From contig NZ_CP064655.1 in assembly GCF_018141525.1 (NCBI RefSeq), positions 2,450,501-2,514,500 of the forward strand: DNA of 64,000 nt, in the 5' to 3' direction. The stretch comes from Miltoncostaea marina. GTDB lineage: Bacteria > Actinomycetota > Thermoleophilia > Miltoncostaeales > Miltoncostaeaceae. Each line of letters starts with the position of its first letter. Positions within the stretch are counted from its first letter, which is position 1. Of the stretch, positions 1-64,000 are shown in pieces. A program made the position numbers and the translations under genes. Under the pieces are notes generated by a model. It did no database searches. It saw nothing but the letters and a program-made list of their open reading frames with translations, and was not told the origin of the DNA.

Positions 1-581
1 CAGCCGCCGACGATGACGGGCACCGGCAGCTCGGCGATGAAGCGCTTCAGGTTGAGCGGCTCGGCGACCGAGGAGACGTGCTCGGCGGAGACGACCGTCC
101 CCTGGATGACCAGGATGTCGAGGCCCGCGTCGAGCACCACGTCGATGTACTCGGTGACCCGCTGCGGGGTGAGCGACCCGGCGGCGAGCACGCCCTGGGC
201 CTTGATCTCGCGGATGCGCTGGGCCATCAGCTCGGGCTTGATGGGCTCGCGGTAGATCTCCTGCAGGCCGCGCGTCGCCTCCTTGGGCGGCATCGCCGCG
301 ATGCGCTCCAGCTCGGCGTCGGCCTCCTCGTAGCGGGTCTGGATGCCCTCGAGGTTGAGGACGCCGAGGCCGCCGGTCTTGCCGATGATCCCCGCCGTGC
401 GGGTGTCGACCACGCCGTCCATCGCCGAGGCGAGGATGGGCAGCTCGAGCTCGTGCCCGTCGAGGCGCCAGGTCAGGTCGACGTCCTCCGGGTCACGCGT
501 CCGGCGGCTGGGGACGATGGCGATCTCGTCCAGCCCGTACGCCCGCCGCCCCTTCTTTCCACGCCCGATCTCGATCTCCAC
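1..581 (-). CDS. guaB3: GuaB3-family IMP dehydrogenase-related protein (3' end beyond window)
   Basis: The reverse strand encodes an IMPDH/GMP reductase-type barrel protein; only the first ~193 residues are in the window. The visible part has the family N-terminus (GRGKKGRRAYGLDEI), the substrate-region segment ASAMDGVVD followed by GGLGVLNLEG, and VIQGTVVSAEHVSS. The GRGKK start and lack of a CBS pair after the first strand match the actinobacterial GuaB3 branch rather than GuaB itself. Family knowledge places these proteins in or near guanine nucleotide metabolism, though the exact reaction of GuaB3 is less clear than that of GuaB. The GTG start at 581 has a good ribosome site (GGAGG, 7 nt away). 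A 166-nt gap separates it from the upstream sugar kinase, so it may have its own promoter. Confidence 0.85.
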   Translation of the reverse strand, partial: MEIEIGRGKKGRRAYGLDEIAIVPSRRTRDPEDVDLTWRLDGHELELPILASAMDGVVDTRTAGIIGKTGGLGVLNLEGIQTRYEEADAELERIAAMPPKEATRGLQEIYREPIKPELMAQRIREIKAQGVLAAGSLTPQRVTEYIDVVLDAGLDILVIQGTVVSAEHVSSVAEPLNLKRFIAELPVPVIVGG

Positions 582-747
582 TCAGCGCCCTCCGCCCGGT
601 CCGGCCGACCCGCCCCTGAGACGAGACGACCCAGGCCGGCCTGCGCCGCCGCCTGGGTCGGTCACCCCGTGGTACGTGGTTCGGTGCTCACGAAGAATGA
701 TCGGACGATTCTAGCGCCGGGCCCGGCCGGGCGCCGGGGGACGCGCG

Positions 748-1698
748 TCACTGGTCGGCCACCACCTCGACCCGCCGCATGAAGGCCTCCACGTCGGCCG
801 GGTCGAACACGCCCGCCCCGAACCGCTGGGTGCTCGCCGCGCCGCAGGCGACGGCCAGCGCGAGCGCCGCCTCGGGGGGCTGGTGGCCGTGGCGCCCGGA
901 CAGGTAGCCGGCCAGCATCGCGTCGCCCGAGCCGACGGTCGACACCACGTCCGTGCGCCGCGGCAGGCGCGCGCGGTAGGTGCGCCCGCGCTTGCCGTGC
1001 TCGGTGCGGATGCGCGCCACGCAGCCGTCCTCGTGATGGATGAGCGCCGTCTCGGCGCCCATCTGGGTGAGCGTCTCCGCCGCGGCGGCCATGTCGTCCT
1101 CGTCGGCGAACTCGTGGCCCACGATCTCCTCGGCCTCGCGCACGTTGGGGCTCACCACGCCGGGCTCGGCGGCGAGCGCCGCGCGCAGGGCGGGCCCCGC
1201 CGCGTCGACGGCCACCACCACCTTCTCGCGGCGCAGCTCGCGGGTGAGCTGCTCGTAGTAGTCGGCCGGCACGTCGCGCGGCAGCGAGCCCGCCAGCACC
1301 ACGATGTCGGCGCCCTTGCACAGGTAGCGCATCTTCTCGTGGAAGAGCTCCAGCTCGGCCGGGAGCACGGACGGGCCCAGCTCGTTGATCTCGGTCTGCG
1401 AGCCGGTCGTCGGGTCGATCACGGCGGTGCTGGTGCGCGACTCCTCGGCGATCCGCACGAAGTCGTTGAGGATGCCCTCGCCCGTGAGCTCCTCGATGAT
1501 GTAGGTCCCCACCCGCCCGCCGGCCATGCCGGTGGCGATGACCGGCTGGCCGAGGCGCTTGAGGGCCCGCGCCACGTTGACACCCTTGCCGCCCGGCAGC
1601 CGCAGCGAGGCGTCCGCGCGGTGGCGGTTGCCGATGTTGAAGTTGGGCACGCGCACCGTGCGGTCGAGCGCCGCGTTGAGGGTCACCGTGACGATCAC
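748..1698 (-). CDS. PfkB-family sugar kinase, 1-phosphofructokinase-like
   Basis: This 316-aa protein is a ribokinase-fold (PfkB) kinase of the hexose/phosphohexose subgroup that transfers phosphate from ATP to a sugar or sugar phosphate. It shows the N-terminal signature GGKGVNVARAL (residues 36-46) and the C-terminal ATP/catalytic signature GSGDAMLAGYL with the likely base Asp259. The early TLNAALDRTV segment is typical of 1-phosphofructokinase and tagatose-6-phosphate kinase, so fructose-1-phosphate is the best guess. No PTS genes are adjacent, so the substrate stays open. Its ATG overlaps the stop of the carboxypeptidase gene by 4 nt, which makes it the last gene of the AEC-pyrF-carboxypeptidase chain. 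Confidence 0.9.
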   Translation of the reverse strand: MIVTVTLNAALDRTVRVPNFNIGNRHRADASLRLPGGKGVNVARALKRLGQPVIATGMAGGRVGTYIIEELTGEGILNDFVRIAEESRTSTAVIDPTTGSQTEINELGPSVLPAELELFHEKMRYLCKGADIVVLAGSLPRDVPADYYEQLTRELRREKVVVAVDAAGPALRAALAAEPGVVSPNVREAEEIVGHEFADEDDMAAAAETLTQMGAETALIHHEDGCVARIRTEHGKRGRTYRARLPRRTDVVSTVGSGDAMLAGYLSGRHGHQPPEAALALAVACGAASTQRFGAGVFDPADVEAFMRRVEVVADQ

Positions 1699-2855
1699 GG
1701 CAGCAGCGACTCCACGCCGGCCCGCAGGCGGTCGAGGAACCCGGGCTCCGCGGCACCGCGCACGGCGACGAGGTCGCGCCGCCCGACCACGCGGCCGCCC
1801 TGGCGCATGGTGATCGTGCCGATCACCTCGCCCGCGCTGACCGGCGCCCGCACCTCGGTGGGCGCCACGATCGTCTCGGTGAGCGGCTGCCCCAGCCGGA
1901 TCGGCGCGCTCAGCGGGCGGTCGGGCCGGTAGGGCACCCGCACCCCGGGCGCGTCGTCGACCGGCGCCTCGCCCACGATCGCGCCGGCCGGCAGCAGCGT
2001 CGCGCGCGCGTACTGGGCGAAGCCCCAGTCCAGCAGTCGCTTCGTGTCCTGCGCGCGCTGCTCGCCGGAGGGCGAGCCGATCATCGCCGCGTAGAGCGTC
2101 ACCCCGAGCGCCGGGCGCCGCGAGCGGGCGACGATCGCATAGCCGGCGTCGTTGGTCATGCCGGTCTTGACCCCGTCCGCGCCCGGGTCCAGGTCGAGCA
2201 GCAGGTTCTCCGACACCAGCTCGCGCACGCCGGCGCCCCGCGGCCCGGGGATGGTGGCCCGGCGGGAGGCGACGATCGCGCGGAAGACCGGGTCGCGCAT
2301 GGCGACGCGGCCCAGGCGGATGAGGTCGGACACGCTCGAATGATGCCCCGGCGCGTCGAGTCCATGCGCGTTGTGGAAGCGGGTGTGCGCGAGCCCCATC
2401 CGCCGGGCCCGCGCGTTCATGAGCTCCACGAAGGCCGCCTCCGAGCCCGCCACGCCCTGGGCGAGGGTCAGGCCGGCGTCGTTGCCGCTCGCCACGAGCA
2501 GGCCGGTGAGCAGGTCGCGCACCGACAGCCGCTCACCCGCGACCAGCCCGGCGCTGGAGCCCCCGATCTCGACCGCCGCCCGCGGGACCGTGTACTCCTC
2601 GTCGAGGCCGGCCTCGTCCAGGACGACCAGCGCGGTCATGATCTTCGTCGTGCTCGCCATCGCCAGCTCCCGGTCGGGGGCGCGCTGGGCCAGCGTCTCG
2701 CCCGTCCTCGGGTTGACGAGGATATAGGCGGCCGCGGCGACCTCCGGAGCGGGCGCGGCGGCGGCGGGGGCGGCGACCACCGACGCGAGCACGACGATGA
2801 TCGCGAGCCGGCGCAGCACGGCCGCGATCCTAGCCCCCCGCGCCGGCGCGCTCAT
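1695..2855 (-). CDS. Serine D-alanyl-D-alanine carboxypeptidase (PBP5/DacA type, S11)
   Basis: A 386-aa secreted peptidoglycan enzyme that trims the terminal D-Ala of stem peptides. An N-terminal hydrophobic signal segment covers about residues 13-34. The three penicillin-binding motifs are present: S68-T-T-K71, S123-G-N and K230-T-G. A C-terminal beta-rich domain (about residues 290-365) and a final helix resemble the PBP5 tail that touches the membrane. The ATG at 2855 overlaps the pyrF stop (ATGA), which fixes this start; a longer in-frame reading upstream is only antisense-like pyrF sequence. Its place between pyrF and a sugar kinase has no obvious functional logic beyond cotranscription. 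Confidence 0.92.
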   Translation of the reverse strand: MSAPARGARIAAVLRRLAIIVVLASVVAAPAAAAPAPEVAAAAYILVNPRTGETLAQRAPDRELAMASTTKIMTALVVLDEAGLDEEYTVPRAAVEIGGSSAGLVAGERLSVRDLLTGLLVASGNDAGLTLAQGVAGSEAAFVELMNARARRMGLAHTRFHNAHGLDAPGHHSSVSDLIRLGRVAMRDPVFRAIVASRRATIPGPRGAGVRELVSENLLLDLDPGADGVKTGMTNDAGYAIVARSRRPALGVTLYAAMIGSPSGEQRAQDTKRLLDWGFAQYARATLLPAGAIVGEAPVDDAPGVRVPYRPDRPLSAPIRLGQPLTETIVAPTEVRAPVSAGEVIGTITMRQGGRVVGRRDLVAVRGAAEPGFLDRLRAGVESLLP

Positions 2856-3691
2856 CCCGCGACCGGCCCCTCCCCCTCCTCGAACGCCGTCCAGAGCGCC
2901 GCGCGCAGCTCCTCGGCCGCCCGGCGGGGGCGCTCGGCGAAGATGATCGAGCGGCTCGCGGAGACGAGCGCGCCGGCGGCGCGGCCGCCGAACGCCGGGC
3001 CGAGGTCCTCCGGGCGGCCGCCCTGCGCGCCCACGCCCGGGATCAGCAGCGGCTGGTGCGGCATCAGCTCGCGCAGCGCCGCGAGCCGCTCGGGGACGGT
3101 CGCGCCGACCACCGCGCCGAGCGCGGAGAGCCCGGACGCGTCGACGCTCGGCGCGCCCCACTCGGCCACCTTGCGCGCGACGGCCTCGTGCCACAGCCCG
3201 CCGCCCGCCAGGGGGAGGTCCTGCAGCTCGGCCGCCCCCGGGTTGGAGGTGCGCACGAGCGCGAACAGGCCGCGGCCGCCGGCCGTCGCGGCCTCGATGA
3301 ACGGCGCGACGGCGTCGCCGCCGAGCGAGGGGTTGATCGTGAGGGCGTCGATCGGCGGCCGCAGGAAGGCCTCGGCGTAGGCGCGGCTGGTGACGTCCAC
3401 GTCGCCGCGCTTGGCGTCGGCGATCACGAGCAGGCCGGCGTCGGCGGCGGCGGTCGCCACCCGCTCGAACGCCTCCCACCCCGCGGTGCCGAAGCGCTCG
3501 AAGGTGGCGAGCTGGATCTTGGCGGCCACGCACGCCGGCCCGGCCGCGGCGATCGCCCGCCGGCAGAACGCGCGCGCGCCCTCGGCGCCGCCCGGCACGC
3601 GCCGCGGGTCGGGGTCGAGGCCCAGCACCACCTGGCTCGCGCGCGTCTCGACGGCCGCCGCCAGCCGCGCGCCGAACGGGGTCGCGCTCAC
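2852..3691 (-). CDS. pyrF: Orotidine 5'-phosphate decarboxylase, type 2
   Basis: This 279-aa protein catalyses the last step of UMP synthesis, removing CO2 from OMP. It carries the catalytic signature DAKRGDV (residues 92-98, with Lys94) after a VLGLDPDP strand, and NPSLGGDA later. Length and layout match the longer PyrF type 2 family found in actinobacteria. I chose the GTG at 3691 because it overlaps the stop of the AEC gene in the GTGA pattern used throughout this strand; a start 18 nt further upstream would reach into that gene. No other pyrimidine genes are visible nearby. Confidence 0.92.
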   Translation of the reverse strand: MSATPFGARLAAAVETRASQVVLGLDPDPRRVPGGAEGARAFCRRAIAAAGPACVAAKIQLATFERFGTAGWEAFERVATAAADAGLLVIADAKRGDVDVTSRAYAEAFLRPPIDALTINPSLGGDAVAPFIEAATAGGRGLFALVRTSNPGAAELQDLPLAGGGLWHEAVARKVAEWGAPSVDASGLSALGAVVGATVPERLAALRELMPHQPLLIPGVGAQGGRPEDLGPAFGGRAAGALVSASRSIIFAERPRRAAEELRAALWTAFEEGEGPVAG

Positions 3692-4554
3692 AGCAGCAGC
3701 TCCCGCCACGCGGGCAGCGTGAGGGTGGCGAGGAGCGTGGTCACGACCACCGCACCGGCGAGGACGTCGGTGCGCAGGCCTTCGCGTGCGCCGATCACGA
3801 GCGACATCATGGCGGTCGGCATGGCCGCCATGATGACGACCGTGTGCAGGACGTCACCCTCGAGGCCCAGGGCGAGGGCGATCCCGTAGCCGATCACGGC
3901 CGCCAGGCCGAGCTTCACGACCACCACGAAGGTCAGCTCGCCCCACAGCCGCGCCAGCCCGCGCCCCTCGATCATGAGCCCGGCGTAGACCATCGTCAGC
4001 GGCAGGGTGGCCGCCCCCAGGATCTCGAAGGGCCGCTCGGCGGCCGCGCTCAGCTCGACGCCGGCCAGGTTCACCGCGAGGCCGGCGACGAGGGCCCAGT
4101 TGGGCGGCAGCATCAGGGAGCGCACCACCTGGCGGCGGTCGATGCGGGGGCCCTCCTCCACCCGCCCGTAGGCGGAGGCGATCGCGACCGTCGAGGTCCA
4201 GGTGAGGATCCCGGTGGCCAGCGAGTCGTACATCACCGCCGCCGCCTGCGAGAAGCCGTCGCCCGAGGCGGCGATCAGCGGCAGGCCGAAGAACCCGGTG
4301 TTGCCCACCGCGGTCGCCACGATCAGGGCCCCCGACCGCGGCCGCTCCATGCCCCATACGCGCGTCGCGCCGGCCGCCAGCAGCAGCAGCGCGGCGTGGA
4401 TCGCGAGGCCCGCCACCGGCACGAGCAGGAGCGTGCCGTCGAGGTCGGCGCGGGCCAGGATCAGGAAGACCAGCGCCGGCAGGGTGAGGTGGATCACCAC
4501 CCGCACCAGCAGCGGCCCGTCCTCGCGGCGCAGGACCCCCGCCCGGCGCGCCAC
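3688..4554 (-). CDS. AEC-family membrane transporter
   Basis: A hydrophobic 288-aa protein with about eight to nine membrane segments and the AEC features VGNTGFFGLPL and a final block of small hydrophobic helices. AEC proteins (auxin efflux carrier / malonate permease family) are secondary carriers of organic anions; the substrate cannot be read from sequence. The GTG at 4554 is the first usual start codon. However, the same frame continues upstream to a CTG at 4602 (LTETTFAALVVILAGAV), which would supply the expected first membrane helix, so the true start may be this rare codon or the gene may have lost its start. It is the first gene of the chain to pyrF and beyond. Confidence 0.8.
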   Translation of the reverse strand: MARRAGVLRREDGPLLVRVVIHLTLPALVFLILARADLDGTLLLVPVAGLAIHAALLLLAAGATRVWGMERPRSGALIVATAVGNTGFFGLPLIAASGDGFSQAAAVMYDSLATGILTWTSTVAIASAYGRVEEGPRIDRRQVVRSLMLPPNWALVAGLAVNLAGVELSAAAERPFEILGAATLPLTMVYAGLMIEGRGLARLWGELTFVVVVKLGLAAVIGYGIALALGLEGDVLHTVVIMAAMPTAMMSLVIGAREGLRTDVLAGAVVVTTLLATLTLPAWRELLL

Positions 4555-5222
4555 CGCGCCGGCGAGGATGACGACGAGGGCCGCGAAGGTGGTCTCGGTC
4601 AGGGCCGGCCCCGCGTCACGGCGGCGAGGCTACCAGCGGCGGCCCGGGACGCCGGCCGGCCCCGCGAACGCGGCGCGCCCCGGCGCGGGCGCGGGGCTCG
4701 CCGCCCACTTGGGCGATCGGCGTCCGCCCAAGTGAGCAGACCCGCCAACGGCCTGCGGATCATCATCGGAACGCCCCCCCTCGGCCCCGGTGCCGCCCGC
4801 GGCCGGTTCCGTCCGCGAGGCCCCCGCTCACTTGGGCGATCGGCGTCCGCCCAAGTGAGCAGCCCCGCCGACGGCCTGCGGATCGCGGTCGGAACGCCCC
4901 CCCGGCGGACCACGGGGCCCCGGTTGCCGCCGGCGGCCGGTTCCGTCCGCGAGGCCCCCGCTCACTTGGGCGATCGGCGTCCGCCCAAGTGAGCAGACCC
5001 GCCGACGGCCTGCGGATCGCGGTCGGAACGCCCCCCCGGCCGCGGCGCACCCTCGTGCCGGCCGAGCAGCCCGGGCCGTACGGGCCCCGCCTCGCCCCAG
5101 GGGGTACCGCCGGCCGGGGGCCCGACGCGGAGGGACGGGACGGGATCCCACGCGGGCTCCCGCGGCGGGGGCGAAGAGCGCGGCGGCGGTACGCTCCGCG
5201 CCCCGTCCGTCGAGGAGGCCCC
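4555..5222. repeat. Gene-free stretch with three REP-like hairpin repeats
   Basis: About 670 nt without a credible gene. It holds three copies of a 75-nt core unit at about 4703-4780, 4826-4902 and 4960-5036 (spacing 123 and 134 nt). Each begins with an inverted repeat: arm GCTCACTTGGGCG, 9-nt loop ATCGGCGTC, arm CGCCCAAGTGAGC. Arms are at 4826-4838/4848-4860 and 4960-4972/4982-4994; copy 1 (4706-4715/4725-4734) has lost the outer 3 pairs on its left side. A conserved tail ending GGAACGCCCCCC follows each hairpin, and a shared CCGGTTCCGTCCGCGAGG block precedes copies 2 and 3. This resembles repetitive extragenic palindromes. The last ~60 nt before 5223 carry a TACGCT box and a GAGGAGG ribosome site for the next gene. 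Confidence 0.85.
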
Positions 5223-5669
5223 ATGTCACGCGCCGCAGCCCGAGCCCTCGCCGCGATCATCGCCGTCCCGGTCGCGGTCACGCTCGCCGCGGGCTGCTCG
5301 TCGGACGGCGGCGGCGACGCCGGCCCCGACGACGCTCCGCCGCCGGCGGAGCGGGTCGCCGTGCCCGACGTGGCCGGCCTGACCCCCGCCGCGGCGGTGG
5401 AGCTCATCTGCGACGCCGGCCTGACGGTCGGCGCGGTCGAGGTGGTCGCCCGCACGCCGGAGGTCCGCGGGCGCGCCGGGCGGGCGGGCGCCCGGATGCG
5501 CGTCCGCTCCACGACCCCCGCGGCGGGGGTCGCGCTGCCGGCGGGCCACTTCGTCGACCTCGGCGTCGCGGTGCCGCGCAACGCGGCGATCGTCGTGCGG
5601 GCGGCGTGCGACCCGGCCGCGGCGCCCGCGCCCGGCGATCAGGAGGGCGGCAGGACCTCCCGCCAGTAG
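5223..5669 (+). CDS. Secreted lipoprotein with a PASTA-like domain
   Basis: A 148-aa protein with a signal peptide and lipobox LAAGC (Cys25), so it should be lipid-anchored outside the membrane. After a Gly/Asp/Pro-rich linker, residues ~42-120 look like one PASTA repeat: VPDVAGLTPAAAVELI, a central strand pair, and a final TPAAGVALPAG segment. PASTA domains bind peptidoglycan fragments or beta-lactams and usually sit on PknB kinases or PBPs; a stand-alone lipoprotein form is less common. The ATG at 5223 follows a GAGGAGG ribosome site. Its 3' end overlaps the convergent pilin-like gene by 31 nt. Confidence 0.75.
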   Translation: MSRAAARALAAIIAVPVAVTLAAGCSSDGGGDAGPDDAPPPAERVAVPDVAGLTPAAAVELICDAGLTVGAVEVVARTPEVRGRAGRAGARMRVRSTTPAAGVALPAGHFVDLGVAVPRNAAIVVRAACDPAAAPAPGDQEGGRTSRQ

Positions 5670-7117
5670 TACGTCTCCCAGGAGCCCTCGATGACCGGGT
5701 ACAGGTACGGCCGGAGGCGCTGGAGGGTCTCGTCGTAGCGGTACTCCCGCTCCTGGAACTGGGTCGCGTAGCCGCCGTCGGCGGTGGTCTGCGAGCCGAT
5801 GTAGACCATCTCGCGGTGGGGGTTCGTCGAGCGCGGCTGGCTGCGGTAGGTGCGCCACTGGCCCGACTGGGCGAGCGTCGCGGCGCGGAAGGTCAGGTAG
5901 ACCGGCGCGTACTCGGCGATCACGACCTCGTTGGCGGCGATCAGCCCCAGCACGTTGTTGCCGTCGGCGGCGTAGGAGATGTTGCCGCCCACGTAGACGT
6001 TGCCCTTGCTGGCGATCGTCACGTTGCCCTTCACGACGGAGTGGCGCGCGCCGCTCGTGGCCCGGCAGACGTCCTGGATGCCGAGGCCGTCCGAGACGAT
6101 CACCGACTGCTCGAAGTACATCGCGGTCTGGGCGCCGAGCGTCTTGGTGGGCTCGCACTCGAGGCGGCTGATCGTGGCGCCCGGGTCGGAGGTGTTGGTC
6201 ACCCGCCAGACGCGCGCGCGGCCGTCGCCGAGGAACTGCACCAGCCAGGCGTTGGCGCCCGAGTTGTTGAAGTAGGTGCCGGTGGCCTCGGCGGCCGCGC
6301 GGATGTCGAGGCGGGTCTGCGTGAACCGGTTGAAGTCGATCGGGGTCGGGAAGCGCGACCGGAACGACGGCGTCGTGGTCGAGTCGTAGGCGCCGCCGCG
6401 GTAGACCGACGAGGGCCGGTACGAGCCGCTGCAGTTGCTGCTCGTCGAGCAGACGTAGCGCTGGGCGTAGGCGGCCGCCTCGGCGATGCCCTGGTGGTTG
6501 ATGTCGACCGCCGAGTAGAGCTTGCCGGTGGTGCGGGCGTTGTCGCCGTAGCGGATGGTCGCGTTGGAGATCATCTGGAAGTCGGCGATCGACGACGGGC
6601 GCACCTGCGCCTGCACCGACCGGGTCACCGGGCTCGGCCGGCCGCGGCCCGCCTGGGCGGTCGACTGCACGGTCACGAGGTCCGGGCTGCCCGCCGCCGG
6701 CGGCACGATGCGCAGCGAGTAGGCCGCCTCGCCGTAGCGCGAGTCCTGCAGCTTCACCCACGTCCTCGACGCCCCGGCCTGGTACGTCCAGGTCGTGTAC
6801 GCCGGGTTCCAGGCGCTGCCCGGCTGGTGGACGACGCCGTTCGGCGCGACGCGCGGGTCCTCGGCGCGGTCGACGTAGTGCAGGTAGTAGAGACGGTCCT
6901 CCACCAGCCGCGAGATGTAGGTGTTGACGCCGGCGTCGGCGGCCTGCAGGGCGATGTCGGCCCGCGACTCGCGGGCGGTCTGGGTCGTGCCGCTGCGCGC
7001 CAACGACAGGCTCGCGAGCACCAGCAGGGCGAGCACCGCGGTCAGCGTGATGACCGTGATGAGGCTCGCGCCCCGCTGGCCCCGGCGGGGCCGCCTAGGC
7101 GTTGCGGAGTGCGACAT
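5639..7117 (-). CDS. PilX-like type IV pilus-associated protein
   Basis: A 492-aa protein with a short basic N-terminus, the segment RGASLITVITLTAVLALL forming one membrane helix (about residues 19-40), then a long extracellular region. The N-terminus resembles the PilX family: it looks like a prepilin helix but lacks the usual G/F cleavage pair and Glu5. The body has tandem beta-rich stretches including VNTYISRLVEDRLYYLHY and a run of alternating polar strands (GNVTIASKGNVYVGGN) resembling bactofilin-like or polymer-forming repeats. It is third in a pilin-like cluster and starts 23 nt inside the preceding gene. Role inferred: minor component of a type IV pilus or related secretion filament. 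Confidence 0.7.
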   Translation of the reverse strand: MSHSATPRRPRRGQRGASLITVITLTAVLALLVLASLSLARSGTTQTARESRADIALQAADAGVNTYISRLVEDRLYYLHYVDRAEDPRVAPNGVVHQPGSAWNPAYTTWTYQAGASRTWVKLQDSRYGEAAYSLRIVPPAAGSPDLVTVQSTAQAGRGRPSPVTRSVQAQVRPSSIADFQMISNATIRYGDNARTTGKLYSAVDINHQGIAEAAAYAQRYVCSTSSNCSGSYRPSSVYRGGAYDSTTTPSFRSRFPTPIDFNRFTQTRLDIRAAAEATGTYFNNSGANAWLVQFLGDGRARVWRVTNTSDPGATISRLECEPTKTLGAQTAMYFEQSVIVSDGLGIQDVCRATSGARHSVVKGNVTIASKGNVYVGGNISYAADGNNVLGLIAANEVVIAEYAPVYLTFRAATLAQSGQWRTYRSQPRSTNPHREMVYIGSQTTADGGYATQFQEREYRYDETLQRLRPYLYPVIEGSWETYYWREVLPPS

Positions 7118-7733
7118 CGGTGCTCAGCTCCAGGGTCGAGGTCGTGCCCCCGCTGCGCTGGCCCACGACCAGGCGCACCGCGATGCGGCCGACCTCGCGC
7201 AGTTGCGCGGCGCTCGGGGTGGCGGGGAGCGGGTCGCCGGCGCCGGTCGCGGCGGCGAAGACCGGCGTGGCGCCGTTCTGCACCGGGGCGAGCATCGTCT
7301 GCCGGCCGGTGTACGCGTTGTAGGTGAACGGCGCGCTCGCGCCGACGGGCGCGGCCGACTCGCGGACGAGCCGGCCCGACACGACCGCCCAGCGCACCTT
7401 GTGCGGCCGCGGCGTGGTGGCCGTGAGCGCCCGCGAGGGGTCGACGTACATCACGAGCTCGGTCGGGCTGAGCAGCACGACCGGGCTGGTGAGCCCGTCG
7501 TCCGGGCTGATCGCCTGGCGCGCCTCGCGCACGAGGCGGGCCAGCGCGGTGCGGCCGTCGGCCTGCGCGCGCGCCTGCGACTCGTGCGTGCGGGTGGCGT
7601 CGACGCCCGAGAAGAAGAAGGCGAACAGCCCGGTGGCGAAGATCGAGGCGAGGATCATCGCCACGAGCAGCTCGGTGAGGCTGAACCCGCCCTGGTCGCG
7701 CAGCCGGCCGCGGATGCGGGCCCGCGCGGTCAC
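7095..7733 (-). CDS. Type IV prepilin-like protein (PilW/PulJ type)
   Basis: A 212-aa protein with a canonical prepilin signal: a basic leader then G16/F17 with Glu at mature position 5 (QGGFSLTELLVAMI), followed by a hydrophobic helix. Prepilin peptidase would cut after Gly16. The soluble domain of ~170 residues has the KVRWAVVSGRLVRES strand seen in PilW/PulJ minor pilins. The GTG at 7733 overlaps the previous stop (GTGA), which sets the start against a much longer reading that only mirrors the neighbour. It lies between a larger Ig-like prepilin and a PilX-like protein, the usual setting for minor pilins. No assembly ATPase or prepilin peptidase is in the window. Confidence 0.85.
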   Translation of the reverse strand: MTARARIRGRLRDQGGFSLTELLVAMILASIFATGLFAFFFSGVDATRTHESQARAQADGRTALARLVREARQAISPDDGLTSPVVLLSPTELVMYVDPSRALTATTPRPHKVRWAVVSGRLVRESAAPVGASAPFTYNAYTGRQTMLAPVQNGATPVFAAATGAGDPLPATPSAAQLREVGRIAVRLVVGQRSGGTTSTLELSTDVALRNA

Positions 7734-9322
7734 GGGACGTAGTACGGGGTCATGGTGCTGGCGGTGGCGCGCACCGTCCTGCCGGAGCTCCAGGTGGGCG
7801 TGCCGCCCGAGAAGCCCGTCGCGACGTAGGCGACGTAGTCGCCGGCCGCCAGGTTGGTGAAGTCGGCGTAGCCGATGTACGGGGTGAGCCCGTACCAGTA
7901 GGTGCGGCTGTTGGTCGTCTGCGACTGGTCGTAGGTGCCGCTCAGCGAGCGCAGCCGCACGAGCTTGCCGCTCGAGCCCGCCGCCAGCCGGATCGTCGCG
8001 TTGCCCGGCGTCGGCGTGAGGTACATCGTGATCGGGGTCGTCTGGTTCTGGCCGACCGACGCCAGGATGGAGCCTTGGCCGTAGCCCGGCTTGGTGGCCG
8101 AGACGACGTAGTTGGCGTTGCCCGAGGGCGGCACGCAGACCCGCACCCGGCCCTGGGCGTCGGTCGTGCGCGTGATCGGCGCGATGTTCGCGCCCCCGCC
8201 GGAGATCGTGACGTCGGCGTCGGGCAGGGCCGGGTTCGGCGCCGCGGAGCTGCGGACGACCACCTCGATGTAGCCGCTCGCTTCGCGGGTGAGCGAGAAG
8301 GCGAACGTCTCGAGCGTGTTGCCCGGGTAGCCCGTCGGGACCGGCCGCTTGATGGTGCCCGGCCGGTAGCAGTCGACCTCGGCGGTCACCGTGAACTCGC
8401 TGAGGCTCGGCATGATCGGCCGGCCGGCCAGGCCCGAGAAGCGGAACAGGCCGGTGGTGCCGGTCTGGCCGGCGCTGATCACGTCCGGGCCGGGGGTCGT
8501 CACCGTCACCTCGGACGTCTCGGTGATGAGCTGCCCGGTGGCGGCGTCGCGCACCTGCACGTCGATCGTCGCCTTCTTGAACACCCGCAGCGTGGTGGTC
8601 CAGGTCTGCGAGGCGGCGAGGTGCTGCTGGACGACGTCGGGGGTGCTGTCGGCCGCGGGCACCCACGGGTCGGGCAGCCCCACCGACAGCCGGTACCTGT
8701 GCTTGGGGTCGCTCGAGGAGATCGCGCTCGGCTCCAGGCCGGCGAACACCACCGTGCCGTCGGCGTCGGTCGAGCGGGTCTGGGTGGGCGAGGTGCTGCC
8801 GTCGGCAGTGACCGGCACGCCGGGCAGCGGCTGCTCGGTGACGGCGTCGATCACGGTGGCGACGATCGTCGACTTGCCGGCGATGGCGCCGAACGAGGGC
8901 GGGGCGACGAGCGTCGTCTGGGTCACCGCCCTGGCGTTCGCGACCTGCGGCGTGACGGTGGCCGTGACCTTCTTGTAGTTGACGTACGTCCTCGGTTGGC
9001 CGAGGGCCGCGTCGTCGACGTAGCGCACGTCCATGGTCGTGCGGTAGGCCACCCTGCCGACGGTCTGGTCGGTCGTGGCCGCGATCTCGCCCGGCGGGCT
9101 GCCGCCCTGGATGCCGACGTCCTCGTAGGGCATCGCGTGGGCCCGGTCGAGCGCCGCGGCGGCGATCTTGCTCGCCGTCGTGTCGAGCTTCGAGCGCGCG
9201 ATGGAGGCGCTCGTCATCCCGATGCCCTGGGCGATGCCGCCCGCGACGATCGCGAGGATCATGATCCCCACGAGGATCTCGATGTACGAGAAGCCCGCCT
9301 GTCGCGCTCGGGATGGGGTCAC
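7730..9322 (-). CDS. Large prepilin-like protein with Ig-like/carboxypeptidase-regulatory repeats
   Basis: A 530-aa protein beginning with a prepilin signal (G10/F11, Glu15: QAGFSYIEILVGIMIL) and hydrophobic helix, then ~460 residues of beta-sandwich repeats. At least three repeats have the pattern of carboxypeptidase regulatory/Ig-like folds, for example VIDAVTEQPLPGVPVTADGS with DADGTVVFAGLEP, and PDADVTISGGG with TDAQGRVRVCVPP. Normal pilins are 130-200 aa, so this is a pilin head enlarged with adhesive-type domains. GTG at 9322 has a strong AGGAGGA ribosome site 8 nt upstream and excludes an arginine/proline-rich extension. First gene of the pilin cluster; a 137-nt divergent region separates it from the GH15 gene. 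Confidence 0.85.
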   Translation of the reverse strand: MTPSRARQAGFSYIEILVGIMILAIVAGGIAQGIGMTSASIARSKLDTTASKIAAAALDRAHAMPYEDVGIQGGSPPGEIAATTDQTVGRVAYRTTMDVRYVDDAALGQPRTYVNYKKVTATVTPQVANARAVTQTTLVAPPSFGAIAGKSTIVATVIDAVTEQPLPGVPVTADGSTSPTQTRSTDADGTVVFAGLEPSAISSSDPKHRYRLSVGLPDPWVPAADSTPDVVQQHLAASQTWTTTLRVFKKATIDVQVRDAATGQLITETSEVTVTTPGPDVISAGQTGTTGLFRFSGLAGRPIMPSLSEFTVTAEVDCYRPGTIKRPVPTGYPGNTLETFAFSLTREASGYIEVVVRSSAAPNPALPDADVTISGGGANIAPITRTTDAQGRVRVCVPPSGNANYVVSATKPGYGQGSILASVGQNQTTPITMYLTPTPGNATIRLAAGSSGKLVRLRSLSGTYDQSQTTNSRTYWYGLTPYIGYADFTNLAAGDYVAYVATGFSGGTPTWSSGRTVRATASTMTPYYVP

Positions 9323-9459
9323 GCGGTGGTCCTCCTCCGGCAGGGGCCCTCCCCGCCGCGGCCGGGCCGGCGGTCGAGGGCATCCCCCCATCGGCGGCGG
9401 CGCGACCCGACTTGACCGCCGCGCGTACGATCCGCCGCGCGCCGGGCACTACCCCGGTG

Positions 9460-11325
9460 ATGACGGTCCACGAGCAGCGCCCCCCGGGCGCCGGGCGGGC
9501 ACGGGTGCTCCACGAGCCGGGATGGGGCTCGCCGGGCGAGCCGCGCTACCTGCCGATCGAGGGCCACGGCCTGATCGGCGACCTGCGCACCGCGGCGCTC
9601 GTCGGCCGCGACGGCACGATCGACTGGTTCTGCCCCGGCCGCTTCGACGCGCCGAGCATGTTCGCCGCCGTCCTCGATGCCGACCGGGGCGGCGCCTTCC
9701 GGGTGGCGCCCCCGGCGCCCTGCGCGAGCAAGCAGCTCTACCTGCCCGACACGGCGATCCTGCTGACCCGGTTCTTCACGCCGGGAGGGGTGGCCGAGCT
9801 GACCGACTTCATGCCGGTCGGGCTCGAGCCCTGCGCCCTCGTGCGCCGGGTGGACGTCGTGCGCGGCGCGGTGGAGTTCCGGATGTCCTGCCGGCCCGGC
9901 TTCGACTACGCCCGCCGCTCGCACCGGGTGCACCTCGCCCACCCCCGGCTGGCCCGCTTCACCGCCGAGGGCGGGCGCACCAGCGAGCTGTCGTCCGGGG
10001 TGCCGCTGGAGCCGGCCGGCGCGGCGGCCGAGGCCCGCTTCCGGCTGCGCGCAGGCGAGCGCACCTGGTTCGTGCTCCAGCCCGGCGGCTCGGGCGAGCG
10101 CTGGAGCGACGAGGCCGTCGCGCGCCTGCTCGACCACAACCGCGACGCCTGGCGCCGCTGGCTGGCCCACGGCACCTACGACGGCCGCTGGCGCGAGATG
10201 GTCCAGCGCTCGGCGATCACGCTCAAGCTGTGCACGTACGACCCGACCGGCGCGATGATCGCCGCGCCCACCACCAGCCTGCCCGAGGCGGTCGGCGGCC
10301 GGCGCAACTGGGACTACCGCTACGCCTGGCTGCGCGACTCGGCGTTCACCGCCTTCGCCTTCCAGCGCCTCGGCCACCACGAGGAGGCCCGCCGCTTCGC
10401 CCACTGGCTCGAGCGGCGCTGCCGCGAGACCGACCGCGCCGATCCCCAGCTGCAGATCGTCTACGACGTCGACGGCGGCCGCGACCTCGCCGAGGTCGAG
10501 CTGCCCCACCTGGAGGGGTACCGCGGCTCGCGGCCGGTGCGGATCGGCAACGGCGCCCACCGGCAGCTGCAGCTGGACGTCTACGGCGAGCTGATGGACG
10601 CCGTCTACCTGTCCGACAAGGAGGAGCCCATCTCGTGGGACCTCTGGACGAGCCTGCGCCGCCTGCTCGACTGGCTGGCCGGCAACTGGCAGCGGCCCGA
10701 CGAGGGCATCTGGGAGGTCCGCGGGGGACCGCGCGACTTCGTCTACTCGCGGCTCATGTGCTGGGTGGCCTTCGAGCGCGCGATGCGGATGCAGCGCCGC
10801 CGCGGCCTGCCCGCCGACACGGCGCGCTGGCGCGCGGTGCGGGACGCGATCTACGAGGAGATCATGGAGCGCGGCTGGAGCGAGGAGCGGCGCGCGTTCG
10901 TCCAGTACTACGGCGGCACCGTGCTCGACGCGAGCAACCTGCTGATGCCGCTCGTCAAGTTCATCGGCCCGCGCGACCCGCGCATGCTGGCCACGCTGGC
11001 GGCGGTCGAGCGCGACCTGGTGTCCGACAGCCTCGTCTACCGCTACGACCCGGGCGACGTGGACGACGGTCTGGACGGCAGCCGCGAGGGCTCGTTCTCG
11101 CTCTGCTCGTTCTGGCTGGTGGAGTGCCTCACCCGGGCGGGCCGCCTCGACGACGCCCGGCTGGTCTTCGAGAAGATGCTGACCTACGCCAACCCGGTGG
11201 GCCTCTTCGCCGAGCAGGTCGGCGACTCGGGCGAGGCGCTCGGCAACTTTCCGCAGGCCTTCACCCACCTCGGCCTCATCTCGGCCGCCTGGGACCTCGA
11301 CCGGGCCCTCGGCCGCGGCGCCTGA
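9460..11325 (+). CDS. GH15-family glycoside hydrolase (glucoamylase/trehalase-like)
   Basis: A 621-aa cytoplasmic protein of the two-domain GH15 type. The N-terminal beta-sandwich begins YLPIEGHGLIGDLRTAALV and has GTIDWFCPGRFDAPSMFA; the catalytic (alpha/alpha)6 barrel carries RRNWDYRYAWLRDSAFT near residue 280 and EGSFSLCSFWLVECL near 545. These are typical of actinobacterial enzymes annotated as glucan 1,4-alpha-glucosidase or trehalase; trehalose is a frequent substrate but cannot be assigned here. No signal peptide is seen. I took the ATG at 9460 (a GTG directly precedes it); the longer reading upstream is low-complexity and overlaps the divergent gene. No partner sugar genes are adjacent. 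Confidence 0.9.
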   Translation: MTVHEQRPPGAGRARVLHEPGWGSPGEPRYLPIEGHGLIGDLRTAALVGRDGTIDWFCPGRFDAPSMFAAVLDADRGGAFRVAPPAPCASKQLYLPDTAILLTRFFTPGGVAELTDFMPVGLEPCALVRRVDVVRGAVEFRMSCRPGFDYARRSHRVHLAHPRLARFTAEGGRTSELSSGVPLEPAGAAAEARFRLRAGERTWFVLQPGGSGERWSDEAVARLLDHNRDAWRRWLAHGTYDGRWREMVQRSAITLKLCTYDPTGAMIAAPTTSLPEAVGGRRNWDYRYAWLRDSAFTAFAFQRLGHHEEARRFAHWLERRCRETDRADPQLQIVYDVDGGRDLAEVELPHLEGYRGSRPVRIGNGAHRQLQLDVYGELMDAVYLSDKEEPISWDLWTSLRRLLDWLAGNWQRPDEGIWEVRGGPRDFVYSRLMCWVAFERAMRMQRRRGLPADTARWRAVRDAIYEEIMERGWSEERRAFVQYYGGTVLDASNLLMPLVKFIGPRDPRMLATLAAVERDLVSDSLVYRYDPGDVDDGLDGSREGSFSLCSFWLVECLTRAGRLDDARLVFEKMLTYANPVGLFAEQVGDSGEALGNFPQAFTHLGLISAAWDLDRALGRGA

Positions 11326-11463
11326 GCACCCCGGCGCGGAGGTCATCGACCGCGCGGTCGACGACGACCTGACATGTAGACGGTATCCGCGCCGGGCCGG
11401 GGACGCCGGCGGCGCACGCGGGCCGCAGGATGCGGCCCCCATACACGGGACGGCAGGTCCTCC

Positions 11464-13207
11464 ATGCGACGCCGACTCGGAGCCCTGCGGGTGCGCACGC
11501 GCCTGCTCGGCGGCCTCGGGGTCGTCGCGCTGCGGCTCGTCGTGGTCGCCGCGCTGGCGGTGACCACCCTGCGCTCGCTCGACGCCCGGACCGGCCATAC
11601 GATCGACAGGTGCATCGAGCCGCTCGGGCTGGTCGGGCGCTCCACGACCCTGATCCAGGACGACCGGGCGCTCTCCGCGCTCCACCTCCACGTACACGAC
11701 GGTGACCCGGCCGCCCAGGACGAGATCGCCGAGGAGATCGCGGCGAACACCGAGGAGATCCGGGAGATCTCGGACGCGCTCTCCGCGCTCCCCCTCGACC
11801 AGAGCTCCCGGGACGCGCTGGCCGCGACGGGGGAGATCCTCGCGCCATGCATCGAGATCGGCCGCGCCGCGGTCGAGCGCTCGCGCGCCGAGAGGTCCCC
11901 GGTGCGGAGGACCGCAGCGCGTCGCGCGGGATCTTCACCGGGACGATGCTCCCCCTCGTCCCCCGGCTCGACACGGGGCTCGACGACGTCACGGCCGAGG
12001 TGATCGCCGACGCGGACGCCGAGGCGGACGAGTCGCAGGCCATGGCCGGCTCGTCGGTCACGCTGCTGCTGGGCGTCGGGATGCTGGCGCTGCTGGCCGC
12101 TGCCGGCCTGGCGCTCCCCATCAGCCGCTCGATCACCGCCCCGCTGGGCGCGCTCGTGCGCCGGCCGCGCGAGATCGCGGACGGCGACGGCGACCTCACC
12201 GCGCGGGTGGACGAGTCGAGCCGCGACGAGCTCGGCGACGTCGGCCGGGCGTTCAACCGCTTCGCCGGACGGATCCAGGACATCGTGCGCCGGGTGGCCG
12301 AGCGGGCCACGAGCCTCGCCTCGACGTCCGAGGAGCTGGCCCGGGCCGCCGACGAGACCGGGCGCGCCGTGGGCGAGATCGCCTCGACGATGGAGGGCGT
12401 GGCCAGCGGGTCGGCCGACCAGGCCCACGGCACCGGCCGGGTGGCCGAGCACATCGCCGAGATCGGGCGCCGCGCCGCCGGCGCCGCCGAGGGCGCCGGG
12501 CGCGCCGCGGGCGCGGCCTCCGAGGCCGACCGGCGCGCCGCCGACGGCGTCGCCTCGGCCGCCGCCGCGGCGGCCGCCATGGACGAGGTGGCCGCGGGCA
12601 CCCGCGAGGTGAGCGCCGCCATCGAGCAGCTCGCGGCCCGCTCGGAGGAGATCGGGCGGATCGTGGTGACGATCACGGAGATCGCCGACCAGACGAACCT
12701 GCTCGCGCTGAACGCGGCCATCGAGGCCGCCCGCGCGGGCGACGCCGGCCGCGGCTTCGCGGTGGTCGCGGACGAGGTGCGCAAGCTCGCCGAGGGCGCG
12801 CAGGAGGCCGCCGGCTCCATCGCCGGGCTGATCGGGCAGATCCGCACCGACACCGGCTCCGCGGTCGACGCCATGGCCGCCGGCAGCGCGTCGGTGCGGG
12901 CCGGCCAGGAACGCGCCGGCCTGGCCGGCGAGGCCTTCCGGGCGATCCGCGACGAGATCGCGCGGGCCTCCGCCGAGGTGAGCGAGGTCGCCACCGCCTC
13001 GCAGCAGCTCGTGGCGGCGGTCGCGGAGGTGCAGGAGGCCGTCGCCGGCGTCGCGGCGGTGTCGGACAGCACGCGGCCGCCGCCGAGGAGGTCTGGGCCG
13101 GCACGCGGCGGACCTCGGCCTCGGTGGAGGAGGTCTCCGCCTCGGCGCAGGAGCTGTCGCGCGCGGCGGTCGCGCTGGCCGAGCTGGTCGGCCGCTTCCG
13201 CTGCTGA
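11464..13207 (+). pseudogene. Methyl-accepting chemotaxis protein, broken by two frameshifts
   Basis: The sequence encodes a whole chemoreceptor spread over three frames. Frame one (from ATG 11464) gives the first membrane helix (about residues 13-38) and a four-helix sensory domain. The reading moves to another frame near 11890-11930, giving helix two ([20 protein letters not shown]), a HAMP segment ([12 protein letters not shown], then [20 protein letters not shown]) and the signalling domain with the intact hairpin tip [21 protein letters not shown] second shift near 13070 moves to the frame of the normal end ([17 protein letters not shown] ... VGRF). Both shifts are in the same direction, as from single-base losses. 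This is either a decayed gene or two sequence errors in GC-rich runs. No che genes are near. Confidence 0.85.
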
Positions 13208-13213
13208 CCGCGA

Positions 13214-13251
13214 CGCCCGCCCCCGGCCCGCGCGCGGGCTGGGGGCGGGCG
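13214..13251. terminator. Strong hairpin between convergent genes
   Basis: A long inverted repeat: CGCCCGCCCCC (13214-13224) pairs with GGGGGCGGGCG (13241-13251), with a further GCCCGCG/CGCGGGC stem inside. It lies exactly between the chemoreceptor stop and the convergent ASCH gene stop, so it probably ends transcription from both sides. It lacks a U-tract, as is usual in very GC-rich actinobacteria. Confidence 0.65.
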
Positions 13252-13256
13252 CACCG

Positions 13257-13859
13257 TCAGCCCACCAGGCTGCGGTAGCGCGGCGTGGTGCGGTAGCCCA
13301 CCGGCAGCGGCTCGGCGAGCCCGAGCGCCGACAGGCGCCGCACCCTCCGCGTGAGCCGCGGCAGGTCCTCGCCGAGCTCGGCGGCCAGGTCGGCCGCGCG
13401 GCGGCCGGGCGCCCGGTCGATGGCGTCGAGCAGCCGCTCGGTCCACGGGCCGGAGGCGCTGGCGCGGTCCAGGCGCGCCAGGGCCCCGCGCAGCCGCCAC
13501 GACTCGTCGGGCGTGGCCACCGGCCGCTCGCGCAGCGCGCGCCGCGGGTCCTCCCCCGCCAGGCGGAAGCGCACCCGGTAGAGCCGGCGCCCCGGGCCCG
13601 GGGCGAGGGTGCGCAGCACCGCGGCCGGGTGCGGGTGGCCGGCGCGGCGGGCGTCCTCGTCGGTGATCTCGGCCGCCCTGATGGGGTCGACCGCCTCGAT
13701 GAGGAGCACGCCGAGGGGCGTGCGCAGCATGCCGCCGGCGCGCACGGTGGGGCGCGCCCAGCAGCGGAAGGCCAGGGTGACGGTGCCCTCCCGCACCCCC
13801 CGGTGCAGCGCGTGGGGCAGGATCACGGCGTCGGGGCGCTCGGCGCCATGGCCGACCAT
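13257..13859 (-). CDS. ASCH/PUA-like domain protein with winged-helix-like C-terminus
   Basis: A 200-aa soluble protein. Residues ~8-110 resemble an ASCH (PUA-related) RNA-binding fold: [20 protein letters not shown] at the start, then a short strand [12 protein letters not shown], the helix [10 protein letters not shown] and [14 protein letters not shown]. The last ~70 residues ([21 protein letters not shown] ... [17 protein letters not shown]) look like a winged helix-turn-helix. Such ASCH-wHTH proteins occur in actinobacteria without a firmly known role; RNA binding or translation control is inference. ATG at 13859 is preferred because the longer reading from 13976 is arginine-rich, covers the riboswitch promoter region and looks non-coding. 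Confidence 0.7.
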
Positions 13860-13941
13860 ACGACGGCGCGCGGCGGGCGCGCCAGCGCGCCGCCGGGGGC
13901 GCGGGCGTGGGCGTGCGCCCGACCGGGTATCCTGGGCGCGG

Positions 13942-14054
13942 CAGAGGGGAGTATCCCTCCGGCGCGCCGTCGTCACTCCGGCCCACGGGCCCGGCGGCGC
14001 GGGGCCCTCGCGGCCCGGGAGAGACCTCTGGCGGATGACGACGTCTGCCGGAGG
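13942..14054 (+). promoter_or_regulatory. yybP-ykoY manganese riboswitch with a ribosome-site-hiding hairpin
   Basis: The leader of the TerC gene carries the two conserved loop sequences of the Mn2+-sensing yybP-ykoY class: GGGGAGTAT (13947-13955) and AGAGACCT (near 14020-14027). The flanking AGAGG (13943-13947) can pair with CCTCT (14025-14029), forming the basal helix P1. Immediately after, CTCTGGCGGA (14026-14035) can instead pair with TCTGCCGGAG (14044-14053), which buries the ribosome site GGAGG (14050-14054). The two pairings share CTCT, so they exclude each other. Model: Mn2+ stabilises P1, frees the ribosome site and turns on translation of the exporter. The class and its TerC targets are established; the switch mechanism here is inferred from the pairing. 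Confidence 0.85.
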
Positions 14055-14062
14055 TGATGACC

Positions 14063-15016
14063 ATGGCGGTCCCCCTGTGGGCCTGGGGCGCGGTGATCGC
14101 GTTCACGCTGGCCCTGCTCGCGCTCGACCTGTTCGTGCTGCACCGCGAGGCGCACGAGGTGACGCTCCGCGAGGCGGCCTGGATGAGCGGCCTCTACGCC
14201 GCCGCCGGGCTCGGCTTCGGGGCGGTGGTGTGGGCCTGGCGCGGCCCCGAGGCCGGCGGCGAGTACCTCGCCGGCTACCTGATCGAGAAGAGCCTCTCGG
14301 TCGACAACATCTTCGTCTTCGCGCTGATCTTCAGCTACTTCGGCATCCCGGCGAGGTACCAGCACCGGGTGCTGTTCTGGGGCGTGATCGGCGCGATCGC
14401 GTTCCGGGCGCTGTTCATCGCGCTCGGCGCCGCCCTGCTGGACAACGTGGACTGGATCGTCTACGTGTTCGGCGCGTTCCTGGTCTACACGGGCGTCCGC
14501 ATGGCCCGCGGGCACACGGTCGAGGTGCACCCCGACCGCAACCCGGTGATCCGGCTGATGCGGCGCCTGGTCCCGGTGACCGGCGAGCTGCGCGGGCAGC
14601 GCTTCCTGCTGCGCGAGGGCGGGCGCTGGGTGGCGACGCCGCTGCTGGCGGCCCTGGTGATGGTCGAGACGATGGACGTCGTGTTCGCCGTCGACTCGGT
14701 GCCGGCGATCTTCGCGATCACCGACGACGTCTTCATCGTCTTCACGGCGAACGTGTTCGCCATCCTGGGCCTGCGGGCGCTCTACTTCCTGCTGGCCGGG
14801 ACCATCCCCCGCTTCGCCTACCTGCAGCTCGGCCTGGCGCTGGTGCTGGTGTTCGTCGGCGCGAAGATGTTCCTCACCGACGTCGGCAAGCTGCCGGTCT
14901 GGATCTCGCTCGGGGTGATCGCGGCGATCATCGGCGCGAGCGTGGCCGCCTCGCTGTGGACGGCGCGCCGCGACCGGGGCGGCGCCCCGCCGGCGGCGGG
15001 GGCCGGGGCCGCGTGA
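14063..15016 (+). CDS. TerC-family membrane protein, probable manganese exporter
   Basis: A 317-aa protein with about nine membrane helices and TerC/Alx hallmarks: EKSLSVDNIFVFALIFSYF (acidic residues inside a helix) and ETMDVVFAVDSVPAIFAIT. TerC proteins such as E. coli Alx and B. subtilis MeeF/YkoY work in Mn2+ export or metal loading of exported proteins. The ATG at 14063 is chosen because the ribosome site GGAGG ends 8 nt before it; ATG 14057 and GTG 14054 are too close. The yybP-ykoY riboswitch directly upstream strongly supports a manganese role. The C-terminal ~20 residues are a Gly/Ala/Pro-rich tail without clear function. Confidence 0.93.
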   Translation: MAVPLWAWGAVIAFTLALLALDLFVLHREAHEVTLREAAWMSGLYAAAGLGFGAVVWAWRGPEAGGEYLAGYLIEKSLSVDNIFVFALIFSYFGIPARYQHRVLFWGVIGAIAFRALFIALGAALLDNVDWIVYVFGAFLVYTGVRMARGHTVEVHPDRNPVIRLMRRLVPVTGELRGQRFLLREGGRWVATPLLAALVMVETMDVVFAVDSVPAIFAITDDVFIVFTANVFAILGLRALYFLLAGTIPRFAYLQLGLALVLVFVGAKMFLTDVGKLPVWISLGVIAAIIGASVAASLWTARRDRGGAPPAAGAGAA

Positions 15017-15077
15017 CGGGGCCGCGGGGGTAGCATGCCCGCGCCACGTCTGCGCCCACCCAGATCGGCGCCCCCGG

Positions 15078-16424
15078 GTGATCATCCGCCGGGGTCGCGC
15101 CCGCATCCCCGGCCACCCGGCCCGAGCGGTGGTCGGCGCCTTCCTGGCCGCGATCCTGGCCGGCGCCGGGCTGCTCTGCATACCGGCCGCGTCGCACGCC
15201 CCGGGCAGCCCGCCCTTCGAGGCGGCGCTGTTCACGGCGACGTCGGCGGTCACGGTGACCGGCCTCGCCACCGTCGACACCGCGACCTTCTGGACGCCCT
15301 TCGGCCAGCTCGTGATCCTCGTGCTGATCCAGCTCGGCGGGCTCGGGATCGTGACGAGCGCCTCCCTGCTCATCCTCGTCGCCTCCGACCGGCTTGGCCT
15401 GCGGCGGCGGCTCGCCGCCCAGGCCGAGACCCAGGCGATGCCGGTGCACGACATCAGGCGGGTGATCGTCACCATCGTCGTGCTGAGCGCGGCCTTCGAG
15501 GCGGTGGCGACGGCCGTGCTGACGACGGATCTCTGGCTGCGCGGACAGCCGTTCGCGACGGCGCTCTGGGAGGGGGCGTTCCACGCCGTGTCCGCCTTCA
15601 ACAACGCGGGGTTCTCGCTGTACTCGGACGGCTTGGTCGGGGTGGCGGCCGACGCCTGGTTCCTGGCGACGGTCGCCGTGGCCGTGATCGCCGGCGGCCT
15701 GGGGTTCCCGGTGTGGATGGACCTCGCGCGGCGGCCGCGCGAGCCGGGCCGGTGGTCCCTGCACACCAAGCTCACCCTCGCCACCACGGCGGCGCTGCTC
15801 GTGATCGGCACCGTGGTGCTCACGGCGATCGAGTGGGGCAACGAGCGGACGCTCGGCGCGATGCCGGCGTCCGAGCGGCTGCTCAACGGCGTCTTCGCCG
15901 GCGTCACGCCGCGCACGGCCGGGTTCAACTCGATCGACTACGGCGAGGCGGACCCCTCGGCGCTGCTCGTGACGGACATGCTGATGTTCGCGGGCGGCGG
16001 GAGCGGCAGCACGGCCGGCGGCCTCAAGGTCACCACGCTCGCCATCCTGTTCCTCGTCGTGTGGGCGGAGCTGCGGGGCGACCGCGAGCCGAGCGCCTTC
16101 GGGCGGCGCATCCCCGTCGTGTCGGCGCGGCAGGCGCTGACGGTGGCCGTGCTCTCGATCAACCTCGTGGTCCTGGCGACGGTGGCGCTCATGCTCACCA
16201 ACGGCCTGGAGCTGTCGGCGGCGCTGTTCGAGGCGGTGTCGGCGTTCGCCACGGTCGGCCTCAGCACCGGCGTGACGCCCGACCTGGACCTCGCGGGGCA
16301 GTTCATCCTCATGCCGCTGATGCTGATCGGGCGGGTGGGCCCCGTGACGCTGTTCGTGGCCCTCGTGCTGCGCGAGCGGCGGCTGCTCTACAGCCGTCCG
16401 GAGGAGCGGCCCCTCGTCGGCTGA
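15078..16424 (+). CDS. TrkH/KtrB-family potassium uptake channel subunit
   Basis: A 448-aa membrane protein made of four M1-P-M2 repeats. The four filter loops are visible: ATSAVTVTGLAT, HAVSAFNNAGFSLYS, GVTPRTAGFNSI and VSAFATVGLSTGVT. The conserved GGGSGSTAGGLKVTT stretch lies after the third loop, as in KtrB/TrkH. It forms a homodimer pore for K+ (or Na+/K+) and normally needs a cytoplasmic RCK subunit (KtrA/TrkA); none lies next to it in this window. GTG at 15078 begins a short basic cytoplasmic leader before the first helix. It starts 61 nt after terC, so it could be read through from the riboswitch-controlled transcript, though nothing proves this. Confidence 0.93.
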   Translation: MIIRRGRARIPGHPARAVVGAFLAAILAGAGLLCIPAASHAPGSPPFEAALFTATSAVTVTGLATVDTATFWTPFGQLVILVLIQLGGLGIVTSASLLILVASDRLGLRRRLAAQAETQAMPVHDIRRVIVTIVVLSAAFEAVATAVLTTDLWLRGQPFATALWEGAFHAVSAFNNAGFSLYSDGLVGVAADAWFLATVAVAVIAGGLGFPVWMDLARRPREPGRWSLHTKLTLATTAALLVIGTVVLTAIEWGNERTLGAMPASERLLNGVFAGVTPRTAGFNSIDYGEADPSALLVTDMLMFAGGGSGSTAGGLKVTTLAILFLVVWAELRGDREPSAFGRRIPVVSARQALTVAVLSINLVVLATVALMLTNGLELSAALFEAVSAFATVGLSTGVTPDLDLAGQFILMPLMLIGRVGPVTLFVALVLRERRLLYSRPEERPLVG

Positions 16425-16439
16425 CCGCGCCGTCGACGG

Positions 16440-16469
16440 CCACGGGCGGCCCCGGAGGGCCGCCCGTGG
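16440..16469. terminator. Perfect 13-bp hairpin between convergent trkH-like gene and groEL
   Basis: CCACGGGCGGCCC (16440-16452), loop CGGA, GGGCCGCCCGTGG (16457-16469). It lies between two convergent stops and is likely a bidirectional terminator without a U-tract. Confidence 0.75.
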
Positions 16470-16512
16470 TGGACGTGCGTGCGGCGCGGTCGCGGGCGGG
16501 GCCCGCGGCCGG

Positions 16513-19746
<3,234 letters not shown>

Positions 19747-19750
<4 letters not shown>

Positions 19751-20487
19751 GGGCGCACCAGCCGGCCGCCGTCCACCACGAGGGTGTGCCCCGTGACGTA
19801 GGGCGCCTCGAGCAGGTAGCGCATCGCCCCGGCGACGTCCCCGGGGGTGCCGACGCGCCCGAGCACGGCCTTCTCGCTGGAGCGCCGGGTGGCCGCCTCC
19901 GACGAGCCGTCGGGCATCAGCACGGTGCCGGGCGCGATGGCGTTGACCGTCACCGCGGGCGCCAGCTCCTGGGCCAGGCAGCGCGTCAGCATCACCATCC
20001 CCGCCTTGGCGACCGAGTGGGCCGTGAAGCGCGGCCACGGCTCGAGGCCGGCCACGTCCGAGAGGTTGACGATGCGGCCCCAGCCGGCGGCGGCCATCGC
20101 CGGCGCCGCCGCCTGGGCCAGCATGAACGGCGCCTTCAGGTTGACCGACAGGACGAGGTCCATCTCGTCCTCGCTCACGTCCTCGAAGGCACGGGGCAGG
20201 AAGTTGGAGGCGGAGTTGACGAGCACGTCGACCCCGCCGAGGGCCTCCTGCGCCGCGGCCACGAGCGCGCGGCAGGCGGCGGCCGTGCCGAGGTCGGCCT
20301 GCAACACCACGGCGCGGACGCCGGCCTCGCGGCACTCCGCCGCCGTGGCCTCGGCGTCGGCCTCGGAGGCGCGGTGGTGGATCGCCAGGTCGATGCCCAT
20401 CGCGGCCAGCTCGAGGCTGAGGGCCCGGCCCACGCGACGGGAGCCCCCCGTGATCAGCGCCCTGCGCCCCGCCAGCGGCGAGCTCAC
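19747..20487 (-). CDS. Short-chain dehydrogenase, pteridine reductase-like
   Basis: A 246-aa Rossmann oxidoreductase. The cofactor loop is TGGSRRVGRA, close to the TGxxxRxG form of pteridine reductases (PTR1, FolM) instead of the usual TGxxxGIG; the Arg residues favour NADPH. NSASNFLP replaces the usual NNAG, again as in PTR1-like enzymes. The likely catalytic residues are Ser (NLSDVAG) and Lys (AHSVAKAG); the usual Tyr of YxxxK is His here (HSVAK), which is unusual. It may reduce pterins or another carbonyl substrate. It overlaps rdgB by 4 nt and the membrane protein gene by 4 nt. Confidence 0.8.
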
Positions 20488-21059
20488 GCCGGCTCGTCCA
20501 GCAGCGCGGCCATGCGGCGGGCGGCGCGCCCGCGGTGGGAGATCGCCGCCTTCTCCTCGCGGGTCATCTCGGCCATGGAGCGGTCCTCGCCCTCGGGCAG
20601 GAAGACCGGGTCGTAGCCGAAGCCGCCGGCGCCCCGCATGGCCGGCGCGATGCGCCCGGGGCAGCTCCCGCTCGCGACGAGCATCGAGCCGTCCGCCCGC
20701 AGCCCGACCAGCACGCAGACGAACGCGGCGGCGCGGTCGTCGACCCCCTCCAGCTCCTCGAGCAGGCGGCGGCAGTTGTCGGCGTAGGTGGCGTCTGGCC
20801 CGGCGTAGCGGGCGCTGAACACGCCGGGCCGGCCGCCGAGCGCGTGCACCACCAGGCCGGTGTCGTCGGCCAGCACCACGCTGTCGTCGTCGATCCGCTC
20901 GCGCAGCGCCCGGGCCTTGAGCCAGGCGTTCTGGAACAGGGTGACGCCGGTCTCCTCCACGTCGAAGCCCTCGGGCGCCGCCGCGACCTCGCGCGGCGCG
21001 AGCAGCGGGCGCAGCTCGGCCACCTTGTCGGCGTTGCCGGTGGCGAGCACGACCCTCAC
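20484..21059 (-). CDS. rdgB: XTP/dITP diphosphatase (RdgB/HAM1 family)
   Basis: A 191-aa house-cleaning enzyme that hydrolyses non-canonical purine triphosphates (ITP, dITP, XTP) to monophosphates. It shows the N-terminal substrate loop [11 protein letters not shown], the [23 protein letters not shown] segment with the catalytic acidic pair, and the C-terminal [13 protein letters not shown] and [10 protein letters not shown] motifs. The GTG at 21059 overlaps the rph stop by 4 nt. The rph-rdgB pair is conserved across actinobacteria and Firmicutes. Confidence 0.95.
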
Positions 21060-21769
21060 GCCACCGCCGCCAGCTGCGCGTCGGTGAGCCGCCGGATGCC
21101 GCCCTCGGCCAGGTCCAGCAGCGCGTCGAGCTCCTCGCGGGAGAACGTCTGGCCCTCGGCCGTCGCCTGCACCTCCACGAGGCGTCCCTGCCCGGTCATC
21201 ACCACGTTCATGTCCGACTCGGCCCGCGAGTCCTCGGCGTAGGGCAGGTCGAGCAGCGCCCGCCCGTCGACCATGCCGACGCTCACCGCCGCGATCGAGT
21301 CGCGCAGCGGCAGGGCGGGGATCGTCCCCGCGGCCACGAGCCCGTCGAGCGCCAGCCGCAGCGCCACCCAGGCGCCGCAGATCGACGCGCAGCGCGTGCC
21401 GCCGTCGGCCTGCAGCACGTCGCAATCGAGCCAGACGGTGCGCTCGCCGAGCGCCTCCATGTCGACCACCGCGCGCACCGAGCGGCCGATGAGCCGCTGG
21501 ATCTCCGTGGTGCGTCCGTCCAGGCGCCCGCGCGAGATGTCGCGGGCCTTGCGCTGGCCGGTCGACGCCGGGAGCATCGAGTACTCGGCCGTCACCCAGC
21601 CGCGGCCGCGGCCGCGCATCCAGGCCGGCACGGCCTCCTCGACCGAGGCGGTGCAGATCACGCGCGTCGCCCCCTGCGAGATCAGCGCGCTCCCGTGGGC
21701 GGTCGCGACGAAGCCGGGGAGGATCTCGGTCGGGCGCAGCTCGTCCGGGCGTCGTCCGTCGGCTCGCAT
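21056..21769 (-). CDS. rph: Ribonuclease PH
   Basis: A 237-aa phosphorolytic 3'-5' exoribonuclease that trims tRNA 3' ends. It starts [13 protein letters not shown], matching the conserved RPDGR-type N-terminus, and carries [29 protein letters not shown] and [11 protein letters not shown] in the usual order. ATG at 21769 is preferred; the upstream in-frame extension (18 residues) reads into the divergent sirtuin gene. The interval to that gene is only 26 nt. First gene of the rph-rdgB-SDR-membrane-zinc ribbon chain. Confidence 0.95.
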
Positions 21770-21783
21770 CCGGCGCAGCTTAG

Positions 21784-21789
21784 TAGCCT
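21784..21789 (+). promoter_or_regulatory. Probable -10 box of a leaderless sirtuin transcript
   Basis: TAGCCT ends 6 nt before the ATG at 21796, with no ribosome site between. This geometry fits transcription starting at the A of ATG (leaderless mRNA, common in actinobacteria). The same 26 nt must also serve rph on the other strand. Confidence 0.5.
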
Positions 21790-21795
21790 TGGCCG

Positions 21796-22563
21796 ATGAC
21801 CGACGGACCCGAGCGCCTGGCACGCCTCCTCGCCGGGGCCGAGCACGCCGTGGTGCTGACCGGCGCCGGCATCTCCACCGAGAGCGGCATCCCGGACTTC
21901 CGCTCGGCCGGCGGCGTCTGGGAGGAGTTCGACCCGATGGAGGTCGCCTCCATGCCGACCTTCCTCACCGACCCGACGCGCTTCTGGCGCTTCCACCGCC
22001 CGCGCATCGACATGCTGTCGGGGGTGGCGCCCAACGCCGGCCACGAGGTGGTGGCCGAGTTCGAGCGGCGCGGCGTCGTGAAGGCGGTCGTCACCCAGAA
22101 CATCGATCGCCTCCACGCGAAGGCCGGCAGCCGCGAGCTCATCGAGGTGCACGGCTCGCTCGAGCGCGGGGTCTGCCTGCGCTGCGACGCCCGAGTGAGC
22201 GGCGACGAGCTGACCGCCCGGGCCGACGCCGCCGACGACGGGGTGCCGCGCTGCAGCGCCTGCGGCTTCCAGCTCAAGAGCGGGGTGGTCCTGTTCGGCG
22301 AACCGCTGCCGGCCGACGCGATCGAGGCCGCCTACGCCCACGCCGAGCGCGCCGACGTGATGCTGGTGGTCGGCAGCTCGCTGCTGGTGGCGCCGGTCAG
22401 CCAGCTGCCGGGCATCGTGGTCGGCAACGGCGGGGCGCTCGCGATCCTCACCGAGAGCGAGACGCCGTACGACGCGCAGGCCACCCTGCGGATGCACGGC
22501 CGCGCCGGCGAGGAGCTCACCCGCACGCTGCGGGCGCTCGACGCCCTGGCGGGCGGCGCGTAG
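21796..22563 (+). CDS. cobB: NAD-dependent protein deacylase (sirtuin)
   Basis: A 255-aa Sir2-family enzyme that removes acetyl or related acyl groups from lysines using NAD+. Motifs in order: [15 protein letters not shown] (NAD binding), TQNIDRLH, the catalytic His in VHGSL, four zinc cysteines (CLRC and CSAC), and [14 protein letters not shown]. The deacylase-5 pair (Ala-Tyr-Arg) is not obvious: the region reads [11 protein letters not shown], with an Arg but no clear Tyr-x-x-Arg, so acetyl or short acyl groups are likelier than succinyl. Divergent from rph with a 26-nt gap. Confidence 0.93.
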
Positions 22564-22571
22564 GGGCGCCG

Positions 22572-23369
22572 GTGCGCATCGACCTCAGCGGCCGCACGGC
22601 GCTCGTCACCGGCTCCACGGCGGGCATCGGCGCCGCCGTCGCGCTCGGGCTGGCGGGCGCCGGCGCCGCGGTCGTGGTCAACGGACGCGACCAGGAGCGC
22701 GCCGAGCGGGTGGCGGGGATCATCGGCGGGCAGCACGGGGTGCGCGAGGACGTGCGCGCGGTGGCCGGCGACGTCGGCACGGCCGAGGGCTGCGCGGCGA
22801 TCGTGGCGGCGGTCCCCCGGGTCGACATCCTCGTCAACAACGCGGGCGTCTTCCGCCCCACGCCGGTGTTCGAGATCCCCGACGAGGACTGGCTGCGCAC
22901 CTTCGAGGTCAACGTGATGGCCGGGGTGCGCCTCGCCCGCGCCTACGTCCCCGGCATGGTGGAGCGCGGCTGGGGCAGGGTGATCTTCATCTCGTCGGAG
23001 TCGGCGGTGCAGATCCCGGCCGAGATGGTCCACTACGGCATGACGAAGACCGCCCAGCTCGCCGTGGCCCGCGGCATGGCCGAGTCGGTGCCGGCGAGCG
23101 GCGTGACGATCAACAGCGTGCTGCCCGGCCCCACCCTCACGGAGGGCTTCCGGGCGATGTTCGAGGAGCAGGGCGTCACCGGCGACGACGAGGTCGAGCG
23201 CGCCGGCCGCGAGTTCATCCGGGAGCACCGCCCCACCTCGCTGCTCGGCCGCCTCGCCACCCCCGAGGAGGTGGCGAACCTCGTCGTCTACCTCGCCTCC
23301 GACCAGGCCTCGGCCACGACCGGCTCGGCGCTGCGGGTAGACGGCGGCGTGGTGCGCGGCATCCCCTAG
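22572..23369 (+). CDS. Short-chain dehydrogenase/reductase
   Basis: A 265-aa classical SDR: cofactor loop TGSTAGIGAAVA, the NNAG motif (VNNAGVFRPTP), catalytic Ser in FISSESA and YGMTK (Tyr and Lys) and the adenine-side Asn (NGRDQERA) after the second strand, which leans toward NADP(H). The C-terminal VDGGVVRGIP is typical of the FabG-like group. Substrate unknown. The GTG at 22572 follows the sirtuin stop by 8 nt, so the two are probably cotranscribed; a functional link is not evident. Confidence 0.88.
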   Translation: MRIDLSGRTALVTGSTAGIGAAVALGLAGAGAAVVVNGRDQERAERVAGIIGGQHGVREDVRAVAGDVGTAEGCAAIVAAVPRVDILVNNAGVFRPTPVFEIPDEDWLRTFEVNVMAGVRLARAYVPGMVERGWGRVIFISSESAVQIPAEMVHYGMTKTAQLAVARGMAESVPASGVTINSVLPGPTLTEGFRAMFEEQGVTGDDEVERAGREFIREHRPTSLLGRLATPEEVANLVVYLASDQASATTGSALRVDGGVVRGIP

Positions 23370-23435
23370 GTCGGCTCGGCGCCGGCGGACGCCGGCTGGT
23401 GGACCATCCGGAGACGATCATCCACACTCGTCCGC

Positions 23436-23651
23436 ATGACCCATCGGATCGGCACGAGGGGTGAGGTCGTCATCCCCGGGCACCTGCGGACGGCCGCGGG
23501 GCTGCACCCCGGCGTGGAGATCGAGTTCGAGCTCGAGGGCGACCGGGTGACCATCGTGCGACGGGCCGCGACGCGGCCGCTCGGCAACCGATTCAGCGGG
23601 AGCGGGATGGCCCGCCGGCTACTGGAGGACCGCGCTCGCGAACGGCCCTGA
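23436..23651 (+). CDS. SpoVT/AbrB-domain DNA-binding protein without a partner toxin
   Basis: A 71-aa protein with the swapped-hairpin AbrB fold: THRIGTRGEVVIPGHLR, AAGLHPGVEIEFELEGDRVTIV. This is the form seen in VapB/MazE-type antitoxins and small regulators. The C-terminal tail (PLGNRFSGSGMARRLLEDRA) resembles the toxin-binding arm of VapB antitoxins. No PIN-domain toxin follows; the next gene is convergent and a terminator-like hairpin comes 23 nt after the stop. It may be an orphan antitoxin or a stand-alone regulator. Confidence 0.8.
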   Translation: MTHRIGTRGEVVIPGHLRTAAGLHPGVEIEFELEGDRVTIVRRAATRPLGNRFSGSGMARRLLEDRARERP

Positions 23652-23673
23652 CGACCTGCCGCGATCGTGCTGG

Positions 23674-23695
23674 GGGCGACGACCTGCCGTCGCCC
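23674..23695. terminator. Hairpin terminator between convergent genes
   Basis: GGGCGACG (23674-23681), loop ACCTGC, CGTCGCCC (23688-23695), followed by TTC. It lies between the AbrB gene and the convergent DsbA-like gene. The segment ACGACCTGCC also occurs once more just upstream, at 23651-23660. Confidence 0.65.
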
Positions 23696-23709
23696 TTCGC
23701 TGAGATCGT

Positions 23710-24591
23710 TCAGGCGGCCGTCCAGAGGGCGTCGTGGCCGAGCGGCGCCCGCCGCGCGCGGCCCTCGGCCACCAGCGCGAGCAGCATCCGCTCGGCGGCG
23801 GCCCGGTCCGGGTCGTCGTTGCCGCGGGAGAGCATCACGGCGACCTCCTGGGTGACGAGGCCCTCGGGGAAGCGCTCGAGCAACGGCAGCGGCCCGTCGG
23901 GCGGCTCGCGCCGCGGGATCGCCGGGTCCAGGTTCGCCACCAGCACGTCGTAGGCCTCGAGCGGCTGCCACCCGCCGGCCACCAGGCGCATGCCGTCGCG
24001 CTCCAGCACCAGGGTCGGCGCGGTGTAGCGCTCGGGGCCGTCGGTACGGGCCGTCTTGCCCTGCAGCTCGGCGGCCGAGCCGGCGGCGCTGCGCGCCTCG
24101 GCGCGGTCGGCCTCGTAGGCCGCCGCCACGTCGGGGTCGTCCAGGCGCGCCACGAGGGCGTCGGCGTCGATGCCCGGCACGTCGCGGAGCGCGGCCGCGA
24201 TCAGGGCGTCGTCGTCCAGCAGCAGCGGCGTGGTGAAGTTCGCGAGCTGCAGCGCCCGCAGGACGCGCCACTCCGAGCCGGGCGCGTCGAGGCGGGCGGC
24301 GACGACGGCCCGGCACCCGCGGCCGGTGGCCGCCACGCGCGGCTTCGGCGCCACGGCGAAGGGCATGCCGAAGCGGTCACGGAACGCCTGGTTGCCGTTC
24401 GCGTTGGTCGCCGGCGTGTAGCCCCGCGCCTCGTACTGGGCGGCGCGCTCGGTGAGCCCGATCACCACCAGCCGCCAGGCGAGGGCGTCGCCGTAGCGCC
24501 ACTCGAGGGCGCGGAGCGCGGGCAGCGCGGAGTAGGCCCACGGGCAGCCGGGGTCGGTGTGGAGCGTCGCCGCGACGCGCGCGCCGCTCAC
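23710..24591 (-). CDS. DsbA-family thioredoxin-fold oxidoreductase
   Basis: A 293-aa soluble protein with a thioredoxin fold carrying the large helical insertion of DsbA/FrnE proteins. The active region reads DPGCPWAYSALPAL, where Cys16 is followed by Pro-Trp-Ala, so there is only one cysteine where DsbA has CxxC. The cis-Pro strand is probably the TAPTLVLERDGMRLVAGG stretch. A C-terminal extension (VMLSRGNDDPDRAAAERMLLALVAEG) is alpha-helical. Single-Cys forms may act as isomerases or glutathione/mycothiol-type transferases. It overlaps the preceding alpha/beta hydrolase gene by 4 nt (GTGA). Confidence 0.8.
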   Translation of the reverse strand: MSGARVAATLHTDPGCPWAYSALPALRALEWRYGDALAWRLVVIGLTERAAQYEARGYTPATNANGNQAFRDRFGMPFAVAPKPRVAATGRGCRAVVAARLDAPGSEWRVLRALQLANFTTPLLLDDDALIAAALRDVPGIDADALVARLDDPDVAAAYEADRAEARSAAGSAAELQGKTARTDGPERYTAPTLVLERDGMRLVAGGWQPLEAYDVLVANLDPAIPRREPPDGPLPLLERFPEGLVTQEVAVMLSRGNDDPDRAAAERMLLALVAEGRARRAPLGHDALWTAA

Positions 24592-25541
24592 AGGCGCTCG
24601 TCCAGCCACTCGACGATGGCCTCGGTCAGGTCCGTGTCCGCTCCCGTGAAGACGTGGTCGGTGCCGGGGATGGTCTCCAGCAGCACGCTCGGGCAGTCCC
24701 CCTGACGCGCGATGGACTCGAGCTGGGCGCCCTCGGCGGCGCGCACGAGCTCGTCCTCCCCCGCCTGGATGATGGCGAGCGGCACCGTGACGTGCCCGAT
24801 GCGCAGGCGCGACTCGGCGTGCGGCGCCCGCGGGCCGCGCGAGTGCCACCAGGCGAGATAGCTCCACACCTCGCCGTCCACCGGGCGCTCGCCGAAGCCG
24901 CGGGCCCGGCGCACGATGAAGATGCCGTCGCGGCGGGTGCGCTCGAAGTCGGGCGCCAGGCGCAGGTGGGCCTCCTCGACGACCTCCTCGTAGGTCGGCT
25001 CGGCGCCGTAGTGGGCCCATCGCAGCCGCAGCGCCGCCGGCAGCGACGCGGGGTGCGCGAGCGTGCACACGCCCACCACGTCGGCCGGCTGGCGCAGCGC
25101 CTGGTAGTGGGTGACCATGGTGGAGCCCAGGCTGAAGCCGAGCAGCACGATGCGGCGGAAGCCGCGGCGGCGCATCACCGCGAGGGCCGCGTCGATGTCG
25201 AGCGGCGTGCGGTGCATGAGCCCGCCGCCGAAGATGACGCCGTAGTTGGCCATGCGGGTGTTGACCGACAGCACCGTGAAGCCCGCCTGGGCGAGCCCGA
25301 ACGACACCCTGCGCGGCACGCCGGTCAGGTAGTTGCCGACCGAGCCGTGGATCACGATCACGCCCAGCCGGCGCCGGCGCTGCTCGCGGTCGCCGCGCGG
25401 GCGGAAGATCATCCCGTCCCAGCTGTGGCCGTCCTCGGTGTGGGTGAGGACGAGGTCGATCGCGAGCCCGCGGTCGTCCGCGCCGAACACCGGCACGTGG
25501 CGCCGGCCACCCCGGGCGGTGATGCGGCGGGCGGGCCTCAC
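24588..25541 (-). CDS. Alpha/beta hydrolase (paralogue of next gene)
   Basis: A 317-aa serine hydrolase. Visible parts: IVIHGSVGNYLTG (oxyanion loop region), nucleophile elbow GFSLGS, acid AGEDELVRA and catalytic His in GTDHVF. A cap region contains the unusual motif SYLAWWHSRGPRAP, shared with its neighbour. There is no signal peptide. It overlaps both neighbours by 4 nt. Hydrolase of an ester or thioester is the safest call; a CoA or peptidoglycan role cannot be judged from sequence. Confidence 0.82.
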   Translation of the reverse strand: MRPARRITARGGRRHVPVFGADDRGLAIDLVLTHTEDGHSWDGMIFRPRGDREQRRRRLGVIVIHGSVGNYLTGVPRRVSFGLAQAGFTVLSVNTRMANYGVIFGGGLMHRTPLDIDAALAVMRRRGFRRIVLLGFSLGSTMVTHYQALRQPADVVGVCTLAHPASLPAALRLRWAHYGAEPTYEEVVEEAHLRLAPDFERTRRDGIFIVRRARGFGERPVDGEVWSYLAWWHSRGPRAPHAESRLRIGHVTVPLAIIQAGEDELVRAAEGAQLESIARQGDCPSVLLETIPGTDHVFTGADTDLTEAIVEWLDERL

Positions 25542-26434
25542 GCGCGCCTGCGCAGCCAGGAGATGACCGCGTCGAGGGTCGGGATCTCGGCCCCGCGGAA
25601 GGCGTGGCCGGCCCCGTCGATGCGCATGATCGTGACGTCGGGGTTGCCCGCCTGCCGGGCCACCCGGGCGAGCGCCACCGCCTCCTCGAAGTAGACGACC
25701 TCGTCGTCGGTGCCCTGCACGAGCAGGATCGGCGCCCACACCTGACCGATCTGGCGGAACGCCATGGCCGACGTGGCCGCCGGGCCGCGCGAGTGCCACC
25801 AGGTGCGGTAGGTGTAGACCTCGCTGTCGGCCGGCGAGGTGGTGGGGCCGCGGCTGCGCTCGACCACGAACAGCCGGTCCTCGGCCGGATCGTCCGGATT
25901 CGCGCCGATGGCGCGGCGGATGGTCTCGATCAGCTCGCCGTAGTCGGGCGTCGCCCCGTAGCGCTCCGCGCGCCGCTGCATCGACTGCGGCAGGCCCCAC
26001 GGGTTGCCCAGGCACACCAGCCCGCGCAGGTCGGGCAGGTGGCGGGTGGCGGCGTACCGGGTGGCGAGCGTCGCCCCGCTCGAGTAGCCCGACAGCACGA
26101 TCGTGTCGAAGCCCTGGCTGCGCAGCCAGACCACCGCGGCGTCGACGTCCTTGATGGCCTGCTCGAAGATCGCCTGCCCGAAGAGCTGGCCGACGTTGGC
26201 CATCCGGGTCTCCAGCACCAGCACCGGGAAGCCAGCCCGCGCCAGCGGCGCCGGGTAGAAGCGCAGCGTGCCGACGAGGAAGTTGCCCATGATCCCGTGG
26301 ATGTGCACGAGCGCCGTGCGCCGGCCGGTCGCCCGCGTGCGGGCGCGCGCGGCCCGCTCGTCGATCTCGAAGAGCGCGTCGTGGACCTCGCCGTCCTCGG
26401 CGGTGAGCGTGATGAGCCGCCGGTCGACCGGCAA
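25538..26434 (-). CDS. Alpha/beta hydrolase (paralogue of previous gene)
   Basis: A 298-aa serine hydrolase with the same plan as the preceding product: VHIHGIMGNFLVG, nucleophile elbow GYSSGA, acid GTDDEVVYF, His in GAGHAFRG, and the shared cap motif YRTWWHSRGPAA. The two are tandem duplicates that have diverged strongly. The start is a TTG at 26434 with GGAG 7 nt upstream; other starts would shorten the first strand. First gene of the hydrolase-hydrolase-DsbA chain and divergent from a thioredoxin-like pair, separated by 57 nt. Confidence 0.8.
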   Translation of the reverse strand: MPVDRRLITLTAEDGEVHDALFEIDERAARARTRATGRRTALVHIHGIMGNFLVGTLRFYPAPLARAGFPVLVLETRMANVGQLFGQAIFEQAIKDVDAAVVWLRSQGFDTIVLSGYSSGATLATRYAATRHLPDLRGLVCLGNPWGLPQSMQRRAERYGATPDYGELIETIRRAIGANPDDPAEDRLFVVERSRGPTTSPADSEVYTYRTWWHSRGPAATSAMAFRQIGQVWAPILLVQGTDDEVVYFEEAVALARVARQAGNPDVTIMRIDGAGHAFRGAEIPTLDAVISWLRRRA

Positions 26435-26478
26435 CTACGCTCCGGCCGCGCCGGCGTCGCGGGGGCTGCGCACGGCGG

Positions 26479-26484
26479 TACGAT
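26479..26484 (+). promoter_or_regulatory. Probable -10 box of a leaderless transcript
   Basis: TACGAT lies 7 nt before the GTG at 26492, with no ribosome site. The geometry matches a leaderless actinobacterial mRNA. Confidence 0.45.
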
Positions 26485-26491
26485 AGCCCGC

Positions 26492-26842
26492 GTGCCGCCC
26501 CAGGAACCGCTCCCCGTGACCTATCTCTTCACCCGCTCCTGCCCCTCCCACGAGGAGGGCCTCGAGCTGCTGCGCGCGGCGGCCGCGCGCGCCGGGGTGC
26601 CGATCGCGGTGGACGCGGTCGAGGTGACCGGCGACGACCAGGCGGCGGCCCTCGCCTTCCCCGGCTCGCCCACCTACCGCCTGGCGGGCGCCGACCCCTT
26701 CCCCGGCGGTGAGGCCGGCGGGCCGGCGGTCGCCGACGCCTGCCGCGCCTACCGCCGGCCCGGCGGGCGGGTCGGCCCGCTGCCCCACGCCGACGACCTC
26801 GCGGCCGCCCTGCGCGCCGCCGCCGCCCGGCGGGCCGCGTGA
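26492..26842 (+). CDS. Thioredoxin-fold small protein
   Basis: A 116-aa protein with a thioredoxin-like layout: strand VTYLFTRSCPSHEEGLELL, a helix, strand VDAVEVTGDDQAAALAFPG, then GSPTYRLAGADPFPGG, where Ser-Pro-Thr supplies the cis-Pro loop. Only one Cys is in the active loop (SCPSHEEG), so it is a glutaredoxin-like or alkylhydroperoxidase-accessory type instead of a classical CxxC thioredoxin. A second possible start is the GTG at 26516. It overlaps the following peroxiredoxin-like gene by 4 nt, so the two probably work together in thiol redox chemistry. Confidence 0.65.
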   Translation: MPPQEPLPVTYLFTRSCPSHEEGLELLRAAAARAGVPIAVDAVEVTGDDQAAALAFPGSPTYRLAGADPFPGGEAGGPAVADACRAYRRPGGRVGPLPHADDLAAALRAAAARRAA

Positions 26843-27369
26843 GCGTCGCGGTCGGCGACCCGGCCCCCGGCTTCAGCCTGCCCGACACGGACGGCGGCGA
26901 GGTCGGCCTCGACGAGGGCGCCGGCGCCCCGGCCCGCATCGTGGCCTTCTGGTGCAACCACTGCCCCTACGTGCAGGCCTGGGAGGCGCGGTTCGACGCG
27001 ATCGCCCGCGAGTACTCCGACCGGGGCGTGGTGACGGTGGCGATCTGCTCCAACGACGCGCGGGTGCAGCCCGCCGACGCCTTCGAGCGCATGGTGGAGC
27101 GGGCCGCCGAGCGGCGCTACGCCTTCGCCTACGCGCACGACGCGACCCAGGAGGTGGCGCGGGCCTACGGGGCCGAGCGCACCCCGGAGGTCTTCGTGGT
27201 CGACGCCGCGGGCCGGGTGGCGTACCACGGCGCGATCGACGACAGCACCGACCCGGACGCGGTCACCGCGCACCACCTGCGCGACGCGCTCGACGCGGTC
27301 CTCGCGGGCCGGTCGCCGGCGGTGCCGAGCACCCCGCCGGTGGGATGCACCATCAAGTGGAGCCGCTGA
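26839..27369 (+). CDS. AhpC/TSA-type thiol oxidoreductase
   Basis: A 176-aa peroxiredoxin-like protein of the AhpC/TSA superfamily: GDPAPGFSLPDTDGGEVGL, then FWCNHCPYVQAW with a CxxC pair (CNHC) and the cis-Pro strand ERTPEVFVVDAAG. The CNHCPYV form is that of cytosolic thioredoxin-like peroxiredoxins, often called redoxin-family proteins. It may reduce peroxides or protein disulfides in the cytoplasm; there is no signal peptide. Overlaps the preceding small thioredoxin-fold gene by 4 nt. Confidence 0.85.
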   Translation: MSVAVGDPAPGFSLPDTDGGEVGLDEGAGAPARIVAFWCNHCPYVQAWEARFDAIAREYSDRGVVTVAICSNDARVQPADAFERMVERAAERRYAFAYAHDATQEVARAYGAERTPEVFVVDAAGRVAYHGAIDDSTDPDAVTAHHLRDALDAVLAGRSPAVPSTPPVGCTIKWSR

Positions 27370-27376
27370 GCGGCTC

Positions 27377-27850
27377 CTACCGCAGGCGACCGTAGGCGCG
27401 GTTGCAGTAGATCAGCGGGTCGGTGCCGGCGAGCTCGGTGCTCACGACCCGGCCGACGAGGATGGTGTGGTCGCCGCCGTCGAGCGTCGAGTGGCGCTCG
27501 CACACCAGGCGCGCGACGCCGAACGGCAGCAGCGGGGCGTCGAAGGCGCCGGTCCCCTGCACCAGGCCGTCGAACTTGTCCGCCCCGGCGCGCGAGAACA
27601 GCCCGGACATCTCGGCCTGCTCGGCGCCGAGGATGTGGACCGCGAAGCCGGGGGCGCCCACGAGGCCGTCGTGCGAGTACGCCGAGCGGGCGACGCAGAT
27701 CAGCACGAGCGGCGGGTCGAGCGACAGCGAGGAGAACGAGGCGGCGGTCATGCCGTAGCGCGCGCCCTCGTGCGTCGCGGTGATGACGGTGACGCCGCTG
27801 GCCCAGCGGGCGAGGGTGTCGCGGAACTCCCGCTCGGTCACGCTCTCCAT
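27377..27850 (-). CDS. Flavin reductase-like FMN-binding protein
   Basis: A 157-aa protein of the flavin reductase (HpaC-like) fold. Features: FRDTLARWASGVTVITA, GMTAASFSSLSLDPPLVLICV, the GVARLVCERHSTLDGGDHTILVGRV region with the conserved GDH around the flavin site. It would reduce FMN or FAD with NAD(P)H and supply it to a monooxygenase; no partner oxygenase is next to it. ATG at 27850. Convergent with the AhpC/TSA-like gene (7-nt gap) and divergent from the DEAD-box helicase leader. Confidence 0.88.
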   Translation of the reverse strand: MESVTEREFRDTLARWASGVTVITATHEGARYGMTAASFSSLSLDPPLVLICVARSAYSHDGLVGAPGFAVHILGAEQAEMSGLFSRAGADKFDGLVQGTGAFDAPLLPFGVARLVCERHSTLDGGDHTILVGRVVSTELAGTDPLIYCNRAYGRLR

Positions 27851-27924
27851 CGTGCGCAGGCTACAGACGGCCCCCGATCCGCGGCCCGGTGGGCGGCGGC
27901 CGCCCGGTCGGCTATCCTCTCCGC

Positions 27925-28068
27925 CCAGACTCTCGACGACCCTCGTCGAAGCAGGGCGGCAATCCGGTCGCCCGTGGGAGAGCACTTCACTCTGAGCATC
28001 CTGAAGGTGGGACGGTCGAGCGTGGTCTCCCGTCCGACCGCGGCCAGAGCGGCCGCAAGGAGCTCGTA
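27925..28068 (+). promoter_or_regulatory. Long structured 5' leader of the DEAD-box helicase gene
   Basis: A -10-like TATCCT at 27913-27918 suggests transcription from ~27925, leaving ~144 nt untranslated. The leader has at least four hairpins: TCGACGA/TCGTCGA (27933-27939/27943-27949), GGGCG/CGCCC (27954-27958/27969-27973), GGACGG/CCGTCC (28010-28015/28030-28035) and GCGGCC/GGCCGC (28040-28045/28051-28056); the last sits just before the ribosome site GGAG at 28059-28062. A helicase that controls its own leader, or a cold-response switch, is plausible but unproven. It matches no riboswitch class I know. Confidence 0.5.
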
Positions 28069-29352
<1,284 letters not shown>

Positions 29353-29358
29353 CGCCCC

Positions 29359-29380
29359 CCGGCGGGCCCCGCCCCGCCGG
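29359..29380. terminator. Hairpin after the DEAD-box helicase gene
   Basis: CCGGCGGG (29359-29366), loop CCCCGC, CCCGCCGG (29373-29380). Directly after the helicase stop and abutting the stop of the convergent frameshifted gene. Confidence 0.6.
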
Positions 29381-29736
29381 TCAGCTCCCCCGCCGCCGCC
29401 GCACCCGCACCCGCACCCGCACGACCGTCGCGCGCGTGCCGGGCGGCGGCGGTCCGGCGACCGCGTCCCACAGCGCCGGTAGGCGCGTCGCACCTCTCGC
29501 GCGTCGTGCGCGCCGGGCCGCGCGCGCAGGGTCGCGAGGTCGGCCACCTCCATCGCCGTCAGGCGGCGCAGCAGGCGGTTGCGCCGGGCGGGGTCGGGAT
29601 GGCGCAGGTGGCGCTCCACGCAGCGGCGCGCCTCGGCCAGCAGCAGCTCGGGCTCCGGGAGCGGCGCGGGCGGTGGCGGTGGCGGCGGTGGCGGGGGCGC
29701 GACCGTCCCGGCGGCGGGATCGTCTGGCGGCGACAT
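29381..29736 (-). pseudogene. Frameshifted small gene of unknown function
   Basis: In one frame from ATG 29736 runs a proline-rich start and a helical segment ELLLAEARRCVERHLRHPD ... LLRRLTAMEVADLATLRARP ... REVRRAYR. In the next frame comes ALWDAVAGPPPPGTRATVV and a basic tail VRVRVRRRRGS ending at 29381. Adding one G in the CCGGCG run near 29478 joins them smoothly (RRAYRALWDAV), giving a protein of ~118 aa. Either the gene is decayed or the base was lost in sequencing. No family is recognised. It is the downstream neighbour of the TPM-domain gene on the same strand. Confidence 0.4.
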
Positions 29737-29811
29737 GTCGCCGGGAGCGTCCCCGAGCCGGCGGCGGCGGGGCACCCCCCGTCCGCGCAGTCCGGGGCGC
29801 CCCCCGGAGGG

Positions 29812-31128
29812 TCAGAAGTCGCCACCTCCGAAGCCGCCTCCGCCGAAATCGCCCCCGCCGAAGCCGCCACCCCCGCCGAAATCGCCGACGTCGCCTCCCC
29901 CGACGCCGGGGTCGTCCCAGCCGCCGGCGGCGTCCGCGGTGCCCGCGCCCAGCAGGCCGCCGAGCATCAGGCCGGCGAGCGCGCCACCCAGCACCGGCAC
30001 GCCGAACCCGTAGCCGATGCCGCCCGCCATGCCCCGCGACCGCCAGTACGGCACCAGCCGGCCGTCCTCCTCCACCTCGCGGAAGCGTGGCTGCTCGCCC
30101 CGGGCCATCTGGGCGGCGCAGCGTGCGCATGCGGGCAGCTCGGCGGTGTCACCGCCCGGCGTGCTGATCACGACCGTGTCGGTGGCGCGGCCGTGCTTGG
30201 GGTCGAACGCGCACATGCCCTCGAGGAGCGGCTCGGCGTCGGCCTCGTCCGGCGGCCGGCCCTCCAGCGCCGCCCGCGCGCGGCGCGCGGCGTGCAGGCC
30301 GCGCTCGAGCGTCTCGCCGGCCGCGCGCACGCCGGCGGGCGTGGGCGGGGCCGACATCGCGTCGCGGGCCTCGCCGTAGGCCAGCACGGCCGCCTCGTGG
30401 TGCGGCGCCGCCGCCGTCGCCCGCTCGCCGCCGACCGCCATGTCGTCCTCGAGGTCGGAGATCTGCGCGGCGAGCGCGTCGACCAGCGGCTCGAGCGCCG
30501 CCGCGCCCGCGGTCAGCTCGCGCTCGGCCGCGACGCGCCGCCGGCGACGGCCGGCGATGGCCGCGATCGCGACCGCCCCGCCGCCGATCAGCAGCATCAC
30601 CAGCAGCACGGCGCCCGCCGAGCCGCCCGAGCCGCCGTCGCGCCCCCCGGCCGCCGGCGCGCCCGCGGCCGCACCGGCCCCCGAGCGCAGCGCCGCGAGG
30701 TCGCGGGCCACCGCGATCGTGCCGGCGACCGGCTCGGCGCGCAGGTCGCCGAGCCGTTGGTCGTAGACCCGGTTGAGCGTGCTCGACGACAGCGGCGAGG
30801 CGATCGCGAGGTTGCGCGGCTCGGCCGACAGCACCAGCACGTCGCCGTCGAAGCGCAGGTCGGCGCGGACGGTGCGCGCGTAGGCGAACGGGTCGTCCGG
30901 CCGCCGCGCCAGCACGATGAACTTGACCGGCGTGCCGGCCGCCCGCAGCTCCTGCGCCGCCGCCTCCAGGCGGGTTCGCGCCTCGTCGCGGATCGGCGTG
31001 CCCTGCTCCACCGTGACGTCACCGGCGGCCACCGCCGCCAGGTCCACCAGCGCGACGGCCGGCGCGGCGGCCAGGCCGCAGGCGGCGGCGGCGAGGAGCA
31101 CGGCGATCAGGGAGCGGATGCGCGTCAT
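29812..31128 (-). CDS. TPM-domain membrane protein with glycine-rich tail
   Basis: A 438-aa protein. It has a signal peptide (residues ~1-26), an extracytoplasmic TPM-like domain (about 30-150: TRLEAAAQELRAAGTPVKFI, RTVRADLRFDGDVLVLSAEP), one membrane helix near 172-193, a cytoplasmic helical region, and a cysteine pair CARC around residue 345. The C-terminus is a hydrophobic glycine segment (GALAGLMLGGLLGAG) followed by GGGGFGGGDFGGGGFGGGDF. TPM (TLP18.3/Psb32/MOLO-1) proteins with Gly-rich tails are common membrane-quality proteins of uncertain function. It is divergent from pspA, and a palindrome lies between them. Confidence 0.75.
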   Translation of the reverse strand: MTRIRSLIAVLLAAAACGLAAAPAVALVDLAAVAAGDVTVEQGTPIRDEARTRLEAAAQELRAAGTPVKFIVLARRPDDPFAYARTVRADLRFDGDVLVLSAEPRNLAIASPLSSSTLNRVYDQRLGDLRAEPVAGTIAVARDLAALRSGAGAAAGAPAAGGRDGGSGGSAGAVLLVMLLIGGGAVAIAAIAGRRRRRVAAERELTAGAAALEPLVDALAAQISDLEDDMAVGGERATAAAPHHEAAVLAYGEARDAMSAPPTPAGVRAAGETLERGLHAARRARAALEGRPPDEADAEPLLEGMCAFDPKHGRATDTVVISTPGGDTAELPACARCAAQMARGEQPRFREVEEDGRLVPYWRSRGMAGGIGYGFGVPVLGGALAGLMLGGLLGAGTADAAGGWDDPGVGGGDVGDFGGGGGFGGGDFGGGGFGGGDF

Positions 31129-31137
31129 GCGCTTCCC

Positions 31138-31156
31138 CTACCCCGGATCGGGGTAG
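31138..31156. promoter_or_regulatory. Palindrome between the TPM gene and pspA
   Basis: CTACCCCG (31138-31145), GAT, CGGGGTAG (31149-31156): perfect 8-bp arms in a 70-nt divergent interval. TAGCGT (31154-31159) overlaps the right arm and could be the -10 box of pspA. The site could bind a shared repressor or activator of both genes. Confidence 0.55.
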
Positions 31157-31198
31157 CGTCACCGGGCCGGACGAAAACTCACCCCAGGGGGGACGGCC

Positions 31199-31936
31199 GT
31201 GTCGTTCTTCAGTCGCCTCAAGGCGATCTTCGGGGCCAAGGCCAGCCGGGCGCTCGACCAGGCCGAGGACCCGAACGAGATGCTCGACTACTCCTACGAG
31301 CGCCAGCGCGACCTGCTGACCAAGGTGCGGCGCGGCGTCGCCGACGTGGCGACGAGCAGGAAGCGGCTCGAGCTGCAGGAGGCCAAGCTGCAGGAGGGCG
31401 TGGTCAAGCTGGAGGGGCAGGCGCGCCAGGCGCTCGCCGCCGGGCGCGAGGACCTCGCCCGCACCGCCCTCGAGCGCAAGGCGGGCGTGCAGGCGCAGCT
31501 CGGGTCGATCGGCGCCCAGCGCGAGCAGCTCCAGGCCGAGCAGGACAAGCTGTCGGCCGCCGAGCAGAAGCTCGAGACCCGGATCGAGGCCTTCCGGGTG
31601 CGCAAGGAGACGATCAAGGCGCAGTACAGCGCGGCCGAGGCGCAGACGCGCATCGGCGAGGCGTTCAGCGGCATCTCCGAGGACATGGCCGACGTGGGCA
31701 TGGCCATGGAGCGGGCGGAGGACAAGGTGCAGACTATGCAGGCGCGCGCCGGCGCGATCGACGAGCTGCTCGAGTCGGGCGCGCTCGACGACCTCAGCAC
31801 CGGCGGCGACGTGGTCGACCGCGAGCTGGCGGCGCTCTCGTCGCAGAGCGCGGTCGAGGAGGACCTGGCGCGGCTGAAGGGCGAGATCGGCGCCGGATCG
31901 CCGTCCGCCGGCGAGCTCGGGGAGGGCGCCCGATGA
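31199..31936 (+). CDS. pspA: Phage shock protein A (PspA/IM30/Vipp1 family)
   Basis: A 245-aa almost wholly coiled-coil protein that binds stressed membranes and forms ESCRT-III-like assemblies. The amphipathic N-terminal helix MSFFSRLKAIFGAK is followed by DPNEMLDYSYERQRDLL and long heptad helices with Glu, Gln, Lys and Arg. The last 40 residues are less ordered. The GTG start has an AGGGGGGA ribosome site. It overlaps pspAA by 4 nt (ATGA), the typical actinobacterial arrangement of PspA with a PspAA partner. Confidence 0.93.
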   Translation: MSFFSRLKAIFGAKASRALDQAEDPNEMLDYSYERQRDLLTKVRRGVADVATSRKRLELQEAKLQEGVVKLEGQARQALAAGREDLARTALERKAGVQAQLGSIGAQREQLQAEQDKLSAAEQKLETRIEAFRVRKETIKAQYSAAEAQTRIGEAFSGISEDMADVGMAMERAEDKVQTMQARAGAIDELLESGALDDLSTGGDVVDRELAALSSQSAVEEDLARLKGEIGAGSPSAGELGEGAR

Positions 31937-32217
31937 TCATCCGCGTGCTCGGCTCGGGGCAGTACTACCTCGACGACAACGACGTGGCCGCCGTGGAGCG
32001 GGCCGACGACGCAGTGGAGGCGGCCATCGCGGCCGGCGACCAGGAGGCCTTCCAGGCCGCCCTGCGGGCGCTGATCGAGACCATCGACGACGTCGGCACG
32101 CCCGTCGCCGACGACGACTTCGTGGCCTCCGACGTCGTCGTGCCGGGGGCGGACACCACGCTCGACGAGGTGTCGGGCTACCTCGACGACGCCGAGGAGG
32201 GGCTCATCCCGGGGTGA
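31933..32217 (+). CDS. PspA-associated protein PspAA
   Basis: A 94-aa acidic protein starting MIIRVLGSGQYYLDDN, the hallmark of the PspAA family, with two helices (VAAVERADDAVEAAIAAG, FQAALRALIETID) and an acidic end. Comparative-genomics work places PspAA beside PspA in actinobacteria and archaea as a regulator or partner. The ATG overlaps the pspA stop. The putative island begins right after this gene. Confidence 0.9.
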   Translation: MIIRVLGSGQYYLDDNDVAAVERADDAVEAAIAAGDQEAFQAALRALIETIDDVGTPVADDDFVASDVVVPGADTTLDEVSGYLDDAEEGLIPG

Positions 32218-32244
32218 GAACGACCGCCGCCCGCGTCGTATCCG

Positions 32245-33830
32245 TCAGAGCCCACCGTTCTTGCCCCACCGCTGCGCGATGTACTTCTGCAGCTCGATCT
32301 CGTCGGTGATCTCCCGGGTGCCATTGCCCACGCGCACAGAGAACCGGGCCGCCTTCTGGTGTGAGCCGTCCTTCGCGACCGTGGTCACGGTGGCGTGGAC
32401 GGGATGCGCCGACGGCTTGACGTGGACCCGGCACACGTCCGCACCGCCCACCTCGTGGATCTGGCTGGTGACGCTGGTCGCCGCTGCCGCGCCGACGGCG
32501 TTGAGCACCGCCTGGTGCAGCGCGAGCTGGAAGAGATCGGCGTCGTCCTCGCCCGGCTTGCGCAGCGTCAGGTAGTCGGCCTCCAGCCCCACCGGATCGG
32601 CGTCATCGGCGACGCCGATCAGGAGCGTCCCGCCCTCCGCGCTGTTGACGAAGGCGGCGATCGTCTTGAGCGTGGCCGTCTCGATCGCCTTCGACTTCTC
32701 GCCCTTCACGACGTCCCGGCGGAAGGTGGACCTCCACTCCAGGTGCGCGTCTTCGACCCGCCCCAGCAGTTCGCCGATCGGGCAGTGCTCCTGATTCGCG
32801 ACCTTCGCCCGTCCGTAGATCAGCGGCAGATAGCTCGCGATGACGTCCGCCCGCAGATCGTCGGAGCCGACGACGCGATAGGTGAGGTCCTGGTTGCTCG
32901 ACAGTCGCTGGATCAGGGCGTCGGTGTAGCGCTTCTCGAAGCCGATGCCGAAGTTCTCGCGCGTGTTGGCGGCAGCCTGCTGCTGCAGGGTCACGTCGGC
33001 CACCATGTTCTCGGCGACGGCGTCGAGGTGCAGCCGGTCGGCGTCGGTGAGGTTGAGCCCGTAGCGCTCGTTGAGCTGGTCGATGATCGTGGAGAGCGAC
33101 TCCTGCTCGGGCTCGACCCGCTTGCCCGTTCCTCCCAGGCTCGCCGGCAGGCCGGTGTCGGTCCCGTCGAGCGCGATCGACCCCTCGAACGTCAGCTCCT
33201 GCTTCAGATGACTCAGGTCGACGGCTTCGCCCAGATCGATCTGCTCGCCGGGAGCGCGCCGGATCATCCGGGCCAGTGCCTTGCCGAAGAGGTACTCGCG
33301 CTCGAGCGCGACGTCGCCGAAGGTGACGAGCTGGCTCAGGAAGGCGTACGTGCGCACGAACGCGTCGAGGGCGTCGCGGAAGCCCTCCTGGCGCTCCTCG
33401 CTCAGATCGGCGTGGAAGCGGTCGACCGCCGGCTGCAGGGCCGCGTGGATGCGCCCGTGACTCGACCGCGTCGGCGGCGCCATCAACAGGTCGGTCATGC
33501 GCTCGACCTCGTCCCTCCGGATCACCCCGTACTCGTCGACCCGCGCGCGGGTGTCGTAGAGCAGGTTCGGGTCGGTCGGGGTGGCGGTGGTCGCGCCGTA
33601 GTAGGGCTCGAAGGCCCTCTGGATGTCCTCGGCGTCGTTGCTGAAGTCGAGGACGACAGTGCCGTCCTTGCCCTCCATCGTGCGGTTGAGGCGCGAGAGC
33701 GTCTGCACCGCGGCGATGCCGGTCAACGTGCGGTCGACGTACATCGCGTAGAGCTTGGGCTGGTCGAAGCCGGTCTGGTACTTCTCGGCCACCACGAGGA
33801 TCTGGAACTCGTCTGAGTCGAACCGAGCCT
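32245..33830 (-). pseudogene. 5'-truncated type I restriction endonuclease subunit R (HsdR) remnant
   Basis: The remaining ~525 codons encode the C-terminal part of an HsdR-like protein: helicase motif V region (AEKYQTGFDQPKLYAMYVD) and motif VI (QTLSRLNRTM), the helical HsdR C-terminal region, then an AlbA_2/Schlafen-like domain (FVNSAEGGTLLIGVADD). The nuclease domain, Walker A and DEAD/H box are missing. HsdR-like sequence (RFDSDEFQILVV) stops abruptly near 33825 where a stop and unrelated DNA begin. There is no ribosome site or hsdM/hsdS next to it. Codon use and GC look lower than in the flanks. It is a relic of an acquired restriction system. Confidence 0.85.
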
Positions 33831-33887
33831 GTCACCGCTCGGAGAAGCTCCGTGGAATCGGACTGAGCGAGTCGGGACGGGCGAAAC

Positions 33888-33994
33888 GCGATACGGGAAG
33901 GCGAAGGGCTGTGAGACGGTGGCGTTGATATGCGCGAAACGGTAGCGTCGGTACGTGCGAAACGGTAGCGTCAACCAGCGCGAAACGGTAGCGT
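33888..33994 (+). repeat. 23-bp-period repeat array upstream of the DUF4143 gene
   Basis: Three perfect copies of GCGAAACGGTAGCGT start at 33934, 33957 and 33980, exactly 23 nt apart, separated by 8-nt variable spacers. In register upstream lie a degenerate copy at 33911 (12 of 15 matches) and a weak one at 33888 (about 10 of 15), so there are five units with decay away from the gene. The last copy ends 15 nt before the ribosome site of the ATPase gene. The period is just over two helical turns, so all copies face nearly the same side of the DNA, as in an operator or iteron. The array lies where hsdR is cut. Confidence 0.9.
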
Positions 33995-34019
33995 GATACC
34001 GGGCGGCCCAGGAGCGCGA

Positions 34020-35294
34020 GTGGACGACTACGTCCGCAGGGTGGTCGATGACGAGCTGGACGAGCTGATCACGGCGCTCCCGGCGATCGCGCTCGAGGGC
34101 GCGAAGGCGGTCGGCAAGACCGAGAGCGCGGCGCGGCGGGCCCGGACGGTGCGACGGCTGGACGACCCGGAGCAGCTGGCCATCGCCGAGGCGGATCCTT
34201 CGGCGGCGCTTGCCGGGGCGGCGCCCGTGCTGCTCGACGAGTGGCAGCGCGCCCCGTTCCTGTGGGACCGCGTGCGCAGGGCGGTCGACGAGGGCGCCCC
34301 GCCGGGCGGCTTCCTGCTCGCGGGATCCGCGGCGCCCCTCACGGCTCCCGCGCACTCCGGCGCCGGGCGGATCGCCACGCTCCGCATGCGTCCGCTCTCA
34401 CTCGCCGAGCGGGCGCTTGCGACGCCCACGGTGAGCCTCGAGCGGCTGCTGCGCGGTGACCGCCCCGATGTGGCGGGACAGAGCCCGGTCGGGCTGGAGG
34501 ACTACGCGTCCGCGATCGTCCGCTCGGGCTTCCCCGGGATGCGCGGGCTGAGCGGCCGGGCGCTCCGCGCCCAGCTCGACGGGTACCTGCAGCGGCTGGC
34601 GGAGCGCGACTTCGAGGAGATCGGCCACCGGGTCCGGTCACCGCACATCCTCCGGCGATGGATGACCGCCTATGCGGCGGCCTCGGGGACCAGCGCCTCC
34701 TACGAGGCGATCCGCGACGCGGCCACCGGCGGCGAGGGGCAGAAGCCGGCGAAGACCACCACCGGCCCCTACCGCGAGGCGCTCGAGCGGCTATTCATCG
34801 TCGAGCCGCTCCCGGCATGGCTACCGAGCCGCAACCGGCTCGCGCGCCTGTCCGCGGGCCCGGTCCACCACCTCGTCGATCCGGCGCTCGCGGCGCGCCT
34901 GCTCGGCCTCGATGTCGACGGCCTGCTCGAGGGCCGACCGGCCGGCCCGCCGCTCCCGCGCCGCGGGCCGCTGATCGGCGCGCTCTTCCAGTCGCTCGTC
35001 ACCCAGAGCGTGCGGGTCTACGCGCAGCGCGCCGAGGCGCGGGTCGCGCACCTGCGCCTGCACTCGGGCGCGCGCGAGGTGGACCTCATCGTCGAGCGCG
35101 CCGACGGGCGGATCGTGGCCATCGAGGTGAAGCTCGCCCGGGCCGTCGGCGACGACGACGTGCGCCACTTGCACTGGCTCGCGCAGCAGGTCGGCCCGGA
35201 TCTGCTCGACGCCGTCGTGGTCACGACCGGGACGGAGGCCTACCGCCGCCGCGACGGGGTCGCCGTCGTCCCCGCGGCGCTCCTGGGCCCGTGA
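34020..35294 (+). CDS. DUF4143-type ATPase (AAA_14) with PD-(D/E)xK-like domain
   Basis: A 424-aa protein. The N-terminal AAA_14 domain has Walker A GAKAVGKT (residues ~25-32; usual form GPxxVGKT, so Pro is Ala) and Walker B PVLLDEWQRAP. The C-terminal DUF4143 region ends in a PD-(D/E)xK-like core, with Asp355 (REVDLIVE) and Glu369-x-Lys371 (VAIEVKLA). This family is widespread, often acquired, and its role is not settled; nuclease or DNA-handling activity is inference. The GTG at 34020 has the ribosome site AGGAG 5 nt upstream, which outranks the GTG at 33993 inside the last repeat. It ends directly against the stop of the convergent acyl-CoA ligase gene. Confidence 0.85.
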   Translation: MDDYVRRVVDDELDELITALPAIALEGAKAVGKTESAARRARTVRRLDDPEQLAIAEADPSAALAGAAPVLLDEWQRAPFLWDRVRRAVDEGAPPGGFLLAGSAAPLTAPAHSGAGRIATLRMRPLSLAERALATPTVSLERLLRGDRPDVAGQSPVGLEDYASAIVRSGFPGMRGLSGRALRAQLDGYLQRLAERDFEEIGHRVRSPHILRRWMTAYAAASGTSASYEAIRDAATGGEGQKPAKTTTGPYREALERLFIVEPLPAWLPSRNRLARLSAGPVHHLVDPALAARLLGLDVDGLLEGRPAGPPLPRRGPLIGALFQSLVTQSVRVYAQRAEARVAHLRLHSGAREVDLIVERADGRIVAIEVKLARAVGDDDVRHLHWLAQQVGPDLLDAVVVTTGTEAYRRRDGVAVVPAALLGP

Positions 35295-36953
35295 TCAGCG
35301 CTGGATGCGGATGCCGGCCGCCTCGCGGTCGAAGGTGTCCGGGGTGATGCCCTCCTCGCGCAGCTTCACCTTCTGCACGCGCTCGGTGGGGGTCTTCGGC
35401 AGCGCGTCGACGAAGCGGATGTAGCGCGGGACCATGAAGTACGGCATCCGCTCGGCCATCCAGTGGGTCAGCTCGGCCGGATCCGGGGCGTCGCCCTCGG
35501 GGATGCAGACGATCATGATCTCGTCCTCGCTGGAGGCGCCCTCGCCGGCCTTGACGCCGATGGCGGCGGCCTCCTTGATGGCGGGGTGGTCCGAGACCTG
35601 GCGCTCGACCTCCATCGAGGAGACGTTCTCGCCGCGGCGCCGGATGTAGTCCTTCACCCGGTCCATGAAGTAGACGTAGCCGTCGGCGTCCATGCGGCCG
35701 AGGTCGCCGGTGTGGAGCTTCAGGTTGCGGAAGTCCTCGGCGGTCTTCTCCGGCATGCCGTAGTAGGCCCGCATGACGATGTTCGGGATCTTCATGTCGA
35801 CCACGATCTCGCCCGGCGTGTCGGGGGGCAGCGGCTTGTCGGTGCCCGGCTCGACGATGGTCACCTCGTAGCCCGGGTTCGCCACGCCGCAGCTGCCGAG
35901 GCGCGGCGGCCGGGTGGGGTCCATCATCGTGGCGACGCCGGTCTCGGTGAGCCCGTAGCCCTCGGTCAGGCGCACGCCGAAGCGCTCCTCGAACGCGTGG
36001 TAGATGTCCTTCGGGGCCGGGGCGGCCGAGATGGTGTGCACCCGGTGGGCGCGGTCGAGCTCCGAGGGCGGCTGGTTCCAGAGGAAGTAGAGGATCGCGC
36101 CGATGCCGTTGAAGGTCGTGGCCCCGGCGTCGATCACCTGCCGCCAGAAGCGGCTGCCCGAGAAGCGCTCCACGTACGCCACCCGCGCGCCGGCCAGCAG
36201 GGCCGGGTAGCCGCACAGCACCTGGGCGTTGGAGTGGAACAGCGGCAGGCACGAGAAGTAGGTCTCGTCCCGCAGGTCCCCGGGCGCGCAGCCGCGCAGC
36301 ACGGCCATCGACTCGATGGCGCTGCGGGCCGAGAAGTAGTCGGCCGCGTGCTGCTTGATGACGCCCTTCGAGCGGCCGGTCGTGCCCGAGGTGAACATGA
36401 TGCGGGCGTCGTCGGTCCACGCGTGCGCCACGCCGTCGGGCTCGGCGTCGGGCGCGTCCATCAGCGCCTCGAGCGTCTCCCAGCGCAGCGACGGGTCGGG
36501 GCCCTCCCGCTGCCCGGTGTCGACCACCACCACGTGCTCCAGCTTCGGCAGGTCGCCGGCGACGAACGCCAGCCGGTCGAGGTAGCGGTCGGCGATGAAC
36601 AGCGTGCGCGACTCGACCAGGTTGATCGTCCAGGCGAGGAAGTCGCCCTTGTACGCGGTGTTGATCGGGCTCATCACCGCGCCGGCCTTGAGGATGCCGT
36701 ACCAGACCGGCACGAACTCCTCGCAGTTCGGCAGCAGCACGCTGACCGACTCGCCGTGGCGGGCGCCCCGGGCGATCAGCCCGTTGGCGACCCGGTTGGC
36801 GCGCGCGTTGACCTCGCCGTAGGAGACCCACGGCCGGTCGGCGTAGCGCAGGTACTCGCGGTCGGGGTGGCGCTCGGCCCGCTCGCGCAGGATGCGCGGC
36901 AGCACCCAGCCCGTCGGGTCCTCGCGCGCGTACCAGTCGCTCCACTCGGCCAT
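35295..36953 (-). CDS. AMP-dependent acyl-CoA ligase
   Basis: A 552-aa adenylate-forming enzyme that activates a carboxylic acid with ATP and joins it to CoA. Motifs: FTSGTTGRSKGV (P-loop-like A3), GYGLTETG (A5), LHTGDLGRMDADGY (A7), KDYIRRRGENVSS (A8) and a final Lys region PKTPTERVQKVKL (A10). Substrate cannot be read; the DltE/CaiC-like subgroup is possible. ATG at 36953 overlaps the hydratase gene stop. Last gene of the nitroreductase-hydratase-ligase operon; its stop sits directly beside the end of the DUF4143 island gene. Confidence 0.9.
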   Translation of the reverse strand: MAEWSDWYAREDPTGWVLPRILRERAERHPDREYLRYADRPWVSYGEVNARANRVANGLIARGARHGESVSVLLPNCEEFVPVWYGILKAGAVMSPINTAYKGDFLAWTINLVESRTLFIADRYLDRLAFVAGDLPKLEHVVVVDTGQREGPDPSLRWETLEALMDAPDAEPDGVAHAWTDDARIMFTSGTTGRSKGVIKQHAADYFSARSAIESMAVLRGCAPGDLRDETYFSCLPLFHSNAQVLCGYPALLAGARVAYVERFSGSRFWRQVIDAGATTFNGIGAILYFLWNQPPSELDRAHRVHTISAAPAPKDIYHAFEERFGVRLTEGYGLTETGVATMMDPTRPPRLGSCGVANPGYEVTIVEPGTDKPLPPDTPGEIVVDMKIPNIVMRAYYGMPEKTAEDFRNLKLHTGDLGRMDADGYVYFMDRVKDYIRRRGENVSSMEVERQVSDHPAIKEAAAIGVKAGEGASSEDEIMIVCIPEGDAPDPAELTHWMAERMPYFMVPRYIRFVDALPKTPTERVQKVKLREEGITPDTFDREAAGIRIQR

Positions 36954-37771
36954 CAGGCGCCCGGCTCCCCCGGCTCGGGCCCCTGGCCCTCCCGGAACTT
37001 GCGCCAGTCGGCGGCGCGCTTCTCCTGGAAGGAGGCGATGCCCTCCCTGGGCTCGGGGCCGTACACGTGGTTGAGCGCCATGAGCTCCATCCCGTGGTTG
37101 ACCGACGAGTAGAGCTGGTCGGTCGCGGCGTTGAGGGCGATCTTCGCCAGGCGCAGGCCCTGCGGCGAGCGGCGCAGGATCTGCTCGCACCAGCGGTCGA
37201 CCTCGGCGTCGAGCTCCTCCGGCTCCACGACCGCGTTGACCAGGCCCATCTCGAGCGCCTCCTGCGCGCTGTACTGGCGCGTCAGGAACAGGACCTCGCG
37301 CGCCTTCTTCTCACCGACCACGGCCGGGATGAGCTGGCAGCCCCACCAGAGCGGCGCGTTGCCGATCTTGGGGCCGGCCTGGCCGAAGCGGCCGGTGGTG
37401 TCGGTGATCGTGAGGTCGGAGACCATGTTGAGCTCGTTGCCGCCACCGATGCAGTACCCGCGCACGCGGCAGATGATCGGCTTGCCGTTGTTGCGCATCG
37501 CCGAGGCGAGCCGCGGGCCGATGATGTGGCCGGCCCGCTTCTCCCTCATCGTGCGGGTGGGCTCGCGCACGTCGCCGCCCACGCAGAACGCCCGGTCGCC
37601 GGCGCCGGTGAAGACGATGACGCCCACCGACTCGTCGTCGGCGCTGCGCTCGAACGCGTCGCACAGCTCGAGCATGGTCTGGCCGCGGAACGCGTTGAGC
37701 CGCTCGGGTCGGTTGATCGTGATCGTCGCCCGCCCGCCGGCGACCTCGTAGAGGATGTCCTCGTAGGCCAC
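36953..37771 (-). CDS. Enoyl-CoA hydratase/isomerase-family protein, MenB/BadI-like
   Basis: A 272-aa crotonase-fold protein. It has the CoA/oxyanion segments FCVGGDVRE and VRGYCIGGGNELNMVSDL, and the motif GEKKAREVLFLTRQYSAQEALEMGLVN, close to MenB (naphthoate synthase) and BadI (ring-cleaving 2-ketocyclohexanecarboxyl-CoA hydrolase). The stretch GPKIGNAPLWWGCQLI differs from standard MenB. No other menaquinone genes are near. The GTG at 37771 is 7 nt after the nitroreductase stop. A ring-forming or ring-opening reaction on a CoA ester is plausible, but a plain hydratase is possible. Confidence 0.82.
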   Translation of the reverse strand: MAYEDILYEVAGGRATITINRPERLNAFRGQTMLELCDAFERSADDESVGVIVFTGAGDRAFCVGGDVREPTRTMREKRAGHIIGPRLASAMRNNGKPIICRVRGYCIGGGNELNMVSDLTITDTTGRFGQAGPKIGNAPLWWGCQLIPAVVGEKKAREVLFLTRQYSAQEALEMGLVNAVVEPEELDAEVDRWCEQILRRSPQGLRLAKIALNAATDQLYSSVNHGMELMALNHVYGPEPREGIASFQEKRAADWRKFREGQGPEPGEPGA

Positions 37772-37778
37772 GCCGCGC

Positions 37779-38816
37779 CTACCCCTCGTCCGGGAGGAAC
37801 TTGGAGGCGTCGATGCCGTGCTCCTCCATCAGGCGCTGGAAGGTGGCGCGCATCTCGTCCGGGTAGTCCGGCAGGTCCTCGGTCTGCAGGACGTGCTCGG
37901 CGTAGGCGCGGATGCGCGGGCCGAGGTCCCAGTCGGGGTCGTTCATCAGGCGCCGGATCTCGCGGGCCGGGAAGAACAGCATCCCCGGGTCGCGGCCGTG
38001 GCGCTCGGCGATGTCGACGATCTCCTCGATGCGGCCCTCGAGCGGGGCCTGCTCCTGGATGAGCCCCTTCTCCCTGAGCATCTCGACCGTGGCCGGGTTG
38101 CTCTGCAGCGGGGTGCCGAACGCGTTGTCGTGGAAGAGCCTCTCGAACTTGAGCCGCGGCCGCTGGCCGCCGGCGTTGGGGTTCTCCAGCGGGTAGCCGA
38201 CCGCATGGCCCCAGGTGAAGCGGTAGTGCGGCGGCAGGCCGAAGGCCTTCTCCACGCCGCCCGGCTTGCGGCCGAAGGCGATGAGGATGTTGCCGAGGCC
38301 GAGCGACACGCCCGCCGCCATCGCCTGGGCCACCGCCTGGCCGGTCTCGAAGCGCAGCAGGTTCTCGGTGCGCTCCGGCGGGAAGCTCATCAGCCGCGGG
38401 ATCGTCTGGGTCATCGAGAACTCGTAGTTCCAGCCGTGGTACTTCGTGGTCGCCCCCGCCAGGCTGACCGTCGAGATGCCGTCGACCGCGCGCCCGTACC
38501 AGGCGTTGAGGTTCGTGAGCCAGATGATCAGGTGCGACGCCTGGTTGATGATCTGGACGTTGAAGCCGGAGACGCACTCCTCCAGCTCGTCCCAGACCTC
38601 GCAGGTCTCCTTGTCGACCAGGATCGCCTCGGTGCAGTTGATGTTGCCCTGGCACGAGGCGAACCGGGCCGCCTGCAGCATGGTCTCGATCTTCCACGGC
38701 TCGACGCGGCGGTCGGCGTCGAAGTAGCGGATGCTGCGGCGGTCGCCGAGCGCCTTCAGCAGGGGGACGTCGGGGATCTGGTCGGCGGGCGGCGGACCGG
38801 CGTCGGCCTGGGGCAT
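37779..38816 (-). CDS. Nitroreductase-family flavoprotein
   Basis: A 345-aa FMN-dependent oxidoreductase. The N-terminal FMN motif GDRRSIRYFDADR is present, with a central insertion (HGWNYEFSMTQTIPRLM) and the C-terminal LGLGNILIAFGRKPGG and a long end of ~110 residues, so it is much longer than the usual ~220 aa. ATG at 38816 follows an AGGAG ribosome site 9 nt upstream; the longer reading from 38861 crosses the operator. First gene of the operon with the MenB-like and ligase genes and divergent from a TetR gene. A flavin-dependent reduction of an acyl-CoA or aromatic substrate is inferred. Confidence 0.85.
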   Translation of the reverse strand: MPQADAGPPPADQIPDVPLLKALGDRRSIRYFDADRRVEPWKIETMLQAARFASCQGNINCTEAILVDKETCEVWDELEECVSGFNVQIINQASHLIIWLTNLNAWYGRAVDGISTVSLAGATTKYHGWNYEFSMTQTIPRLMSFPPERTENLLRFETGQAVAQAMAAGVSLGLGNILIAFGRKPGGVEKAFGLPPHYRFTWGHAVGYPLENPNAGGQRPRLKFERLFHDNAFGTPLQSNPATVEMLREKGLIQEQAPLEGRIEEIVDIAERHGRDPGMLFFPAREIRRLMNDPDWDLGPRIRAYAEHVLQTEDLPDYPDEMRATFQRLMEEHGIDASKFLPDEG

Positions 38817-38838
38817 CGTCTCGGCTCCTGAGGTCGGC

Positions 38839-38849
38839 TTACAATGTAA
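38839..38849. promoter_or_regulatory. Candidate TetR operator in the divergent interval
   Basis: TTACA-A-TGTAA, a perfect 5-bp inverted repeat, in the 71-nt interval between the nitroreductase operon and the TetR gene. A TACGCT box (-10-like) lies ~15 nt further on toward the TetR gene. AT-rich DNA is rare in this genome, so the palindrome is notable. Confidence 0.55.
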
Positions 38850-38887
38850 CCCTGCTGGCACCGTACGCTAGGTGGGGACTCAGGCGC

Positions 38888-39529
38888 ATGTCAACCGGGG
38901 GGCCCAGACGACCGCTCAGCGCCGGCCGCATCGTGCGGGCGGCCATGGACCTCATCGACGAGCGCGGGCTGGAGGCGCTCACCATGCGCCGCCTCGGCGC
39001 CGAGCTCGGCGTCGAGGCCATGTCGCTCTACAAGCACGTGCGCGGCAAGGAGGCGATCCTCGACGGCGTGCGCGAGCTGCTGCTCGCCGAGCTCGCGGCG
39101 TCGGGCCCGGCCGCCGGCCGCGACTGGCGCGAGGCGCTGCTGCGCTTCGCCCGCGCCTACCGCGCCCTGGCCCGGGCCCACCCCGGCTCGTTCGCGCTGC
39201 TGGCCGCCGCGCCGGAGCGCGCCTACGTGGCGGGCAGCGACGTGGCCGAGGCGGCGATCGCCCGCCTGCTGGAGGGCGGCTTCGAGCGCGCGGCGGCCAT
39301 CCGGGCCCTCCGCACGGTCATCCGCTACGTGATCGGGGCGAGCATGGTCGAGCGCGCCGCCGGCGACGAGGCGGCCCCGGTCGGCGCCGACGAGCTCGCG
39401 GCGCTCTCGACGGCGCGGCCGCTGGTGGGCGAGCTGGTCGGCTCGCTGGGCACCCCGGGGGACGAGGCCCTGTTCGAGTTCGGGCTCGCGGCGCTCGTCG
39501 CGGGGTTCGAGCGCCTGCGGGGCGGCTGA
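38888..39529 (+). CDS. TetR/AcrR-family transcriptional regulator
   Basis: A 213-aa repressor. The helix-turn-helix reads IVRAAMDLIDERGLEALTMRRLGAELGVEAMSLYKHV, a standard TetR N-terminal domain; the variable C-terminal helices resemble TetR_C. It is transcribed away from the nitroreductase operon, with a palindromic site between them, so it probably controls that operon in response to a CoA ester or substrate. It ends just before a strong terminator shared with aceA. Confidence 0.88.
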   Translation: MSTGGPRRPLSAGRIVRAAMDLIDERGLEALTMRRLGAELGVEAMSLYKHVRGKEAILDGVRELLLAELAASGPAAGRDWREALLRFARAYRALARAHPGSFALLAAAPERAYVAGSDVAEAAIARLLEGGFERAAAIRALRTVIRYVIGASMVERAAGDEAAPVGADELAALSTARPLVGELVGSLGTPGDEALFEFGLAALVAGFERLRGG

Positions 39530-39541
39530 GCCCCGGACGAC

Positions 39542-39569
39542 GGAGGCCCCGCCGTGCGGCGGGGCCTCC
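39542..39569. terminator. Bidirectional terminator between the TetR gene and aceA
   Basis: GGAGGCCCCGCC (39542-39553), loop GTGC, GGCGGGGCCTCC (39558-39569): a 12-bp perfect stem, 12 nt after the TetR stop and 26 nt after the end of convergent aceA. Confidence 0.75.
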
Positions 39570-39595
39570 TGGTGCTGCGTGCGTGTCCGGCCGGG

Positions 39596-41857
39596 TCAGC
39601 CCTGGCCGGAGGTGGTGATCAGCTGCTGGCGCTCGGCGCTCTCCGGCTTGACGAGCTTCGCCACGTGGCCCGTGTCGATGTCGGCCACGATGATCTCGCC
39701 GACCTCGTCGTAGGTGTTCTCGAAGATGCCGCGCTTGCGCATGCTCGCCGCCGCCGCGTGGTTGTCCTCGGTCGGCGTGAGGTAGTGGATCGCGCCGGCC
39801 TTGTAGCGGTGGATCAGGAACAGGTGCAGCAGCGTCATGAGGCGCTTGCGCCGCAGCGAGGTGTCGAACGTGTTCTGGTCGCGCACCGAGAGGATCACGC
39901 GGCCGCGCCGGTCGTGGATCGTCGCGAAGACGATGTTGGCCAGCTTGTCGCCGTCGCCGTTGCCGACGCTCAGCTCGAGCAGGTCGGCGCCCGCGGTGTG
40001 CGGCCGCAGCGAGACCTTCAGCGGCGTGTCGATCTTGTTGTACGCCTTCCACTCCTCGAGCCAGCCGGCCAGGACCTTCGGCGGGACCTCGGTCTGCACG
40101 AGGTGCTGGTGCTGGGTGGAGCCGGCCCCCATCGCCTTCGTGGTGGCCGTGTAGCCGGAGGCGGCCTCGAGCGCCGCGTCCGCGCGCGGGCCGCCGACGA
40201 GCGTCTGCGGCGTGCGGTAGGGCGACTCCAGCAGGCGGAACTTCCGCTGCAGGCGGGCCAGCGCCAGCATGCCGTCCTCGCGCAGCGCGGTGGTGAACTC
40301 CTCCGCCGCGAGGCCGTCGATCTGGTGGCCGCCGTAGGTCATGAAGTTGAAGACGAAGCCCATCTTCCCGAGCTCCTCCGGGAAGGCGCGCATCTCGTCG
40401 TCGCTCATGCCGGTCGTGTCCCAGTTGAAGGACGGCGACAGGTTGTAGGCGAGCATCTTGTCCGGGTAGACGGCGTGGATCGCGTCGGCGAACTCCTTCG
40501 CGTCCTTCAGGTCGGCCGTCTTGGTCTCCATCCAGAGCAGGTCGGCGAACGGCGCCGCGGCGAGCGACTTGGCGATCGCGTACGGGATGCCGCCCTGCAC
40601 CTGGTAGTAGCCCTCGGGCGTGGTCGCGAGCAGGGCGTCCCAGGTGACGTCGACGCCCATCTCGGCGGCCTTCGCGTGCGCGTCGTACCAGGACGCGGTG
40701 CGCGCGAACTCCAGCCACTCCTCGACGGTCATCGGCAGCTCGGCGGCCTCGTCGGCGCGGAACTGCATCGCCTCGGCGACGGCCTGGCCGAGCGTCATGA
40801 GCCCGGACTCCGTCTGCCACAGCTCGATGAAGCGGTCGGCGACCGAGTCGAGCGTGTCCAGCGGGGAGAGGCCCTCCTCGGCGTAGCGGCGGGCGGCCTC
40901 GTCGGCGGCCTCCAGCAGCCCCTGGGCCTGCAGCCACTCGTCGGCCTTCGCGAGCTCGGCCTCGGAGACGTCGAAGAGCTTGTGCCCGTTGATCTCGGTC
41001 ACGCCCTTCTCGTGGAGGCGGCGCATGATCGCGAGGTAGGTGGCCTTGTAGGACGGCACCGACGTGTTGGTGACGCCGAGGATGAACGGCTGGTCACGGG
41101 TGTCGGTGGCGTTCTCGAGGAGGTTGGCCGCCTCGGCGTCGGTGCGGGCCACGATCAGGCCGGGGACGCCCATGATGTCGAGCTGGAAGCGGGCCGCGCT
41201 CAGGCGGGTGAGCTGCTCGTTGGAGGAGACGAGCACCTTGCCGCCCTGGTGGCCGCACTTCTTGGCGCCCGGCTTCTGGTCCTCGATGTGGTAGCCGGGG
41301 ACGCCCGCCTCGACGAAGCGCCGGACGAGGTTGCGGACGTGGGCGTCACCGCCGTGGCCGGTGTCGGCGTCGGCGATGATGAACGGGCGGAAGTCGACCT
41401 CGGGGGTGGCGGCGCGCTCGGCGTCGGTCATCCGCGACCGGGCGAACCGCTGGTTCTTGTCCGCGGTGAGCAGCGCGCGCACCAGGCCGGCGGCCTCGTT
41501 CGGCACCTGGCTCAGGGGGTAGCTCGCCAGGTCCGGGCCCGGGTCCTCGTCGCTGGAGCCCTTGGCCGACGTCGCCCAGCCGCCGAGGTAGATGCCCTCG
41601 ATGCCGGCGCGCTTCATCTGCACCGCCTGCCCGGGCGAGTACGGCCCGAAGCTGGTGATGGACTTGCCCTCCGCGAACATCTCGCGCAGGCGGGCGCGGA
41701 ACGCCGTGGCCGCGTCGCGCGCCACCGTGTACTCCTGCGGCACGCTGCCCCGCTGCTCCATCACCTGGCGCGCGCTGTACACGCGCGTGATGCCATCGAA
41801 CATCGGATCGTCCATGTAGCGCTGGATCGCCTGGACGTCGTCCTCGTATGCCCCCAT
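39596..41857 (-). CDS. aceA: Isocitrate lyase, long (type 2) form
   Basis: A 753-aa enzyme that cleaves isocitrate to succinate and glyoxylate, the first step of the glyoxylate bypass. The catalytic KKCGH motif is at 199-203 (Cys201) with TGHGG and IEDQ before it. The length (~750 aa vs 430-530) and extended central and C-terminal domains match AceA2/Icl2 of mycobacteria and related actinobacteria. Its role fits growth on fatty acids or C2 compounds, and a CoA-ligase operon lies next to it. Malate synthase is not in the window. The ATG has AGGGG upstream. Confidence 0.93.
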
Positions 41858-41952
41858 GTCACGCCCCTGAGTCGACTACTTCCGACAGGGAGTGTACGCG
41901 TGGATCGGCGCCTGGCGGCTCGTCACAGACGGCACGATGAGCCGCTTGGCAA

Positions 41953-41995
41953 GCGGGATCTCGCCGGGTCGGCGAGGCGGTGCGGGATCTCGCCG
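41953..41995. repeat. Direct repeat GCGGGATCTCGCCG upstream of aceA
   Basis: Two identical 14-nt copies, 41953-41966 and 41982-41995, 29 nt apart, in the 228-nt interval between aceA and the divergent methyltransferase gene. The core GCGGGATCTCGC is itself a near-palindrome (GCG-GATC-CGC). An operator is plausible. The same interval also holds a GCTTGGCAAGC palindrome just upstream. Confidence 0.6.
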
Positions 41996-42085
41996 CACGT
42001 GCCGATCAGCACATGGCGCGGCGGTCGTCGAAAACTCGTCGCGCGGGAACCGCGGCGGGCCCCCGAGCGGGTATCACGGGGCCGT

Positions 42086-42907
42086 ATGGCCACCGACGAC
42101 GCCGGCATCGCCGCAGGCTGGGACCGCTCCGCGGCGGCGTACGACGACGTGCTCGACGCCAACCGGCGGGGCGCCGAGCGGCTGGTGGCCGCGCTGCCCG
42201 ACGCGCCCTACCGGGAGGTCGTCGACGTGGGCTGCGGCACCGGCTTCGCATCGTGGGCGATGGCCCGGCGCGCGGGCGCGCGGCGCCTGACGGGGGTCGA
42301 CGTGGCGCCGGCCATGGTGGAGCGCTACCTCGAGCGGCTCGGGGGGCTCCCCGGCGTGGCGGTCGACGCCGTGGTCGCCCCGGCCGACGCGATGCCGCTG
42401 CCGGCCGCCTCGGCCGACGCCGTGGTGAGCGCGATGGCGCTCCACTGGATGCCCGACCGCGCCGGCGCGGTCGCCGCGATGGCGCGCCTGCTGCGCCCGG
42501 GCGGCACGCTGGGCGTGCTGTGCTCCGGAGCCGGGGCCGACGGCGAGTACCGCGACCTGATCGCCGGGCTCGACCCGCCGGTGCCCGCCGAGCTGGTCGA
42601 CGCCTACGCGCGCATGCAGGCCGCCGAGGGCGAGCTCGAGGACCACGCCCGGGCGGCCGGCCTGGAGCCGGTCGACGCCTGGACCGAGCGACGGCGGCGC
42701 CGGATGCCGCCCGAGCGCTTCCTCGCCCGCAAGCGCGCCACCGAGTCGGCGCTCATCGCCCACCTGCCCGAGGAGGAGCGCGAGGCCATGTGGCGGCGGA
42801 TCGCCGCCGCCGTCCACGCCGCCGCCGAGCCCGGGGGCTTCGCCTTCACGTTCGTGAAGGCCTACGTCGTGGCCCGGGCGCCCGGCCCGGCCCCTCCGGG
42901 CGCCTAG
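42086..42907 (+). CDS. SAM-dependent methyltransferase (class I)
   Basis: A 273-aa methyltransferase of the UbiE/BioC-like class. SAM-binding motif I is VVDVGCGTGFASWA, the acidic residue after strand two is VDVAP and the post-I region PADAMPLPAASADAVV. A C-terminal helical region (RMPPERFLARKRATESALIAHL) probably binds the substrate, which is unknown. ATG at 42086 is 8 nt after a TATCAC box, perhaps leaderless. A DUF72 gene follows after 12 nt, likely in the same transcript. Confidence 0.82.
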   Translation: MATDDAGIAAGWDRSAAAYDDVLDANRRGAERLVAALPDAPYREVVDVGCGTGFASWAMARRAGARRLTGVDVAPAMVERYLERLGGLPGVAVDAVVAPADAMPLPAASADAVVSAMALHWMPDRAGAVAAMARLLRPGGTLGVLCSGAGADGEYRDLIAGLDPPVPAELVDAYARMQAAEGELEDHARAAGLEPVDAWTERRRRRMPPERFLARKRATESALIAHLPEEEREAMWRRIAAAVHAAAEPGGFAFTFVKAYVVARAPGPAPPGA

Positions 42908-42919
42908 ACCCCCGGCGGG

Positions 42920-43702
42920 ATGGCCGTGCTCATCGGCACCTCAGGGTGGCAGTACCGCCAGTGGCGCGGGCGCTTCTACCCGCCCGGCCTGCCGCAGCGC
43001 CTGTGGCTGGAGCACTACGCCGAGCGCTTCGCCACCGTGGAGGTCAACGCCACCTTCTACCGCCTGCCCGGCCCCGAGACGGCCGCCGCGTGGGCCCGCC
43101 GCGTCCCGGCCGGCTTCGTCTTCACGGTCAAGGCGAGCCGCTACCTCAGCCACATCCGGCGCCTGCGCGACCCCGCCCAGCCGGTCGCGCGGCTCATGGA
43201 GGTGGCCGGGCGCCTCGGCGACCGCCTCGGTCCCGTGCTCGTCCAGCTGCCGCCCGGCATGCGCCGCGACGCCGGCCTGCTCGACGCCGCGCTGGCCGAG
43301 TTCCCGCCCGGCGTCCGGGTCGCCTTCGAGCCCCGCGACGACTCATGGTCGCACGCGGAGACGTGGCGCGTCCTCGAGCGCCACGACGCCGCCCTCGCGA
43401 TGGCCGACCGGCACTCGCGCCCCGTCACCGCGGTGCGCCGCACCGCCACCTGGGGCTACCTGCGGCTGCACGAGGGCCGCGCCGCGCCGCACCCCTGCTA
43501 CGGCGTCGGCGCCCTCGACGGCTGGGCCCGCCGGCTCGCGGGCCTCTTCGGTCCCGACGACGACGTCTTCGTCTACTTCAACAACGACGGTGCCGGCTGC
43601 GCCCCCCGCGACGCCCGCCTGCTCGCCCCGCGCCTCGAGCGGCTCGGCCTGCCGCCCACCCGGGTCCCCGGCGCGCGGGAGACGCCCCTCGTCGGCGCCT
43701 GA
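42920..43702 (+). CDS. DUF72-family protein
   Basis: A 260-aa TIM-barrel protein of the DUF72 family: IGTSGWQYRQWRGRFYP at the start, VEVNATFYRLPG, FTVKASRYLSHIRRL, VLVQLPPGM, AFEPRDDSW and VYFNNDGAGCAPRDA near the end. Exact function is unknown; DUF72 proteins occur throughout bacteria and often near DNA repair or metabolic genes. It follows the methyltransferase by 12 nt. Confidence 0.9.
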   Translation: MAVLIGTSGWQYRQWRGRFYPPGLPQRLWLEHYAERFATVEVNATFYRLPGPETAAAWARRVPAGFVFTVKASRYLSHIRRLRDPAQPVARLMEVAGRLGDRLGPVLVQLPPGMRRDAGLLDAALAEFPPGVRVAFEPRDDSWSHAETWRVLERHDAALAMADRHSRPVTAVRRTATWGYLRLHEGRAAPHPCYGVGALDGWARRLAGLFGPDDDVFVYFNNDGAGCAPRDARLLAPRLERLGLPPTRVPGARETPLVGA

Positions 43703-43863
43703 GCCCCCGGCGACGGGACGTCGCGGGGCGACGGGATCGGCCGGAGGGGCGCCGCCACCGACGGGCGTGTGGCGGACCGCCACGGGGCTTCACGCCGGCG
43801 TCACCACCGGCGCCGCGGGCGTTGCGAGGCTCCAGTCGTGCCCGCGACGGCCGATGGGGTGTC

Positions 43864-44688
43864 ATGACGAGCCTCCCCCCGCTCGCCCCGGCGTCAGGGG
43901 CGCCGGGCGCACGCGTCCGTGCCGCCGGGCGGGCCGGGCGCATCCGCTGGCGCCTGGGCGACGGGGCGGTCACGACCGTGCACGTGGCGCGTCACGCGCG
44001 GGCCGGGACGCGGCTGCGGGTGGCGCTGCTCGACGAGCCGGCGCCGCTGGCGGCGTGGTGCGCGGCGCGGGGCGTGCGCGAGGCGATGGTCGGCGGCTTC
44101 TTCGTCTCGGGGACGGCCCGGCCGCTCGGCGAGCTGTGGGTGGACGGCCGGCGGGTGCCGAGCGAGCCGTTCGCCGATCCGTGGCCGGCGCACCGCTCGT
44201 GCCTGGCGGTCGCGGGCGAGGCCGTGGCGATCGGCCGGCTGGGGGAGCTGCCGCCGGGCCCCGGCGACCTGCTGCAGGCCGGCCCCCGGCTGGTCGCCGA
44301 CGGCCGGGCGGTGGCGCGGGACGGCCACGACCACGAGGGGTTCTCGGCCGGCGCGGCGCAGTTCGACTCGGACATCACCGACGGGCGCCACCCGCGGGCG
44401 GCGCTCGGGGTGACGGCGGACGAGCTGATCGCGGTCGTCTGCGACGGCCGCCACCCGCACGACGCCGGCCTGACGCTGGGCGAGCTGGCGGCCCTGATGG
44501 CGGCGCTCGGCGCCCGGGAGGCGATCAACCTCGACGGCGGCGGATCGGCGGCGCTGGTGGCGGGCGGGCGGCTGCGCAACACGCCGCGCGGCGGCTGGCT
44601 GGCGGAGATCCCCGGCGGCCGGCCGATCGTGACCGCGCTGGTCTTCGCGCCGGCCGGGGCTCAGACGGGCCCGGCCACCTCGTCGTAG
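43864..44688 (+). CDS. Phosphodiester glycosidase (NAGPA)-family protein
   Basis: A 274-aa protein whose last 150 residues carry the NAGPA fold: GGFFVSGTARPLGE, the CDGRHPHDAGLTLGELAALM segment, and the family hallmark NLDGGGSAALVAGGRL. The family includes eukaryotic uncovering enzyme and bacterial enzymes that cut GlcNAc or phosphate diesters on cell-surface polymers, so a surface glycan role is inferred, although no signal peptide is seen. Its end overlaps the convergent glycosyltransferase by 28 nt. Confidence 0.85.
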   Translation: MTSLPPLAPASGAPGARVRAAGRAGRIRWRLGDGAVTTVHVARHARAGTRLRVALLDEPAPLAAWCAARGVREAMVGGFFVSGTARPLGELWVDGRRVPSEPFADPWPAHRSCLAVAGEAVAIGRLGELPPGPGDLLQAGPRLVADGRAVARDGHDHEGFSAGAAQFDSDITDGRHPRAALGVTADELIAVVCDGRHPHDAGLTLGELAALMAALGAREAINLDGGGSAALVAGGRLRNTPRGGWLAEIPGGRPIVTALVFAPAGAQTGPATSS

Positions 44689-46064
44689 ATCGCCGCGACC
44701 CGCGGGGCGATCGCCGGCCAGGTGTAGCGGGCGGCCACCAGCCGCCGGCCGTTGGCCCCGCGCAGCGCGCGCTCGGCCGGGTCGCCCGCGGCGGCGACGA
44801 GCGCGGCGGCGAGCGCCTCCTCGTCGTCGGGCGCCACCAGCCACCCGGCCCGCGCGGGCGCGTCGGCCCGGCCCTCGATGAAGGTGGGCGGCCCCTCGGC
44901 GTCGCACGCGATCGGCGGCACGCCCATCGCCATCGCCTCCAGGTAGACCTGGCCGAACTTCTCGGCGACCGAGGGCACGGCGAGCACGTCCGCGCAGGCG
45001 AGGGCGCGGGCCAGCTCGTGGTGGCCGCGCCAGCCGGTGAAGAACACCTCGTGGCCGGCCGGCGAGGCGGCGGCCGCGTGGGCGGGGTGCTCGCCCTCCC
45101 ACTCCCCCGGCGAGCCGCCCCACAGCACCAGCGGCAGCGGCCGGCCCAGGCACGCCCGCGCGCGGGCGTGCGCGCGCACGAGCAGGGGCGCGCGCTTGAC
45201 CGCCGTGAAGCGGCCCACGAACAGCACCACGACCGCGTCGGGGTCGAGCAGCGGCGCGAGCCGGGCCTCGTCGTAGCGCACGGCGCCGGGCCGCCGGTCC
45301 TCGGGCGTCCACCCCCGCGGGTCATCGGCGAGCCACCGGCGCCAGACGGCGGCCCGCTCCCCCGGGGCGGCCCGGGCGCCGTCGAAGATCGCGGGGTCGA
45401 CCCCGTTGGGCACCATGCCGACCGAGCCGGGCGCCATGCCGAGCAGCTCCTCGGCCAGCCGCACGGCCGCGGTCGACGACGCGACCACGCGCGACGAGCG
45501 CGCCGCCCAGCGCCGCATGCGCTCCGCCCAGGCCGGCCCGTGCGCCCACGGCGCGCCGGCCTCGATGCGCTGCAGCATGGCCAGCTCGGTGCCGTGCAGG
45601 TGGGTCACGACCGGCAGCCCCGGGGCGAGGCGGACGAGCGCCTCGTGCGCGGGCGTCAGGTGGTGCAGGTGCGCGACCTCGACGCCGTCGAGCACGCCCG
45701 GCGCGCCGAGGATGCCGCGCCAGGCGGCCACGTGGTGGCCGTACGCGGCGTCGTCGAGCGACGCGAAGACCCGGTCGGGGGCGCCCGGGCGCTCCTCGTA
45801 GGACGGGTGCATGGGCGGGCTCGCCATCACCGGATCGGGCGCCCGGACCGCGTCGTCGTACGGCACGGCCACCAGCTCGACGTCCTCGCCGAAGAAGCCC
45901 GCCGCGTGGGTCGGCTCGCCGGGCGCGCCGAGCGAGCCCGCCACGACGCGCGCGCGCCAGCCGTCGTCCCCGCGCGGCAGGTGGCGCGCGAGGTAGCGCA
46001 CGACTTGCGCCGAGCCCCCGCGCGGGAAGAAGACGAGCACGTGCAGGGCGGTCCGGGCGGGCAT
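44661..46064 (-). CDS. Family 4 glycosyltransferase (GT-B fold)
   Basis: A 467-aa retaining glycosyltransferase. Landmarks: N-terminal FFPRGGSAQVVRYLARHLPRG (glycine loop), VAHLHHLTPAHEALV, VPNGVDPAIFD, and the C-terminal nucleotide-sugar site EKFGQVYLEAMAMGVPPIAC with the conserved Glu pair, then GWLVAPDDEEALAAALVAAAGD. Donor and acceptor are unknown. Transcribed opposite to the NAGPA-type gene; convergent overlap suggests coupled antisense effects, not cofunction. Confidence 0.9.
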   Translation of the reverse strand: MPARTALHVLVFFPRGGSAQVVRYLARHLPRGDDGWRARVVAGSLGAPGEPTHAAGFFGEDVELVAVPYDDAVRAPDPVMASPPMHPSYEERPGAPDRVFASLDDAAYGHHVAAWRGILGAPGVLDGVEVAHLHHLTPAHEALVRLAPGLPVVTHLHGTELAMLQRIEAGAPWAHGPAWAERMRRWAARSSRVVASSTAAVRLAEELLGMAPGSVGMVPNGVDPAIFDGARAAPGERAAVWRRWLADDPRGWTPEDRRPGAVRYDEARLAPLLDPDAVVVLFVGRFTAVKRAPLLVRAHARARACLGRPLPLVLWGGSPGEWEGEHPAHAAAASPAGHEVFFTGWRGHHELARALACADVLAVPSVAEKFGQVYLEAMAMGVPPIACDAEGPPTFIEGRADAPARAGWLVAPDDEEALAAALVAAAGDPAERALRGANGRRLVAARYTWPAIAPRVAAIYDEVAGPV

Positions 46065-46153
46065 CGGGCCGGGACGCTACCGCGCCGGCGGCGTTTCGCG
46101 GCGGTCGGGCGGGGGCACGCCCCGGGTGCCCCGGCACCGACGGAGGAGGAGCG

Positions 46154-46282
46154 ATGACCCAGAACCCGAAGCGGCCGGCCGACGAGGGCCCGCCGGACGA
46201 GCCCGGCACGGAGCCCGTGGAGCCCGGCGAGGTGCGCGAGGACGCCCCGCCGGACGTGCGCGAGGCCGAGCGCGAGGAGTAG
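46154..46282 (+). CDS. Tiny acidic protein of unknown function
   Basis: A 42-aa ORF with an excellent ribosome site (GGAGGAGGAGCG just before the ATG). It encodes MTQNPKRPADEGPPDEPGT followed by Glu/Pro/Asp-rich residues ending REAEREE. No Cys, no hydrophobic stretch; probably disordered. It precedes the ABC-F gene by 42 nt. It is too short for the usual gene finders, and only the strong ribosome site and the acidic bias support it. Confidence 0.5.
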   Translation: MTQNPKRPADEGPPDEPGTEPVEPGEVREDAPPDVREAEREE

Positions 46283-46324
46283 CCGCGGGCGGGGCGGCCG
46301 CCGGCCCGGCAGGATGCGCGGCCG

Positions 46325-48121
46325 ATGGCCGCCGCCCCCCGCAACCTCCTGAGCCTGCAGTCCGTCGGCATCGGCTACGCCGGCCGGACGATCCTCGACG
46401 ACGTCTCGCTCGGCCTGTCGGCCGGCGAGCGCGTCGGCGTGGTGGGGCGCAACGGCGACGGCAAGTCGACGCTCCTGCGGCTGATCGCGGGGGCGGAGGA
46501 GCCGGACGCCGGCGTGGTGACGCGCGCCGGGGGACTCGACGTGGCCCTCCTCGCCCAGGCCGACGACCTCGACGGCGCGCGCACGGTGCGCGAGGAGCTC
46601 GTGGGCGGCCGCGCGGACCACGAGTGGGCGGGCGACCCGGCCTTCCGGGCGGTGCTCGACGGGCTGCTCGGCGGCGTGGCCCTCGCGCGCTTCCCCGCCG
46701 GGCTCGACACGCGGGTGGGCGCGCTGTCGGGCGGCGAGCGGCGCCGCGTGGCGCTGGCGCGCCTGCTGCTCGACGGCCCCGAGCTGCTGCTGCTGGACGA
46801 GCCCACCAACCACCTCGACGTGGAGGGGGTTGACTGGCTCGCGCGCCACCTCGCCGCGCGGCGCGGCTCGCTCGTGGTGGTGACCCACGACCGGTGGTTC
46901 CTGGACGCGGTCTGCACCGCCACCTGGGAGGTCGCCGACGGCGCCGTGCACCGCTACGAGGGCGGGTACGCGGCCTGGGTGCTCGCCCGCGCCGAGCGCG
47001 AGCGGCTGGAGGCCGCGCGCGAGGAGCGCCGCCGCAACCTGCTGCGCAAGGAGCTCGCCTGGCTGCGCCGCGGGCCGCCCGCGCGCACGTCGAAGCCGCG
47101 CTTCCGCATCGAGGCCGCCAACGCGCTGATCGGCGACGAGCCGGAGCCGCGCGACCGCGCGGAGCTGCTGCGCTTCGCCACGGCGCGGCTCGGACGCAAC
47201 GTGCTCGACGTCGAGGGCGTCTCGCTGAGCCGGGGCGGCCGCCGCCTGCTGGACGACGTGACCTGGCGCCTGGGGCCGGGAGAGCGGGTGGCGCTGGTCG
47301 GCGTCAACGGCTCCGGCAAGACGACGCTGGTGCGACTGCTGGCCGGCGAGCTGGAGCCCGATCGCGGCGAGGTGCGCCGCGGGGTGACGGTGCGCCTGGC
47401 CCACCTCTCCCAGGACACCGCCGAGCTGCCCGCCGGCCTGAGCGTGCTGGAGGCGGTGGAGCGGGTGCGGCTGCGCGCCCGCCTCGGCGACGGGCGCGAG
47501 CTGACCGCCGCGGGGATGTGCGAGCGCTTCGGCTTCCGCGGCGCCCGCGCCCGCACGCCGGTCGACGACCTCTCGGGCGGCGAGCGGCGGCGCGTGCAGC
47601 TGATGCGCCTGATGATGGACGAGCCCAACGTGCTGCTGCTCGACGAGCCGACCAACGACCTCGACATCGAGACGCTGACCGCGCTGGAGGACCTGCTCGA
47701 CTCGTGGCCGGGCACCCTCGTCGTCGTGAGCCACGACCGCTGGTTCGTGGAGCGGGTCTGCGACGACGTCCACGCGCTGATGGGCGACGGCCGGCTGCGC
47801 CACCTGCCCGGCGGGGTCGACCAGTACATGGCGCTCCGGCGCGCGGCGGCCGAGGGGCCGGCCCCCGCCGCGCCCCCCGCCGCGGCCCCGACCGCGCCGC
47901 CGGGGGCGGTGCTGCGGGCGGCGCGCAAGGAGGCCGCCCGCCTCGAGCGGGAGCTCGACCGGCTCGGCCAGCGGGAGCGGGAGCTGCACGAGCGGATGGC
48001 CGCCGGCGCGACCGACCACGTGCTGCTGCGCGAGCTGACCGCCGAGCTCGGCGCGCTCGCGGGCCGCCGGGAGGAGCTCGAGGCGGCCTGGCTCGACGCC
48101 TCGGAGCGGGCCGGGGCGTGA
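46325..48121 (+). CDS. ABC-F family ATPase
   Basis: A 598-aa soluble protein with two ABC domains and no membrane segment. Walker A: GRNGDGKST and GVNGSGKTT (the first has Asp where Ala/Ser is usual); signatures LSGGERRRV twice; Walker B LLLLDEPTNHLD and LLLDEPTNDLDIE. The linker between domains (ERERLEAAREERRRNLLRKELAWLRR) is the helical P-site interaction motif region of ABC-F. The C-terminal coiled coil (ARLERELDRLGQRERELHERM) matches the Uup/EttA branch. ABC-F proteins rescue ribosomes or confer resistance to ribosome-targeting antibiotics; this one looks Uup-like. Confidence 0.93.
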   Translation: MAAAPRNLLSLQSVGIGYAGRTILDDVSLGLSAGERVGVVGRNGDGKSTLLRLIAGAEEPDAGVVTRAGGLDVALLAQADDLDGARTVREELVGGRADHEWAGDPAFRAVLDGLLGGVALARFPAGLDTRVGALSGGERRRVALARLLLDGPELLLLDEPTNHLDVEGVDWLARHLAARRGSLVVVTHDRWFLDAVCTATWEVADGAVHRYEGGYAAWVLARAERERLEAAREERRRNLLRKELAWLRRGPPARTSKPRFRIEAANALIGDEPEPRDRAELLRFATARLGRNVLDVEGVSLSRGGRRLLDDVTWRLGPGERVALVGVNGSGKTTLVRLLAGELEPDRGEVRRGVTVRLAHLSQDTAELPAGLSVLEAVERVRLRARLGDGRELTAAGMCERFGFRGARARTPVDDLSGGERRRVQLMRLMMDEPNVLLLDEPTNDLDIETLTALEDLLDSWPGTLVVVSHDRWFVERVCDDVHALMGDGRLRHLPGGVDQYMALRRAAAEGPAPAAPPAAAPTAPPGAVLRAARKEAARLERELDRLGQRERELHERMAAGATDHVLLRELTAELGALAGRREELEAAWLDASERAGA

Positions 48122-48127
48122 GCGTCA

Positions 48128-48160
48128 CCCGGGGCGACCGCCGGCGGCGGGCGCCCCGGG
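48128..48160. terminator. Hairpin between the ABC-F gene and the cytochrome gene
   Basis: CCCGGGGCG (48128-48136) pairs with CGCCCCGGG (48152-48160) around a GC-rich loop, between the two convergent stops (48121 and 48168). Confidence 0.6.
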
Positions 48161-48167
48161 CACGGTG

Positions 48168-48632
48168 CTACTGCAGGCTCACCACGTAGGCGACCACGTT
48201 GTCCAGGTCGTCGCCCTGCGCGAGACCGGGCGGCATGGCGCCCTTGCCGTTCTTCACGGTGGCCTCGACCACGTCGGCCGTCAGGCCCTGGCCGGCCAGC
48301 TGCGGCCCGACGCCGCCGGCGTCCTTGCCGTTGTTCATGTGGCAGCCGGTGCAGGTGGCGGCGAAGAACTGCTGCCCCGCGGCCGCGTCACCCTCGACCT
48401 CGCCCTCGTCCTCGGTGTTCGCGCGCGTGGTCGCGCCGCCCGTGGCCGGGTTCGTCTGCTCGCCCCCGGTGGTGGCCTCGGTCGTGGCGGGAGCCGTCGC
48501 CTCGGTCGTGGCCTCGGTGGTGGTGCCCGCCGCCCCCTCATCATCGTCGTCGCCGCAACCGGCGAGGAACGCGAGGCTCAGCGCGGCGAGCAGCGCCGCC
48601 AGGAGCATCACCGCGGTACGTCCTGTCCTCAT
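48168..48632 (-). CDS. Cytochrome c lipoprotein
   Basis: A 154-aa exported protein with a signal peptide and lipobox LAGC (Cys26), then a threonine/alanine-rich linker, then a small class I cytochrome c domain. The heme motif is CTGCH (94-98) and Met133 in GAMPPGLA is the likely second axial ligand. It would sit on the outer face of the membrane and pass electrons. ATG at 48632 has a GGAGG ribosome site. It follows the copper oxidase-like gene by 40 nt on the same strand, so it may be that protein's electron donor. Confidence 0.9.
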   Translation of the reverse strand: MRTGRTAVMLLAALLAALSLAFLAGCGDDDDEGAAGTTTEATTEATAPATTEATTGGEQTNPATGGATTRANTEDEGEVEGDAAAGQQFFAATCTGCHMNNGKDAGGVGPQLAGQGLTADVVEATVKNGKGAMPPGLAQGDDLDNVVAYVVSLQ

Positions 48633-48672
48633 GCAGTCCTCCGATCGATGTCTGCCTGCCGGGGGGAGCATG

Positions 48673-49746
48673 TCATCCCGAGGCGGCCGTCTTCTCGCCG
48701 TTTGTCGTGAACAGCCCGAACGCGCCCTTCGCGTGATCGTGGAAGTCGTGCGACACGAACGGGTAGCTACCCTCTTCCTCCACGGTGAACTCCACCACAG
48801 CGCCCTGGCTGGGCGCCAGGTTGAGCGTCTGGGAGCCCCGGGTGAGGTTCTCCCGGTAGATGCCCTCGACGAACACCCGGTCGAAGAGCGCGCCGATCAC
48901 GTGGAACGCCGACCAGCGGCTCGGCCCCGCGTTCTGCACGAACACCCGCACGCGCTCGCCCTTCTCGATGCGCAGGGCGTTCTCGCCGGTGTACTGGTTG
49001 GCGTAGCCGTTGAAGACGACGAACTCCGGGTCACCCTTCTGCAGGCGGGCGTAGTCGGAGATCTCGCCGTTGCGGCCCGGGTAGAGGTCGGTCTGGCAGA
49101 TCGCGAACTCGCGGGCCGGCGGGAGCAGCGACTCGTCCTTCGGGTCGACGATGATCATGCCGTGCTGCCCCTGGCCCACATGCAGCAGCACGGGCGGCAC
49201 GCCGCAGTGGTACATGAACACGCCCGGCACCTTCGCGATCCAGGAGAAGCTCGCCTCCTCCCCCGGGTCGACGGCCCCGTAGTGGCGCGACCACGAGATC
49301 TTCGCCGCGTGGAAGTCCATCGAGTGCTGCAGCGAACCGGTGTTGCGCAGCGTGAAGTCGATCCGGTCGCCCTCGGTCACCCGCAGCACGGGCGAGGGGA
49401 CGCGGCCGGGCCGGCCGGGGATGTTGAAGCCCCAGGCCAGCATCGTGCGGTCGGGGGCGATCTCGCGCAGGTGCTCGTCGACCTCGAACACGATCTCGTG
49501 GCGCCGCGTGGTGGAGCGCGGCGGCGCCTCCGCCGGGAACGTGGTGTGCGGCTCGCGCGGCGCCACGGGCGGGCCAGGGTCGAACGACGCCTCCTGGGGG
49601 ACGGAATGATCGCGTGCGACCGAGGTGCCCGCGGCCGCCGCCGCGTCGCCGTCGTCGCCGCCGCAGGCGGCCAGGCCGAGCGCGGCCAGCGGCCCCCCGA
49701 CCGCGAGCCCGCCGATCACCTGCCGCCGCGTGAGCCCCTCGCGCAT
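48673..49746 (-). CDS. NirK-like two-domain copper protein with altered ligands
   Basis: A 357-aa exported protein. N-terminal twin-arginine signal with lipobox (TRRQVIGGLAVG ... LAAC, Cys28). Two cupredoxin domains follow. Copper-site residues seen: His141 and His146 in HSMDFHAAK (with Asp144), His180-Cys181 in FMYHCG, His189 and, in domain two, His in FHVIGALFDRV. In NirK the axial Met comes 5 residues after the second type 1 His; here that place is Gln194. The catalytic His of domain two (GDHAL in the best known NirK) reads GENAL. So a nitrite reductase role is doubtful; a NirK-type oxidase or electron-transfer protein is safer. ATG at 49746, then the cytochrome gene. Confidence 0.82.
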   Translation of the reverse strand: MREGLTRRQVIGGLAVGGPLAALGLAACGGDDGDAAAAAGTSVARDHSVPQEASFDPGPPVAPREPHTTFPAEAPPRSTTRRHEIVFEVDEHLREIAPDRTMLAWGFNIPGRPGRVPSPVLRVTEGDRIDFTLRNTGSLQHSMDFHAAKISWSRHYGAVDPGEEASFSWIAKVPGVFMYHCGVPPVLLHVGQGQHGMIIVDPKDESLLPPAREFAICQTDLYPGRNGEISDYARLQKGDPEFVVFNGYANQYTGENALRIEKGERVRVFVQNAGPSRWSAFHVIGALFDRVFVEGIYRENLTRGSQTLNLAPSQGAVVEFTVEEEGSYPFVSHDFHDHAKGAFGLFTTNGEKTAASG

Positions 49747-49889
49747 CTCGCATCCCCCTTCGGTGGTAGGCCCGGGCACTCGTGTGCGCACTTCGGAGAA
49801 AATTTCCGCATCGTGGCGTTTCCAACCGCGATCGCCCGCGGGGAGCGCCCCGCTCCGACGCCCGCCTCGGGCCCTGGCCGCCACGTCGC

Positions 49890-52550
49890 TCAGGCCGACC
49901 ACCCGGCGCGGCCGCCGCCCGCCGGCGAGCTCGAGCCCCGGCCGGCGGCCCGCGAGCCCGTCGCCCGCGCCGAGACCTGAGCGTCGAGCAGCTCGTAGAG
50001 GCGCGGATCGCCCCAGTAGTCGCTGTGCGCGCCGCGGGCCAGGCGCACGTCCCGCGGGCGGTCTCCAGCGGCGGCGCCGTCCGACTCCGTCCAGCCCCCG
50101 AGCGCGACCTCGGCGGTGATCGTGCGCCCGATGTAGTCGCCCGGCGTCGCCAGGTTCCACCACTCGGCCACCCCGCGCACGTGGCGCCGCCAGGCGCCGT
50201 CGCGGCCGAGCTCGCCCACCCAGGCGAACTGCCGCGGCAGGCGCCGCCCGTAGAGCTGGCGCAACGGCGAGCCGAACGTGATCAGGCGGACGTCGTCCGG
50301 CAGCGCCGGCTGGTCGTCGTTGAGCAGCGTCGTCGTCAGGACGGTCCCCTGGCTGTGGGCGACGAACACGATCCGGTCGTAGCCGCCGGACGGGCCGAGG
50401 CCGCCCTCGTCCAGGTGGCGCAGCAGGGCGCGGTAGCGGCGCAGGATCTGCTCGCGCGGCAGCGGGCGCGGCGACGGGGCCACGGGCGCCTTCCCGCACA
50501 GGCGGCGCCACGCCCGCCACCACCGCCACGACGCCCACGGCCGCCACCAGACCGGCTCGCGCAGGAAGCTGGTGACGTCGTACGGGCGGTCGAGCACGTC
50601 GCGCAGGAGCTCCTTCGCCGTGCCTCCGGTGGCGAGCGCGCCGGGGCTCCACCCGAGCCGGCTCGCGCCGAAGAACAGCACGGCCACCGCCCCGCCCAGC
50701 ACGGCGCTCGTCTGCGAGACGCCGGTGCGGGCGCCGAGGAGGGCGTCGGCGAAGGGCAGCGGCAGGGCGCGCCACCACGTGGCCGTGGCCGCGTAGGCGC
50801 CGCAGAGGACGGCCAGGCCGATCACCGGCAGCCCGGCGGTCTCGAGCGCCCACAGCGCCCGGGTGACGCGGTCGGCCTGCCGACCGCCGGCCGGCGGCCG
50901 GGCCTCGCCGCGCAGCCGGCGACCGGCGGCCGCCGCCAGGTGCGGCACGGCCCCGGCCAGCGCGATCGCGAGGCCGGCAAGCAGGGCGATCGGCACGGTG
51001 TAGACCAGCGGCGCCACCGAGACGCCGTGCAGGGCCGAGCCCCACTCCCAGGCCGTCGCCGTCGTCCCCCAGGCGTCGGGCGCCTCGCTCCAGGGCCGCC
51101 AGTCGCCCGGGTCGGCGACCACCCAGGCCGGGCCGCCGCCGTCGCCGTAGAGCCGGCTGCGCTCGGCGAGCGGCCGGGCCACGCCGCCGACCGCGGCGGT
51201 GCCGAGGGCGAGGATCAGGGCGATGCCGAGTGGGGCCGCCGCCAGCGAGACGACGGCGGTGAGCCCGGCGCGCGCGAGGCCGGCCAGCCGCCTGCGGCGC
51301 GCCTCGCGGGGCACGCGGCCGCGCCGGCCGAGGGCCGTCCACGCGAGGCGCGCCGCCATCAGCAGGACGCCCGCGGCCACCGAGGCGAACAGCAGGATCC
51401 ACGCGCCGCGGAAGGCGTACGCCACGTCGACCGCCACCGCGTCGGCGATGCCGGCGGCCACGTCGCCGTCGCGCATCGTCGCGCGCACGGCCGCGACGGC
51501 CGCGGTGGCGGCCAGGAACAGCATGCCGACCGTCGTGGCGGCGGTCCGGCCCGAGCGCTCGTACCGCAGCAGCCCCACCCACGCCACGGCAGCCAGCAGG
51601 AGGCCCGCCACGATCGCCACGGCGGTCCGCACGCCGACCGACCGCCCGTCGACCCAGAGCGTCGCCACCAGCACGCCCACCAGCCCCAGCACGCCGATGC
51701 TGATGACGATGACGGGCACCGCCAGCACCCACTCGGCGAGACCCAGCATGGCCCGGTCGGCCCTGCGCAGGCGGGCGCGGCGGGAGACCGGCCGCGGCGG
51801 CAGCGGGGCCGGCTCGGGCATGCCGTCGCGTCGCCAGGCCGCGCGCCCGGCGGCCGCCAGCTGCAGGAAGAGCCCGACGAAGGCGGCGATGAACGACCGC
51901 AGCGCCGCGGGGAAGCGGCTCGCGTCGGCCCAGAAGAACTCGTAGACGTCGGCCTCGGGCAGGCCGCCGGGCCGGCGCACGGCGTACCGCTGCACCGACT
52001 GCGGCGCCTCGGGCTGCCGGGCCAGGCGCGCCGCGCGGCCGGCGGCCATCTCGGCGGCGGCGGCGGCCGCGATGGCCGGCTCATCCGCCGTCACGTGCAG
52101 TTCGTGGACGATCGACCCGCGCACGTCCCGCCGCACGCCGGCGGCACCGTCGCCGCCCGCCGCCGCGAGGGCCGCGGCCGCCCGGGCCTCGGCCGGCGTC
52201 GCGAACGCGATCGCCAGCGCGCGCGCCCGCACCCGCCCCGCGCGGCGCATGCGGAACTCGCGTACGAGGCCCGCCCGGCCGGGGCCGGACGGCCCGGGGC
52301 GGGCCGAGAGCTCCTGCGCGGTGAGCGCCCGGGCGCGCGCCCGGGGGCGCAGCGCATCGGCGTCGCGCGCCTGCAGCAGCGCGTCGTGCAGGTCGGGGGT
52401 CACCGAGAACCACTCGACCGTCTCCGTCGCCGGGCCCCAGCCGCGGTGCCGGATGAGGCCGCTGACCAGCGTCTCGGCGCCGCTGCCGCGGGCCTCGTCG
52501 CCGACGCCGAGCGTGACGACGACGGCGCACCGCTCCGCCTGCGTGCCCAC
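49890..52550 (-). CDS. Large membrane protein with a C-terminal hydrolase-like domain
   Basis: An 886-aa protein. An N-terminal cytoplasmic part of ~280 residues (with ETVEWFSVTPDLHDALLQAR) is followed by about a dozen membrane helices and a C-terminal soluble domain with the Ser nucleophile motif FVAHSQGTVLTTTLL of lipase-like folds. DRIVFVAHSQG sits about 120 residues from the end. The whole architecture is not a family I can name; it may be a membrane-bound lipase or esterase. The GTG at 52550 has GGGAGG 9 nt before it; the longer reading from 52613 is possible. Confidence 0.65.
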   Translation of the reverse strand: MGTQAERCAVVVTLGVGDEARGSGAETLVSGLIRHRGWGPATETVEWFSVTPDLHDALLQARDADALRPRARARALTAQELSARPGPSGPGRAGLVREFRMRRAGRVRARALAIAFATPAEARAAAALAAAGGDGAAGVRRDVRGSIVHELHVTADEPAIAAAAAAEMAAGRAARLARQPEAPQSVQRYAVRRPGGLPEADVYEFFWADASRFPAALRSFIAAFVGLFLQLAAAGRAAWRRDGMPEPAPLPPRPVSRRARLRRADRAMLGLAEWVLAVPVIVISIGVLGLVGVLVATLWVDGRSVGVRTAVAIVAGLLLAAVAWVGLLRYERSGRTAATTVGMLFLAATAAVAAVRATMRDGDVAAGIADAVAVDVAYAFRGAWILLFASVAAGVLLMAARLAWTALGRRGRVPREARRRRLAGLARAGLTAVVSLAAAPLGIALILALGTAAVGGVARPLAERSRLYGDGGGPAWVVADPGDWRPWSEAPDAWGTTATAWEWGSALHGVSVAPLVYTVPIALLAGLAIALAGAVPHLAAAAGRRLRGEARPPAGGRQADRVTRALWALETAGLPVIGLAVLCGAYAATATWWRALPLPFADALLGARTGVSQTSAVLGGAVAVLFFGASRLGWSPGALATGGTAKELLRDVLDRPYDVTSFLREPVWWRPWASWRWWRAWRRLCGKAPVAPSPRPLPREQILRRYRALLRHLDEGGLGPSGGYDRIVFVAHSQGTVLTTTLLNDDQPALPDDVRLITFGSPLRQLYGRRLPRQFAWVGELGRDGAWRRHVRGVAEWWNLATPGDYIGRTITAEVALGGWTESDGAAAGDRPRDVRLARGAHSDYWGDPRLYELLDAQVSARATGSRAAGRGSSSPAGGGRAGWSA

Positions 52551-52693
52551 CTCGCGTGCCTCCCGGACGCCTCTCGGCGAGGCTCGGTCACGCGGCACGC
52601 GCACGTCAAGCACAATCGTCCGGCGCGCCGTGTCGATCCGGGCGCCGCCCGTTCGTCACCCATGTGCGACCACCCCACAGGAGGAGATCGACG

Positions 52694-53119
52694 ATGCGGT
52701 TCATGGTCCTGGTGAAGGCGGACGAGCAGACCGAGGCGGGGCGGATGCCCACGGCGCGGGAGCTCGAGGCGATGGGCAGGTTCAACGAGGAGCTGATGAA
52801 GGCCGGCGTGCTGCTGGCCGGCGAGGGCCTCCGCCCCAGCTCAGAGGGCGTGCGCGTGCGGTTCGAGGGCGACCGGCGCACCGTCATCGACGGGCCGTTC
52901 GCCGAGACGAAGGAGCTGCTTGCCGGGTTCTGGCTGCTCCAGTGCGCGTCGCGCGACGAGGTCGTCGAGTGGATCAAGCGGGCCCCGTTCGACGGCGGCG
53001 CCGAGATCGAGATCCGCCAGGTGTTCGAGGCGGAGGACTTCGGCGAGGAGCTCTCGCCCGAGGCGCGGGCCGCCGAGGAGCGCATGCGGGCGGAGCTCGA
53101 GCGCCGCGCCGCCGGCTGA
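52694..53119 (+). CDS. DGPF/YCII-like protein paired with the ECF sigma factor
   Basis: A 141-aa protein of the YCII-related DGPF family: MRFMVLVKADEQTEAG at the start, LAGEGLRPSSEGVRV, and the named motif IDGPFAETKELLAGFWL, then FEAEDFGEELSPEAR. The fold is a small ferredoxin-like barrel. Members sit next to ECF42-type sigma factors and probably take part in their signalling. The ATG at 52694 follows AGGAGATCGACG. It precedes the sigma gene by 4 nt. Confidence 0.9.
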   Translation: MRFMVLVKADEQTEAGRMPTARELEAMGRFNEELMKAGVLLAGEGLRPSSEGVRVRFEGDRRTVIDGPFAETKELLAGFWLLQCASRDEVVEWIKRAPFDGGAEIEIRQVFEAEDFGEELSPEARAAEERMRAELERRAAG

Positions 53120-53123
53120 GGCC

Positions 53124-54401
53124 GTGGCGGCCGACGCCGCCCGGGCGATCGAGGCCGTGTGGCGCATCGAGGCGCCACGGCTGATCGCCGGGCTCACCAG
53201 GATGGTGCGCGACGTCGGCCTGGCGGAGGACCTCGCGCAGGACGCGCTGGTCGCCGCGCTGGAGCGGTGGCCGGGGTCGGGCGTCCCGGACAGGCCGGGC
53301 GCCTGGCTCATGGCCACCGCGCGCAACCGCGCGATCGACCTCATCCGGCGGGGCCGCCGGCTCGACGAGCGCCACGCCGAGATCGGCCGCGACCTGCGGG
53401 CCCGGCAGCTGACCGCGCCCGACCTCGCGGCCGCGGTCGACTTCCCGGTGGAGGACGACCTGCTCGGCCTGGTGTTCATGACCTGCCACCCGGTGCTCTC
53501 GGCCGACGCCCGGGTGGCGCTCACGCTGCGGCTGCTCGGGGGGCTGACCACGCGGGAGATCGCGCGAGCCTTCCTCGTCGCCGAGGCCACCGTCGCCCAG
53601 CGCATCGTGCGCGCCAAGCGCACGCTCGCCGAGGCGCGGGTGCCGTTCGAGGTGCCGGGCGGCGAGGAGCTCTCGGAGCGTCTCGCGTCCGTGCTCGAGG
53701 TCGTCTACCTCGTCTTCAACGAGGGCTACGCCGCGACCGCGGGCGACGACTGGACGCGGCCCGCGCTGTGCGAGGAGGCGATGCGCCTGGGGCGCGTGCT
53801 CGCCGGCCTGGCGCCGCGCGAGCCGGAGGTCCACGGCCTGGTGGCGCTCATGGAGCTGCAGGCCTCGCGCATGCGCGCGCGGGTGGACCGCACCGGGGCG
53901 CCGGTGCTGCTGATGGACCAGGACCGCGCCAGGTGGGACCACGTGCTGGTGGGGCGCGGGCTGGCCGCGCTCCAGCGCGCCCAGGAGCTGGGTGGGGCGC
54001 TCGGCCCGTACGCCCTCCAGGCGGCGATCGCGGCCTGCCACGCGCGCGCCCGCACGGCGCAGGAGACCGACTGGGCGGGGATCGCCGCCCTGTACGACGC
54101 GCTCGCCCAGCTGCGGCCCTCCCCCGTCGTCGAGCTCAACCGGGCGGTGGCTGTGGGCATGGCCTTCGGGCCAGCGGCCGGCCTGGAGCTCGCGGACGCC
54201 CTGGCCGACGAGCCGTCCCTGGCCGGCTACCACCTGCTCCCGGCGGTGCGCGCGGACCTGCTCGAGCGCCTCGGGCGCCGCGACGCGGCGCGCGCCGAGT
54301 TCGGCCGCGCGGCGACCATGACGGCCAACGAGCGCGAGCGCGCCGTGCTGCTGGCGCGGGCCGCGGGCGCGGCCGACGGCGGCGGCCCCTCGCCCCGCTG
54401 A
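53124..54401 (+). CDS. ECF42-like RNA polymerase sigma factor with C-terminal extension
   Basis: A 425-aa protein. Regions sigma2 (LAEDLAQDALVAALERWP ... RPGAWLMATARNRAIDLIRR) and sigma4 (LGGLTTREIARAFLVAEATVAQRIVRAK) cover the first ~180 residues. The remaining ~230 are TPR-like helices (VVYLVFNEGYAAT, DWTRPALCEEAMRLGRVLAGL, ALQAAIAACHARAR), ending with SPVVELNRAVAVGMAFG. This extension and the adjacent DGPF gene define the ECF42 group, where the C-terminus replaces a classic anti-sigma. The signal is unknown. The GTG at 53124 lies 4 nt after the DGPF stop. Confidence 0.92.
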   Translation: MAADAARAIEAVWRIEAPRLIAGLTRMVRDVGLAEDLAQDALVAALERWPGSGVPDRPGAWLMATARNRAIDLIRRGRRLDERHAEIGRDLRARQLTAPDLAAAVDFPVEDDLLGLVFMTCHPVLSADARVALTLRLLGGLTTREIARAFLVAEATVAQRIVRAKRTLAEARVPFEVPGGEELSERLASVLEVVYLVFNEGYAATAGDDWTRPALCEEAMRLGRVLAGLAPREPEVHGLVALMELQASRMRARVDRTGAPVLLMDQDRARWDHVLVGRGLAALQRAQELGGALGPYALQAAIAACHARARTAQETDWAGIAALYDALAQLRPSPVVELNRAVAVGMAFGPAAGLELADALADEPSLAGYHLLPAVRADLLERLGRRDAARAEFGRAATMTANERERAVLLARAAGAADGGGPSPR

Positions 54402-54582
54402 CCCCGCCGGCATGCGATCCCGGGCCGGAACGCAACGCTGATGGCGGGCGATTCGCTACGCTGAGAGGACGAAAGCGTCGTTGCGCCGTGCGCCGGACGT
54501 CGTATCGTGATCTCGGTCCGTCCCGCCGGGCCGCACCCCGCAGAGGACCACCTCGACCGCCCCGCGACCGGAGCAGACACGC

Positions 54583-56667
54583 ATGGCACGCCGCGCGCTG
54601 CCACACCTCATCGCCGCGCTGGTGGCGGCGATCGCGGTCGCGGGCGCCGTGGTGGCGTGGAACCACGAGCAGGACCGCGCCCGCGAGGAGCGCGGGGCGC
54701 GCGCCCAGACCACGGCCGCCGCCCTGCGGTTCCACCTCGCCACCGTGTTCGTCTCGCTCGAAGGCCTGCGCGGGCTCGTGGAGGGCTCCGATCGGATCGA
54801 CCCGGAGCGCTTCGAGGCCTTCGCCACCGTGTCGCTCGCCGCGCGGGGCGGGCTGCTCGCGGGCTGGGTGCCGCGCGTCACGGCCGCTCGGCGCGACGAC
54901 TTCGGGCGGCCGATCCTCGAGCGTCAGGCGTGGGACGAGCGGCCGCGGCCGGCCGGCGACCGCGCGGTGCTCTTCCCCGTCGCGCTGCTCGCCCCGGCGT
55001 CCGTGGCCGACGCGCTGCTCGGCATCGACATCGGCTACGACCCGCAGGTCCGGCCGGCGATCGTCGCGGCGCGGGACACGGGCCGGGCCCGGATGACGCC
55101 GCCGGTGTCGGTGCCCGCGCTCGGCGGCACGGTGATCATCGCGGTGCGGGCCGCGTACGGCCGCCTGCCGAGCCACCCGCCGACGCCCGCCGGCCGGCGC
55201 GCCGCCTTCAGCGGCGTGGTGGCGAGCGTCCACCGGCTCGACCAGCTGGGCGACGCGGTGCTCGCCGACCTGCCCGAGGACACGGTCCTCGAGATCCGCG
55301 ACGGGGGCGGCGTCATCCTGCCCGCCCGGGGCGATCTGGACGGCGCGAGCACCGAGCGCCTCGACGTGGCGGGGCGGGAGTGGGAGGTGCGCGTCGCCGG
55401 CGGCCACGCGGCGTCGATCCTGCTGCCCGCCGTCGTGCTGGCCGGCGGCCTCGTGCTGGCGGCGCTGCTGTGGCTGCTGATGCGCTTCTCCGCCCGGCGG
55501 GAGGCCGAGGCGCGTCGTGCGGCCGACGAGCTCGCCCGGGCCGCCGAGCGCCACCGCGCCGTCGTCGACACCGCCGCCGACGGCATCATCACCATCGACG
55601 AGCGGGGGGTCATCGAGACGGTCAACACCGCCGCCGAGCGGCTCTTCGGCTACACGAAGGAGGAGCTCGCGGGGCGCAACGTGAGCGCCCTGATGCCCGA
55701 CCCGGACAGCGCGGCCCACGACGGTTACCTCGAGCGCTACCTGCGCACCGGCGAGGCGCGCATCATCGGCATCGGGCGCGACGTGACCGGCCTGCGGCGC
55801 GACGGCTCGGCGTTCCCCATGCACCTCTCGGTGGCGGAGATGCGCCTCGGCGACGAGCGGCGCTTCACGGGCATCGTGCGCGACATCAGCGCGCGGGTCG
55901 CGGCGGAGGAGCGCGTGCGCGCGCTCAACGACGAGCTGGAGGAGCGCGTGCGCGAGCGCACACGCGAGCTGGAGGTCGCCAACCGCGAGCTCGAGGCCTT
56001 CTCGTACTCGGTCTCGCACGACCTGCGCGCGCCGCTGCGCAGCGTCAACGGCCTCAGCGCGATGCTCGTCGAGGACCACGCGGACGGCCTGCCGGCGGAC
56101 GCCCGCGACCTGCTGGAGCGCATCCGTGCCGCCGGCGGCCGCATGGGCGAGCTGATCGACGACCTGCTGCAGCTCAGCCGCATCAGCCGCACGGAGATGC
56201 GGCGCGAGGAGGTGGACCTCGGCGCGATCGCCCACCAGGTCGCCGACGGGCTGCGCGAGCACGACCCGGGCCGGCGGGTCGAGTTCCGCGTCGCGGACGG
56301 CCTGCGGGCGAGCGGCGACCCCCGCCTGTTGCGCGTGGTGCTGGACAACCTGCTGGGCAATGCGTGGAAGTTCACGCGCGATGTCCCGGACGCCGTGGTG
56401 GAATTCGGGGCGTGTGCCGATGACGGCACGACGCGCTTCTACGTGAGGGACAACGGGGCGGGGTTCGACATGGCGTACGCCGACAAGCTGTTCGGGCCGT
56501 TCCAGCGGCTGCACCACCAGGACGAGTTCGAGGGCACCGGCATCGGCCTCGCCACGGTCCACCGCATCGTGCGCCGGCACGGCGGCGAGGTGCGCGCCGA
56601 GGGGCGCGTCGGCCGTGGCGCGACGATGTGGTTCACCATCCCCCCCGCCGCAGAGGAGCGCCGATGA
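54583..56667 (+). CDS. CHASE/PAS sensor histidine kinase
   Basis: A 694-aa membrane kinase. Order: helix one (8-26), extracytoplasmic CHASE-like domain (~40-280, FRFHLATVFVSLEGLRGLV-type), helix two (~287-307), PAS (HRAVVDTAADGIITIDERG ... FTGIVRDISAR), coiled linker, H-box FSYSVSHDLRAPLRS with His479, then ATPase motifs N (LDNLLGNAWKF), G1 (VRDNGAGFDM), F/G2 (GTGIGLATVHRIV). H-box type resembles phytochrome-like kinases that pair with Rcp1 regulators, and exactly such a regulator follows with a 4-nt overlap. Confidence 0.92.
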   Translation: MARRALPHLIAALVAAIAVAGAVVAWNHEQDRAREERGARAQTTAAALRFHLATVFVSLEGLRGLVEGSDRIDPERFEAFATVSLAARGGLLAGWVPRVTAARRDDFGRPILERQAWDERPRPAGDRAVLFPVALLAPASVADALLGIDIGYDPQVRPAIVAARDTGRARMTPPVSVPALGGTVIIAVRAAYGRLPSHPPTPAGRRAAFSGVVASVHRLDQLGDAVLADLPEDTVLEIRDGGGVILPARGDLDGASTERLDVAGREWEVRVAGGHAASILLPAVVLAGGLVLAALLWLLMRFSARREAEARRAADELARAAERHRAVVDTAADGIITIDERGVIETVNTAAERLFGYTKEELAGRNVSALMPDPDSAAHDGYLERYLRTGEARIIGIGRDVTGLRRDGSAFPMHLSVAEMRLGDERRFTGIVRDISARVAAEERVRALNDELEERVRERTRELEVANRELEAFSYSVSHDLRAPLRSVNGLSAMLVEDHADGLPADARDLLERIRAAGGRMGELIDDLLQLSRISRTEMRREEVDLGAIAHQVADGLREHDPGRRVEFRVADGLRASGDPRLLRVVLDNLLGNAWKFTRDVPDAVVEFGACADDGTTRFYVRDNGAGFDMAYADKLFGPFQRLHHQDEFEGTGIGLATVHRIVRRHGGEVRAEGRVGRGATMWFTIPPAAEERR

Positions 56668-57113
56668 GCTATCAGGGGCCGATCCTGCTCGTCGAGGACA
56701 ACGCCGACGACGCCCTGCTCACCCGGCGGGCGCTGACCCGCGGCGGCCTCGAGAACGAGGTGGTCCACGCGCGCGACGGCGTGGAGGCGCTCGACTACCT
56801 GTTCGGCACGGGGACGCACGCGGGCCGCGACCCGGGCGACGTGCCGGTCGTGATGCTGCTCGACCTCAAGCTGCCGAAGCTCGACGGGCTCGACGTGCTG
56901 CGCCGGGTGCGCGGCAACGAGGCCACCCGGCTGCTGCCGGTGGTGATCCTGACCTCCTCCCAGGAGGAGCAGGACCTGATGGCCGGCTACGAGCTCGGCG
57001 CGAACAGCTACGTGGTGAAGCCGGTCGAGTTCGGCCAGTTCGTGGACGCCGTGCGCGAGCTCGGCCTCTACTGGGTGCTGCGCAACAAGCGCGCCAGGGC
57101 CTTCCCGGGGTGA
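56664..57113 (+). CDS. Rcp1-like single-domain response regulator
   Basis: A 149-aa REC-only protein. Acidic pair VEDNADDA, phosphoacceptor Asp67 in MLLDLKLPK, TSS, and Lys in YVVKPVEF. The DALDYLFG-type helix (VEALDYLFGTG) is the mark of Rcp1 regulators of phytochrome-like kinases. There is no output domain, so it passes phosphate on or acts by binding. It overlaps the kinase gene by 4 nt and the next gene by 4 nt. Confidence 0.93.
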   Translation: MSYQGPILLVEDNADDALLTRRALTRGGLENEVVHARDGVEALDYLFGTGTHAGRDPGDVPVVMLLDLKLPKLDGLDVLRRVRGNEATRLLPVVILTSSQEEQDLMAGYELGANSYVVKPVEFGQFVDAVRELGLYWVLRNKRARAFPG

Positions 57114-59203
57114 CCGAGCGACCCGCCGGCGGGGGGCGCGCGCTGCGCCTGCTGATCATCGAGGACGACGCCGACGACGCGTTCCTGCTCGAGCGGCACC
57201 TCGCGCGCGAGGGCTTCGACGTGCGCTCGCGGCGGGTCGACTCGGCGCCCGGGCTGCGGGAGGCGCTCGCTGAGGGCGGATGGGACGTGGTCGTCTCCGA
57301 CCACTCGATGCCGCGCTTCAGCGCGATGGACGCGCTCGAGCAGATCAAGGGCGCCGGCATCGACGTGCCCTTCATCATCGTCTCGGGCACCATCGGCGAG
57401 GAGCGCGCCGTCGCCGCGATGAAGGCCGGCGCGAGCGACTACATCGTGAAGGACCACCTCAGCCGCCTGGCCCCCGCCATCGAGCGCGAGCTGCGCGAGA
57501 TGGGCGAGCGCGCCGCGCGCCGGCGCGCCGAGTCGGCGCTGCACGACAGCGAGGCGCGCACCCGGGCGATCGTGGAGGCCGCGGTCGACGGCATCGTCGC
57601 CACCGACCACGCCGGCGCCATCCAGATGCTCAACCCGGCCGCGGAGCGGATGTTCGGCATCACGGCCGCCGAGGCGCGCGGCCGGCCGGTGCACACCCTC
57701 GCGGACGACCCGCGCCCCCCGCGGGGGCGGGGGCCGTCCCGCCTGCCACGCGAGATCATCGGCCTGCGGCCCGACGGCACCCGCTTCCCGGCCGAGGTGA
57801 GCGAGAGCGAGGTGCACCACACCGACGACGTGGCGGTCACCTACATCGTGCGCGACGTCAGCGAGCGCAAGCGCTTCGAGCAGCAGCTCGCGCACCGCGC
57901 GAGCCACGACGCGCTCACCGGGCTGCCCAACCGCAGCCTGCTGCACGACCGCCTAGAGCTGGCCTTCGCGCGGGCCGCGCGCACGGGGCACCGGCCGGCG
58001 GTGCTCTTCCTCGACCTGGACCACTTCAAGGTCGTCAACGACAGCCTCGGCCACACGGCCGGCGACCGCCTGCTGGTGGCGGTCGCCGGGCGGCTCTCGG
58101 CCGTGCTGCGCCCCCAGGACACGCTCGCCCGCCTGGGCGGCGACGAGTTCGTCGCGCTGGTCGAGGACATCGGCGGCGAGGCGGACGCCCTGCGGGTGGC
58201 CGGGCGGCTCCAGGCCGCGCTCGTGGACCCGTTCGACGTCGACGGCGCCGAGGTCTTCGCCAGCGCGAGCGTCGGCATCGCCCTCGCCTCCGGGCCGGAC
58301 GCGAGCCCCGAGAGCGTGGTGCGCGACGCCGACGCGGCGATGTACCGCGCCAAGGAGCGCGGGCGCGGGCGCTCCGAGCTGTTCGACGAGCGCATGCTCG
58401 AGCGGGCGGTGCACCGGCTCGAGACCGAGAGCGCGCTGCGCCGGGCGATCGCCGGCGACGAGCTGCGGGTGGCCTACCAGCCGATCCTCGACCTCGAGCG
58501 GGGCGCGATCGCGGGCGTCGAGGCGCTCGTGCGCTGGCAGCACCCACAGCGCGGGCTGGTGATGCCCGGCGACTTCATCCCGCTCGCCGAGGACACGGGC
58601 CTCATCACCGAGCTGGGCGCGATCGTCCTGGAGTCCGCGTGCCGTCAGGCCCGCGCCTGGGGCGCGGGCGCCGCCCGGCCGGTGTCGGTGTCGGTCAACC
58701 TGTCCGGGCGCGAGCTCGGCGCGCCGGGCTTCGTGCGGTCGGTCGCCGACACGCTCGACGCGACCGGGCTCGATCCGGCGCTGCTGTGCCTGGAGATCAC
58801 CGAGAGCATGCTGATGGTCGACCTCCAGGCCACCCTCGGCGCGCTCGCCGACCTGCGCGCGCTGGGCGTGCGGCTGGCCGTCGACGACTTCGGCACCGGC
58901 TACTCGGCCCTCGCCTACCTCAAGACCTTCCCGGTGCACGAGCTCAAGATCGACCGCTCGTTCGTCGCCGGGCTCGAGCGCGACCCGCGCGACGCGGCGA
59001 TCGTCGGCACCATCCTCGCGCTCGCCGAGGCGCTGGGCCTGTCGGTGGTCGCCGAGGGCGTCGAGACCGAGGCCCAGGAGCGGCGCCTGCGCGAGCTCGG
59101 CTGCCGGCTGGCGCAGGGCCACCGCTTCGCGCGACCGGCCCTCGCCGAGGACATCGGCCCCCGGCTGCTCCTGCCGGGCGACGGCGACGGCGGCCGGCGA
59201 TGA
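57110..59203 (+). CDS. REC-PAS-GGDEF-EAL protein (c-di-GMP turnover)
   Basis: A 697-aa hybrid. REC domain: EDDADDA, Asp64 (VVVSDHSMP), Lys in YIVKDHLS. PAS around residues 150-265 (RAIVEAAVDGIVATDHAG). GGDEF domain with an intact active site RLGGDEF near 342-348 and an intact start DALTGLPNRSLLHDRL. EAL domain with EAL itself (GVEALVRW), EITES, DDFGTGYS and the loop-6 LKIDRSF. Both domains look active by sequence; which wins cannot be told. It is third in the overlapping signalling chain and is likely phosphorylated by the chain's kinase. Confidence 0.93.
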   Translation: MTERPAGGGRALRLLIIEDDADDAFLLERHLAREGFDVRSRRVDSAPGLREALAEGGWDVVVSDHSMPRFSAMDALEQIKGAGIDVPFIIVSGTIGEERAVAAMKAGASDYIVKDHLSRLAPAIERELREMGERAARRRAESALHDSEARTRAIVEAAVDGIVATDHAGAIQMLNPAAERMFGITAAEARGRPVHTLADDPRPPRGRGPSRLPREIIGLRPDGTRFPAEVSESEVHHTDDVAVTYIVRDVSERKRFEQQLAHRASHDALTGLPNRSLLHDRLELAFARAARTGHRPAVLFLDLDHFKVVNDSLGHTAGDRLLVAVAGRLSAVLRPQDTLARLGGDEFVALVEDIGGEADALRVAGRLQAALVDPFDVDGAEVFASASVGIALASGPDASPESVVRDADAAMYRAKERGRGRSELFDERMLERAVHRLETESALRRAIAGDELRVAYQPILDLERGAIAGVEALVRWQHPQRGLVMPGDFIPLAEDTGLITELGAIVLESACRQARAWGAGAARPVSVSVNLSGRELGAPGFVRSVADTLDATGLDPALLCLEITESMLMVDLQATLGALADLRALGVRLAVDDFGTGYSALAYLKTFPVHELKIDRSFVAGLERDPRDAAIVGTILALAEALGLSVVAEGVETEAQERRLRELGCRLAQGHRFARPALAEDIGPRLLLPGDGDGGRR

Positions 59204-60039
59204 CGGCGTTCGCGCGCGTCGTGTGCGGGATCGACGGAACGCGGGAGGCGGTCGAGGCCGCGCGCCAGGCCGCCCGGGTCACGGCCCCCGGCGGGCGCCT
59301 GCTGCTGCTGGCGGTCGCGGCCCCGTTCGACGCGCTGGCCGGCCGCTGGGGCCCCGAGCCGCCCCCGCGCGCGCGCATGGGCGCGGCCGACCGCACGCTG
59401 GAGGAGTCGCTCGACGAGCTGCGCGCCCGCGCCCGCGCCTCGCTGGAGCTGGCCGGCCGGCAGGCGACGGGCCCCGCGGAGGTGGCGACCCGGGTCGTGG
59501 ACGGCGACGTGGACGCGCGCATCCTCGAGGTGCTCGACGAGGAGCGCGCCGACCTGCTCGTCGTGGGCCCGCAGCCACACGGGCGCCTGCTGGGCGCGGC
59601 CGTCGGCGAGGTCACCACGACGATGCTGCACGACGCGCCCGTGTCGGTGCTGGTGGCGCGCCGGCCCTTCGAGCCTGACCGCTTCCCCGCCACGATCGTG
59701 GCGGGCGTCGACGGCTCGCCGGCCTCACGTCGCGCGCTGGCCGTCGCGGCCGCCCTGCGCGAGCGGGCCGGCGGCCGGCTGACGGTGGTGGCCGCCGGCC
59801 GCGACGCCGCCCCGGCCGAGGACGCGCTGGAGGGGCTCGCGGCGCCGCACGGGATGGTGGTCTCCACCGGCCGGCCGGTCGAGGCGCTCGTCGACGCCGC
59901 CCGGACGGCCGACCTGCTCGTGGTGGGCTCCCGCGGGCTGCGGGGCGCGACGGCGCTCGGCAGCGTCAGCGAGCGGGTGGCCCACCGGGCGCCGTCCTCG
60001 GTGCTGGTGGTGCGCGCCCGGGACGACGCCGGCCGCTGA
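59200..60039 (+). CDS. Tandem UspA universal stress protein
   Basis: A 279-aa protein with two UspA folds. Domain one (VVCGIDGTREAVEAARQAAR; VGPQPHGRLLGAAVGEV) has a changed nucleotide motif. Domain two (GVDGSPASRRALAVAA; VGSRGLRGATALGSVSERV) keeps the G2xG9G(S/T) ATP-binding pattern. Such tandem USPs are common in dormancy or hypoxia regulons of actinobacteria. It overlaps the REC-PAS-GGDEF-EAL gene by 4 nt, which ties stress response to c-di-GMP signalling in one transcript. Confidence 0.92.
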   Translation: MTAFARVVCGIDGTREAVEAARQAARVTAPGGRLLLLAVAAPFDALAGRWGPEPPPRARMGAADRTLEESLDELRARARASLELAGRQATGPAEVATRVVDGDVDARILEVLDEERADLLVVGPQPHGRLLGAAVGEVTTTMLHDAPVSVLVARRPFEPDRFPATIVAGVDGSPASRRALAVAAALRERAGGRLTVVAAGRDAAPAEDALEGLAAPHGMVVSTGRPVEALVDAARTADLLVVGSRGLRGATALGSVSERVAHRAPSSVLVVRARDDAGR

Positions 60040-60161
60040 CGCCGGGTTCGGGTTTCCCGCAGCCGCGGCGCGCGGCCGCGCGGACGACCCGGGGGCACCC
60101 GCCGCGCCACCATGGGGCGATGCCGCCCGCCGCGGGCGGCCGGACACGGGAGGGGACGGCC

Positions 60162-60443
60162 ATGGCGACCTCGACACTGCTGCTCGCGCGCTACGAGGTG
60201 CAGGACGTCGACCGGTTCGTGGCGGCGTTCGACGGCTACGAGGCGACGCGCAGGGAGGCCGGCGCGACCGGCGCGCGACTGGTGCGCTCGCCCGATGCCC
60301 CCGGCACCGTGATCGCGCTCATCGATTTCCCGGACCGGCCGGCGGCCCGGGCGTTCGCCGAGCTGCCTGACCGGCTGCGGACGCTGGAGGCGGCGGGCGT
60401 GCGCTCGCGCACGGACGAGCTGTGCGAGGTGATCCGGATGTGA
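60162..60443 (+). CDS. Small ferredoxin-like (dimeric alpha/beta barrel) protein
   Basis: A 93-aa protein with strand-helix-strand layout: TLLLARYEVQDVDRFVAAFD, ARLVRSPDAPGTVIALIDFPD, RAFAELPDRLRTLEAAG. This is the pattern of small dimeric alpha/beta barrel proteins; a precise family is not clear. ATG at 60162 follows GGGAGGGGACGG. It lies 122 nt after the USP gene and is convergent with the LuxR-type regulator. Confidence 0.7.
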   Translation: MATSTLLLARYEVQDVDRFVAAFDGYEATRREAGATGARLVRSPDAPGTVIALIDFPDRPAARAFAELPDRLRTLEAAGVRSRTDELCEVIRM

Positions 60444-60479
60444 CCGCGCGGGGCCCGGCGCCCGCCGCGGCCCGGGCGG

Positions 60480-61121
60480 TCAGTCGGGCTCCTCCATGAG
60501 GCCGCCGTCCAGGGCCGCCCGCACCAGGCCCGCGCGCGTGGACACGCGCAGCTTGACCATCACATGGGCGCGGTAGCTCTCGACCGTCCGCACGCTCACC
60601 ACCAGCCGGTCGGCGATCTCCTGGTTGGTGTGGCCCAGCGCGAGCAGCCGCAGCACCTCCCGCTCGCGCGCGGTCAGGCGGTCGAGCAGCCCGTCGCGGG
60701 GCGGGGCGGCGAGCGCCGCGCCGAGCGACGGGTGCACGTAGCGCTCGCCGGACGCGACCGCCCGGATGGCCCGCACCAGGTCCTCGTCGGCGGCCGACTT
60801 CAGCAGGTAGCCGTCGGCGCCCGCGTCGAACGCCCTGCGCACGTCGCGGGCCTGGTCGTGCATCGACAGCACGAGGATGCGCGCGCCGGGCGCCCGCTCG
60901 CGGATGCGCGCCGCGCCCTCGATGCCCCCAATGCCCGGCATCTCGATGTCCAGCACCACGACGTCGGGGTCGAGGCGCGGCAGCGCCCGCAGCGCGTCCT
61001 CAGCCGTCCCGGCCTCGCCCACCGGCTCGAGCCCGTCCTCGCGCTCCAGCAGCAGCCGCAGGCCGGCCCGCAGCACGGCGTGGTCGTCGACCAGCAGGAT
61101 GCGGACGGGCGGGCGGCTCAC
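60480..61121 (-). CDS. NarL/LuxR-type response regulator
   Basis: A 213-aa DNA-binding regulator. REC domain: VDDHAVLRAGLR, phosphoacceptor Asp in VVLDIEMPG, Lys in YLLKSAADED. LuxR-type helix-turn-helix: LTAREREVLRLLALGHTNQEIA and SVRTVESYRAHVMVKL. It overlaps its kinase gene by 4 nt (GTGA), and gene order kinase-regulator resembles NarXL and DevSR pairs. Confidence 0.95.
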   Translation of the reverse strand: MSRPPVRILLVDDHAVLRAGLRLLLEREDGLEPVGEAGTAEDALRALPRLDPDVVVLDIEMPGIGGIEGAARIRERAPGARILVLSMHDQARDVRRAFDAGADGYLLKSAADEDLVRAIRAVASGERYVHPSLGAALAAPPRDGLLDRLTAREREVLRLLALGHTNQEIADRLVVSVRTVESYRAHVMVKLRVSTRAGLVRAALDGGLMEEPD

Positions 61122-63133
61122 GCGACGTCGATGTCCACGACGACCGCCGTGCCCGCGCCGGGGGTCGACTCGATCCGCAGGTCGCCGCCCAGCAGCTCCA
61201 CCCGCTCGCGGATGCCCGCGATGCCGAGCCGCTCGGTGGGCGCGCCGGGATCGAAGCCCCGTCCGTCGTCCTCCACCACCAGGCGCAGCCGCCCGCGGCG
61301 GGCCGCCAGCACCACGCTGGCGTGCTCGGCCCCGCTGTGGCGGGCGATGTTCGTGAGCGACTCCTGCACCACCCGGAAGACTACGGTCTGGACCTCGACG
61401 GGGAGGCCCTCCGGCGCGCCGCGCGCGTCGACGTCCACCGCGAGGCCGCCGCGGCGCAGCTGGGCCGCCAGCTCCTCGACCGCGTCGGCGAGGCCGTGCT
61501 CCTCCACCGCCGACGGCCGCAGCCGCGTGGCCAGCTCGCGCAGGCCGGCCGAGGCCGAGGCCAGCGAGCGGCGCATCTCGGCGATGCGGGCGCGGATCTC
61601 GTCCGAGACCACGTCGGCCTCGAGGGCGCGCAGGTGCAGCGCGAGCGCGGTCAGCACCTGGCCCGATTCGTCGTGCAGCTCGCGCGCGATGCGGGCGCGC
61701 TCGCGCTCCTGGGCCTCCACCGTCCGGCGCAGCCCGTCGGCCGCCGCCTGCTCGGCCGCCGCGGCGGCCTCGCGCCGGGCGAGCTCGCGCAGGGCCTCGC
61801 GCTCGCCGGACACCCGCCGCGCGTTGGCGAGCGCCACCGCGACCTGGCTCGAGAAGGTCTCGAGCAGCCGCCGTGCGCCCTCGTCGAACGGCCGCCAGCC
61901 CACCGCCACCAGGGCGCCGGCCGCCTCGTCGGCGATCGTCAGGGCGCAGGCCTGCACGGCCGGCGCGCCCAGCGAGCCGCGCAGCGCGGCGGCGAGCGAC
62001 TCCATGTCGGCCGGCCCGCTGCTGCCCTCCAGGCCGAGTGCGTCCACGCCGTGGGCGTACCGGAACACGAGCTCGTCGCCGTCGCGCAGGGCCACGCCGA
62101 CGGTGTCGGCGCCGGTCAGGCGGCGCGCGCGGCGCGCGACCAGCGGCAGCAGCGCGTCGAGGTCGAGCGTCGAGAGCACCGCCCGGGCGACCTCGGTGAC
62201 GCTCTCGATCTCGTCCGCCCGCCGCCGCTCCCGCTCGTAGCGGCGCACGTTGTCGACCGCCACCGCCGCCTGCGCCGCCAGCGTCAGGGCGATCGCCTCG
62301 TCCTCCTCCGTGAACGGGCCGCCGGCCTTGTCGGTGAGGTAGAGGTTGCCGAACGCCTCGCCGCGCAGCGCGATCGGCACGCCGAGGAACGAGTCCATCG
62401 GCGGGTGGTGCGGCGGGAAGCCCGACGAGCGCGGGTCGTCGCCGATGTGGTTCAGGCGCAGCGGGGCGGCGTCGCGGATCAGCACGCCGAGGATCCCCCG
62501 GCCGCGCGGCAGCGCGCCGATGCGCTCGCGCTCCTCGTCGGAGAGGCCCGCGGTGACGAAGCGGGCGAGCTGCGTGCCGGTCGCGTCGAGCACGCCGAGG
62601 GCCGCGTAGCGGGCGCCGACCAGCGTGCGCGCCGACGCCACGATGCGGGCGAGCAGGTCGTCCAGCGAGCTCTCCAGGCCCAGCCCGACGCCCGCCTCGA
62701 CGAGGGCGGCCATGCGGGCGCGCGCCTCCTCGGCGCGGCGCTGGGCGGCCACGAGCCCCAGGCGCGACGCCAGCAGGCCGGCGAAGGCCTCCATCGCGTG
62801 CGCCGCCGTCGCCGCCGGCACGCCGGCGCCGGGGTCGGCCGTGCCGATCAGCACCGCCTCGCCGCCGCCCTCGATCGCGGCCGCGGCCGACACGGCGCCG
62901 GGGGTCCCGCGCGACGCCTCGGCCAGCAGCGCCCCTGCGTCGGGCGCCGGCGCCGCGGCGCCGCCCCGCCACCAGTGGCCGCGCAGGCGGGGGCCCTCCT
63001 CGCCGGTCACCACGAGGGCCACCGCCGCCAGCCCGGCCACCTCCGCCACGAGGCCGAGCAGGTCGGCCTCGACGGCCCGCTCGGGGGGCGCGCCCGGCCG
63101 GCGCGCAGGTGACGGGTCGGCGGATCCGCGCAC
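61118..63133 (-). CDS. GAF-domain sensor histidine kinase (NarX/DevS-like)
   Basis: A 671-aa soluble kinase without membrane helices. Two clear GAF domains (about 130-275, with MDSFLGVPIALRGEAFGNLYLTDK, and 300-450), a possible degenerate third at the N-terminus, then a HisKA_3 box ERARIARELHDESGQVL with the phosphorylated His, and a HATPase (VQESLTNIARHSGAEH, EDDGRGFD, GIAGIRERV). The layout is that of DevS/DosT, but the heme His cannot be placed, so the ligand is open. The GTG at 63133 is preferred: a TACGCT box stands 6 nt upstream, as in leaderless mRNA; a longer reading begins at 63172. Divergent from the FAD oxidoreductase. Confidence 0.9.
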   Translation of the reverse strand: MRGSADPSPARRPGAPPERAVEADLLGLVAEVAGLAAVALVVTGEEGPRLRGHWWRGGAAAPAPDAGALLAEASRGTPGAVSAAAAIEGGGEAVLIGTADPGAGVPAATAAHAMEAFAGLLASRLGLVAAQRRAEEARARMAALVEAGVGLGLESSLDDLLARIVASARTLVGARYAALGVLDATGTQLARFVTAGLSDEERERIGALPRGRGILGVLIRDAAPLRLNHIGDDPRSSGFPPHHPPMDSFLGVPIALRGEAFGNLYLTDKAGGPFTEEDEAIALTLAAQAAVAVDNVRRYERERRRADEIESVTEVARAVLSTLDLDALLPLVARRARRLTGADTVGVALRDGDELVFRYAHGVDALGLEGSSGPADMESLAAALRGSLGAPAVQACALTIADEAAGALVAVGWRPFDEGARRLLETFSSQVAVALANARRVSGEREALRELARREAAAAAEQAAADGLRRTVEAQERERARIARELHDESGQVLTALALHLRALEADVVSDEIRARIAEMRRSLASASAGLRELATRLRPSAVEEHGLADAVEELAAQLRRGGLAVDVDARGAPEGLPVEVQTVVFRVVQESLTNIARHSGAEHASVVLAARRGRLRLVVEDDGRGFDPGAPTERLGIAGIRERVELLGGDLRIESTPGAGTAVVVDIDVA

Positions 63134-63139
63134 CCGTCG

Positions 63140-63145
63140 AGCGTA
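63140..63145 (-). promoter_or_regulatory. Probable -10 box of the leaderless kinase transcript
   Basis: On the minus strand TACGCT ends 6 nt before the GTG at 63133, with no ribosome site between. Same geometry as the sirtuin promoter. Confidence 0.45.
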
Positions 63146-63251
63146 CGCCACCGGGCGGACGGGTCGCGACACGCCGCCCTACGGCGAATCCGCAGGGGGC
63201 GCCGCGCGGGCCCGGATGGCCCGGCGCCCCCGGCCGGGGAGCATGGCTGCC

Positions 63252-64000
63252 ATGGTGGACGACGGCGCGACGGACGGCGGGCGGGGGGCGAGCGGGCGGG
63301 TCCAGGTGCTCGTGGCCGGCGCCGGCGTCGCCGGCGTGGAGACCGCGCTGGCCCTGCGGGCCTTCGCCGGCCCGGCCGTCCGGGTGCGGCTCGTCGACCC
63401 CGGGCGCTGGTTCCGCATCCCCGCCACCGCGACGGCGCGCGCCTTCGGCCCCGGCGGCCCCGTCGAGCACCCCCTCGTCGACGTGGCCGCGCGGGCGGGG
63501 GCCGAGCTGGTCGCGGCGCGGATCGAGGCGGTCGACCCCGCCCGGCGCCTCGTGCTGCTGGCCGGCGGCGCCCCCCTGGCCTACGACGCGCTCATCGTCG
63601 CCGTGGGCGCCCGCGCCGAGCCGTCGGTGCCCGGCGCCCTCAGCTTCCGCGGTCACGCCGACGCGGCGGCGGCGCGCGGCATGGTGGACGACATCGCCCA
63701 GGCGGCCGAGCGCGGGCGGTCGACCCGCATGGCGGTCGTCGTCCCCGAGGGGGGCGCCTGGGCGCTGGCCGGCTACGAGCTGGCCCTGATGGCCCGCGAG
63801 CACCTCGTCGCGGCCGGCGCCGCCGACCGCGTCGAGGTCACGGTCGTGACCGCCGAGGCGATCCCGCTGGCGCCGTTCGGCGCGCGGGCCGCGGCCACCG
63901 TGGCCCGGATGCTCGCGCGCGCCGACGTGCGCGTCAGCGCGGCCACGGCCGTGCGCGGGTGGCGCTGGGGCGCGCTCCAGCTCGCGGACGGCCGCGAGCT
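63252..64000 (+). CDS. FAD-dependent pyridine nucleotide oxidoreductase (3' end beyond window)
   Basis: The first ~249 residues of a two-dinucleotide-fold flavoprotein. The FAD loop is VLVAGAGVAGVETALALR (GxGxxG), followed by VDPGRWFRIP and the ADALIVAVGAR-type ATG/GD region (YDALIVAVGARAEPSVPG). The second dinucleotide fold (MAVVVPEGGAWALAGYELALMARE) is cut by a long strand. The plan resembles NDH-2/sulfide:quinone reductase relatives. ATG 63252 follows GGGGAG by 10 nt; ATG 63243 in frame is an alternative. It is divergent from the GAF kinase and could belong to the redox regulon it senses. Confidence 0.85.
   Translation, partial: MVDDGATDGGRGASGRVQVLVAGAGVAGVETALALRAFAGPAVRVRLVDPGRWFRIPATATARAFGPGGPVEHPLVDVAARAGAELVAARIEAVDPARRLVLLAGGAPLAYDALIVAVGARAEPSVPGALSFRGHADAAAARGMVDDIAQAAERGRSTRMAVVVPEGGAWALAGYELALMAREHLVAAGAADRVEVTVVTAEAIPLAPFGARAAATVARMLARADVRVSAATAVRGWRWGALQLADGRE

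Follow-up and report, generated by a model that had tools for sequence, protein, structure and literature searches.

Results

A phased 23-nt array precedes the DUF4143 gene. The direct repeats that stand immediately before a DUF4143 ATPase gene in the window, the whole 64,000-nucleotide stretch of DNA analyzed here, are probably the operator of that gene itself, on which the encoded protein would dock to repress its own expression. On the basis of sequence covariation, the DUF4143 protein appears to read its own array with both its helix-turn-helix (HTH) and its C-terminal nuclease-like domain. The array comprises five copies of a 15-mer, three of them perfect, that lie in one register with a period of exactly 23 nt between 33888 and 33994. 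Tandem Repeats Finder called it independently with a period of 23 and a score of 96. The initial annotation had reported three perfect units, two decaying copies extending the register upstream, and an array end 15 nt before the ribosome site of the DUF4143/AAA_14 gene, and each of these statements agrees with the following features.

33888-33902, plus strand: copy 5, 10/15 match, most decayed
33911-33925, plus strand: copy 4, 12/15 match
33934-33948, plus strand: copy 3, perfect GCGAAACGGTAGCGT
33957-33971, plus strand: copy 2, perfect GCGAAACGGTAGCGT
33980-33994, plus strand: copy 1, gene-proximal, perfect GCGAAACGGTAGCGT; the last copies are the most constrained across loci
33989-33994, plus strand: TAGCGT in the last copy, putative -10 element (motif columns 11 to 16, TAnnnT)
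34010-34014, plus strand: AGGAG ribosome site, read from the sequence; the array ends 15 nt upstream

In the whole 3.37-Mb genome, no other site matches the 15-mer with one mismatch or fewer and one isolated site matches with two, which argues that the array is not a chance occurrence.

The architecture of the array is conserved while its letters are private. A search for the 15-mer at 23-nt spacing had been proposed as a check on the array. When it was run with the exact 15-mer pair against 42 family genomes, it returned only the genome of origin, and the 15-mer had no match in viral contigs. This search was uninformative because each locus has a repeat sequence of its own, and conservation lies in the architecture rather than in the letters. 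The architecture was assessed with a lag test that was not seeded with any motif sequence and that scored the best self-match lag among 12 to 60 in the 160 nt before the gene at 74 homologous genes, the window included. The best lag was 23 (50.5 loci, ties shared) or 46 (17.5 loci) at 68 of the 74 loci (z = 15.9), and the mean lag-23 score was 13.0 of 16 compared to 7.7 for other lags. No lag-23 signal was seen at these loci far upstream, within the gene, or after its stop codon. Thus, 68 of 74 homologues carry the array at their own promoter. The hosts, as named in records that include many metagenome-assembled genomes, belong to the Actinomycetota, Chlorobiota, Chloroflexota, Gemmatimonadota, Planctomycetes, Proteobacteria, and others.

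A phased motif model, seeded with a window-like sequence and applied with homologue start codons inferred from the alignment, found at least two copies at 66 of 74 loci, most often three, and arrays in the clade hold 2 to 7 direct repeats. The consensus is roughly G-C-G-A-A-A-Y-G-G10-T11-A12-G-Y-G-T16-A17, and the motif is confined essentially to the region upstream of its own gene. No array was recognizable by motif at two loci (L189 and L191). Identity within a locus exceeded identity between loci at columns 1 to 5, 9, and 13 to 15 (z of 5 to 17; up to 16.6), and columns 10 to 12 and 16 were universal across loci. The spacers had been described as unrelated; this holds within the locus, and at spacer columns 19 to 22 the within-locus identity across 59 loci was at background, no higher than expected. 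The copies are therefore not alike through mere tandem duplication, because the motif columns agree and the spacer does not. Tandem duplication or slippage was accordingly rejected as the origin of the array, since the spacers have not been homogenized.

Homologues with 31 to 34% identity, found on viral contigs, plasmids, and phage scaffolds, have the 23-nt period in different letters. One viral contig (L108) carries seven copies of GGTCCAAATGATATATTAAAATC and another (L110) five copies of GAGAAATTGCCAAATGAAAATTC, both at exactly 23 nt, and the same period precedes plasmid and phage-scaffold homologues from Lentilactobacillus, Collinsella, Bacteroides, Mycobacterium, and Azotobacter. On a tree in which twelve tips were labelled by hand from the lag-test result, a fully supported clade of 35 rows has the 23-nt array almost without exception. 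Outside this clade, periods of 22 and 32 to 33, as well as perfect palindromes, were found before other DUF4143 genes, and 36 of 62 wider-family loci had a significant direct repeat. The regions upstream of L115, L126, L134, and L137 contain perfect or near-perfect palindromes (scored arms of 16), either instead of direct repeats or together with them. Among paralogues in one genome, a unit matches its own array at 15 to 16 of 16 positions and the other arrays at 11 or fewer. Three actinobacterial genomes (G095, G051, and G070) have 8 to 14 DUF4143 matches each, with arrays that are mutually unlike where they can be resolved.

The DUF4143 protein combines an AAA ATPase, a winged HTH, and a PD-(D/E)XK-like domain. 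The gene starts at GTG 34020, which is backed by alignment with more than 70 homologues. The gene and the residues discussed below are as follows.

34020-35294, plus strand: AAA_14/DUF4143 gene, 424 aa; AAA ATPase, winged HTH, and PD-(D/E)XK-like domain; PADLOC PDC-S01
34098-34121, plus strand: Walker A GAKAVGKT, residues 27 to 34; G27, G32, and K33 invariant in 72 homologues
34749-34760, plus strand: residues 244 to 247 (A-K-T-T) at the start of helix 245-257; putative recognition helix for motif columns 9 and 13 to 15
35061-35063, plus strand: H348 in a hairpin of the C-terminal domain; predicted reader of motif column 4 (covariation z = 11.5)
35076-35132, plus strand: E353/D355...E369-x-K371, PD-(D/E)XK-type catalytic residues by fold match; invariant in 72 homologues

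The protein exceeded the Pfam cutoffs for DUF4143 (PF13635; 84.6 bits versus 28.1) and AAA_14 (PF13173; 41.3 versus 27), and the PADLOC PDC-S01 profile PDLC04790 matched it at full length (E = 1.6e-80, residues 1 to 422 of 424). NCBIfam contained no family for it, and a PDB sequence search with it gave no match. In its AlphaFold model (pLDDT of 93, pTM of 0.93), helix 245-257 begins with residue 245, and residue 348 is flanked by strands 341-347 and 353-359. In structure comparisons, residues 1 to 296 matched 2qen (Z of 15.2, rmsd of 4.2 over 250) and 2fna (Z of 14.2), the next matches being CED-4 and plant NLRs; unrelated AAA structures scored Z of 9 to 10, below 2qen and 2fna. This part of the protein is therefore STAND/MNS-like, an AAA/NB-ARC domain followed by a winged HTH in the fold of 2qen and 2fna. 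The C-terminal domain alone matched EndoMS (Z of 9.2), McrC (Z of 8.6), and Can2 (Z of 8.1), with PD-(D/E)XK folds at the head of its match list. This fold, with D355, E369, and K371 invariant in 72 sequences, places the domain in the PD-(D/E)XK superfamily as a predicted nuclease. We infer that the protein consists of AAA, winged HTH, and PD-(D/E)XK domains and contacts bases through its HTH as well as through its nuclease-like domain.

Two protein residues predict letters of the array. Every variable protein column was compared with every motif column at 54 loci (7,820 tests) by permutation, with overall protein identity regressed out. The top pair was residue 245 with motif column 9 (z = 25.4). 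In this training set, K245 went with a base other than T at column 9 at 28 of 29 loci, and R245 went with T at 19 of 23. Residue 348 with column 4 was the second pair (z = 11.5): H348 was accompanied by G (11/11), K348 by C (10/11), R348 by C (7/9), W348 by G (5/5), and A348 by A (4/5), giving the rule that H, Q, or W predicts G, K or R predicts C, and A predicts A at base 4. Residue 244 covaried with column 13 (A with G; z = 7.6), and the spacer columns had weak covariation scores. A further pair, S127 with column 1 (z = 10.6), lies away from the presumed DNA-binding surfaces and may be noise.

The rules were then applied to sixteen held-out loci that had taken no part in their discovery. The residue 245 rule held at 15 of 16 loci (Fisher P = 0.007), and the residue 348 rule held at 10 of 12 (permutation P = 0.0009). 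A tree of 70 tips requires at least 21 changes at residue 245. Column 9 was as predicted in 15 of 19 independent K/R245 pairs, with none opposite, and both bases were as predicted in 16 of 20 independent residue 348 pairs, with none swapped, although the Y and M classes used in this analysis were partly read from the same data. The exceptions included four of the 23 training loci with R245, one held-out R245 locus (L182), and two held-out loci with Q348; the loci that break the rules are L065, L066, L076, L082, L053, L182, L187, and L194. The window obeys all rules, with A244, K245, and H348 facing G13, G9, and G4. A locus of the same genus whose protein is 69% identical (L093) has R245 and K348 and reads GGACC...TGTAG, as predicted. 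Because the private letters of the array are predicted by residues 245 and 348, both at held-out loci and in independent pairs, it is the encoded protein that is indicated as the reader, and this recognition is supported by covariation that was held out and phylogenetically controlled. The suggestion in the initial annotation that the array is a multi-protein operator is thus supported, in that 23-nt arrays precede nearly all homologues and their letters covary with two positions of the protein.

Direct repeats before genes are often sites for a separate regulator, and a host protein of this kind could bind the repeats here, or the repeats could be neutral tandem duplications. Either idea is scarcely credible given that the letters covary with DUF4143 residues in independent lineages and at held-out loci, that the same architecture recurs in many phyla, and that the spacers differ among copies.

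The last copy of the array coincides with a putative -10 element. No consensus sigma-70 -35/-10 pair was found in 33840-34060. Motif columns 11, 12, and 16 fall on the three best-conserved positions of a -10 element (T, A, and T), and the proportion of copies with an intact TAnnnT declines from 87% among last copies to 69% among second-last and 42% among third-last copies. The expectation that the gene-proximal copies are under stronger constraint is borne out by this gradient. The last copy probably serves as the -10 element as well, with a predicted transcript start near 34001. In the clade of the window, start codons lie 2 to 60 nt after the last motif copy; homologues whose gene starts 2 to 7 nt past the motif would have a leaderless mRNA. 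At three distant homologues (L105, L109, and L176), the array ends just before a sigma-70 -35 hexamer.

These positions bear on the direction of control. The same protein on the same array could activate its gene, or both repress and activate it, which would make a bistable, rapidly induced defense gene. All of the evidence for binding is common to this explanation and to autorepression. The placement of the array immediately upstream of the -35 hexamer at the three distant loci is typical of activators, but it suits a repressor equally. The window promoter has no -35-like hexamer, as is often the case at activator-dependent promoters, and the Thermus DUF4143 gene TT_P0211 was induced 6.6-fold by plasmid DNA when Argonaute was present (PMC4406477). 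Against activation, the last repeat in the clade of the window coincides with the only possible -10 element and the start codons follow closely, so that bound protein would block the polymerase. We consider self-activation rather unlikely for the window, and autorepression is the best guess for its clade.

Under autorepression, one protomer would dock per 23 bp. A step of 23 bp amounts to about 2.2 turns of the helix and would set successive protomers on a spiral path along the DNA, an arrangement that AAA-type oligomers can adopt. The gene-proximal copy would also be the -10 box in the clade of the window, so that an occupied array would shut out RNA polymerase. Such negative autoregulation could hold a potentially harmful ATPase-nuclease at a low level, and expression would be released once binding is lost, for example through a rearrangement driven by ATP or through titration in the course of an infection. 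Private sequences would allow several DUF4143 paralogues to operate in one cell without cross-regulation.

The array and gene lie in an accessory segment. Comparison with a genus-mate (G019) identified 32218-35294 of the window as accessory DNA lying between two core genes in convergent orientation. At the same place, G019 has only a terminator-like spacer of about 46 nt between the convergent flanking genes, and another genus-mate (G020) has a different, 6.3-kb insert. The site is an insertion hotspot (window 32218-35294; L103 12857-12903, empty; L104 3551-9847, 6.3-kb insert). The segment consists of an HsdR-AlbA_2 gene on the minus strand, the array, and the DUF4143 gene, whose stop codon abuts the stop codon of the next gene. 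The first of these genes (32245-33842, minus strand) encodes a truncated C-terminal fragment of a type I restriction HsdR protein fused to a Schlafen AlbA_2 domain. It lacks the N-terminal part, which breaks off about 50 nt ahead of the array start, and DNA similarity to HsdR ends near 33825-33842. Elsewhere in the window, at 4783-5040, a 134-bp unit is present in almost two copies with 97% identity.

The initial annotation had also considered that the array might be an iteron of a small genetic element. As an origin of replication or a partition site (centromere), the array would be served by the DUF4143 protein as initiator or partition ATPase. In favor of this reading, the repeats resemble iterons in length and period (22 to 23), iteron proteins regulate their own genes, the weaker fold matches include Orc1/Cdc6 bound to origin DNA, and some homologues are on plasmids and phage scaffolds. 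However, the homologues occur as single copies before chromosomal genes in unrelated contexts, and several of the plasmids that carry homologues have other typed replicons. The window unit is chromosomal, where an iteron-type origin pairs an array and an initiator with a replicon that depends on them; in its accessory segment, no replication or partition gene, repeated ends, or element end was found. The iteron reading is not supported and is highly improbable.

A further alternative is that the array is an address for the nuclease, marking a site at which the PD-(D/E)XK domain cuts or is held, in target choice, mobility, or self/non-self discrimination, with regulation being secondary. It draws on the invariance of E353, D355, E369, and K371, on the prediction from sequence that the nuclease-like domain itself reads repeat base 4, and on the movement of the unit between phyla. 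However, the array is promoter-proximal and on one side only, cutting its own promoter would be self-destructive, and neither a second array nor an inverted end or a target duplication was found. We judge this explanation very unlikely. A transposon end or a small mobile element was also considered and rejected: there is no inverted repeat in 33600-34300 and no second array, and comparison of the borders with the empty site, which shows only that 32218-35294 is accessory as a whole, revealed no repeat and no transposon-type ends. The paired terminal repeats or target duplication of a transposon or insertion sequence were thus not found around the unit.

Discussion

The proposed self-matched operator belongs to a very common gene. 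Passages of a 2026 survey rank PDC-S01 as the fourth most common defense candidate in prokaryotes, describe it as combining an ATPase with a PD-(D/E)XK domain, and give validation as pending for most such candidates; these passages mention no upstream array, operator, or DNA-recognition code for PDC-S01 (PMC12988326). Our literature search on DUF4143 and PDC-S01, in which subscription papers were thinly covered, found no description of upstream arrays and no described mechanism for PDC-S01. The view of the initial annotation that no repeat-plus-DUF4143 unit had been described is consistent with this search, and a self-matched switch of a very common candidate phage defense gene seems not to have been described before.

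A self-matched operator with a residue-to-base code would be a first handle on PDC-S01. The code indicates the DNA that is bound, the residues worth mutating, the probable mode of control of the gene, and how many paralogues can coexist. With it, operator sequences would be predictable from the sequence of the protein, and the diversity found in nature supplies a set of orthogonal DNA-binding regulators. More tentatively, and with some doubt, DUF4143/PDC-S01 proteins overall might be self-addressed NLR-like switches, each with a private, decodable address read by a winged helix and a nuclease-like domain. The array would then be a resting platform that keeps the ATPase-nuclease inactive, array and protein together would form the sensor, and other clades would use 22-nt, 32/33-nt, or palindromic versions.

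The unit can be compared with known systems at several levels. The window protein matches the PDC-S01 profile over its whole length, making the window gene a candidate defense gene. With the archaeal STAND/MNS-type Walker ATPases (2qen and 2fna), and more distantly with CED-4 and the NB-ARC domains of NLRs, it has in common an AAA domain followed by a winged helix; unlike 2qen and 2fna, it adds a C-terminal PD-(D/E)XK-like domain, and its winged helix apparently recognizes a DNA operator. McrC, EndoMS/NucS, and Can2/Card1 resemble the C-terminal domain at the level of the fold only, with conserved acidic and lysine residues, whereas in the DUF4143 protein one hairpin residue predicts a base of the operator of its own gene.

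Iteron and RepA-type operators and self-repressing toxin-antitoxin and partition operons place phased direct repeats before the gene for the binding protein and combine autoregulation with private specificity. For repABC, autorepression by RepA is named in the title of PMC4492784. The DUF4143 unit has in common with these systems the phased repeats before the gene of the predicted binding protein, probable autoregulation, and a private specificity that would avoid cross-talk. In contrast to them, it is a single gene for a chromosomal ATPase-nuclease that lacks both a replicon and an antitoxin partner, and its arrays keep a fixed 23-nt period with locus-private letters across phyla.
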